DNA of 38,225 nucleotides from Halomicronema sp. CCY15110 (lineage in GTDB: Bacteria; Cyanobacteriota; Cyanobacteriia; Phormidesmidales; Phormidesmidaceae), in contig NZ_JACSWC010000418.1 in NCBI RefSeq assembly GCF_016888165.1, positions 1 through 38,225 on the forward strand. Direction: 5' to 3'. Shown here piece after piece: positions 1 through 38,225 of this stretch. Numbering within the stretch: the stretch's first letter is position 1; each line of letters opens with the position of its first letter. The notes beneath the pieces were generated by a model. It was not told where the DNA came from. It saw only the letters and a program-made list of their open reading frames with translations, and made no database searches. The position numbers were made by a program, and so were the translations under genes.

Positions 1-680
1 ATCCCGGTAATGGCAGTGCTTGGGTGGCTGGGTAGCTGGGTGCCTGGGTCAGTTACGTGTCTGGAGTAGGTACTTTAATTACACGCGCATCCCTTAACGT
101 TCAAGGCCAGCTCAGTACGGCTCGCCCACCGTTCCAGAAATACGCGGAACCAGCAGCTGGCAATATTGCCTTGCCATCAAAGTCTCGCCAGTCCAGCCCA
201 CGGACTTGAATACAGCCGCATACTTCGCGTACCCCCAGATGACGTCGCCTGCGGACCATAGCACTGGACCTGAATCCCTTGCAGCGTTTTGTTGGGACAC
301 AACAAGAGCCCTGTTAGGTCACGCCTCCCTTGGACGAGACCAACCGTACGCAGAACGCACTACGATCACGTGGCAAGTTCGTTCACAGCGGTGGAGGGAT
401 GCTGACCAGTGCGAGGCTAGTAAGGCTTCTCCAGATGCTGCTCATGCTGAGCTTCTGGGGTACGTCATTTCAGCCGCTAGGGGCCTGTCGTTCTCTCGCC
501 ACGAGGCGTTGATCGCTAAGTAATGACAGGCCGTAGCACGCCCCCAAAAACCCTGATTTTTCCTTCAGCGCATTTCAAGTCGTGCCGAAGACGTAAAAAT
601 ACTCAATTCACTTGGGCAATAGAGCCCTGGGATGTTTCCTGGGAACACTTTAGGCAGACAGCCGCCAGGCAGTACATTTC
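1..680. other. Gene-poor left edge, no supported CDS
   Basis: Several short overlapping open frames exist on both strands here, but none gives a recognisable protein, and they overlap one another in a way typical of chance frames. The only structure I see is a short imperfect tandem repeat at 19-50: four 8-base units of the form gctgggtR with variable ends. The stretch may be decayed gene or intergenic sequence. HIP1 sites are lacking here, unlike the rest of the window. Confidence 0.5.
19..50. repeat. Short 8-bp imperfect tandem repeat (4 units)
   Basis: Four consecutive 8-base units (cttgggtg, gctgggta, gctgggtg, cctgggtc) are read directly at 19-50. They share the core ctgggt, with one substitution in the first unit. 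No coding or regulatory role can be assigned. Confidence 0.6.
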
Positions 681-1121
681 ATGTGGCAATCTGCGATCAA
701 CTACTTTCGGAGTTTACGGACTTATCACGATCTAAGTCCGGATGCGGGCATTCGTCGTCGCATCAACGTTCAACTGAGTCGCCGTCCCGCGCTGCCCCTG
801 GAAGACTGGTCGTCGTTGTTTCCAGATATGGCCACCGGGCAAGTGTCAAAACGCTTGCTTGCTTTCATATACGAGCAGTTGCCAGTCTATTCCGGACTGG
901 AAATTAGCCAAATCCGTCCAAGCGATCGCCTCATCGAAGATTTACAGTTACCTTTGGTCTGTTGGTTCGATTGGCCCCATCAGCTCTGCTGCGATTTTTA
1001 CGAAACGTTTCAGATCGACATTTTCGAAGAATTTGACGAATCCTTGCTAGAAACGATTGGCGATCTAGTGTGTTTTTTGCAGCAGCAGCTAGAATCCCAG
1101 GATTCGATCGCGTCGGGGTAG
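681..1121 (+). CDS. Acyl-carrier-protein-like hypothetical protein (no carrier serine)
   Basis: This encodes 146 residues. The N-terminal ~50 residues resemble nothing I know. From about residue 55 the pattern is that of an acyl carrier fold: a first helix (KRLLAFIYEQLPVYSG), then IRPSDRLIEDLQL, then an acidic helix ending FYETFQIDIFEEF, and a last helix beginning LLETIGDLVCFL. Carrier proteins carry a DSL/DSLD motif just after the DRL.EDLQ segment, where Ser takes the phosphopantetheine arm. Here that place reads LQLPLVCWFDWP, with no serine. It is therefore either a degenerate carrier fold (compare the DUF1493 family) or an analogous small helical protein. It lies directly upstream of ycf3 in the same direction, with 64 bases between. 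The ATG start has only a weak ribosome site. The fold assignment is inference from the motif pattern alone. Confidence 0.6.
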   Translation: MWQSAINYFRSLRTYHDLSPDAGIRRRINVQLSRRPALPLEDWSSLFPDMATGQVSKRLLAFIYEQLPVYSGLEISQIRPSDRLIEDLQLPLVCWFDWPHQLCCDFYETFQIDIFEEFDESLLETIGDLVCFLQQQLESQDSIASG

Positions 1122-1185
1122 CAGCGATCGCCCCAGTGAGCGCTAAAGTAGTTAAAAACTCGTTTACTGATACTTACCGCTCGTC

Positions 1186-1707
1186 ATGCCCAGAAGCCAG
1201 CGCAACGATAACTTTATCGATAAGACATTTACGGTCATGGCCGACATGATCCTAAAAATGCTGCCCACCAAGCAAAGCGCCAAAGAAGCCTTTGCCTACT
1301 ATCGGGACGGGATGTCGGCTCAGGCCGATGGTGAATATGCCGAGGCGATGGAAAACTACGAAGAAGCCCTGAAGCTAGAGGAAGATCCCTACGATAAGAG
1401 CTTTGTGCTCTACAACATGGGCCTGATTCATGCGAGTAATGGCGAACATGAAGTTGCCCTAGGGCTTTATGAAGAAGCGTTGGCGCTGAATCCCCGGCTT
1501 TGCCAAGCGCTGAACAATATGGCCGTGATTTATCACTACAAAGGCGAAAAAGTCGAAGCTACCGGAGATAGTCAAGCCGCCAGCGAGTTGTTTGACCAGG
1601 CGGCCACTTACTGGATGGAAGCTATCCGCATCGCGCCGAACAACTACATCGAAGCGCAGAACTGGTTGAAGAATACGGGCCGGATGAAAGTCGATACTTT
1701 CTTTTAG
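1186..1707 (+). CDS. ycf3: Photosystem I assembly protein Ycf3
   Basis: This 173-residue protein matches the usual Ycf3 length. The N-terminus ([20 protein letters not shown]) is the family signature. Three tetratricopeptide repeats follow at about residues 35-68, 72-105 and 120-153 (for example [20 protein letters not shown] and [14 protein letters not shown]). Ycf3 is a thylakoid-associated chaperone that acts on PsaA/PsaB subunits during photosystem I assembly. The gene lies between the acyl-carrier-like gene and gatC, all on the plus strand. Spacing to gatC is 91 bases, so co-transcription is possible but not shown. The assignment is firm. Confidence 0.96.
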
Positions 1708-1798
1708 TTGATAGTTCTGCCCTCACCCTAAATCCCTCTCCCACTATTGGGAGAAGGACTTCAAGAGGAGCTTTTTTGTCCTACTACTGCTTGCAATC

Positions 1799-2086
1799 AT
1801 GATTGATCTCGAACAAGTACGTAAAGTTGCCCACCTGGCTCGCCTGGAGTTAGAAGCGGGGGAAGAAGAGCAGTTCACCACGCAGCTCAACAGCATTTTG
1901 GAATATGTGGAGCAGTTGAACGAGTTGGATACCGCTGATGTGCCACCGACCACTCGCGCCATTGAGGTGAGCAACATTCATCGGGCCGACCAGTTAGAGA
2001 CGTTTGGCGATCGCGAAAGTCTGCTCAGTAATGTTCCCGATCGCGAAGATGACTTCATTAAAGTCCCTAAAATTATGGAAGGCTAG
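1799..2086 (+). CDS. gatC: Asp/Glu-tRNA amidotransferase subunit C
   Basis: This encodes 95 residues, the normal GatC length. Diagnostic features are [17 protein letters not shown] at the N-terminus, the [20 protein letters not shown] helix in the middle, and the C-terminal arm [20 protein letters not shown]. GatC holds GatA and GatB together in the GatCAB complex, which converts Glu-tRNA(Gln) to Gln-tRNA(Gln) in the cytoplasm of cyanobacteria. gatA and gatB are not in the window, which fits the scattered gat genes usual in this phylum. A strong hairpin terminator follows 27 bases after the stop. Confidence 0.97.
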
Positions 2087-2112
2087 AACACCTTGACTAT
2101 GCCCTGGCAGTC

Positions 2113-2165
2113 GCTCCAGAAGTACCACCAGATGTTGCAGGTGGTACTTCTGGAGCTTTCTGTTT
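2113..2165 (+). terminator. Rho-independent terminator of gatC, 17-bp perfect stem
   Basis: The arms at 2113-2129 and 2140-2156 are perfect reverse complements (17 bp) with a 10-base loop. The sequence tttctgttt follows. It sits just after gatC, so it most likely ends gatC transcription, and it may also insulate the insertion element that begins at 2192. Confidence 0.85.
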
Positions 2166-2176
2166 GTAATTCTCAA

Positions 2177-2308
2177 ATTGCTCAACCAGTTGGCTCTACG
2201 GGAATGAGGATGCTGATGTAGTCGCTACTATACGGCATAGCTATTGCTCAACCAGTTGGCTCTACGGGAATGAGGATGCTGATGTAGTCGCTACTATACG
2301 GCATAGCT
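2177..2308. repeat. Perfect 66-bp tandem duplication
   Basis: Bases 2177-2242 and 2243-2308 are identical along their whole length. Each copy holds the presumed left terminal repeat of an ISL3-type element (starting ggctctacggg at 2192 and at 2258) and the leader up to the transposase start codon. The second copy ends exactly before the ATG at 2309. Absence of any substitution implies a recent duplication. Confidence 0.95.
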
Positions 2309-2510
2309 ATGGTGTCTTTACTCACGGAACTACTGGGTCTACCGGGTATTGATGTCGAGTCTTATGAAGTCAATGAGGACGGCTTGATTCTCGATGTGGC
2401 AGTCCATGCGGCATCAGGTATCTGTCCTCGTTGTGGCACCGTCAGTCACCATCTACACCAGCATCACTGGCATTTTCCTGCCACAGCTGCATATTCATCC
2501 CGGTAGAGCC
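2192..2510 (+). mobile_element. Internally deleted ISL3-family element with both ends
   Basis: The left end ggctctacgggaatgaggat (2192, duplicated at 2258) is matched by an inverted copy at 2489-2510 that ends cggtagagcc. Reading 22 bases inward, 18 of 22 pair, and one further pair (2191/2511) extends the repeat. Between the ends lies only the N-terminal portion of a transposase gene. ISL3 elements normally run well over 1 kb, so most of the interior has been lost while both ends were kept. This is the structure of a non-autonomous derivative that could be moved by a full-length relative. I find no clear 8-bp target duplication beside the two ends. Confidence 0.75.
2309..2506 (+). pseudogene. 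ISL3 family transposase, N-terminal zinc-finger fragment
   Basis: The frame encodes 65 residues. LLTELLGLPGIDVESYEV followed by the zinc-binding pair ICPRCG and the histidine-rich SHHLHQHHWH is the usual opening of ISL3 transposases. Full-length members have roughly 400 residues with a DDE catalytic domain, all missing here. After about residue 55 the frame runs into the right terminal repeat of the element, whose tag (2504-2506) supplies the stop. The product can be no active transposase. A short DNA-binding peptide is conceivable but unproven. Confidence 0.85.
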
Positions 2511-2998
2511 AGCAAGATTGGATTCGTTCCCCTTGTTCGCATCGCCTCTGGTGCAACACTCTTACTTTAAAGGACACTTATGTATAAGCAGCAGCCTGGC
2601 TAAGGAGAGGCACCAGACTGTCATTCAGCCTCTCGTTGGCAAGGATAGGTGCGCAGGCGGTAAGGTCGGGCGACATGTTAAAACTCCACTTCTGAAACTG
2701 GATGAGGTTTAACAATTTGGATGTTATTTGATCCTCATTTCTTAGGGCTGCGCAGCGGGGGATGAACGGGCAGAGCCCGGCCCAAACCTCGCACTACCCA
2801 TGTGAGGCAAACTATGGCAAGTCAATGGTTCAGCCGCGATGCGCTAAAGCTAGCCACGATCAGCGTTTGAACTGCGGACTAAGCCCACAGAGCCGCGCGA
2901 TCGCCCATGCCTCCGTCCACAAAGCGCTATAGCCGTCATCTGGCTTAAGAGCTTGCCGAGAAAAACGAGCACTACGCCGCTGACCTTGTGCTGGCCCG
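2511..2998. other. Non-coding stretch between the ISL3 remnant and the DUF697-like gene
   Basis: No frame of convincing quality is present. The ORF at 2431-2712 overlaps the insertion remnant and resembles no family. There is a small palindrome, cgggcagagcccg, near 2768-2780. Only one HIP1-like site appears, near 2900. The stretch may contain decayed mobile DNA, but I cannot identify an element. Confidence 0.4.
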
Positions 2999-3709
2999 CT
3001 ACGCCACGACCCGGCGTTTCAGTTTGACTTCGTAATAACGACACGCCAAAAATCCCACGCCGTAAATAATGCCAGCATCGGCAGAGATGCCCACTACGGT
3101 TCCCGCCCCCGGCAATACCTCCAAAAAGCTGAGGCCAGATTTGAGCGTTCCAGAACTGCCGGTAAATACCGCCCAAATGGCAAGCACTTCTCCCCGACGT
3201 TCGGCATCTTCGGTAGAAAAGCCGTAGATCGTCGCAATCTTATAAATCATTTCCGCCTGCAAAGCCGCGATCGCGCCAATATCCAGCGCAAACAAGAACA
3301 CCGCCACGGGTGGAATAATATTGGTCAAGAAGCCCACTTGGGCCGCCCGAAATGTCGTCTTGCCGATGACGCGCTGCGCCAACTGCACATCGGTGTCGAG
3401 GGGATATTTGACCCGGAGTTCGGCCACTTCGCGCTGCACTTTTTCCGCATTCACTTGCCCCAGGGCCGCCAGCAGCCAACTGAGTCCGGGAATCGCCGTC
3501 GCGTATTTAATCAACGGGATGTCCGCAATGGGGGCCACCGTTGTCCCCACGACCCGAGTGGCTTGCTCAATAGCGGGATAGATGAAGCGAATGAAGGCAT
3601 CCCCAGCGGAGTCCACACTGGTTTGCAGGGATTCGCTCATCACCCGGAAAAAATCGGCAATCTGTTCAAGGGTGGAGCGATCGCGCTCGGAAGCGGACGG
3701 CTGACTCAT
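2999..3709 (-). CDS. Hydrophobic protein, DUF697/EcsC-like
   Basis: I chose the ATG at 3709 (236 residues, MSQPSASERD...). It has a gagga ribosome site eight bases upstream, whereas the longer in-frame start at 3742 has none. The first half is amphipathic helix. Two hydrophobic segments follow: GFLTNIIPPVAVFLFALDIG at about residues 130-150 and a glycine-rich one around 200-225 (LPGAGTVVGISADAGIIYGV). Segments such as AALQAEMIYKIATIYGFS recall DUF697 and EcsC-type proteins, which associate with membranes and have no settled function. It is transcribed toward the insertion remnant and diverges from the gene at 3981. The family call is tentative; the reading frame is sound. Confidence 0.75.
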   Translation of the reverse strand: MSQPSASERDRSTLEQIADFFRVMSESLQTSVDSAGDAFIRFIYPAIEQATRVVGTTVAPIADIPLIKYATAIPGLSWLLAALGQVNAEKVQREVAELRVKYPLDTDVQLAQRVIGKTTFRAAQVGFLTNIIPPVAVFLFALDIGAIAALQAEMIYKIATIYGFSTEDAERRGEVLAIWAVFTGSSGTLKSGLSFLEVLPGAGTVVGISADAGIIYGVGFLACRYYEVKLKRRVVA

Positions 3710-3980
3710 GAGTGGAATCCTCGTGGGGCAAAAAGCTTTCATCTGTGATTTTAGGGTTGCCTGGGCCGCAGTGGCTGAAAATTCACTCTAGCGGCTTACT
3801 TCTCGCGATATAGTCACAGGCAAATGCGGCCAAAAAGCAACGGAATTGGAGCGATCGCCGCCACCTGATACAACCTACTACAGGGATTGTCTTGATAGTG
3901 GCAGTGAGAGTGCCGTCAGCAGCCAAGTTGTGGAACCCTGGGGACGCCGTCATTGACGTGACTAAATTTTGGAGCAGGGA

Positions 3981-4469
3981 GTGAGCACCGGAACCGCCGA
4001 CCTTCTCAACAACTTGACCTACAGTGCCAAAGCTGGCGGCTATTTTTTCATCGGCTTAGCCCTATTGGCCATCGGCCTGATCCTCCTAGTGCCGTTGGGG
4101 GTGATTGAGGTGAGTGCCACGGCAAGTCCCAATTTTGTCGGCGAATGGCTGACGATGTGCGCTTTTTTGATCGGCATTGGGGGTTGGCTGCTCGACTATA
4201 AACGGCGACTACGCCGTGCCCTGGCCGATCGCAAAACCTTCTACCCGGCACGGCTGCTGGAGCGCCACGGTCCCAGCGAATTTGGCTGGTTTATCAAAGT
4301 GGAAGTCGAGTTATCACCGACTCAACTCCGTCGGGGCAAGCAGCGATTTTTAGAAGAGCCTTGCTGGCAGGTGGGCGATACTTTAGTAGTCTGTGTGTTG
4401 GCTGATGGCCGACGATTCTTTCCCAAAGCACTGACCCAGCGGGCCGATGTGGGCTATCTCCAAAAATGA
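3981..4469 (+). CDS. Hypothetical membrane protein with two N-terminal helices
   Basis: The start chosen is GTG at 3981, because ggag lies six bases before it; a TTG at 3969 is the alternative. The product has about 162 residues. Two transmembrane helices lie near residues 20-43 (FFIGLALLAIGLILLVPLGV) and 55-75 (MCAFLIGIGGWLL). A basic loop (DYKRRLRRALADRK) then leads into a soluble C-terminal domain of about 80 residues. I recognise no named family. It is followed 21 bases later by another small membrane protein in the same direction, so the two are probably one transcript. Confidence 0.75.
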   Translation: MSTGTADLLNNLTYSAKAGGYFFIGLALLAIGLILLVPLGVIEVSATASPNFVGEWLTMCAFLIGIGGWLLDYKRRLRRALADRKTFYPARLLERHGPSEFGWFIKVEVELSPTQLRRGKQRFLEEPCWQVGDTLVVCVLADGRRFFPKALTQRADVGYLQK

Positions 4470-4490
4470 TGTTTCTTGGTTACTGCTGCT

Positions 4491-4856
4491 ATGGTCAAAC
4501 AGATTCATCTCAAAGCTGGAGAAACCACCGTTGTTTATCGCCGCAACTTTAGCAGCGTGCCCATGCAGATCCACTTTGAGGCGATCGCGGCCAACGGTCA
4601 TCCACCCCAGGGCACGGTCGAAATTCGCGGCTCGCAGTGGATCTTTCCCAAGTCGCCTGTCCAGCAGCCACTGCAAGCGATGAATACCGTTGAAGCGGGC
4701 TTTTGGGATACGTTTTTTGCGATCGCGGTCACGGCAGATACTGACCTGACCATCACTCGCGCCAATCGCCAATCGGGAGGGCGATTCCTGTGGATATTGG
4801 GTCTGGTGGTGGGCATCAGTGCGATCGCCGTCGCGATGGTGCTGCTGACCTCGTAG
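4491..4856 (+). CDS. Hypothetical tail-anchored protein
   Basis: I chose the ATG at 4491 (121 residues); an in-frame TTG at 4476 would add five residues. The first ~90 residues are rich in beta-strand pattern (VKQIHLKAGETTVVYRRNF, TVEIRGSQWIFP) with no cysteine pairs. A single hydrophobic helix near the C-terminus (FLWILGLVVGISAIAVAMVL) would anchor the protein with its N-domain in the cytoplasm. It follows the two-helix membrane protein closely and its stop lies eight bases from the convergent MSMEG_0570 gene. No function can be assigned. Confidence 0.7.
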   Translation: MVKQIHLKAGETTVVYRRNFSSVPMQIHFEAIAANGHPPQGTVEIRGSQWIFPKSPVQQPLQAMNTVEAGFWDTFFAIAVTADTDLTITRANRQSGGRFLWILGLVVGISAIAVAMVLLTS

Positions 4857-4864
4857 TGCGCGGA

Positions 4865-5152
4865 TTACTCCACAAAAGCCAACACATCCACCGTCGGATT
4901 CGCCAATCCCTGATACTGGGCAGCAGTCGATTCCAGCACTTGCAACTGCCCCATCGCCCGACCACAGGGGAAGCCGTATTTGGCCCGCACGCGATCGCTG
5001 GCAATGTTCAAGGCCGTACGCGACTTATCCAAAAAGTCATTCAACGTGTAGGTTTCGCCCACCGTGAGATAGTCCTTAATCACCAGCGATGGGGAATAGC
5101 AAGACGCCTCAGTGCCGTCGGGCCAGCGGACTTGAAATTGCATTTCGGGCAT
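4865..5152 (-). CDS. MSMEG_0570 family nitrogen starvation response protein
   Basis: The ATG at 5152 has an ideal ribosome site (aaagaggtg, five bases upstream), giving 95 residues beginning MPEMQFQVRWPDGTEA. The segments SCYSPSLVIKDYLTVGETY and SRTALNIASDRVRAKYGFPC are characteristic of the family TIGR04042. In mycobacteria, Synechocystis and others these genes belong to a conserved cluster with a nitrilase and a radical SAM enzyme (Nit1C), and relatives respond to nitrogen starvation. The biochemical role is unknown. Here the gene follows the MSMEG_0565-type glycosyltransferase after 28 bases, but the rest of the cluster is absent from the window. Confidence 0.88.
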   Translation of the reverse strand: MPEMQFQVRWPDGTEASCYSPSLVIKDYLTVGETYTLNDFLDKSRTALNIASDRVRAKYGFPCGRAMGQLQVLESTAAQYQGLANPTVDVLAFVE

Positions 5153-5180
5153 AATCGCACCTCTTTCCACCCGGGAATCA

Positions 5181-6353
5181 TCATCGGGAACTTAGCAAGC
5201 TATGGTACGCCCGAAGGTGCATTTGTGCTGATTTTTCCCAGGTATAGCGCGACAAAATCTCCCGGCTGCGTTGAACCAGCCCTGGCGATCGCGACGGTTC
5301 TGAGGCCGCCAGCAGACCCTGCGCAATGTGTTCCACATTTTCGGGCTGGACTAAAATCGCCTGCTCTGGCGTCAAAAATTCGGTGAAGGGGGTTTCGTTA
5401 GCGGTGACCACGGGCAATCCCGCCGCGATCGCCTCCAGCACCACCAGTCCCCACCCCTCTTTTACCGATGGAAAACAAAACACATCGGCACAGCGATACA
5501 GCCTGGGCAGATCAGCATCTGGCACCACCCCCGGCAGCACCAGAGCATCCGTCACCTCTAAAGCAGCCGCCTGTTCAAAGAACTGCTCCCGATATGGCTG
5601 ATAGTCAAATAGGGTCGCCCCGCCCGCAATCACCAACTGTGCTTGGGGCTGTTGTGCCCGCACTTGCGCGAACGCTTCCAGCAGGCGAATCGAATTTTTG
5701 CGCGGTTCGATGCCCCCCACCGTCAAATAAATGGGCTGCCCCGTCAGACCATAGGCTGCTTTCAATGCCGCTTCTAAACCGTCAAGCTGGGGCGAAAATC
5801 GCTGTTGATTGACGCCATTGACCACCCGAGGTGCTGTGATCCCGTAGTCCCGCTGGAGCGCTTGTTGCCAGCGATCGCTCACACACAGGCACAAGTCCGG
5901 CAGGCAAATGGATTTGTCCTGGCACTGCTGCAAATAAATGCTCTCGTAATCTTCCACATGATGCACCGTGCGAACAACGTGGTTGATTTGTCCACGTTCT
6001 TTAAGCTGCACCAGGGCATTGGCCCCAATACAGTCCTGAGCGTGGTAAATGTCGTAGCGCTCAGTTTCTTGCTGCAGCGCCGCCACAAATTCCTGAATCC
6101 GCTGCTGAATGAGCCCGTCAATGCCAGCTGGGGCGGGGTGCGCCGGAATTAAGCGAGTCGGACAGTCCAGTTGTCGATGCGGGGCGGGGGCGATCGCGGA
6201 GGACGTTGTCGGCTGAGGTGACTTCCCCGCCGCTTTATCCAGCGCGTACACGCAGACTGTGTGACCGATTCGGTGCAGGGCATTCGCCAATTCCCAGGTA
6301 TGCACCACACTGCCCCGAGGCTTGGTGGAATAGGTTAGTAGGGCAATTTTCAT
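5181..6353 (-). CDS. MSMEG_0565 family glycosyltransferase (GT4)
   Basis: This is a 390-residue GT-B fold glycosyltransferase. The N-terminus MKIALLTYSTKPRGSVVHT is typical of the MSMEG_0565 group (TIGR04047). The C-terminal donor-binding half shows TVGGIEPRKNSIRLLEAF at about residues 211-228 and the E-x7-E motif KEGWGLVVLEA (E299 and E307). Members transfer a sugar from a nucleotide donor to an unknown acceptor. The gene forms a leftward pair with the MSMEG_0570 gene, the same pairing as in the Nit1C-type cluster of other bacteria. No NtcA-type GTA-N8-TAC site is visible in the 190 bases before the start. Confidence 0.9.
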   Translation of the reverse strand: MKIALLTYSTKPRGSVVHTWELANALHRIGHTVCVYALDKAAGKSPQPTTSSAIAPAPHRQLDCPTRLIPAHPAPAGIDGLIQQRIQEFVAALQQETERYDIYHAQDCIGANALVQLKERGQINHVVRTVHHVEDYESIYLQQCQDKSICLPDLCLCVSDRWQQALQRDYGITAPRVVNGVNQQRFSPQLDGLEAALKAAYGLTGQPIYLTVGGIEPRKNSIRLLEAFAQVRAQQPQAQLVIAGGATLFDYQPYREQFFEQAAALEVTDALVLPGVVPDADLPRLYRCADVFCFPSVKEGWGLVVLEAIAAGLPVVTANETPFTEFLTPEQAILVQPENVEHIAQGLLAASEPSRSPGLVQRSREILSRYTWEKSAQMHLRAYHSLLSSR

Positions 6354-6423
6354 GGGTTTGATTCATCAGTCCCGAGCGGGTCGGCGATCGCTTCATATCG
6401 TCACGCCAACAGCTGTGTCAATG

Positions 6424-6441
6424 GATGGCCTAAGTGCCATC
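6424..6441 (+). promoter_or_regulatory. Small perfect hairpin in the metK leader region
   Basis: The sequences gatggc (6424-6429) and gccatc (6436-6441) pair perfectly around the loop ctaagt, about 100 bases before the metK start. I looked for the conserved cores of SAM and SAH riboswitches between 6354 and 6544 and recognised none. The hairpin alone is weak evidence of control. Confidence 0.25.
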
Positions 6442-6544
6442 TATCGATTAAAAGACCACTTACGTCTAAATTGAAGATTGAAAACCGATAGGATGTGTAG
6501 GCAATTACGCCCCGCGTGTTATCACCTTACCCATCGTAGACAGC

Positions 6545-7699
6545 ATGAGCGAATACAGTATTTTTACCTCGGAATCGGTGTCGGCAGGCCACCCCGACAA
6601 AATGGCAGATCAGATTTCTGATGCCATTCTGGATGCCATTCTCAAAGATGATGCCCATGCCCGGGTCGCCGTTGAAACGCTGGTCAAAACGGGGATGGCG
6701 GTGATCGCGGGCGAAGTGCGCACGAGCACCTATGTCGATCTCGAAGATGTCGTTCGCAATGTCATCCTCGACATTGGCTACAACAGCTCTGATGTCGGGT
6801 TTGATGGGGCCTCTTGTGCCGTGCTGAATGCGATCGGTAAGCAGTCGACCGATATTGCCATGGGCGTGGATGAGGCCGCCGATAAGGATTTGGGGGCCGG
6901 TGACCAGGGCCTGATGTTTGGCTACGCCACCAACGAAACCGACGTGCTGATGCCCGCGCCGATTTATTACGCTCATCGTCTGGTCGAGCGTCAGGCTCAT
7001 CTACGGGAAAAAGGGGTCTTGCCTTGGTTGCGCCCCGATGCCAAGAGCCAGGTGACCCTACGGTACGCAGCCGGGAAGCCCATTGCCGTGGATGCTGTAG
7101 TGCTTTCGACCCAACATGAGCCCGACATTGAGCTGAGCGACATTCGGGAAGCGGTGATGGAAGAAATCATCAAGCCGGTGCTACCGCAAGCCTGGTTCCA
7201 CGTCGGAACGCAGTATCACATCAATCCCACCGGACAGTTCATCATCGGTGGTCCCGTGGGCGACTGTGGCTTGACAGGCCGGAAAATCATTGTGGATACC
7301 TACGGCGGCATGGCCCGTCACGGCGGCGGGGCTTTCTCGGGCAAAGACCCATCGAAGGTCGATCGCTCAGCGGCCTATGCGGGACGCTACGTCGCCAAAA
7401 ATATTGTCGCGGCGGGCTTGGCCGATCGCTGCGAGATTCAAGTCTCTTATGCCATTGGCGTTTCCCAACCCACATCAATTTCGGTCAACACCTTTGGTAC
7501 AGGTAAAATCGCTGATGAGCAGATCGTTAAACTAGTGCGTGAGCATTTTGATCTGCGCCCCCAGGGATTAATCGATATGCTGGATTTACGTCGTCCAATT
7601 TATCGTCAGACCGCCGCCTATGGCCACTTTGGTCGCGAACTGCCCGATATTACTTGGGAAAAGACGGACAAAGCGGAGTTGCTAAAAGGTGCCCTTTAA
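6545..7699 (+). CDS. metK: S-adenosylmethionine synthase, proteobacterial type
   Basis: This 384-residue enzyme makes S-adenosylmethionine from methionine and ATP. Signatures are GHPDK (residues 15-19), [15 protein letters not shown] (about 117-131), [16 protein letters not shown] and the phosphate loop [19 protein letters not shown]. The sequence from [19 protein letters not shown] onward reads like Pseudomonas-type MetK, including [12 protein letters not shown] and [13 protein letters not shown]. Typical cyanobacterial MetK differs clearly in these regions, as I recall it. With ahcY immediately downstream (51 bases), this is a methyl-cycle operon, probably acquired from a gammaproteobacterium. 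Whether the organism also keeps a native metK cannot be seen here. Confidence 0.97.
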
Positions 7700-7750
7700 G
7701 CGCCGCCTCACTCACCAAATCACTTACATTCACTTAACTCAAAGGATTCA

Positions 7751-9136
7751 ATGACAGCACAAGTTCTAAAGCAAGACTACAAAGTTGCCGATATTACCCT
7801 GGCTGATTGGGGTCGCAAAGAAATCGCGATCGCCGAGAGCGAAATGCCTGCCCTGATCAAAATTCGGGAAAAGTACCGGGCCAGCCAACCCCTCGCTGGG
7901 GCCAAAATCATTGGCTGTATCCACATGACCATCCAAACGGCGGTGTTGATTGAGACTCTGCAAACCTTGGGAGCTGAGGTGCGCTGGTCTTCCTGCAATA
8001 TCTTTTCCACGCAGGATCACGCCGCCGCCGCGATCGCCGCTGCGGGTACTCCCGTCTTCGCCTGGAAAGGGGAAACTGAAGAAGAGTACATGTGGTGCAT
8101 TGAGCAGACCTGCCGCACCCCTGAGGGCGACCTATGGGCGGCCAACATGATCTTGGATGACGGCGGCGACCTGACCGGGCACATCCACGAAAAGTATCCC
8201 CACATGCTGGACAGCATTCACGGCGTGACAGAAGAAACCACCACGGGCGTTCACCGCCTGTTGGAAATGCTGGAGCATGGCGAACTGAAAGTTCCCGCCA
8301 TCAACGTTAACGACTCCATCACTAAGGCCAAAAACGACAACAAATACGGTTGCCGCCATAGCTTGAACGACGCGATCAAGCGCGCTACCGACCACCTGAT
8401 GGCAGGCAAAAAAGCTCTGGTCATCGGCTACGGCGACGTGGGCAAAGGCTCCGCTGCTTCCCTGCGTCAAGAAGGCATGATCGTAAAGGTCGCTGAATGT
8501 GATCCCATCTGCGCCATGCAAGCTTGCATGGACGGCTATGAAGTCGTCTCGCCTTACATCGGCGGGCAAAATGACGGCACCGAAAGCTGCATTGACCGTT
8601 CCCTGTTAGGCAATACTGACCTGTTGGTCACCGCCACGGGCAACGTCAACGTTTGCGATGCGGCGATGCTGGCAGCACTAAAGCGCGGCGCGGTAGTATG
8701 CAACATCGGCCACTTTGACAACGAAATCGACACCGCTTACATGCGTCAAAACTGGCGCTGGTCAGAGGTGAAGCCCCAGGTGCATCAGGTCTACCGCAGT
8801 GACGATCAGAATGACTTTTTGCTGCTGCTGGCCGAAGGTCGCTTGGTGAACCTGGGTAACGCCACCGGGCACCCCTCCCGCATTATGGACGGTTCCTTTG
8901 CCAACCAAGTGTTAGCGCAGATGCACTTGTTTGAACGTCAGTTTGCCGACAAGCCGCCCGAGGAAAAAGCCGCGTTGATTACCGTCGAAGTGCTGCCGAA
9001 GCACTTGGATGAGGAAGTTGCTCGCTACATGGTGGAAGGCTTTGGCGGTGTCGTTACTCAGCTCACTGAAAAGCAGGCTAAGTACATCAACGTGCCTTTG
9101 CAGGGGCCGTTCAAGGCTGAAAGCTACAAATACTAG
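7751..9136 (+). CDS. ahcY: S-adenosylhomocysteine hydrolase
   Basis: The 461-residue enzyme splits S-adenosylhomocysteine into adenosine and homocysteine, removing the inhibitor left by methyltransferases. Visible motifs are [35 protein letters not shown] (catalytic Lys/Asp region), the NAD-binding [16 protein letters not shown] and the C-terminal FKAESYKY. The protein has the long form, with the insert around [18 protein letters not shown] that is usual in proteobacteria. It starts at an ATG with aaagga just upstream and is coupled to metK. Its product homocysteine and the SAM from metK belong to one cycle. A HIP1-based hairpin terminator follows. Confidence 0.97.
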
Positions 9137-9146
9137 ACCTTAGCAG

Positions 9147-9180
9147 GGGCGATCGCGGTTGTGCCGCGATCGCCCTTTCA
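9147..9180 (+). terminator. Terminator after ahcY built from two HIP1 octamers
   Basis: The arms 9147-9158 (gggcgatcgcgg) and 9164-9175 (ccgcgatcgccc) pair perfectly over 12 bases around a 5-base loop and are followed by ttt. Each arm contains a full HIP1 palindrome. It ends the metK-ahcY operon. Confidence 0.7.
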
Positions 9181-9208
9181 ACAACTGGTCTAGAAACCAA
9201 CTCCGCAC

Positions 9209-9270
9209 AGGGGCGGGTTTGGCCTTACACGATCTGGTTGTTCAATCAGCGTTCGGCCAAGCCCGCCCCT
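9209..9270. repeat. Long inverted repeat between convergent genes
   Basis: The arms 9209-9224 (aggggcgggtttggcc) and 9255-9270 (ggccaagcccgcccct) pair over 16 bases with one G-U wobble, around a 30-base loop. It lies between ahcY and the convergent small gene at 9299. A bidirectional terminator is the simplest reading, although no clear T-run follows. Confidence 0.6.
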
Positions 9271-9298
9271 CGTTCATCCGGTTCAGGACTATGTCACA

Positions 9299-9517
9299 TT
9301 AATAGCTCAGTTTCAGCGCACTCACGGGGACATCCTCCCATGACTGCACTTGGCGGATTTGGGCCACCCAACCTGCCGCTGTTTGTTCCTCACTCAGATT
9401 TGCCTTAAAAGAAGCGTGGCAAGCTTGAGCCTGCTGCTCGTCAATGCAGGCAATGCAAGAATAAACGATACCGCAGGGGTCAATCTGCTCGTTGACCCAG
9501 ATGATTTGGTCTGCCAT
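9299..9517 (-). CDS. Small conserved cyanobacterial protein
   Basis: This encodes 72 residues: MADQIIWVNEQIDPCGIVYS, then a CIACID segment, a segment ACHASFKANLSEEQTAAGW and the C-terminal VQSWEDVPVSALKLSY. I recall a family of short cyanobacterial proteins with this layout (IWVNEQ...W.DVP..ALKLS), sometimes labelled glycogen debranching protein in databases without good basis. There are four cysteines and no signal peptide or membrane helix. Its function is unknown. It converges on ahcY and is transcribed away from its own 136-base upstream spacer. Confidence 0.75.
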   Translation of the reverse strand: MADQIIWVNEQIDPCGIVYSCIACIDEQQAQACHASFKANLSEEQTAAGWVAQIRQVQSWEDVPVSALKLSY

Positions 9518-9653
9518 GGCAATTGATGTTGATTACTCTCACACAATCCTCTCACATCGCTCGTGAGGGTTAGGCATGACGACTGATACGGGACTGCCTG
9601 AGCACAGCCTAATGGGAATGACGCCACGGGCTCGCTGCGCGGGGCAGACCAGC

Positions 9654-11411
9654 CTAAGCCGATATGGCTTCAGAGGCATCATTGGCAGTCAAAGTTGACA
9701 CCAGTTGCTTCACTTCCGCGATCGCCTGTAGCTGATAATCGCTGGCCTCTTGAAACTTGGACAGCGACTCTGACATTTCGTCTAACTTTTGTCGCATGCC
9801 GTCGTGCTTTTCTTGCAGCGGTGCCAACATCTCTGACAAGATCTGAATCCGACCCTCCATGGCACCCAGCTCACTATGCTTTTCTCGCAATTGCCGATCC
9901 TGGCCTTGCAAATCTTCACGCCCTGCCGCCAACTCAGCCGACTTTTCCTCAACTTCTTTTTTCATGGTGTCGAGGCGAGCCTGCATTTCTTTGATCTCAG
10001 CCTCACATTGCTGCAAGTCATCCGAAGTTTGCTGACGTTGGGTGTCAATTTGCTTCAAAATCGGCTCTAAATCCACCACATTGACCGGCGCTTCTTCAGC
10101 TGCTAGGCCCTGGCGGCGGCGCAATACGGCCTGGTGTTGACTGAGAACTTCTTCCCGCTCTAGCAAATTGCGTCGTTGCCCCACCAAGGTCTCATTGAGC
10201 ATTTGATACCGATCTTGCTCTTCTGCCAGTTCAGTCTCTAGCTGCATGCGATCAAACTCGCTCGCTTGTTCGATCCGTTGCTTCAGCTCATCGATCTCAT
10301 CTTGTTCCAGCTTCAGCTCTTCTTCCTGATCATTCACAAACCGAGAGACTTTGCCCAAGTCTTTTTCCAAATCGGTGACGACCTTTTGCAACTCGTCAAG
10401 CGGCAAAGCATCTAAAGCCGCAACGTCAACCTTATCGCTCAAACGCACTTTATCAGAGGTATTCAGCAGCTCGTAAATCTGCTGATACAAGTTGCTTTGC
10501 GACTGCAACTGCTGAGACAACGTTTGCACATAGGTTTGCTTACTAGCCAGCGTTTGCTGCTGCACTTTGACGTCGATTTTGCGGCTATTCAAAGCGGTTT
10601 CGGCCTCGTGCCAGCCTTGCCAATTTCCAGTCAAGGTTTCCACTTCTTGCTGGAGCTGACTGCGTCTTTCCTCAAGCTGCTGTTGCTGTGTTTCCAGCGA
10701 CTGCTGGCGCTCCGTCAGGAAAGCTTGCTGCTGGTTGACGAGATCGTAAGCCAGGTTGAGCTGCTCACGGAGCCCCTCCGTGGGCGTAACCGCATTCGTG
10801 AGGCGTTCTAGGGCTTCGTGTAGTTGATGGCTTTGGGCTTCGTCTAAGCCCGCATTTTGCGACGCATCGTCTTGACGTTCTTCAAAGCGCCTGATCTCAC
10901 CATTCAGATGATCCCAAGCTCCTTGCATTTCTTGGTGCTTGCGATCGAGTTCTTCTTTTAGCTGATCAAGCTCTTGCTGAGATGCTTGAATCTCCTGTCG
11001 TTGCGCTTCGAGCTTTTCTAAATCGGCTTCCGCTTCTTCGACCTGCTCCTGACGGGTTTCGAGTTCCAACTCGCGACGGTTTAATTCCTGACTTTGAAAG
11101 GTGAGCGACTGCTTCCACTGCTCAATTTCTTCTTCCTGAGATTTGGATTTCTTGCTTTGGTTGGAAAAGTTTTGCAAGATGCCCACCAACGGGCGACCAG
11201 CGTCATAGTGCCGAGTGATTTGGCGGTTGTTGCTCAGCTCCACCATGATTAAGGCTCCGGCGTTGTAGCTAGCGTCGTCGGGAGCCGCGATGGTTTCATC
11301 ACCGGGTACGCCTGTCCAGGTATCCCCCCGCTGACAAGCCAGCAGCTTAAAGTCCGCCTTACCACTGCCGATAAATCCAGTCTTTCTTTGAACCTCAGCC
11401 AGATAAAGCAC
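9654..11411 (-). CDS. hmpF: Pilus motility protein HmpF
   Basis: This is a 585-residue, mostly coiled-coil protein. The N-terminal ~75 residues (MLYLAEVQRKTGFIGSGKAD, LLACQRGDTWTGVPGDE, GALIMVELSNNRQI) match the conserved head of HmpF, and EEEIEQWKQSLTFQSQELNR opens the long coiled coil, which runs to about residue 570. HmpF is required for type IV pilus assembly or activity and gliding of hormogonia in Nostoc and has relatives in other motile cyanobacteria. The start is GTG at 11411, with agagga eight bases upstream. No other pilus or chemotaxis genes lie nearby. Its presence is my main reason for suggesting a motile, probably filamentous, organism. Confidence 0.88.
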   Translation of the reverse strand: MLYLAEVQRKTGFIGSGKADFKLLACQRGDTWTGVPGDETIAAPDDASYNAGALIMVELSNNRQITRHYDAGRPLVGILQNFSNQSKKSKSQEEEIEQWKQSLTFQSQELNRRELELETRQEQVEEAEADLEKLEAQRQEIQASQQELDQLKEELDRKHQEMQGAWDHLNGEIRRFEERQDDASQNAGLDEAQSHQLHEALERLTNAVTPTEGLREQLNLAYDLVNQQQAFLTERQQSLETQQQQLEERRSQLQQEVETLTGNWQGWHEAETALNSRKIDVKVQQQTLASKQTYVQTLSQQLQSQSNLYQQIYELLNTSDKVRLSDKVDVAALDALPLDELQKVVTDLEKDLGKVSRFVNDQEEELKLEQDEIDELKQRIEQASEFDRMQLETELAEEQDRYQMLNETLVGQRRNLLEREEVLSQHQAVLRRRQGLAAEEAPVNVVDLEPILKQIDTQRQQTSDDLQQCEAEIKEMQARLDTMKKEVEEKSAELAAGREDLQGQDRQLREKHSELGAMEGRIQILSEMLAPLQEKHDGMRQKLDEMSESLSKFQEASDYQLQAIAEVKQLVSTLTANDASEAISA

Positions 11412-11840
11412 GCTAGTTTTCCTCTTCCCGTTTCGTAATCACTGGATGCTTACAACCTTAGAGATGTTTATCTCAGACAAACCGTTACCTGCACTACCGA
11501 AATACGACTCCCATAGCCAAGTGACGATTCCCGCAGCAGCCTACTCCTGCTTTTGACTCACGAAGGGGCGTAACCCTGTCAGCATCTGTCCTTAAACTAA
11601 CTTATGTTGCCCAGGATGGGGCTAGCCTCTACCACATGAATTGAATTGACGATAATTGTATCTGTCAATGACTGATTCGACTCCACTGTCTGGTGATATC
11701 GACACTTGTCAGACCAAACCAGGGTTTGGCCCCAGCACTGCAGGCATCTGCTCAGCGATCGCTACTGCCTCTTTGGGCCGACCCTATCCACGATGCTGTG
11801 ATCGTCGCATCGAGCAATTCAGAATTGCCCCTGTTGCAGA
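11412..11840. other. Spacer between rsfS and hmpF with an inverted repeat
   Basis: Both flanking genes run leftward, so this is the upstream region of hmpF and downstream region of rsfS. The ORF at 11656-11844 is not convincing. An imperfect palindrome at 11646-11668 (ttgacgata ... tatctgtcaa, with a one-base bulge) is the only structure noted; it could be an operator about 235 bases before hmpF, but this is weak. Confidence 0.35.
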
Positions 11841-12269
11841 CTAGGACTCTGACGAAAAGGGGATTTCCTCTGCATGGCCCCAAAAGGCTTCTAGGTCGTA
11901 ATAGTCCCGTTCGTCAGGCATGAAAATATGCACAATGACTTCGCCATAGTCCTGCAAAATCCAACTACCATCTCCTTGACCTTCGGTACGCAGCGGTTGG
12001 CGCTCAAAATCGGCGGCGGCAGTGTCGTGAATGCTGCGGGCGATCGCTCTGACCTGAGTAGAAGAAAAACCGGTAACCACAACAAAGTAGTCAGCGAGAA
12101 ACGACACCCCGTCGACCTTCAGAATCCGAATATCTGCCCCCTTACGTTCATCGGCTGCCGCTGCTAGGGCCAAGGCAAAATTGCGGGTCTCAACATCAAT
12201 CACTGGGGTATCAGCGTCCGATGGGGTCGACGTTTGAAAGGGAGTGACAGTATTTTTGACATCTGACAT
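11841..12269 (-). CDS. rsfS: Ribosome silencing factor RsfS
   Basis: The 142-residue protein carries the full RsfS (DUF143, Iojap-related) domain from about residue 28: ERKGADIRILKVDGVSFLAD, YFVVVTGFSSTQVRAIA, EGQGDGSWILQDYGEVIVHI and DERDYYDLEAFWGHAE. RsfS binds ribosomal protein uL14 on the large subunit and blocks subunit joining when nutrients are scarce. The N-terminal 27 residues are variable, as usual. It follows yqeK on the same strand with 77 bases between; the same order is common in other bacteria. Confidence 0.95.
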   Translation of the reverse strand: MSDVKNTVTPFQTSTPSDADTPVIDVETRNFALALAAAADERKGADIRILKVDGVSFLADYFVVVTGFSSTQVRAIARSIHDTAAADFERQPLRTEGQGDGSWILQDYGEVIVHIFMPDERDYYDLEAFWGHAEEIPFSSES

Positions 12270-12346
12270 GTGAAGGCGAGGATCCTCAATTCAACAGGAT
12301 GATGGCCATCTTTGCGGCCGGAGTTCGGTGGAGACAGCCCGCTGAC

Positions 12347-12967
12347 TTATGCCGCTACTGACTGGTTTGCTTGACGGCAAATCGTCAACAGCCTGTTATG
12401 GGTCAGGATAGTGCGTGGGTGAACCGGACGCCTATGATTCAACAAATGTTGTAAGGAAAAAACACAGGTTGCATAAGTAGCTCTCCATAAATCACCATAG
12501 CTTAGCTGGCGAAGATGGTGTAGCTGAGGGGTGTCGCCCCGACCAGGCTCCAGCGCATCCGCCAAATACACAACCGCACCGATCGCGTCCATATCAGGAC
12601 TGCCCAGGGTATGGGCCGCGATCTCCCGCAACACCGTTTCATCGGTAATGCCAAACCGTTCACGAGCCACCACTGCTCCGACGGGCGCATGGAGCAAGTG
12701 GGGCGCTTGTTGCTCGGCGGGGTCAAGTTCCCATCCTTCGGCGGCGGCGACGGCTAATAATTTGTCAGGGGCAAAGCACTTGGCTAAATCGTGCATGAGC
12801 GCGGCCTGCTGGGCCTGCACTACCGATAGCTGATGGGCCTGGGCCAGAGCGATCGCCATTTGCTCCACCCGCAGAATGTGCTGTAGCCGCACCTCTGGAA
12901 CCGCCGTCTGCAACCAAGACAACACCTCTTGGCGAAGAGCGGATGACATGAAACCAGCTTCCCTCAT
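12347..12967 (-). CDS. yqeK: HD-domain Ap4A hydrolase YqeK
   Basis: This encodes up to 206 residues. The HD phosphohydrolase pattern is complete: RLQHILRVEQMAIALA (first His), AALMHDLAKCF (HD pair), APHLLHAPVGAVVARERFGI, REIAAHTLGSPDMDAIGAVV and YLADALEPGRG. YqeK-type enzymes hydrolyse diadenosine tetraphosphate symmetrically using a metal pair. Two starts are possible: the ATG at 12967 with a G-rich site upstream, or MSSALRQ at 12949. Family members usually begin close to the second. It is paired with rsfS. The last ~35 residues after YATCVFSLQHLLNHRR are typical. Confidence 0.93.
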   Translation of the reverse strand: MREAGFMSSALRQEVLSWLQTAVPEVRLQHILRVEQMAIALAQAHQLSVVQAQQAALMHDLAKCFAPDKLLAVAAAEGWELDPAEQQAPHLLHAPVGAVVARERFGITDETVLREIAAHTLGSPDMDAIGAVVYLADALEPGRGDTPQLHHLRQLSYGDLWRATYATCVFSLQHLLNHRRPVHPRTILTHNRLLTICRQANQSVAA

Positions 12968-13551
12968 CGTGAAAATCCCCCCGAGTCCCTAAACGTCATC
13001 AATCAGCACATGGCTATGGTCACAATTTTACAAGCGACGCCAATTTACACGCGTCGCCAACCGACCAAGGCCCAAAATTCAATTACGAAAGACTGGGGCT
13101 ACCCCACCGCTGTCACCTCTACGCTGGCAAGGCTGACAAGGTTCACCGGATCGACAAATCCTGGAGGGCCTTTACAGCCAGCCACCCTGCCCCGCCTTTA
13201 CGAAAAAGCTGTCTGACCGAAAGGCAATGCCGATCAGGCTCGCTATCCAACCAAACGGTTCAAAGCCTTGACGCAAATCCCCCTGCGATGAGAGAGCGGT
13301 CAACAAAGTGAATGGGTAATTTGAAATCCGAGCTCTGAGCATCGAGGCGTGCGATCGCGGCTTCAATCCGCCTCCAAATCTCATCGCGCCGCCAGAAAAT
13401 ACCGATTTTATGTAAAAAAAATTCACTTCCCCGAATTTATGTATGGAGTTGAGAATTGCTCGCTAACATGTGGGTCAAAACTGCGTGAGTCATTGCTGAC
13501 GTGTCAGGGCAATGACCCCCATAGTCGCTCAGCTTAACCGAGGGAATCTTT
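12968..13551. other. 584-base spacer before the acidic repeat gene
   Basis: The spacer is divergent between yqeK and the gene at 13552. Short open frames at 13010-13216 (+) and 13172-13426 (-) resemble no family and I do not support them. A run of eight A lies near 13415, and a nested palindrome at 13489-13516 is given separately. Confidence 0.4.
13489..13516. promoter_or_regulatory. Nested palindrome upstream of the acidic repeat gene
   Basis: The outer arms gtcattgc (13489-13496) and gcaatgac (13509-13516) are perfect reverse complements. Immediately inside lies tgacgtgtca (13497-13506), itself an inverted repeat. The structure ends 35 bases before the ATG at 13552, a position suiting an operator or a 5' UTR hairpin. 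No binding protein can be named. Confidence 0.45.
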
Positions 13552-15825
13552 ATGAATTCATTTACCCCTGGCATTATCATTGCGCTCCTAATCGTCTTGC
13601 TCGTGGGCATTCTAATCGGCTATTCCCTCGTGCAAAAGCGATTTCGCCAGCAGGCCGAAACCCTTAAAGTGAGTCAGCGGCGACTAACCGAAATTGAGCA
13701 GTCCCATGAATTACGGTTGCGAGAAGCCACTGACCAGCTACGCCACGATTATGAAACTCAACTTGCCAGCACTATCGAGCATTACCAAGATCAGCTGTCG
13801 CAAAAAACTGTTGAAATGGAGCAGACTTACGAAACTCGCTTTCGAGTCATGCAGCAAGGCCGCGCCGCCGCCACACAGCCCATGGCCAGCAACCATCGTG
13901 GGGTCGCAGTGATGCCCACGTCCGGCGAAGCCGGCGAGACCGCCAATGTCGAAAGCTCGGCCAAAGCCTCTCAGCGTGAGTTGATGCATCTTAAGCGGCA
14001 GTATGAAATCCGCCTGAATGAAGCAGCCCAAAAGTTGCAAAAGTCCTACGAAAAGCAGCTGGCCGAGCACGTCAACAGTGCCAAAGCCGAGATGCAAGCT
14101 GAGTTTGATCAACAATTGACGACGAAGTATCAAGAGTTTGAACAAGAGTTTGCAGGGCGCGAGGCCGAACTACAAGATCAACTAGCCGCGCTGCGAGTCG
14201 AGGCTGAGGCTGCCACCTCAACTCTGGCCAGTGAAGTTGTTCCCCCAACCCCGAGTGAAATTATGGGCACTGGCGACGAAACGACCGTGGCATTAGCGTC
14301 CCCGGGGGCAGCGGCGGCAGAAATGTCCGACTTTGCAACCATGCGATACACCCAACGGGAAGTCGACCAACAGGTCGCGGTGGCAACTCAACAAGCCCAA
14401 GCCGATTTTGACCAACGCCTTGCCGAACAGTTGGCGGCCCAGCAAGTGCAGTTAGATCGTCGATTAGAAGAATTGGAAGCCGAATATGCTCAAAGGCTAT
14501 CAGCCCTAGAACAAACCGCCCAATCAGAGACAGCGGATCCAATGGATGCGTTTCTGAGTGATGATGGGTACGAAGATTTAGTTTCCGACTTAGGCCCTGA
14601 TACCCCCGCCCCCGCCCCTGTACCTGGGGCAACGGAGACAGTTGCGGATCTCTCATCAGGGAGTACCTCAACCGAAGAGTTAGAGATGGATGAGACGTTA
14701 GCCGCAGACGAAGTTGACGAATCACTCGCAAATGCGGCACCGGCTCCAGCGACTATCACTGATGAAGTTGCCGTCACTGATGCTGCCACCGAACTCCTTG
14801 AAGATGATGATTTAGCGGCAACCGTGGACATCGCAAATGAGATCGATGCCCCTTTCGCGGACGCGACGCCGGCTGACGATAATTTATTTGCTGATGATGA
14901 CTTGCCAGTCGATGGTGATGCAGAAACATTCGAGGAACCTCCTGAATCATCTTTAACTGAAGAAACGGCTCAAGCGATGCCGTCAGAATCAGCGGCTGAC
15001 CTGTTTAACGAATCAGACGATTTGACTGATGATTTAGAAACCCCAGCGGCGGAAAATACCGACACTGACGCGGCATCTTTAGACTTTGAGGATGACCTGT
15101 TCGGTGAGACGAACGAGTTGGCCGCTGACCTGGAAGCTACCGCAAATTCAGACATTACCGATGATTTGCTGGATGAAGCAGATGATTTGACTGCTGACTT
15201 AGCAACCACCATCGATGGAGAATCGGAAACATCTCCTGAGTTAGAAGACGATCTATTCGGCGAAACGGATGATTTGACCGCTGACCTGGAAACCCCAGCG
15301 GCGGAAAATACCGACACTGACGCGGCATCTTTGGACTTTGAGGATGACCTGTTTGGTGAGGCGAACGATTTGACCGCTGACTTGGAAGCCGCTGCCGATG
15401 GAGAATCGGAGCCTGCTTCAGAGTTAGAAGATGACCTATTCGGCGAAGCGGATGATTTGACCGCTGACTTGGAAAGCACAGCGGATGATAGCAATCGCAA
15501 TGAGGTCGCTTCCCTAGAATTAGATGAAGCTCTGTTCGGTGAAACCCCTGGTTTGACTGCTGACTTAGAGACCTCTGGCGATGAGGGCGGCAGTGCAGAC
15601 GCAGCATCTTCGGGGCTGGTGGACGATCTGTTTGGAGAGGACGATTTATTTGGTGACGCCTCGCCAAATCAGGATGATTCATCAATAGAGGATGTCAATG
15701 CGCTCTTTGGCGATGATGACTTTTTGGGCGAGTCTACTGAAGGGGACTCTGAAAATTCAGAGGATGATGATGACGATGATGATTTTGGGCCACTGGACCT
15801 GAGTGATATCAGTCAGTTAACTTAA
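13552..15825 (+). CDS. Membrane-anchored coiled-coil protein with acidic LFGE repeats
   Basis: This encodes 757 residues with a gaggg ribosome site before the ATG. An N-terminal helix (residues 7-28, IIIALLIVLLVGILIGYSLV) anchors it. Two coiled-coil stretches follow, at about 35-105 and 140-230, and another at 265-325. From about residue 330 the protein is extremely acidic. Residues ~480-705 hold repeated units of the form DDLFGE-x-DDLTADLE separated by 15-20 Ser/Thr/Asp-rich residues. The tail has a run of seven Asp and ends PLDLSDISQLT. Two 72-base segments (15037-15108 and 15289-15360) differ at only two positions, showing recent internal duplication. I do not recognise a family. It may be a scaffold or an envelope-associated protein; the function is unknown. 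Confidence 0.8.
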   Translation: MNSFTPGIIIALLIVLLVGILIGYSLVQKRFRQQAETLKVSQRRLTEIEQSHELRLREATDQLRHDYETQLASTIEHYQDQLSQKTVEMEQTYETRFRVMQQGRAAATQPMASNHRGVAVMPTSGEAGETANVESSAKASQRELMHLKRQYEIRLNEAAQKLQKSYEKQLAEHVNSAKAEMQAEFDQQLTTKYQEFEQEFAGREAELQDQLAALRVEAEAATSTLASEVVPPTPSEIMGTGDETTVALASPGAAAAEMSDFATMRYTQREVDQQVAVATQQAQADFDQRLAEQLAAQQVQLDRRLEELEAEYAQRLSALEQTAQSETADPMDAFLSDDGYEDLVSDLGPDTPAPAPVPGATETVADLSSGSTSTEELEMDETLAADEVDESLANAAPAPATITDEVAVTDAATELLEDDDLAATVDIANEIDAPFADATPADDNLFADDDLPVDGDAETFEEPPESSLTEETAQAMPSESAADLFNESDDLTDDLETPAAENTDTDAASLDFEDDLFGETNELAADLEATANSDITDDLLDEADDLTADLATTIDGESETSPELEDDLFGETDDLTADLETPAAENTDTDAASLDFEDDLFGEANDLTADLEAAADGESEPASELEDDLFGEADDLTADLESTADDSNRNEVASLELDEALFGETPGLTADLETSGDEGGSADAASSGLVDDLFGEDDLFGDASPNQDDSSIEDVNALFGDDDFLGESTEGDSENSEDDDDDDDFGPLDLSDISQLT
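15037..15360 (+). repeat. Intragenic 72-bp near-identical direct repeats
   Basis: The segments 15037-15108 and 15289-15360 match at 70 of 72 bases; both differences are third-position and silent. They lie 252 bases (84 codons) apart within the acidic repeat region of the gene at 13552. Confidence 0.85.
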
Positions 15826-16014
15826 ATCATCCTTCTTGACGATCGCGACAGCGTGATGGACGACATGGCTATCCCCAATGCAGCCCATGATAAAAGCGAT
15901 CGCCAAAACGATAGAGTGAAAAACAGACCTTTTCAGTTAGCAGGGCGATCGCCGATTAACGCAAATGCCTGCCTAGCTTATTGACTCGCAATACTCACCT
16001 CATTAGGAGACTGT

Positions 16015-16434
16015 ATGACTCGCGCAATTATGGAAACCGACAAAGGCACGATTACGCTGGAGATGTTTGATGCTGACGCTCCTGGCACCGTGCAGAACTT
16101 TGTTGACCTAGCGAATAATGGCTTCTACGACGGCCTCAAATTCCACCGGGTAATTCCTAACTTCATGGTTCAAGGCGGTTGCCCCAAGGGCAATGGTACT
16201 GGCGGCCCTGGCTACACCATTAAGTGTGAAATCAACTCCAACAAGCATGAGGCGGGGAGCCTGGCGATGGCGCACCGTGGCCCCGATACGGGGGGCAGTC
16301 AGTTCTTTATCTGCCATAGTCCGCAGCCACATCTGGACGGGGTACATACGGTATTTGGCAAAACCGAGGATATGAACGTGGTGAATGCGATTCGCCAGGG
16401 CGATAAGATCCTCTCTATCAAAATTGAAGCCTGA
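16015..16434 (+). CDS. Peptidylprolyl isomerase, cyclophilin type
   Basis: The 139-residue single-domain cyclophilin begins at an ATG with ttaggaga before it. Core motifs are [56 protein letters not shown] and [10 protein letters not shown], covering the catalytic arginine and the hydrophobic pocket. There is no signal peptide, so it is cytoplasmic, like PpiB. It catalyses cis/trans isomerisation of prolyl peptide bonds in folding proteins. The gene stands alone and is followed by a hairpin terminator shared with the convergent padR gene. Confidence 0.95.
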
Positions 16435-16762
16435 ACGGTCTCGATAGTGTCCGCCATCTGACACCGTGATTTGAGTAAAAGTGAGCAGCGGTTATTTAAT
16501 CTGGAGACAGAATTGATTCCCCGTCGCTGCTTCGCCAAAGGGGCCAGCAAAATTCTGCATGGATACGAAGCGACTGAATCAGCAGCCTCTCGACTCTCCA
16601 ATTCATTGCAAATCAATTGCATATGCAATGTCGCGAGAATAATCACTAGCATCTTGAGGCTAGTATCCCAAGCCTGGCGATATCACCAACTCATATGTGA
16701 TGCATGACCCCTTGCTGATGTCGATCAGCAAGGGGTTTGATTGAACTAGGCGATCGCTCAGT
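16435..16762. other. Convergent spacer between the cyclophilin and padR genes
   Basis: No supported gene is present; the open frame at 16471-16707 has no recognisable product. The spacer contains the terminator hairpin at 16707-16736. Confidence 0.45.
16707..16740 (+). terminator. Hairpin terminator between convergent genes
   Basis: The arms 16707-16719 (accccttgctgat) and 16724-16736 (atcagcaaggggt) are perfect 13-bp complements with a 4-base loop, followed by ttgattga. It most likely terminates the cyclophilin transcript. Confidence 0.75.
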
Positions 16763-17149
16763 TCAACGACCGGAGTAAGCCGGCTCTGGCACAGTTTTGG
16801 TCTGGGAAGCGCGATCGCGCATATAGTTAACCCACAAATCCGCTAGTTCTTCGGCTTGCATGCGCCAGTCCGGATTCAGCCGATACATCCGCCGGGGACG
16901 ACCGCGTCCTTCGACTTTCTTCCAGTAACCGTCAATGGCGGACTGATCTTCTAAGAACTTCAGGGCGCTGTAGAGCACCGTGTCCGATAGTCGATAGTCA
17001 GAATAATCCTTTGCAAGTTTCTGAATCAGCTCTGTGCCGTAGGAGTCTTGCTGCAACAGCACTGCCAAGACATAGCAAACAGCCAGTTCCTTGTTAAGGT
17101 ATATCGGTGGTGGATCCTCAAAAAACTGATAAATATCTTCAAATTTCAT
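16763..17149 (-). CDS. PadR family transcriptional regulator
   Basis: The 128-residue protein has an excellent ribosome site (aaggag seven bases before the ATG). The winged helix spans about residues 20-100: LNKELAVCYVLAVLLQQDS, YGTELIQKLAKDYSDYRLSD, TVLYSALKFLEDQSAI and the wing VEGRGRPRRMYRLN. PadR proteins are dimeric repressors. The opening MKFEDIYQFFEDPPPIYLNK marks a cyanobacterial subgroup, and the circadian regulator Pex of Synechococcus elongatus is also a PadR-type protein, so a relation is possible but not shown. Its targets cannot be read from the sequence. Confidence 0.9.
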   Translation of the reverse strand: MKFEDIYQFFEDPPPIYLNKELAVCYVLAVLLQQDSYGTELIQKLAKDYSDYRLSDTVLYSALKFLEDQSAIDGYWKKVEGRGRPRRMYRLNPDWRMQAEELADLWVNYMRDRASQTKTVPEPAYSGR

Positions 17150-17539
17150 CGGATTTCTCCTTAAGCTTGTTGACTGGCCTTATTAGTTAATCGATTTCAA
17201 TTAGGGTTTGCAGTAACCTCATCAGCGAAAATCATGGCTGCTTTACCGAGAATGAGATGATGCAGCATTCTCGACCATCATCAAACTGCTCATGGCGATC
17301 AAGCTGGATGGCAGGCTACACGACAGGTCATGCCAATGACGGCTGTTGTGAATCCCCCTGGCGCTGGTATAGCGATCCCAAACTTGGTCTTAAGACGCTT
17401 TTGATGTCGTAGCCCAATTTTAAGCACTGAATAATATAGAAAGCTAAATCAGGGCTCAGATAGTTACTATCCGCAAATCTTGTAGACATTCTTAAATTTA
17501 CTTGGCAGAAAAATAATCGTCTAAGTTTGCTTAGAGGGC
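17150..17539. other. Spacer upstream of padR
   Basis: 390 bases lie between padR and the DUF3084 gene, both leftward. No frame is supportable. The segment ggtatagcgatccc at about 17367-17380 resembles ends of small cyanobacterial insertion elements, but no matching inverted copy was found. The stretch from 17410 on is A/T rich. Confidence 0.35.
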
Positions 17540-18967
17540 CTAATTGGGGCGCTGATCACGACGCGGGGGATCGCTGGAACTTGGCTCTGGAAAGGCTTCA
17601 CGGGGTAAAGCATCCGTGCGCAGCAGGACCTCACCATCGCGGACGGCAAATAATTCGACTTGTAACGGACCCACAGTAGGAATTGGCGCTGAAGTGATCG
17701 CCTGAATGTCGATCGGCGTGTCCAGACTCCGCATTTCTTGTAAAAAGGCAATCAGGGCTTCTGTCCGTCCCTCGGCGACCTGTAGGGTATCGCCAACAAG
17801 ACCATCTTGACGGGCGCGAAACTGGAGCGATGCAATCAGTAGGTTCAGCTTTTCGACTAACTCTTGATTGGTCAAATTGCGGGGATCAACGCTCACCATG
17901 GCCAGCCGCTGACCGGGTTCGTAGATTAGTTCATTCACCGCCGCATCGATAAAAACCTGGACACAAGGGTCGCCATCGGCCACGACACAGGGCTCACCGA
18001 TAATGTAGTTGGCCGACGAGAGCACTCGGACAACATAGGATTGCCCATCGCTAATGCGCTGCACTAGGCGATCAACGTCTTGGGATGGGATTGACAGGAC
18101 CGGATCGTCACGATCAATGCCGGGAGCAATTTCTTCAATGGCAGAGCGATTTGCCTGCCGCAGCAGTTGATCAACGGCGCGGCGGGCTTCCACGGGGTCA
18201 TTGACCCGCAACAGCACCGAGACCAGAGGCTCGTTGCGATCAACTGCCACGCTGCCGCGAAAGAGACCCTGATATTGTCGCTCCAACAGCGCGACATTCT
18301 CTTGCAGTTCGGTCTGCTGGCGTTGCAGTTCACGGAGCCGGGATTCGCGCTGGGCTATTGCGCGATCGCGCTCGGCAATGAGGCGATCGCGCTCAGCAAT
18401 GCGTTCTTGCACCGTGGCCTGCTGCTGCAATAAGTCGGCCCGCTCCGTCTGTAACCGCTGAATTTCATCTTGGAGCTGGGCCGATTGTTGAGAAACCTGC
18501 CCCAACTCAGACTGGAGGGATGATAACCGCGATCGCGACTGCTGTAACTCGCTTTGGGTCGTGCGCTGCTGTTCTACCGCCTGCTGCAAAGACTGGTTAA
18601 TGTCGGCGAGTTCCTGCTGGGCCGCCGTTTGTTCTTCGCGAGCATCGGTCAGGGCTGATTCAATATCAGTCTTGGCAATTTGTGCTTCATCCAGCTCGGC
18701 CTCAGCCTGCAAGAGGTCATCTTGAATGCGCTCTAGCTCAAACACCCCTGTGCGCAGCTGCTGACTGATGCCAAAGAGCAACGCCAGAGTAGACGCAGAA
18801 ATCACACCGCCCGTCAAAATGCTGACCACAGTAGCCGTCTGACGGGGGCGGAGGTTAAACAGGCTCAGCCGCGCCTTACCGACTCGCATGCCAATGCGAT
18901 CGCCGAGTGTGGCAATTACACCGCCGAGAATTAAGACTGCCAATACTAGAACGTAACCTGTGGCCAT
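17540..18967 (-). CDS. DUF3084 domain-containing coiled-coil membrane protein
   Basis: This encodes 475 residues. Two hydrophobic helices lie at about 3-22 (GYVLVLAVLILGGVIATLGD) and 46-68 (VVSILTGGVISASTLALLFG). Between them is the conserved basic loop RIGMRVGKARLSLFNLRPRQ. A coiled coil occupies about 75-235. The DUF3084 domain runs from about 240 to 450 (NEPLVSVLLRVNDPVEARRA, YVVRVLSSANYIIGEPCVV, RLAMVSVDPRNLTNQELVEK). The C-terminal 25 residues are Pro/Arg/Asp rich. The family is widespread in cyanobacteria and has no established role. The fold suggests an inner-membrane protein with a long coiled stalk. Confidence 0.9.
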   Translation of the reverse strand: MATGYVLVLAVLILGGVIATLGDRIGMRVGKARLSLFNLRPRQTATVVSILTGGVISASTLALLFGISQQLRTGVFELERIQDDLLQAEAELDEAQIAKTDIESALTDAREEQTAAQQELADINQSLQQAVEQQRTTQSELQQSRSRLSSLQSELGQVSQQSAQLQDEIQRLQTERADLLQQQATVQERIAERDRLIAERDRAIAQRESRLRELQRQQTELQENVALLERQYQGLFRGSVAVDRNEPLVSVLLRVNDPVEARRAVDQLLRQANRSAIEEIAPGIDRDDPVLSIPSQDVDRLVQRISDGQSYVVRVLSSANYIIGEPCVVADGDPCVQVFIDAAVNELIYEPGQRLAMVSVDPRNLTNQELVEKLNLLIASLQFRARQDGLVGDTLQVAEGRTEALIAFLQEMRSLDTPIDIQAITSAPIPTVGPLQVELFAVRDGEVLLRTDALPREAFPEPSSSDPPRRDQRPN

Positions 18968-19015
18968 GCGCCCGTTACCTGCGATTCATGACCACTCTAC
19001 TGCACAGCTTTCCGA

Positions 19016-19687
19016 TTACGTGAACTGCTGACTGAGATTCACCGGGTCGTGCACGGTAATCTTCTTTTTGTGGATAGCAATCATGCCTTCTTGGCGAAGA
19101 TCGCCCAGTAGGCGAGTCACTGTGACCCGGGTGGAGCCGATCGCTTCAGCGATCGCCTGGTGTGACAATTTCAGATCAATCGTGATGCCATCGGAGCTAG
19201 GCATCCCAAAGTCCCGACACAAAATCAGCAAAAAGCTAACGAGCCGAGAGCCCATATCGCGATGGGCCAGAGTTTCGATCATCATCTCGGTTTGCAAAAT
19301 CCGCGATGACAATCCTTTCAGCATCACCATCGCCAGCTCTGGATTTTCGGTCAGCGCTGGCTGCACCTGATCAATCGGCAAAGACAGCAACTCTACCGGC
19401 GTAAAGGCCACCGCGTGGTAAAAGCGATCAGAGCGCTCACCTGTGATCAGTGACAGAACCCCAAAGACGCTGTTTTCTCGCAGCAGCGCCACGGTAATTT
19501 CTTCGCCAATTTCATAGACTCGCGAAAGCTTGACCGCCCCTTTCATCAAAAAATAGACGCGCTCGGCGGGGTCGCCGGGAAAAAAGATTGTCTTGCCGCG
19601 CTCATAGGTTTCAATGACCGGGGGAAAAGCTCCACCCGCCAGTTGGCGAAACGCATTGGCTAAGGGCTTGTCCTGCGCTGCTATCAT
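19016..19687 (-). CDS. ntcA: Global nitrogen regulator NtcA
   Basis: The ATG at 19687 gives 223 residues, the usual NtcA length (a longer in-frame TTG start at 19717 is unlikely). The cyclic-nucleotide-like effector domain ([40 protein letters not shown]) binds 2-oxoglutarate. The long dimer helix ([20 protein letters not shown]) and the helix-turn-helix ([20 protein letters not shown]) are nearly canonical, as is the [10 protein letters not shown] tail. NtcA activates nitrogen-assimilation genes at GTA-N8-TAC sites. I found no such site upstream of its own gene, where autoregulation is common in other cyanobacteria. Confidence 0.97.
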
Positions 19688-20192
19688 CTTGAGTCCACTT
19701 TTGTCTGCTGGAACCAAACATTACGATAGCCACATCTTACTGAAACTCACGGAAACGCCCACCGATGGAGGCACGTTTTGTGGTTATTGGGCCTTTAAGA
19801 AATGCAAACCGTAATGCATTAACCGACTATTAATGCGACTTATGAGAAGACGTTTTGTATCCAACGATACTCGGGACGAACAAAGCCGGAGAAAATCTGA
19901 GGGAATCTGCCTGTAGGGCGCGATCGCGGCTCTGAATTCCTCCATTTTTCGTAACAAAGATATCAATTTCCTCTCGAAGGGTGATCGATCCAAGACGGCG
20001 ATCGCCCCCCGACTCAATGCCCACAAGCACTACCAGCAGACGGATTGAGCATCCGCAATTAATCCCGACAAAAATAGTCGGGTATATTTGACCCGTGTTT
20101 TTTGACCGTGATACTATTCGCGAAGTTCAGTTAAAACAGCTCTGTTGTTGCTACTGCACTAATGTCCATCCCGCGAGAGAGCACAGAAAACT
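19688..20192. other. Divergent promoter region ntcA / thrC
   Basis: 505 bases separate the two divergent genes. Short frames at 19784-20030 have no recognisable product. The region contains a HIP1 site near 19921, the palindrome cccgac-N7-gtcggg at 20064-20082 and a good candidate promoter for thrC. No GTA-N8-TAC element was seen. Confidence 0.45.
20064..20117 (+). promoter_or_regulatory. Candidate sigma-70 promoter of thrC with adjacent palindrome
   Basis: TTGACC at 20088-20093 and TACTAT at 20112-20117 are separated by 18 bases, an acceptable -35/-10 pair. Transcription would start near 20124, about 70 bases before the thrC ATG. Directly upstream lies the inverted repeat cccgac (20064-20069) / gtcggg (20077-20082), which could be an operator. 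A second ttgacc at 20102 overlaps the spacer. Confidence 0.5.
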
Positions 20193-21515
20193 ATGACCCA
20201 GGCCATTGAGCAGCCCAAAACCCTATCAACCGCCGCTTCCTTGGGCCCGACTTTTTCGGCGTTGCGCTGCCGTGAATGTGGCGAAACCTATGACCTTGGC
20301 GCGAAGCACGTTTGCGAAGATGTTTGCTTTGGCCCCTTAGAAGTGGTGTACGACTACGACCTGATCCGTCAGCGGGTGAGTCGTGCCAGCATTGAAGCGG
20401 GGCCAAAGTCGATTTGGCGCTACAAAGAGTTTTTGCCTGTGGCCTCGGATAATCCCATTGATGTCGGGACCGGCATGACCCCTCTACTCAAGGCGGATCG
20501 CCTCGCTCGACGCTTGGGGCTGAAGTCTCTCTACATCAAAAACGATGCGGTCAATATGCCCACCTTAAGTTTTAAGGACCGTGTCGTGTCGATCGCTCTT
20601 AGTCGCGCTCGCGAACTCGGCTTCACCACCGTTTCTTGTGCCAGCACGGGTAATCTGGCGAACTCCACCGCCGCGATCGCGGCTCATGCCGGACTCGACT
20701 GTTGCGTCTTCATCCCGTCTGATTTGGAAGCGGGCAAAGTACTGGGCACGCTGATTTACAATCCCACCGTGATGGCGGTGAAGGGCAACTACGACCAGGT
20801 CAACCGCCTATGCTCTGAAGTGGCGAATACTCAGGGTTGGGGCTTCGTGAACATTAACCTCCGCCCCTACTACTCCGAAGGTTCCAAAACCCTGGGCTAT
20901 GAGGTAGCTGAGCAACTGGGTTGGCAACTGCCCGACCACATTGTCGCCCCGTTGGCCTCGGGCTCTCTGTTCACCAAGATCTACAAGGGCTTCCAAGAGT
21001 TCGTGAAGACGGGCTTGGTGGAGGCCAAGGATGTCCGCTTTAGCGGTGCCCAGGCCGAAGGCTGCTCCCCGATTTCCCAAGCTTTTAAAGAGGGGCGAGA
21101 TTTCGTCACTCCCGTGAAGCCCAACACGATTGCCAAGTCCATCGCGATTGGTAATCCCGCTGATGGTATCTACGCCCTCGACATTGCCCGCAAGACCAAC
21201 GGCAATATTGAAGATGTGACCGATGCCGAAATCATTGATGGCATCAAGCTCTTGGCGGAAACCGAAGGCATCTTTACCGAGACGGCTGGCGGTACTACGA
21301 TCGCCGTGCTTCAGAAATTGGTCGAAGCCGGGAAAATCAACCCCGACGAAACGACGGTGGCCTATATCACTGGTAATGGCTTGAAGACTCAGGAAGCCGT
21401 GCAGGGATACATTGGTGAGCCGTTGACCATCGAGCCGAAGCTCGAAAGTTTTGAGCGGGCCTTAGAGCGGGCTCGCACCCTGGAGCGTTTGGACTGGCAA
21501 CAAACCTCCGTTTAA
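20193..21515 (+). CDS. thrC: Threonine synthase
   Basis: The 440-residue PLP enzyme of fold type II converts O-phosphohomoserine to threonine. The lysine that binds PLP is K128 in NMPTLSFKDR. CASTGNLANSTAA binds substrate or phosphate, and ETAGGTTIAVL lies toward the C-terminus. At the N-terminus four cysteines (C26, C29, C41, C45: RCRECGETYDLGAKHVCEDV) form a zinc-ribbon-like element. The next gene, 167 bases downstream after a terminator-like hairpin, encodes a ThiS/MoaD-like protein. That neighbourhood recurs in other bacteria and leaves open a sulfur-linked reaction besides threonine formation. Confidence 0.93.
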   Translation: MTQAIEQPKTLSTAASLGPTFSALRCRECGETYDLGAKHVCEDVCFGPLEVVYDYDLIRQRVSRASIEAGPKSIWRYKEFLPVASDNPIDVGTGMTPLLKADRLARRLGLKSLYIKNDAVNMPTLSFKDRVVSIALSRARELGFTTVSCASTGNLANSTAAIAAHAGLDCCVFIPSDLEAGKVLGTLIYNPTVMAVKGNYDQVNRLCSEVANTQGWGFVNINLRPYYSEGSKTLGYEVAEQLGWQLPDHIVAPLASGSLFTKIYKGFQEFVKTGLVEAKDVRFSGAQAEGCSPISQAFKEGRDFVTPVKPNTIAKSIAIGNPADGIYALDIARKTNGNIEDVTDAEIIDGIKLLAETEGIFTETAGGTTIAVLQKLVEAGKINPDETTVAYITGNGLKTQEAVQGYIGEPLTIEPKLESFERALERARTLERLDWQQTSV

Positions 21516-21574
21516 CAGCGTTTTCTTTGAGTTTTCTGGAAGCTTTTCCGTGAAAACTCACTCTCGCGTAGTCG

Positions 21575-21614
21575 CAGCCTGCCTTTGTTGACACAAACAA
21601 GGGTAGGCTGTTTT
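21575..21614 (+). terminator. Hairpin terminator after thrC
   Basis: The arms 21575-21589 and 21596-21610 pair over 15 bases including two G-U wobbles, with a 6-base loop, and tttta follows. Placed between thrC and the sulfur-carrier gene, it may reduce rather than fully block read-through. Confidence 0.7.
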
Positions 21615-21682
21615 ATCGGACGACTTTTAGGTGAGCGATCGCCTAACCCTACAATTTTTGACCTTTTGATTTTTGACTAGCT

Positions 21683-21958
21683 ATGGCCATCAAAGTTCTG
21701 ATTCCCACTCCCCTGCAAAAATTCACCAATAACGAAGCGACGGTCGAGTGCGACGCCGCCAACATTGGTGGTTTGATGGATACCCTGGATTCCCACTTTC
21801 CCGGTATCAAAGCTCGCCTCTGCGACGACCAAGGTGAACTGCGCCGCTTTGTGAATTTCTACGTCAACAGCGAAGACATCCGCTTTTTAGATGGCAAAGA
21901 CACCGCCCTGAGCGACGGCGATGAAGTCAGCATTGTGCCTGCTGTTGCGGGAGGCTAG
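21683..21958 (+). CDS. MoaD/ThiS family sulfur-carrier protein
   Basis: The 91-residue ubiquitin-like protein ends VAGG, the diglycine tail that is adenylated and turned into a thiocarboxylate in ThiS, MoaD and CysO. Beta-grasp features include [46 protein letters not shown] and [16 protein letters not shown]. The position next to thrC resembles the CysO-CysM and HcyS arrangements, in which a carrier supplies sulfur to a PLP enzyme. The activating E1-like enzyme is not in the window, so MoeB/ThiF elsewhere must act. The role is inference; the family is firm. Confidence 0.92.
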
Positions 21959-22039
21959 GCGATCGCTGCCTTATCTAAGAGCAATTGCTACGGTTTGTCT
22001 GCGATCGCGATCGCTCCCCAGACCCGAGATTCATAATGG

Positions 22040-22077
22040 AGGTGTAGAGATGTCAGCCTGAGTCTCTGCACCTTTTT
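22040..22077 (+). terminator. Hairpin terminator after the sulfur-carrier gene
   Basis: The arms 22040-22050 (aggtgtagaga) and 22063-22073 (tctctgcacct) pair over 11 bases with one G-U, a 12-base loop, then ttttg. It is a standard factor-independent terminator shape. Confidence 0.75.
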
Positions 22078-22133
22078 GCGTTGTGGCGGCCATACCTTAG
22101 CTATGGCGCATCCCTGTCAGGAGGAACTTCATC

Positions 22134-22739
22134 ATGACGGCAACCCATCGCATCATCGGCATTGTCGGCAGCTATCGCAAAGACGGCACCATCGATACCG
22201 CCGTGACCGCAGTTTTGGCGGCGGCGCAAGCCGCTGGCGCAGAGACCCACAAGATTTATTTGCAAGATCAGCACATCGAATTTTGCACCAACTGCCGTGC
22301 CTGTTTACAGCAGCCGGGACCACAGCGAGGCAAGTGTGTGTTGCATGACGACATGGCGGCCATTTTGGATCAACTGGATGCCGCCGATGGGTTGGTGTTG
22401 GGGGCTCCGGTCAACTTTGGCAATGTAAATGCGCTCACCCAGCGCTTTGTGGAACGCTGCGTCTGCTATGGCTACTGGCCTTGGGGACAAAAAGCACCGT
22501 CGGCACGTCAGTCCCAGATGACGAAACGGGCGGTGCTGGTGTCTTCGAGTGCTGCCCCCGGATTTTTGGCCCGCTGGCTCACCAGCGTGACCAAGACGCT
22601 GCAGCAACTGGCGACGCTACTCGGGGCGAAACCCATTGGCACACTGTGGATTGGCATGATCGATCCCCAAGCTGCGCAGTTGTCGCCGCGCGTGCAACGG
22701 CGAGCCCAAAAACTGGGCCAGCGCCTCGCCACGACATAA
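22134..22739 (+). CDS. NADPH-dependent FMN reductase / flavodoxin family protein
   Basis: This encodes 201 residues after a strong caggagga ribosome site. The flavodoxin-like fold shows the FMN phosphate loop GIVGSYRKDGTID, the cysteine-containing CTNCRACLQQ segment, and a GLVLGAPVNFGNVNALTQRF stretch that contacts the isoalloxazine ring. The family (NAD(P)H-dependent oxidoreductases of the WrbA/iron-sulfur flavoprotein type) reduces flavins, quinones or metals. The CTNC-x2-C pattern near residues 45-52 recalls iron-sulfur flavoproteins but lacks the full four-cysteine spacing. The substrate cannot be predicted. It ends convergently with maf. Confidence 0.85.
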   Translation: MTATHRIIGIVGSYRKDGTIDTAVTAVLAAAQAAGAETHKIYLQDQHIEFCTNCRACLQQPGPQRGKCVLHDDMAAILDQLDAADGLVLGAPVNFGNVNALTQRFVERCVCYGYWPWGQKAPSARQSQMTKRAVLVSSSAAPGFLARWLTSVTKTLQQLATLLGAKPIGTLWIGMIDPQAAQLSPRVQRRAQKLGQRLATT

Positions 22740-22774
22740 CCTTAGGAATCATGGTGAACATGGCGGGCGATCGC

Positions 22775-23374
22775 TCAACTCGCGGACCAAAAATCAGTGA
22801 TGTCGTATCCCAGTTCGTGGATGAGCTCTCGCAGCAGCGGCATACTCAAGCCCAGGACGTTGGTGTGGCAACCGTCAATCTTTTCAATAAAGCAACTCCC
22901 TTTGCCATCGATGGCAAAGGCTCCGGCACAGCCTAGCGGTTCCCCCGTCGCCACATAATCGGCAATTTGGCGATCGCTCACGTTGGCAAAGTAGACCTGG
23001 GTGACACGACAGCGTACCAGTGATTTTTGCTGCACGGTATCGATCAGGGCATGGCCCGTGTACAGGTCCCCCATACTGCCGCGCATGGCATGCAGGCGCG
23101 CGATCGCATCCGCCGGACTGTCCGGTTTGCCATAAATTTGGCCGTTAAACACCAGCACCGAATCACACCCCAACACCAAGGCCCGCTTAAACTGCGACGC
23201 GACTAGCTGCGCTTTGCTCTGGGCCAGCGTGTTCACCAACCGCGCTGGCTCCGTAATTTGCACTTGATCTTCATCAAAGTTGCTGGGGCAGGTGTAGACC
23301 GAGATGCCAGCAGTAGTCAGCAACTTGCGGCGCGCCGATGACGCGGATGCCAGTACAAACTGCAAGTCTTCCAT
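22775..23374 (-). CDS. maf: Maf family nucleoside triphosphate pyrophosphatase
   Basis: Starting at the ATG at 23374 gives 199 residues ([19 protein letters not shown]); the longer frame would need TTG at 23407. The hallmarks are the N-terminal [12 protein letters not shown] loop, the acidic [16 protein letters not shown] active site and the [18 protein letters not shown] segment. Maf proteins hydrolyse canonical and modified nucleotides to monophosphates, preventing their use in nucleic acids, and overproduction can inhibit septation. The gene order (FMN reductase - maf - cyanoP) gives no functional link I can defend, apart from its close spacing to the psbP-like gene upstream (177 bases). 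Confidence 0.94.
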
Positions 23375-23423
23375 AAATGAATCTGCCGTATAAGTAGGTA
23401 GGCACAACTATTTCGCAGACAGG

Positions 23424-23490
23424 TTTCGACTCCGCTCAACCCTCAATTTCTTTCCTAGCAAGCAATATTGCTCATTGAGGAGAGTCGAAA
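23424..23490. repeat. Imperfect inverted repeat between maf and cyanoP
   Basis: The segment tttcgactccgctcaa (23424-23439) is partly mirrored by ttgaggagagtcgaaa (23475-23490); the outer seven to nine bases pair fully. Such arms are common in small cyanobacterial repeats, but I see no second copy in this window. Confidence 0.4.
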
Positions 23491-23551
23491 TCAGCCGCCA
23501 GGTTACCGTTTAATGGGACCCAGTTACCTAGAAGGTCAGAACCGCTGTCAA

Positions 23552-24091
23552 CTAATCTACCGAGAATGAGGCAACGGACTGCTTCATCAAGTCTGCCATC
23601 TTTTCCCAACGGCTTTCAATGGTCGAGGCGTTGTAGGTAAAGAGCTTGCCCCGCCGCACCACCACACTGGCCAAGTTATGGCGAATACCGGAGGGGAGAT
23701 CGGCGATGTATTCGAGAATGTAGTAAGGCTCACCGTCGCGATCGATCTCGATCGCATTCGCCAGTTCCACTTCCCGGTCTTCACCGGCCATGGCGTTCAG
23801 ACTTTTGGAAAGCTTGTAGCCAACTTCCGTCGGGGTGCCCAAATCTTTGAGAGTTTGGCCTTCGGGCACGTCACTGATCACCACGCTGATATTTTCGGTT
23901 TCATTCACAATGTCGTGAAACACCACATCGGCGTTACCCGAAACTTTGACCTCAGTCCAGCCAGCGGGATAGAGGAACCGATAACCGTCGTAGGTATCGG
24001 TATAGGACTGCAAGCCCGCGCCCGCGCTGACACAGCCCTGTAGGACTAGGGCCGTCACTACTAGAAGTAACGCTGTGAGTCGTTTCAGCAT
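23552..24091 (-). CDS. cyanoP: Photosystem II CyanoP (PsbP-like) lipoprotein
   Basis: The 179-residue precursor has a signal peptide with lipobox LQGC (Cys20), so it becomes a lipid-anchored thylakoid-lumen protein. After it the PsbP fold is evident: SYTDTYDGYRFLYPAGWTEV, DVVFHDIVNETENISVVISD, PYYILEYIADLPSGIRHNLA and LFTYNASTIESRWEKMADLM. CyanoP takes part in early photosystem II assembly near the D2 protein. Length and layout are normal. The next gene upstream on the same strand is the methyltransferase at 24262, 170 bases away. Confidence 0.95.
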   Translation of the reverse strand: MLKRLTALLLVVTALVLQGCVSAGAGLQSYTDTYDGYRFLYPAGWTEVKVSGNADVVFHDIVNETENISVVISDVPEGQTLKDLGTPTEVGYKLSKSLNAMAGEDREVELANAIEIDRDGEPYYILEYIADLPSGIRHNLASVVVRRGKLFTYNASTIESRWEKMADLMKQSVASFSVD

Positions 24092-24261
24092 AAGTCTTTC
24101 TCAATACGTGCGATCGCCAAACCCTATCTTCTCATTTCATGGAAGGAATATTGAAGTAAAACTCGAATTACTGGGGAACGAACAATGGACAATTGGCGGC
24201 TCAATCGGTGACTGAACTCAGTAGTTTAGCGGGAGGTGATGAAGCTATTTGATGAACCAGA

Positions 24262-25020
24262 TTAGGCCGTGGGCGATGGGGCCGCAGCCGGTTTCGTAAA
24301 GAACAGCAAGTGCTGCTGTGGCAGCGATTCCTCCGTCTTCAACCATTCGAAACCCACGGTGGCTAACTCGCGTTTCACTTGCGCCTCGCTCATCTTGTGC
24401 AGGCGCTTAATCATGACCAACGGATTTTCGGCCCGATATTCTGCCAGCACGACTTGCCCGCCGGGTCGCAGCGCTATCCACAGGTGCTCCAGCATTTCAC
24501 GGGGATACTCAAATTCATGATAAGCATCGACCATCAGCGCTAGGTCAATGCTCTCCGGGGGCAACTGTGGGTCGGCAGTGGTGCCCAGCACGGGCTTGAC
24601 GACGGTGAGGGTCTCTTCCGTAATGCGCTGATTGAGCAAATCAATCATCTCGGGCTGCACATCGACCGCCAAGACTTTACCGCTCGGAACGGCTTGGGCC
24701 AGCCGTTGGGCCATGTAGCCACTGCCAGCGCCAATATCCGCCACGATCGCATCCAGGTCGAGGTCTAATAAATCCACCACCCGTTGAGGATGTTCTTGCA
24801 GTTCACGACTAGGCCGCTCTAGCCAATAGGCTCCTTCATAACCCATCACCTGGGCAATTTCTCGCCCCATGTAGACTTTCCCGATGCCGTCTTGGCTAGG
24901 TTGTTTGTATCGATAAGCCGTACTGCTATCGATGAATTGATTGGCCTGACAGGCCCACAGGGTCAGACAGCAACAGCACAGCACCACCCAGCGGAAACTC
25001 ATTTGCAAGCGGCAGTTCAT
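24262..25020 (-). CDS. SAM-dependent methyltransferase with lipoprotein-like signal
   Basis: This encodes 252 residues. The N-terminus has a basic start, a hydrophobic run (WVVLCCCCLTLWAC) and then QANQF, which looks like a lipoprotein signal although W at -2 is unusual. The class I methyltransferase domain covers about 85-245: motif I VADIGAGSGYMAQRLA, acidic VLAVDVQPEMIDLL, motif II LALMVDAYHEFEYP and LRPGGQVVLAEYR. All motifs for binding S-adenosylmethionine are present. If the signal is used, the enzyme would sit outside the cytoplasm, where SAM is not expected; internal Met starts exist (M6) but would still keep most of the hydrophobic run. The substrate is unknown. Confidence 0.85.
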   Translation of the reverse strand: MNCRLQMSFRWVVLCCCCLTLWACQANQFIDSSTAYRYKQPSQDGIGKVYMGREIAQVMGYEGAYWLERPSRELQEHPQRVVDLLDLDLDAIVADIGAGSGYMAQRLAQAVPSGKVLAVDVQPEMIDLLNQRITEETLTVVKPVLGTTADPQLPPESIDLALMVDAYHEFEYPREMLEHLWIALRPGGQVVLAEYRAENPLVMIKRLHKMSEAQVKRELATVGFEWLKTEESLPQQHLLFFTKPAAAPSPTA

Positions 25021-25160
25021 GACAATGTTCTGGGGCTGAGGATGACTCTTTCAGCTTAGTGGTTAACTTGGCAGAAAGCAGCAGGCAGCAGCGATGTCAG
25101 GAACCACATTTGAGCGTCGCATAATATCGGGGCAAACACAGCGGCGGACTCGCAAAGCAT

Positions 25161-26354
25161 CTAGGTGGGAGCTGGCTGGGTCATGGCGTCGGGGGCGCGA
25201 TCGCTCTCGCCGCCGACGAATTCGTAAATGTTGAGCGCTTGGGTTTTGCCCCGGGGGGTGACCAAATCTAACCAGCGAAATTGAAAGTCATGATCGGCAG
25301 GCAACTGCTGAATGACTGTCTCGCTGGCGATCGCGGCGCATTGATAGGTTTTAGTGAGATGTTCGAGGCGTGAGGCTGTATTCACGACATCGCCCACCAC
25401 CGTCGTATCCATCCGTTGATTTGCGCCGACGGTGCCGATGAGGCCCTGGCCCGAGTGCAGCCCAATGCCAATCCGAATCGGCTCAGGCAAACTAAATTTA
25501 TGGCGATCGCCATTGAACTGTTCCAGAGCCTGGCAGATTTGCGCCGTCGCCCGAACGGCGTCCAGGGCATGATGCTGATCGCGATCGAACACCGCCATCA
25601 CCGCATCCCCGAGATATTTATCGACAAAACCTTGATGCTTCATTACCGCCTGGTTAATGCTCTCAAAAAAGACATTTAGCCAGGCAAAGGTGGCTCGGGC
25701 GGTCTGGGTTTCGGCGATCGCCGTAAACTCGCGAATGTCACAAAACAAGATGGTCATGTCGGACTCAATGGCATTCCCCACTTGCAGCGACTCCAGCCCG
25801 CGCGGCGCGACCCGCGTGAGAAACTGCCGGGGCACAAAGGAGTAGAACTTTTCCGCCAACGCTTCGCTGATTTTCCAGGCCGCCGTCATTTGCCGCTGGT
25901 GCTGCACTTGGATCTGCGCCATTTTTTCCGTCTGGGCCGACAACTGCGTCTGATAGGCCTCATCTCGCAACTGCTTGAGCCGCAACGTACGGCTGATTTT
26001 TTTGAGCACCAAATCGAGCTCAATGGGCTTCGTCAAATAATCATCGCCCATGACGTCAATGCTTTTGAGGTAAGCATCGTCATCACTGAGCGCGGTGAGA
26101 AAAATGATCGGCAGAGTGGCGGTGTGAGGATTTTGGCGAATTTGCTCACACACCTCAAACCCATCCATCTCGGGCATCATGATGTCGAGTAGCACTAGGT
26201 GCGGCGGCGCGGCCGCGATCGCCGCTAGCGCCGCCGCCCCCGAAGTGGCCTCTTGCACCTGGTAGCCTTCCGCCTCTAAAACTTCGGCCATGAGATATAA
26301 ATTTTGCGGATCGTCATCCACCAACAAAATCGAAGCAGACGATGTCACGGTCAT
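25161..26354 (-). CDS. Response regulator with class III adenylate cyclase domain
   Basis: The 397-residue protein has a receiver domain (residues 8-125; D57 accepts phosphate, K109 conserved), a helical linker (125-175) and a class III nucleotide cyclase domain (195-375). Metal-binding aspartates D206 (FCDIREF) and D250 (YLGDAVM) are present, as are K246, T318, N325 and R329, which determine adenine recognition and the transition state. The K/T pair is the same as in the Anabaena cyclase CyaB1, so the product should be cAMP. The gene lies 97 bases downstream of a hybrid histidine kinase in the same direction, a likely partner for phosphorylation. Confidence 0.92.
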   Translation of the reverse strand: MTVTSSASILLVDDDPQNLYLMAEVLEAEGYQVQEATSGAAALAAIAAAPPHLVLLDIMMPEMDGFEVCEQIRQNPHTATLPIIFLTALSDDDAYLKSIDVMGDDYLTKPIELDLVLKKISRTLRLKQLRDEAYQTQLSAQTEKMAQIQVQHQRQMTAAWKISEALAEKFYSFVPRQFLTRVAPRGLESLQVGNAIESDMTILFCDIREFTAIAETQTARATFAWLNVFFESINQAVMKHQGFVDKYLGDAVMAVFDRDQHHALDAVRATAQICQALEQFNGDRHKFSLPEPIRIGIGLHSGQGLIGTVGANQRMDTTVVGDVVNTASRLEHLTKTYQCAAIASETVIQQLPADHDFQFRWLDLVTPRGKTQALNIYEFVGGESDRAPDAMTQPAPT

Positions 26355-26451
26355 GGGAACACATGGTCAAAGGGTTGTCGGTCGGGTAGATACAGCCCTA
26401 GGTTGCCCAGCCTGTCATTAAAGACACTGGCGTCATGGGCCTCAGCCCTCA

Positions 26452-28656
26452 TCAGGCGCTGGCCGTTGCTTGAGTCAACTGTCGCGTCTTTTGCATCAGC
26501 AAGTCGAAGTCGATGGGCTTAGTAATGTAATCGTCGGCCCCGGCGGCCAGGCAGCGATCGCGATCGCCCGGCATCGCCATCGCCGTCACCGCCATAATGG
26601 GCACTCCCTGCCACAGCGGATGCTGCCGCAGTGCCTGGATCAGCGTTAATCCGTCCACCCCAGGGAGTTGTACATCCATCAGAATGAGGCCGGGCAAAGA
26701 CTTGCCGGTCACCAGTTCCGAAGTCATGGTCGCCATCATGGCGTGACCATCGCTCACCAAATCAACCGTAAAGCCCTCCATTTCTAACACTTCAGTAATC
26801 AGGGCTTGGTTGTAGGGTTGGTCTTCGACCACCAACACTGACTGCCCGTTAAACGCTTTACCGTCGGACGTTTTGTCTGACGAAGCCGGCTGATCGACGG
26901 TGGGCTCAGCGGCGGCAGGGGCAACGTCGCGCATTTCATGCAAGGGCAACCAAATACAAAAAGTGCTGCCAACTTCAGTATCGGTCTTGAGTGAAACAGT
27001 GCCGCCGTGCATCTCGGCCAAGCGCTTGGTTAAAGCCAAGCCCAGACCCGTCCCTTCGTGACGTCGCGTGAGTGACGAATCAATTTGCTGAAACGGACGA
27101 AACAGCAGGGCCCGCTTTTCTGGGGAAATGCCAATACCCGTATCTTCCACCGCAATGCAGAGATAGGGGGTACTGACATTAACCGTGCTGTCATCGGGGC
27201 GAAAGTCCTCTAGTAATTGGCTGCCATAGGCGAGCACGACAGACAAACGTACTTTGCCTTGTTCCGGCGTGAACTTGATGGCGTTGGACAACAAGTTGAT
27301 GATGATCTGCCGCACCCGTCGCGCATCCAGATTGACCCGATCAATGCGGTAGTCCAATTCCAGTGACAGTAGGAGGCGCTTGCGATCGGCGCGCGGCTGC
27401 ACCATGCTCAAGCACTCGCGACAGAGATTCTGCACCGAGACGTTTTCCAGGTCGAGCTCAAACTTGCCCGATTCAATCTTGGACAAATCCAGAATGTCAT
27501 TGATCAGATTCAGCAAATGTTGGCCGCTCCGGCGAATGGCTTTCGTGTGACCAGCTCTGCGGGTGTCGTCCGCCGGCAACTGTTTGAGCATCAGTTCCGA
27601 AAAGCCGAGAATACTGTTGAGAGGCGTCCGCAACTCGTGGGACATCGACGCTAAAAACTCGGATTTCAGCCGTGAGGCCTGCTCTAAATCGCGGTTGATG
27701 CGTTGCAGGCGCTCCTGGGACTGGGCACGTTCGATCGCCGCTCCTAAAGTGCGACAGGCCGCCAATAGCATGTCTTGCTGGGGGGCTTCTTGCAGCTTTT
27801 GCAGGGTGCGCGACTCTAGCGTCACGACGCCGATAATACTGCCATCCGCCGATGGAATGGGAAAGATCCCCAATTGGCCAATGCCGGGATGCCGGAAGCC
27901 TGGGACTGATTTGGGATGTGCCGCATAATTGCCGACAAACATGGGTTTGCCCGTGTCCACAACGTCCCACAAGAGTCCTTCACCATGTTTCACTCCTTGT
28001 TGCAGCACAGCCTCCATTTCGGCGATCGCCGGCTTGCCGTAGGTCGCGATAAACTGCCCCGAAACTTGATTGATCAACGCCCCCGCAACGCGATCTTTAC
28101 CCTGACCACTCACCACTTTGACATCGCCAAAAGCAGCCCCCATGGCTTCCACTAAATAGTTCAGGGCAAACTTGCCAATTTCTTCAAGATTGTCGGAGGT
28201 TTGCAACTTTTCCGTCAGACCCAGCAAAAACCGCAGTCGATGCACCTCCCCCGCTAACTGGAGTTGAGACTGCCGTTCGCTCGTCAAATCGCGCAGGATA
28301 AATAGCTGCCCCTGATTTGAGGTGTTAGTGACTAGCAGTTCCAAGTACGTTTGATTGGCCTGCTGTAGTGGTAGCGCTTGGTTTTGCAGGGTGGGATCTT
28401 CGCAGTGGGCCATCACCTGATCGCGCTGCTCGGCTGACCAAAATGACTTCGCGACCAACCGCTCTAAAATTTCTGCCAGCCGGGGGCGCTGACCGAGCCA
28501 ATCCGCCGACAGGCCACACATTTCCTGAAACTTGTCGTTAAACAGGGTTAACTGTCGCTCGGCATTAAATAGGGCGATCGCATCGCCCACCCGATTTAGA
28601 ATCAGCGCCTGCTCATCGTCTTCAATTTCCCAAGTAGAACTATTAAATGTACGCAT
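26452..28656 (-). CDS. Hybrid histidine kinase (PAS-GAF-HisKA-HATPase-REC)
   Basis: I chose the ATG at 28656 (MRTFNSSTWEIE, 734 residues), because the longer frame needs TTG at 28788 and its first 44 residues are unlike the family. The order is PAS (about 20-130), GAF (150-310), dimerisation/phosphoacceptor with H340 in FLASMSHELRTPLNSILGF, ATPase with the N box NLLSNAIKFTP and G boxes DTGIGI and EGTGLGLALTKRL, then a receiver with D661 in LILMDVQLPGVDG. No membrane helix is visible, so it is a soluble sensor; a GAF could hold a bilin or small ligand, but no conserved chromophore cysteine motif stands out. It likely acts with the downstream adenylate cyclase. Confidence 0.93.
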   Translation of the reverse strand: MRTFNSSTWEIEDDEQALILNRVGDAIALFNAERQLTLFNDKFQEMCGLSADWLGQRPRLAEILERLVAKSFWSAEQRDQVMAHCEDPTLQNQALPLQQANQTYLELLVTNTSNQGQLFILRDLTSERQSQLQLAGEVHRLRFLLGLTEKLQTSDNLEEIGKFALNYLVEAMGAAFGDVKVVSGQGKDRVAGALINQVSGQFIATYGKPAIAEMEAVLQQGVKHGEGLLWDVVDTGKPMFVGNYAAHPKSVPGFRHPGIGQLGIFPIPSADGSIIGVVTLESRTLQKLQEAPQQDMLLAACRTLGAAIERAQSQERLQRINRDLEQASRLKSEFLASMSHELRTPLNSILGFSELMLKQLPADDTRRAGHTKAIRRSGQHLLNLINDILDLSKIESGKFELDLENVSVQNLCRECLSMVQPRADRKRLLLSLELDYRIDRVNLDARRVRQIIINLLSNAIKFTPEQGKVRLSVVLAYGSQLLEDFRPDDSTVNVSTPYLCIAVEDTGIGISPEKRALLFRPFQQIDSSLTRRHEGTGLGLALTKRLAEMHGGTVSLKTDTEVGSTFCIWLPLHEMRDVAPAAAEPTVDQPASSDKTSDGKAFNGQSVLVVEDQPYNQALITEVLEMEGFTVDLVSDGHAMMATMTSELVTGKSLPGLILMDVQLPGVDGLTLIQALRQHPLWQGVPIMAVTAMAMPGDRDRCLAAGADDYITKPIDFDLLMQKTRQLTQATASA

Positions 28657-28747
28657 TTTTATGATTTGTATGACGCAAGCTGGCGATGTTAAAAAGGTGA
28701 CCTGTGTGAGCGCACTGATGTTAAAAGCGGCGATCTGATAATCATTA

Positions 28748-28933
28748 CTAGATGATGCTAGACCGCTTCTCTGCTGAATGCGGTGCAAGTGTGAGCGCTA
28801 ATACGCGATTCCCTATTATTCTTGCGATCGCAGTACCGATCAGGAATAATGTGCCGCTGGCAATTCCAGCGATCAGGATTCCATTTTTAATATGACTGAC
28901 CCGGTCAGCAGCAGCATCCGTCAAGAGATACAC
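28748..28933 (-). CDS. Small single-helix membrane protein (uncertain)
   Basis: GTG at 28933 has a good ribosome site (gaggt four bases before it). It encodes 61 residues with one membrane helix (IKNGILIAGIASGTLFLIGT) and a short C-terminal tail. The same frame stays open for 44 more codons upstream without an ATG or GTG, and reads as plausible protein. This could be the tail of a decayed gene or a real small protein. I recognise no family. Confidence 0.4.
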   Translation of the reverse strand: MYLLTDAAADRVSHIKNGILIAGIASGTLFLIGTAIARIIGNRVLALTLAPHSAEKRSSII

Positions 28934-29124
28934 GCTGACCTCGTCACGATCCGCTGCCAGTCGGAAAGATGACTGATGTGGATTAGCTAGTTTCTGACCA
29001 GAGAAAATCCAGTCGCTCGTGTGCCCTGGCGAACGGCGGCTAAGTTATCATAATCACTTACGTAAAGGCGATCGCCCCCAATTCACCTGAGGCGATTTCC
29101 CCGCTTGACGTTGAGGCATGTGCA
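28934..29124. other. Divergent spacer before argD
   Basis: Spacer between the uncertain small gene and argD. The minus frame continues open from 28934 to about 29065 (see the small protein entry). A HIP1-type octamer lies near 29068. No promoter match is good enough to call. Confidence 0.35.
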
Positions 29125-30408
29125 GTGAGCTTAGCCACAAAAGTTCGGAACTCTCTTAAAGCATTGACATCACCCGCTCGGGTGAGCGATCGCGCGTTTG
29201 ATGCGGTCACCTTTGACAGTGCTGTGATGCACACCTATGGGCGCTTTCCGCTCGCGTTGGAGCGCGGTCAGGGCAGCCGCGTCTGGGATACCGATGGCCG
29301 TGAGTACCTAGACTTTGTAGCGGGCATTGCCACCTGCACGCTGGGGCACGGTCACCCCGTGATGGTGGAGGCGGTGACGCAGCAAATCCAGAAGCTGCAC
29401 CACGTTTCCAATCTTTACTACATTCCCGAACAGGGAAAACTAGCCCACTGGCTCACCCAGCATTCCTGTGCCGATAAAGCGTTTTTCTGCAATTCCGGCG
29501 CAGAAGCGAACGAAGCGGCCATTAAATTGGCGCGTAAGTATGCCCACGTCAAGAGAAATATTGAAAACCCCGTCATCCTGACCGCCAACGCGAGTTTCCA
29601 TGGCCGCACCCTGGCGACGGTGACCGCGACCGGGCAGCCGAAATATCAAAAGAACTTCAGCCCATTGGTGCCAGGGTTTCACTACGTGCCCTACAACGAC
29701 TTTGCGGCGCTGCAAGCAGCAGTGGCAGAGTTGGATAGCGATCGCCCCCAAGTGGCCGCGATTTTGCTGGAACCGCTCCAGGGAGAAGGCGGCGTGAATC
29801 CGGGCGATCGCGACTATTTTCAGCAAATTCGGCAGCTCTGTGATGACACCGGCATTTTGCTGATTTTGGATGAAGTGCAGGTCGGCGTGGGCCGCACCGG
29901 CCAGCTCTGGGGCTACGAAAATCTGGGCATTGAACCCGATATTTTTACCTCGGCTAAGGGCTTGGGCGGGGGCATTCCCATCGGCGCGATGTTGTGCAAA
30001 GCCCACTGCGATGTGTTTGAACCGGGCGACCACGCGAGTACCTTTGGGGGCAATCCCTTTGTGTGCGGGGTGGCGTTAGCGGTGTGTCAAGCGCTGATGC
30101 GCGAGCGCCTACTCGAAAATGTCCAGGCTCGCGGCGCAGAGCTCCGCGCGGGACTGCAGGCGATCGCCCAGGCGTATCCCCAGCTATTTTCCGGGGCGCG
30201 CGGGTGGGGCCTGATCAACGGTCTCGTCCTCCAGCCGGAAGCCTCGGTAAAATCCATCGACATTGTAAAAGCGGCGATGGCTCAGGGCTTATTGGTCGTG
30301 CCAGCGGGACCTGGGGTGGTGCGGTTGGTGCCGCCGCTCGTGGTGACCGCTAACGAAGTGCAACTCGCGCTCTCCCGTCTGAAGCAGGCGATCAATGACG
30401 TCAATTGA
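29125..30408 (+). CDS. argD: Acetylornithine aminotransferase
   Basis: The 427-residue class III aminotransferase starts at GTG (29125), nine bases after gagg. It exchanges the amino group of glutamate with N-acetylglutamate semialdehyde in arginine synthesis. Motifs: SNLYYIPEQGKLA, the PLP-phosphate loop FFCNSGAEANEAAIKLARK, the ring-stacking ANASFHGRTLATVTATGQ, LLILDEVQVGVGRTG and the PLP lysine in TSAKGLGGGIPIGAM. An N-terminal extension of about 30 residues precedes the domain. The gene stands alone between divergent and convergent neighbours. Confidence 0.95.
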   Translation: MSLATKVRNSLKALTSPARVSDRAFDAVTFDSAVMHTYGRFPLALERGQGSRVWDTDGREYLDFVAGIATCTLGHGHPVMVEAVTQQIQKLHHVSNLYYIPEQGKLAHWLTQHSCADKAFFCNSGAEANEAAIKLARKYAHVKRNIENPVILTANASFHGRTLATVTATGQPKYQKNFSPLVPGFHYVPYNDFAALQAAVAELDSDRPQVAAILLEPLQGEGGVNPGDRDYFQQIRQLCDDTGILLILDEVQVGVGRTGQLWGYENLGIEPDIFTSAKGLGGGIPIGAMLCKAHCDVFEPGDHASTFGGNPFVCGVALAVCQALMRERLLENVQARGAELRAGLQAIAQAYPQLFSGARGWGLINGLVLQPEASVKSIDIVKAAMAQGLLVVPAGPGVVRLVPPLVVTANEVQLALSRLKQAINDVN

Positions 30409-30488
30409 CTCTGATTGATCGAACTCGGTTGACTGACATTCGATGCGGCAGTTCACTTTCGCCCGTTTCAATGGTGCCTTTGCGCCGA

Positions 30489-30851
30489 CTAAAACAGGGT
30501 CACCGTCGGAATGGCTTGCATTAGTTCAGCGGTGGCTGTCGCGTCCCAGCCGCCCTCGGCTCGCCGCCCTTCACAGAGAATGAAGCGTAAGTCAAAGACG
30601 GTGGGCAAACCCTCCACTGCTAGCCAAATGCGGGAGGTTTCTTGTTCACAAGTGATGCGTTCTTCGTCCATTAACTCAGGGGCCAGCGATCGCACCGTGT
30701 CAGCTAGTTGTAGCGCTAACCGACAAAAATCAGTGAATTCGGCTGCGGTCAATTCGACCGCCCAGCGATCGCCCCCGACTAAGCCTTTAAAAACGCTGGC
30801 GTCTGGGTCATACCCCAAACGCCAGCCAGTCCCCTCTTTCAGATGACGCAC
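30489..30851 (-). CDS. DUF1818 family protein
   Basis: The 120-residue cyanobacterial protein opens MRHLKEGTGWRLGYDPDASV and continues FKGLVGGDRWAVELTAAEFT and LALQLADTVRSLAPELMDEE, all characteristic of DUF1818. Function is unknown and there is no signal peptide or membrane helix. Its start lies six bases after the rpoZ stop, so the two genes are translated from one mRNA; this pairing hints at a link to RNA polymerase or gene expression, but it is inference. Confidence 0.88.
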   Translation of the reverse strand: MRHLKEGTGWRLGYDPDASVFKGLVGGDRWAVELTAAEFTDFCRLALQLADTVRSLAPELMDEERITCEQETSRIWLAVEGLPTVFDLRFILCEGRRAEGGWDATATAELMQAIPTVTLF

Positions 30852-30857
30852 GACCGC

Positions 30858-31088
30858 TTATTCGCCGATAATTTCCGGCTGAGTCAGCTCGTCCGACATT
30901 TCAAAAATGGCCCGCAGCACCGGCTTCATCCGGGGGTCGTCGTAAGACTCAAACTCTTCAAAACGGCGACGTTGTGCCCGGTTCGCCACCTGCACAGTAA
31001 TGCGATATCGATTCGAAGCGGCGTTGATCAAATCTTCTTGCCGCCGCATCAACTGCTGATTATCAAAGGGAGAAGTATTTCTGAGCAT
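30858..31088 (-). CDS. rpoZ: RNA polymerase omega subunit
   Basis: From the ATG at 31088 the product has 76 residues, close to the normal size of cyanobacterial omega (the longer frame to 31226 adds an unrelated leader). It reads [40 protein letters not shown] and [20 protein letters not shown]. Omega helps fold and assemble the beta' subunit. A candidate -10 element tatact (31123-31118 on the minus strand) lies about 30 bases upstream. DUF1818 follows directly. Confidence 0.93.
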
Positions 31089-31397
31089 AGAGCCTGCTTT
31101 AAGCGTTTGAATACCTAAGTATATCAAAGCATTTGAAAGTAATCGTATTGCGGCATCGACCCAGCGGCCCTGACCACAGCAATGCCCAGAGGGGTACCCC
31201 GATGTGAGACGGATGGCCCAGGGCAAACGATATGTCTGGCCGGGGAACTGTAACCTCGCGCCGCTGCATGTTGACCCTGGGCAGAGAGGTGCAAGGGGCG
31301 CGATCGCAGTTATCTAGACCGACAAGTTGACCGATGTCGCCGATGGAATCAGCGATTTTACGCGACAATAGCACCAGCTTGGTCATAAGGAACCCCC
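31089..31397. other. Divergent spacer rpoZ / membrane protein
   Basis: About 310 bases. Minus frames that extend into rpoZ or run opposite the gene at 31398 are shadows. A HIP1-type site lies near 31300. A possible rpoZ -10 element is at 31118-31123. Nothing else is seen. Confidence 0.4.
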
Positions 31398-32495
31398 ATG
31401 CCTGAGGAAACCAACTCGCCAGAAAATCCGACGCCCCCTGAGGAACCGACCGAACTTGCTGAGGCGGAATGGTCCGACGATAGTGCCTATGAGGCTCTGG
31501 AAGAGCATCCTGGGACGGCGGACGCAACAGGCACTCAGGCCCACGGCGATGAGAACAATGACGCAGCGCTGGCCTCAGAAGTCTCCCGGGCAACCGCTGA
31601 CACCACCACTGCGACCACCACGGCAGCAGAAACAACGGAGGCAGAGTGGTCCGATGACAGTGCCTATGAGTCTCTAGAATCGGCCCCGACAGCCGCCGCC
31701 CCCGCCAATGATGCAGCGACAACAGAGGAGTGGGATGAAGCCACCTTTGAATGGGACGAGGAACTGTCAGAGACTCCGGCGGCACCGCCCGCACCACCCA
31801 CGACACAGGATGCCTTGAGCTGGCTAAAACCGGCTGGGCGACGATTTCGGCGGGTATGGCAACGACTGCTAACGGGGGTAAGGAACCGGGTGCCGACGGT
31901 GGCCGATTTTCCCGACGCTGTACTTAGCGCCATAATTATCGGCACGTTAGTGTTGCTACTGATTGTGTTGAATACTGTGCGTCAGCCTGCGGTTGCGAGC
32001 TCGCCGACGCACCCATCGGCTGCGCTCGAGAAGACCGCAAGTCCTACTGTGGGCTTGCCCAATTCCGGTGCCGTTGAAGATGAGCCAGGGCCAGCAGCAC
32101 CAGATGCGCCATCGATGCCCAGCGAGCCCGCCCCCGTTATTGTGGATGGCGATCGCATTGCCAAAATTCAGTCACAGTTGACGGATAGTTCAATTTTGAA
32201 TGCCCAACGGGTTGTGGACTCGGTGCAAGCTGATTTTCAGCGCAATCAACTGACCTTGATCTTGAACGGCGACTGGTATCGTCTGTCGGACTACGACCAA
32301 ACGCAATTGACCCAAGCGCTGATGCAGCAGTCTCAGGATCTCGAATTTGAGGAAATCCAATGTTTGACTCCAGCAGGTGAATTGCTGGCGCGATCGCCTG
32401 TGGTCGGCAGCAACATGGTGATCTTGCAACGAGAACGCCCGCCGGAGGTGCCCGAGCCCGAGCGTCCCCGGTTTCGCATTCTGGTCGATCGCTAA
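31398..32495 (+). CDS. Membrane-anchored protein with duplicated acidic motif
   Basis: This encodes 365 residues with aagga before the ATG. The N-terminal ~150 residues are Ala/Thr/Glu/Asp rich and low complexity, with the motif EAEWSDDSAYE occurring twice (about residues 22 and 81) and a related segment EWDEATFEWDEE. A positively charged segment (RRFRRVWQRLLTGVRNR) precedes one membrane helix (about 176-195, AIIIGTLVLLLIVLNTVR). The C-terminal ~120 residues, starting DGDRIAKIQSQLTDSS, form a compact domain ending PRFRILVDR that I have seen in hypothetical cyanobacterial proteins. The function is unknown. It would be a single-pass protein with its N-terminus in the cytoplasm. Confidence 0.8.
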   Translation: MPEETNSPENPTPPEEPTELAEAEWSDDSAYEALEEHPGTADATGTQAHGDENNDAALASEVSRATADTTTATTTAAETTEAEWSDDSAYESLESAPTAAAPANDAATTEEWDEATFEWDEELSETPAAPPAPPTTQDALSWLKPAGRRFRRVWQRLLTGVRNRVPTVADFPDAVLSAIIIGTLVLLLIVLNTVRQPAVASSPTHPSAALEKTASPTVGLPNSGAVEDEPGPAAPDAPSMPSEPAPVIVDGDRIAKIQSQLTDSSILNAQRVVDSVQADFQRNQLTLILNGDWYRLSDYDQTQLTQALMQQSQDLEFEEIQCLTPAGELLARSPVVGSNMVILQRERPPEVPEPERPRFRILVDR

Positions 32496-32535
32496 TAGCG
32501 GCGACCATTCGGGATAGTCGGATCTGTACCTGCGG

Positions 32536-32835
32536 TTATTCGGCGGATTCCTGGGCTGGGATAGGCGTCGGCTCGATCATGTTCAGGCGATTCATCCCCC
32601 ACACCAAGCCCACCGCTAGCAGCCCACCAATGGCAAACCCCGCCAGCAGCAGCCCCACAATAAAGTTGCCGAGCCAGCGCTTGTCTGACTCTAGTCGCGA
32701 TCGCCCCGCTTCCGAGAGCTGAAAATTGGGGTCTTCCTGATGCCAGACCGTGGGCTTGCCCTGAAACTCCGCCTGGATGTCGTTGGCGTCAGGCAGCGGC
32801 TCTTGGTTGGAATGATGAAAAGGAGGCTGTTGCAT
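32536..32835 (-). CDS. Small single-pass membrane protein
   Basis: This encodes 99 residues: a polar N-terminal half (MQQPPFHHSNQEPLPDANDI, then LSEAGRSRLESDKRWLGN), a membrane helix at about 57-80 (FIVGLLLAGFAIGGLLAVGL) and a short tail. No family is recognised. It converges with the gene at 31398. The start has a weak ribosome site. Confidence 0.65.
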   Translation of the reverse strand: MQQPPFHHSNQEPLPDANDIQAEFQGKPTVWHQEDPNFQLSEAGRSRLESDKRWLGNFIVGLLLAGFAIGGLLAVGLVWGMNRLNMIEPTPIPAQESAE

Positions 32836-33008
32836 AGAACCGATGGACAGAGGAATGAGTTGCGCGATCGCATCTTGCTTTCATTGTGAAAACGGATGGG
32901 CGACGAGAGCCAGGACAGTTGAGAAACTTATTGTTGCCCTACCCGATGCGTGGTCCGTTATCGGTCAGCACGCTACCGGAGACGGCCACTTCAGGCAGGT
33001 CAGGCACC

Positions 33009-34265
33009 TCATCCACTCGGCCATGCAGCCCCGACCCACAGCACCCGCACCAGCGAGCCCGCCGCGATCGCAGTCGCGCCAATGGGCACCACCGCTAAAG
33101 CTTGGGTACCGGCCAGATTGATCAAATTGCCAGAACTGTGACTGCCTGGCGCCAGGCTAAACTCCAGCCCTGACGGCGTTGTGTGTAACTGGCCCCAGAG
33201 ATAGGTTTCACGTTTGCCGCCCGCTTTGAGGTCTTGCCGCGATCGCGCCAGCAAAAACGGCGCAGCCCAATTACCGCCTCGGCCCGACAGTTTGCGAATA
33301 GCCGGAGCCACGAACCGCCAAAAACTCACCAGGGCGGAAACCGGATTGCCCGGCAGGCCGAAATAGAGTTGTGGGGCTGAGGCCCCTTTGATCGTGGCGA
33401 CGGTCAGGGGTTTGCCCGGTTTCACCGCCACTGAACGGATATGCAGGGTTGCCCCCAAGTCGCCCAAAATCTGATCGACGTAGTCATAATCGCCCACTGA
33501 TACGCCCCCCGACGAGAGCACCATGTCGGCCTCCGCGATCGCTTGGCTGATGGCCGTTTTAAGCGCCGCTGGATCATCGGGCACAATGCCCAAGCAGACT
33601 GGGATAGCGCCCATCTGTCGCACTAAAGCGGCCAGCGCATACTGATTAGAATCGACAATCTGCCCCGGTTGTAGCTCGTCTTCTGGAGCAACCAACTCGT
33701 TACCCGTGGAGAGAATAGCAATGCGCGGTTGGCGATAGACTTCCACCTGAGATCGCTGCACCGCCGCCAAAATCGCCACTTCCGTCGCCGTGACGACGCT
33801 ACCGACCGAGAGCACCCGGCCCCCCGCTCGCTGATAGCTGCCCCGCTCGCGGACAAAGGCACGGGGCCGACTCGTCGCCAAAATTTGGACGCGATCGCCC
33901 CGGCGTTCCGTTTCCTCTTGCATGATGACGGTGTCGGCTCCGGGCGGCATCATCGCCCCGGTGAATATTCGCGCCGCTTGCCCTGCGGCCACTGATTGCT
34001 GTGGCGGTTGCCCCGCCGGGATGTCTTCGATTACTGCCAATTCAATGGGCTGGGTCGCACTGGCTTGCGCAATATCGTCGTAGCGCACCGCGTAGCCATC
34101 CATCGCCGAGTTGTCCCAATGGGGAAAGTCAGTGGGGCTGACAACCGATGCCGATAAGACCCGTCCTGCGGCCTCGGGCAGCGAGACCGTCTCAACATCC
34201 CGCCGCGAGTCTAGCGGCATGACCAATTCTAAAATTTGAGCTTCGGCAGTATCAGCAGGAATCAT
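33009..34265 (-). CDS. moeA: Molybdopterin molybdenumtransferase MoeA
   Basis: The 418-residue enzyme inserts molybdenum into adenylylated molybdopterin in the last step of cofactor synthesis. Signatures are FPHWDNSAMDGYAVR near residue 50, IFTGAMMPPGADTVIMQEE, the MogA-like core ILSTGNELVAPEDELQPGQ, SSGGVSVGDYDYV and YFGLPGNPVSALVSF. The cofactor serves, for example, nitrate reductase, which fits an NtcA-containing cyanobacterium. It follows the small gene at 34349 on the same strand with an 83-base gap. Length is normal. Confidence 0.96.
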   Translation of the reverse strand: MIPADTAEAQILELVMPLDSRRDVETVSLPEAAGRVLSASVVSPTDFPHWDNSAMDGYAVRYDDIAQASATQPIELAVIEDIPAGQPPQQSVAAGQAARIFTGAMMPPGADTVIMQEETERRGDRVQILATSRPRAFVRERGSYQRAGGRVLSVGSVVTATEVAILAAVQRSQVEVYRQPRIAILSTGNELVAPEDELQPGQIVDSNQYALAALVRQMGAIPVCLGIVPDDPAALKTAISQAIAEADMVLSSGGVSVGDYDYVDQILGDLGATLHIRSVAVKPGKPLTVATIKGASAPQLYFGLPGNPVSALVSFWRFVAPAIRKLSGRGGNWAAPFLLARSRQDLKAGGKRETYLWGQLHTTPSGLEFSLAPGSHSSGNLINLAGTQALAVVPIGATAIAAGSLVRVLWVGAAWPSG

Positions 34266-34348
34266 ACAACCCTAAGGAATTGCGCCGTCGTCATCCTAAC
34301 AAGGGGTGGCAACGGCGTCTGAGTCGATGGGGACACATCGCCAAATGG

Positions 34349-34537
34349 CTACGAGACCTGAGCGTAGGGCACCGCCAATTGGGTTAGTCGTACACACAAT
34401 TGAGCGTGGGTGGGCCACTCGGGCTGGCGAATCCAGGCGCGATCGCTGGCACAGGCCATCACCACAAAGTCGGGCAAATGATCCGGCTGCTGCTTTAACC
34501 GCACCGTACCTCCGGGACGCACAACCAACGACGGCAT
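34349..34537 (-). CDS. Small conserved hypothetical protein
   Basis: The 62-residue product begins MPSLVVRPGGTVRLKQQPDH and continues LPDFVVMACASDRAWIRQPE. A clear gaggtg ribosome site lies four bases before the ATG, which favours a real gene. I recall similarly short cyanobacterial proteins with the opening LVV.PGG.V.L....D.LP, but no function. It has no membrane segment. It could be co-transcribed with moeA downstream. Confidence 0.65.
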   Translation of the reverse strand: MPSLVVRPGGTVRLKQQPDHLPDFVVMACASDRAWIRQPEWPTHAQLCVRLTQLAVPYAQVS

Positions 34538-34763
34538 AGCCCACCTCGATGGAAAGTCACGACGCTATTCTATCACGCTGGACAGTATTCTTGTACTACC
34601 AAGCGAGGCAGCTCTTGACTTTTTCTACCGTTCTACAAAAGTCGTAACAATGATGCGGGGGCTGTCCTCAGCGGTAAATGGTGTCGGCATACGGGTGTTA
34701 ATCTCGGATCGATCTTTTACGCTGACATTAGAGCTGCCACACATTCAACAAAGTACGGGTTTT

Positions 34764-36140
34764 ATGACTGCGATCGCGCCTCCCCCCACCTTGGCTGATA
34801 CCCTGCGGAGCCGCCGGGAGCGGCTAGCCCAACTCATCCACTTTCCGGCGGTGTTGTGGTCGGGACAATCCAGTCCCCGCAACTTTCCCGCCAATGTCTA
34901 TCCATTTCGCACAAGCAGTCACTTCCTCTACTTTGCCGGACTGCCGTTGATGAATGCTGCCATCCGGCTAGACGGAACGCGGCTGACTTTGTTTATGGAT
35001 GAGTCCACCCCGGCGGCGGCCTTGTGGCATGGCCCCACCCCCACCCGCGCCGACATTGCGACCAAAATCGGGGCCGATGCGGCGTATCCCCTCAGCGAGC
35101 TGAACGAGTATTTGACGGGAGTAGCGACCGTCGCGGTGCAAGACTCCACCACCGCTGCCGCCCAACTCACCGGGCGTGGCGTTGTGAATCCCGCCCAGGA
35201 TCGGGCCTTGGCCGAGGCGATTGTGCAGTTGCGGCTCACCCACGATGGGGCGGCGATCGCGGAAATGCGGCGCGCGGCGCAGGTCTCTGTCCAAGCTCAT
35301 CGGGCAGGCATGGCCGCCACCCAAGCGGGAAACTCCGAAGCCACTGTCCGCGCCGCGATGGAAGCGGTGATCATGGCCCAGGGCATGACGACCGCCTACA
35401 ACAGCATCGTCACGGTGCATGGCGAGGTCTTGCACAACGAGCATTATCACCACGCCTTGCAGCCGGGGGATTTGCTGTTGGCGGATGTGGGCGCAGAAGC
35501 CGCGACGGGTTGGGCCTCAGATATCACCCGCACGTGGCCGGTGACGGGGACGTTTTCGCCGACGCAGCGCGATGTGTATGACCTGGTGCTGGCGGCTCAC
35601 GATGCCTGCATTGACGCGGCAAAACCCGGCGTGGAATATCGCGATCTACATCTACTAGCGAGTCGAGTCCTCGCAGCGGGATTGGTCGATCTGGGCATCT
35701 TGCGGGGTGATCCCGATTCATTGGTCGAGCAGGATGCCCACGCCCTCTTTTTTCCCCACGGTATCGGGCACCTGCTCGGGCTTGACGTGCATGACATGGA
35801 AGATTTGGGCGATTTGGCGGGCTATGCGCCTGGTCGTACGCGCAGCGATCGCTTCGGCCTCGCCTTCCTCCGGCTGGATCGACCGTTGCAAGCGGGCATG
35901 GTGGTCACCATCGAGCCGGGACTTTATCAAGTACCGGGCATTTTGCAAGATCCGCAAACCCGCGATCGCTTCGCCGCCGTGGTGAACTGGGAACGCTTGA
36001 CCGAGTTTCGCGATGTGCGCGGCATCCGCATCGAAGATGATGTGCTGATTACCCCCACTGGCAGCGACGTATTAACCGCCGCTCTCCCTAATCGCGCCCC
36101 CGACATCGAAGCCATGGTTACCCCTCATCTCGGGTTGTAA
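34764..36140 (+). CDS. pepP: Xaa-Pro aminopeptidase (aminopeptidase P, M24B)
   Basis: I chose the ATG at 34764 (MTAIAPPPTLADTLRSRRER, 458 residues). An in-frame ATG at 34650 would add 38 residues that do not resemble the family, so the upstream start is less likely. The N-terminal domain (LWSGQSSPRNFPANVYPFRT) precedes the pita-bread catalytic domain. The metal ligands are visible: both Asp in LLADVGAEAATGWASDITRT, His in FPHGIGHLLGLDVHDM, Glu in VVTIEPGLY and Glu in GIRIEDDVLIT. It removes an N-terminal residue preceding proline. It appears to be a single-gene unit. Confidence 0.93.
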   Translation: MTAIAPPPTLADTLRSRRERLAQLIHFPAVLWSGQSSPRNFPANVYPFRTSSHFLYFAGLPLMNAAIRLDGTRLTLFMDESTPAAALWHGPTPTRADIATKIGADAAYPLSELNEYLTGVATVAVQDSTTAAAQLTGRGVVNPAQDRALAEAIVQLRLTHDGAAIAEMRRAAQVSVQAHRAGMAATQAGNSEATVRAAMEAVIMAQGMTTAYNSIVTVHGEVLHNEHYHHALQPGDLLLADVGAEAATGWASDITRTWPVTGTFSPTQRDVYDLVLAAHDACIDAAKPGVEYRDLHLLASRVLAAGLVDLGILRGDPDSLVEQDAHALFFPHGIGHLLGLDVHDMEDLGDLAGYAPGRTRSDRFGLAFLRLDRPLQAGMVVTIEPGLYQVPGILQDPQTRDRFAAVVNWERLTEFRDVRGIRIEDDVLITPTGSDVLTAALPNRAPDIEAMVTPHLGL

Positions 36141-36222
36141 AGACTGGCATCAATGCGTGACGAGGGTTTGAGCTCATCGGGGTCTCCCCAGTAAGATGTA
36201 AGGCAATATACCGAACTTGATT

Positions 36223-37872
36223 ATGGTTAACACCACTTCCGTTCCTTCCCGTACTAGCGCCCCTTACCCTTATCTGGAGCAAGACCCCAACCTCCAGCGC
36301 GATCGCATCCTGGCCGCAATTGACGTGGGCACCAACTCCATCCACATGGTGGTGGTCAAAATCAAAGCCTCACTCCCCGCGTTCACCATCATTGACCGCG
36401 AAAAGGAAACCGTGCGTCTGGGCGACTTTGCCGATAACGGCGATCTGTCAGACGAGGCCATGGAACGGGGGATTGAGGCGCTGAAGCGCTGCCGATCGCT
36501 GGCAGAAAGTTTACAAGCCGAAGACGTTGTAGCAGTAGCCACCAGCGCCGTTCGTGAGGCCAAAAACGGTCAAGCCTTTCTGGAACGAGTCCAACAAGAG
36601 GTGGGGCTCTCCATTAACCTGATTGCGGGTACCGAAGAAGCCCGTCGCATTTATCTGGGCGTCTTGTCCGGCATGGAATTTCACGACCAACCCCATGCTG
36701 TGATCGACATCGGGGGCGGTTCCACGGAACTCTTGCTGGGCACGGGCGGCCCCCATCGCTTTCTCAGCAGTACGAAGGTCGGAGCGGTGCGACTGACGGC
36801 GCGATTTGTCAGCACGGATCCCATCAGTGACGAAGAATTCACCTACCTCACCGCCTATGTGCGGGGGCGCATGGAGCCGGCGGTGGAGGATCTGAAACGC
36901 CACCTGCAACCCGATGAGGCCCTACACCTCGTGGGCACCTCAGGGACGATCGAATGTGTCGCCGCCCTGATTGCCCAAGATCGGCTGGGATTTGTGCCAG
37001 AACCGCTCAACGGCTTTCACTTCACGTTGGCAGAACTGCAAACCTGGACAAATAAGCTGCGGAAGCTCGATCTCGAAGCGCGGCTAGATTTGCCCGAGAT
37101 GGCGGCCCGACGGGCAGAAATCATTTTGGCGGGAGCCGTCATTTTGCAAGAAGCGATGATCATGCTCGGCACTGAGAGCCTCACCATCTGCGAGCGAGCC
37201 TTGCGCGAAGGGGTCGTCGTGGACTGGATGCTCAGCCGGGGCTTAATCGAAGATCGGATGCAGTTTCAGCGATCGGTGCGGGAGCGCAGTGTGCGGGCCA
37301 CCGCTGACAAATACCATGTCCCCCCGGCCCCCCGAGCGCGCGTGGCCGACTTTGTCCTCCGCTTGTTTGACGCGACCCGGGGGCACCTCCACAACTGGGG
37401 CAACGCCGAACGGGAACTGCTCTGGGCTGCCGCCATTCTGCACAATGCGGGGCATTACATCAGCCACTCTAGCCACCACAAACATTCCTACTATTTGATT
37501 CGCAATGGGGAGTTGCTGGGCTACACCGAAGCCGAAATTGAAGTCATTGCCAACGTGGCCCGCTATCACCGCAAGAGCCTGCCCAAAAAGAAGCACGACA
37601 ACTATCGCAACCTGTCTGACAAGCAGGATCGCAACCTGGTGAATGAGCTGAGTGCCATGCTGCGGGTGGCCGTCGCCCTCGATCGCCGGGGCATTGGCGC
37701 GATCGCTTCGGTTCGATATGATTTCGACACGAAGGACAAGACACTGCATATCCACATTCAGCCGGCCTCATCCCACGACGATTGCGCCTCCGAGCTGTGG
37801 AATCTCGAAGATAAGAAGCCCTGGTTCGAAGAACTTTATGAGGTACAGCTAGTCGCTCACCTGAACGAGTGA
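36223..37872 (+). CDS. ppx: Exopolyphosphatase / GppA family phosphatase
   Basis: From the ATG at 36223 there are 549 residues (a TTG at 36217 is an alternative). The actin-like ATPase fold appears as ILAAIDVGTNSIHMVVVKIK (phosphate loop 1), VVAVATSAVREAKNGQAFLE, VIDIGGGSTELLLG (second loop) and HLVGTSGTIECVAALI. The C-terminal part is an HD-like domain with HNAGHYISHSSHHKHSYYLI and VIANVARYHRKSLPKKKHD. Such proteins remove phosphate from polyphosphate ends or hydrolyse pppGpp. Which substrate dominates cannot be told. The cyanobacterial length with an HD tail matches Ppx of Synechocystis type. Confidence 0.93.
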   Translation: MVNTTSVPSRTSAPYPYLEQDPNLQRDRILAAIDVGTNSIHMVVVKIKASLPAFTIIDREKETVRLGDFADNGDLSDEAMERGIEALKRCRSLAESLQAEDVVAVATSAVREAKNGQAFLERVQQEVGLSINLIAGTEEARRIYLGVLSGMEFHDQPHAVIDIGGGSTELLLGTGGPHRFLSSTKVGAVRLTARFVSTDPISDEEFTYLTAYVRGRMEPAVEDLKRHLQPDEALHLVGTSGTIECVAALIAQDRLGFVPEPLNGFHFTLAELQTWTNKLRKLDLEARLDLPEMAARRAEIILAGAVILQEAMIMLGTESLTICERALREGVVVDWMLSRGLIEDRMQFQRSVRERSVRATADKYHVPPAPRARVADFVLRLFDATRGHLHNWGNAERELLWAAAILHNAGHYISHSSHHKHSYYLIRNGELLGYTEAEIEVIANVARYHRKSLPKKKHDNYRNLSDKQDRNLVNELSAMLRVAVALDRRGIGAIASVRYDFDTKDKTLHIHIQPASSHDDCASELWNLEDKKPWFEELYEVQLVAHLNE

Positions 37873-37956
37873 TGGGAACAGCGCTAAGGGAGCAACAGTA
37901 AGCGCTTCTGCGACCAGGGAAGCGTCGCGGATATAGCAATCCGCGGATAGATCCGT

Positions 37957-38181
37957 TTAGGCCATAAAGGCATGGTCGACGACCTGTCTAAACGGTTCGC
38001 CCGATTGAATCTGTTTCCGCATCCGGTTCTTCAAAACAAACCACTGATGTTCGATCGGGTTCAAATCCGGGGAGTAAGGCGGCGAATACAACAAATAGCA
38101 CCCCGCTTGTTGTATTGAGGCTTCCGCGCCTCCGCCTTTGTGAAACGAGGCCTCACTGGTGCAGAAAAGTTTTGGGAGCAA
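37957..38181 (-). pseudogene. IS630 family transposase, damaged C-terminal fragment
   Basis: The 74-residue frame reads ASFHKGGGAEASIQQAGCYL followed by LYSPPYSPDLNPIEHQWFVL, the final part of an IS630 DDE transposase (last catalytic Glu in NPIEHQW). The second Asp normally lies in the strand just before ASFHK (..MDNASFHK); here the sequence runs LLPKLFCTSEASFHK, so about eight to ten residues including that Asp are missing. Sequence beyond 38181 continues to the window edge, so the rest cannot be judged. The end of the element may lie near 37932-37950 (tatagcaatccgcgg). It is unlikely to be active as it stands. Confidence 0.8.
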
Positions 38182-38225
38182 AGTATCGGTAGTCTCATCG
38201 TGAGAAAGTCGTCACTTTCGAGAAC

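Follow-up and report, generated by a model that had tools for sequence, protein, structure and literature searches.

We describe a membrane-anchored coiled-coil protein with a long acidic tail, encoded in the window (the whole 38,225-nucleotide stretch of Halomicronema sp. CCY15110 DNA that was analysed), whose family, as our sequence comparisons indicate, is defined by both protein ends and whose array of LFGE motifs is lineage-specific and not a family signature. We hypothesize that the protein is a membrane-tethered cytoplasmic coiled-coil scaffold whose tail serves as a multivalent docking arm for putative partners, a proposal to which we would give about an even chance. The protein is apparently undescribed so far; our literature search returned no description of the family or the module among the matches listed, as judged by title and the start of the abstract.

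Gene and protein architecture

Features of the gene (window coordinates, strand):
13552..15825, plus: membrane-anchored coiled-coil protein with acidic tail (ORF of 757 aa, ATG start, homologues found)
13570..13632, plus: predicted N-terminal transmembrane helix, residues 7-27 (hydropathy; conserved in the family alignment)
13633..13872, plus: first coiled coil, residues 28-107 (among the best-conserved parts; also in HEAT-type paralogues)
13948..14232, plus: second predicted long helix, residues 133-227 (AlphaFold model)
14245..14295, plus: conserved PTPSEIMGTGDETTVAL linker motif, residues 232-248
14353..14523, plus: third predicted long helix, residues 268-324 (AlphaFold model)
14542..15765, plus: acidic tail, residues 331-738 (charge; pLDDT mostly <50)
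15001..15714, plus: array of LF[GN][DE] and DDLTADLE-type motifs, residues 484-721 (motif counts; three species of 290 genomes)
15037..15108, plus: 72-base near-identical segment, first copy (sequence comparison; inside a 155-nt repeat family)
15289..15360, plus: 72-base near-identical segment, second copy (sequence comparison; inside the same 155-nt repeat family)
15763..15783, plus: seven-Asp run, residues 738-744 (sequence)
15784..15822, plus: C-terminal motif FGPLDLSDISQLT, residues 745-757 (conserved tail end; DISQLT fits D[IL][SEN]xL[ST])

A preliminary description had read an N-terminal helix, coiled coils and a long acidic tail from the letters of this gene, and all three are borne out by the 757-aa ORF, by hydropathy, by charge and by the helices of an AlphaFold model. 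The sole strongly hydrophobic stretch is N-terminal, where the Kyte-Doolittle 19-residue mean peaks at 3.0 (in the segment from residue 8) and exceeds 1.6 solely in segments starting at residues 1-13. Because KRFR follows shortly after this helix, the positive-inside rule suggests that the protein is likely a single-pass membrane anchor with the remainder cytoplasmic. The AlphaFold model, which had an input of four sequences and is poor as a whole (mean pLDDT 52.3, pTM 0.24), places helices at residues 6-107, 133-227 and 268-324, whose block means reach up to 88; tail pLDDT is mostly <50, with low-confidence helices inside the array at 516-555, 597-615 and 626-661. The roughly 430 acidic C-terminal residues are thus probably disordered, as far as a low-confidence model can indicate. 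Residues 331-490 carry a net charge of -48 and residues 491-738 one of -87, and one lysine or arginine occurs in all of 331-738. The poly-Asp tail of the preliminary description is present as the seven-Asp run, although this run does not end the protein; FGPLDLSDISQLT comes after it and is more widely conserved.

No Pfam or NCBIfam family matches the 757-aa protein above cut-off (for NCBIfam, none at E 0.01); below the Pfam cut-off, DUF4407 and DUF4709 alone appear, over predicted coiled-coil stretches, and a HEAT match is absent at E 0.1. Relatives of solved structure were found neither by sequence nor by fold, the fold query being the poor model (pLDDT 52, pTM 0.24), and scans for promoters and terminators did not rise above chance.

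Conserved ends and a variable tail

Among 59 genomes (the present one plus its closest relatives), 34 match in a whole-protein search, mostly via the N-terminus, and a family-profile search matches 57 of 290 genomes of the same class (drawn evenly from a larger group, one genome per species, this genome included), with HEAT-type and coil-only matches counted. Thirty genomes hold a full-length relative, defined as a profile match at E <1e-60 among the loci fetched, and these proteins span 264-826 aa in length. By profile match, all 30 share the N-terminal helix and first coil, and despite the range in length 23 of them end in D[IL][SEN]xL[ST]. The other seven (G004, G005, G012, G242, G252, G261 and G293) lack the end motif or carry an altered form of it, with G004 and G293 as near misses; in G005 (L032 8001-10004) a TAG follows ...DLSDIS three residues early and leaves the motif incomplete. 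An IMGxGDETT-like linker motif is recognisable in 10 of the 30. Between this genome and G001, the nearest relative compared, the last 19 residues are identical (19/19) and the first coil nearly so (73/75), with 57/117 identities in the tail before the repeats and 120/185 in the repeat region.

The relatives of 337-360 aa have little tail, and the array is therefore not needed for the family's basic job. In a tree of 40 N-terminal pieces, the tail-bearing proteins group together (21 rows, support 94/89, not starred) apart from the HEAT types, and the present protein also lies within a starred clade of five rows; a short coiled coil carries limited signal, and 11 of the 37 inner branches are open and 19 starred. 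Long tails are scattered among shorter relatives in this tree (668-757 aa in this genus, 648-817 aa in G016, G023 and G296, 737 aa in G008 and 633 aa in G242) and hence most likely arose more than once, to the extent that the tree can be trusted. With protein ends mostly kept and tails grown in seemingly separate branches, the family offers a natural experiment on whether motif, charge or nothing is selected, and its conserved end motif could serve as a short, testable bait.

Two proteins from other families of the class (L100 6252-7388 and L101 5867-7564) have the same layout, with an acidic tail carrying DSLF or DSLL; they are located elsewhere, and their matches to the profile are weak (E 8e-9 and 2e-7 within a small ORF set).

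Genomic locus and HEAT-type sister proteins

Neighbouring genes (window coordinates, strand):
9654-11411, minus: hmpF, pilus motility taxis protein (NF038350, E 1e-198; ~2 kb from the gene)
11841..12269, minus: rsfS, ribosome silencing factor, conserved neighbour (family match)
12347..12967, minus: yqeK, HD domain (family match; detected in 13/22 loci)
16015..16434, plus: cyclophilin-type peptidyl-prolyl isomerase, downstream neighbour (detected in 13/22 loci)

The position beside rsfS is common, not universal. In a first set of 22 relatives' loci (20 regions minus the paralogue region L054, plus three more, some of them cut by contig ends), rsfS neighbours the gene in every one; eleven of the 33 other genomes that match the whole protein fall outside this set. 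In a second set, rsfS accompanies two of four full-length relatives (L107 and L108) and was not found within the stretch fetched at the other two (L105 and L106, from G261 and G242).

HEAT-type sister proteins of the same cyanobacterial family (such as L051 1255-2181, L052 8647-9510 and L054 4748-5518) share a homologous membrane helix and first coil, a region that hhalign aligns with the present protein at a probability of 99.6 (E 7e-25, 98 columns), and carry C-terminal HEAT repeats and a basic, KLPKNR-like end where this protein has its acidic tail. The repeats are PF13646 in these three and are assigned by similarity in the remaining HEAT-type proteins. A HEAT-type protein fills the rsfS slot in four of the 22 loci (L050-L053), and at L038 both types stand in tandem between rsfS and the cyclophilin gene. 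The HEAT-type paralogues of G000, G001, G005 and G012 (L054, L104, L103 and L102) are found elsewhere, in stretches of 13-14 kb that contain no rsfS, and rsfS is likewise absent from the loci of the HEAT-type protein of G042 (L096) and of those of other families. In two genomes of genus g13, the slot next to rsfS and cyclophilin is occupied by a protein of 116-129 aa with membrane helix and first coil only (L047 8500-8847, L048 8063-8449).

Elsewhere in the window, a DUF3084 protein at 17540-18967 (minus strand) has weak coiled-coil model matches and a 21-base tandem repeat at 18345-18401, and a 66-base unit is perfectly duplicated head to tail at 2177-2310, directly 5' of the start of an ORF whose translation resembles, by eye, the N-terminus of an IS transposase.

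The repeat array and its recent duplication

The tail holds eight LFG[DE] motifs (10,000 shuffles: mean 0.03, maximum 2) and five DL[TA]xD motifs (mean 0.18, maximum 3), and its self-alignment peak of 0.236 exceeds the maximum of 0.190 in 500 shuffles. The LFGE/DDLTADLE repeats first noted by eye are hence real, and random acidic low complexity is ruled out for this tail by the shuffle tests, although the repeats are not general but confined to three species of one genus. Tandem Repeats Finder reports a 183-base period in 2.1 copies, and a direct-repeat search identifies a 155-nt family whose copies are at 83 and 63%.

Two 72-base segments had been described as 70/72 identical, and they are, at 15037-15108 and 15289-15360 with a spacing of 252; both differences are synonymous. 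Over these 24 codons the pair has a dS of 0.137, which rests on 16 synonymous sites, and a dN of 0. Against G001, dS is 0.8-1.3 in three coiled-coil regions and 0.45 in the first 30 codons. Since the dS of the pair (~0.14) is so far below the 0.8-1.3 between species, the copy event, whether duplication or gene conversion, probably postdates the split of this species from G001, and the recent internal duplication proposed earlier stands.

An 87-residue array query matches three of the 290 genomes at E ≤0.001, all in one genus and always at this gene. The preliminary description had suggested looking for the LFGE-DDL module in other cyanobacterial proteins; none was found outside this gene in the 290 genomes (E 0.001), none elsewhere in its own genome at E 10, and phages gave no match. 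It had also held that homologues lacking repeat conservation would speak against the array, and this is what the wider family presents: among 15 aligned relatives including this one, LFG[DE] counts are 8, 8 and 6, one has a single copy and eleven have 0. Repeat number was compared between species only, with one genome per species. A DNA pattern for D-L-F-G-[DE], which also admits DFFG, has 25 matches in the genome (6 with a reversed control pattern), of which 6 fall in the window gene, 2 in a CheA-type kinase and 17 elsewhere; by eye, these 17 lie in ordinary domains, in short ORFs and, in one case (L117), in a short acidic stretch.

More general hydrophobic motifs follow the same genus. Triplets of the form [DEN][LIF][LIF] are enriched in the tails of this genome (p 0.0017), G001 (p 0.0010) and G005 (p <0.001; 3000 shuffles each) and not in the other long tails of G016, G008 and G023 (p 0.75 to 0.998), so hydrophobic doublet or triplet enrichment across all long tails was not found; the doublet and triplet tests are reliable just for these five relatives and this genome, the tail cut having failed in G018 (a tail of 1 residue) and fallen too early in G002, G003 and G021.

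Candidate functions of the tail

In the docking-arm proposal, the single-pass anchor would hold a coiled-coil rod as the cytoplasmic body, from which the C-terminal 430 residues would extend as a mostly disordered, strongly acidic chain. Its repeated acidic-hydrophobic motifs (DDLFGE, DDLTADLE) would bind one or more putative cytoplasmic partners weakly and in number, the more widely conserved end motif (PLDLSDISQLT) would bind such partners as well, and the partners would collect at the membrane through the arm. Tandem duplication would raise the number of modules, and other branches would have grown other motifs.

The architecture, the conservation of the ends and the recent duplication are observed directly, as is a lower rate of amino-acid change in the motif cores. 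In the repeat region compared between this genome and G001, pN is 0.063 or 0.071 in cores and 0.278 or 0.279 in linkers (two values each, as cores were defined on either sequence of the pair), whereas pS is 0.74-0.91 in cores and linkers alike, that is, saturated. With a slightly different definition of cores, 81/91 core residues and 69/139 linker residues are identical. The contrast is much weaker against G005, the third repeat-bearing species (core pN 0.235-0.258, linker pN 0.437-0.451), and the test favours cores, since they serve as anchors for the alignment and their definition comes from one member of the pair. Conserved cores amid diverging linkers in the two closest species compared fit short binding motifs. 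The suggestion in the preliminary description that the Leu-Phe spacing marks binding motifs is therefore plausible for these two species, although the array that carries them is not a property of the family.

The main rival, which we consider rather unlikely yet worth serious weight, is that the tail works as a polyelectrolyte brush or spacer in which length and negative charge alone matter and repeats are the cheapest means of lengthening; such a brush could space the coiled-coil rods, or repel or hold basic proteins or cations near the membrane. Neurofilament-type proteins have acidic tails for which a brush or spacer role has been proposed. Net charge after residue 320 agrees with this (-145 in G000, -131 in G001, -102 in G005, -136 in G016 and -118 in G008), as does the fact that strongly charged long tails of different branches carry different motifs. 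A requirement for charge alone is, however, harder to reconcile with Leu/Phe/Thr cores that are better conserved than linkers between G000 and G001, with an end motif kept in 23 of 30 relatives, and with short-tailed relatives that are barely charged after residue 320 (0 in G012, -7 in G004 and -17 in G018).

An improbable further alternative is near-neutral expansion, by which slippage and unequal recombination would have lengthened a tolerated disordered tail into an array without function. The restriction of the module to three congeneric species out of 290 genomes, the visible recent duplication and the highly variable tail length are all as such a process would leave them; the difference between cores and linkers at saturated synonymous distance argues against it, as does a tail reading frame that is uninterrupted for 441, 375 and 342 codons in the three module-bearing species.

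Acidic linkers of the chemosensory proteins

The CheA-type kinase of the same genome (L134 2755-8241) has Hpt, H-kinase_dim, HATPase, CheW and REC domains, a layout that suggests the pilus (Hmp/Pil) kinase; no NCBIfam pilus-kinase model stands above cut-off among the matches listed. An acidic linker of about 1000 residues runs through this kinase, the adjacent MCP (8472-11252) has a long acidic N-terminal part, and the orthologous CheA kinases of 17 among 19 genomes measure about 1500-2375 aa, those of the remaining two being truncated at contig ends. Both the MCP linker and the kinase linker are acidic like the tail, and the latter contains DLFGD, DDLFGE and DLADLF motifs and is enriched in [DE]LF; with 2 in 1027 residues, compared with 8 in 441, its LFG[DE] density is roughly one ninth that of the tail, and it belongs to a different protein.

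The array and this kinase linker might dock on the same reader through DLF-type motifs, with the neighbouring hmpF reflecting the link. Besides the proximity of hmpF (~2 kb), there is an enrichment of [DE]LF in the CheA linkers of this genome and G001 (8 against 1.3 and 1.2 expected, p <0.0005 each), of G005 (6 against 1.4, p 0.002) and of G016 (4 against 0.9, p 0.02); of the 19 CheA orthologues (two of them cut by contig ends), 12 retain SLADLFEG. A further membrane-anchored coiled-coil protein, Syc2039, is described as binding HmpF in a two-hybrid assay (PMC7002697). However, the CheA linker of G018 shows no excess of [DE]LF (3 against 3.1), G005 has six LFG[DE] in its tail and none in its CheA linker, and hmpF adjacency is seen only in the three sister genomes that bear the LFGE array (this one, G001 and G005) and at no other locus of the first set, several of whose loci end close to rsfS and so limit this count. 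Across 13 genomes, the number of motifs in the tail shows no covariation with the number in the CheA linker (Spearman 0.32, p 0.28), and an LDALL-like motif gives the opposite sign (Spearman -0.59, p 0.03); this comparison left out G002 and G025 (CheA truncated at a contig end) and G007, G019, G024 and G029 (no full-length tail-bearing relative), and the motif count for the CheA of G007, which lacks a recognisable linker end, refers to the whole protein. A pilus chemosensory link through the CheA linkers is thus not supported, the motif counts failing to covary, and we consider it very unlikely.

Comparison with known systems

By layout, the nearest described analogue of the 757-aa protein is Syc2039, like HmpF a cyanobacterial coiled-coil-rich protein, compared here by description alone (PMC7002697). 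Syc2039 has about 280 aa, with a predicted N-terminal membrane helix and coiled coils; it forms filament-like structures, often along the cell envelope, and its loss disturbs cell division (PMC7002697). An acidic repeat tail is not mentioned in the parts of that account consulted here (PMC7002697).

The tail itself, if it is a docking arm, finds its likeness in AP180, epsin and other endocytic adaptors, which likewise place a long disordered region with repeated acidic-hydrophobic motifs at a membrane, an analogy that implies no homology. The motifs of endocytic adaptors are of the DLL/DLF type, and these adaptors are eukaryotic, attach through a folded lipid-binding domain instead of a membrane helix and have clathrin and AP2 as partners. 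The disordered region of AP180 is about 600 residues long (PMC11246429). It is a very distant prospect, and one that we hold to be the least likely of all those raised here, that the expanding DLF array of this membrane-anchored rod is a lineage-specific bacterial counterpart of endocytic docking arms, competing with or feeding the pilus chemosensory kinase for a shared reader domain; if true, repeat number would tune where the motility machinery gathers.
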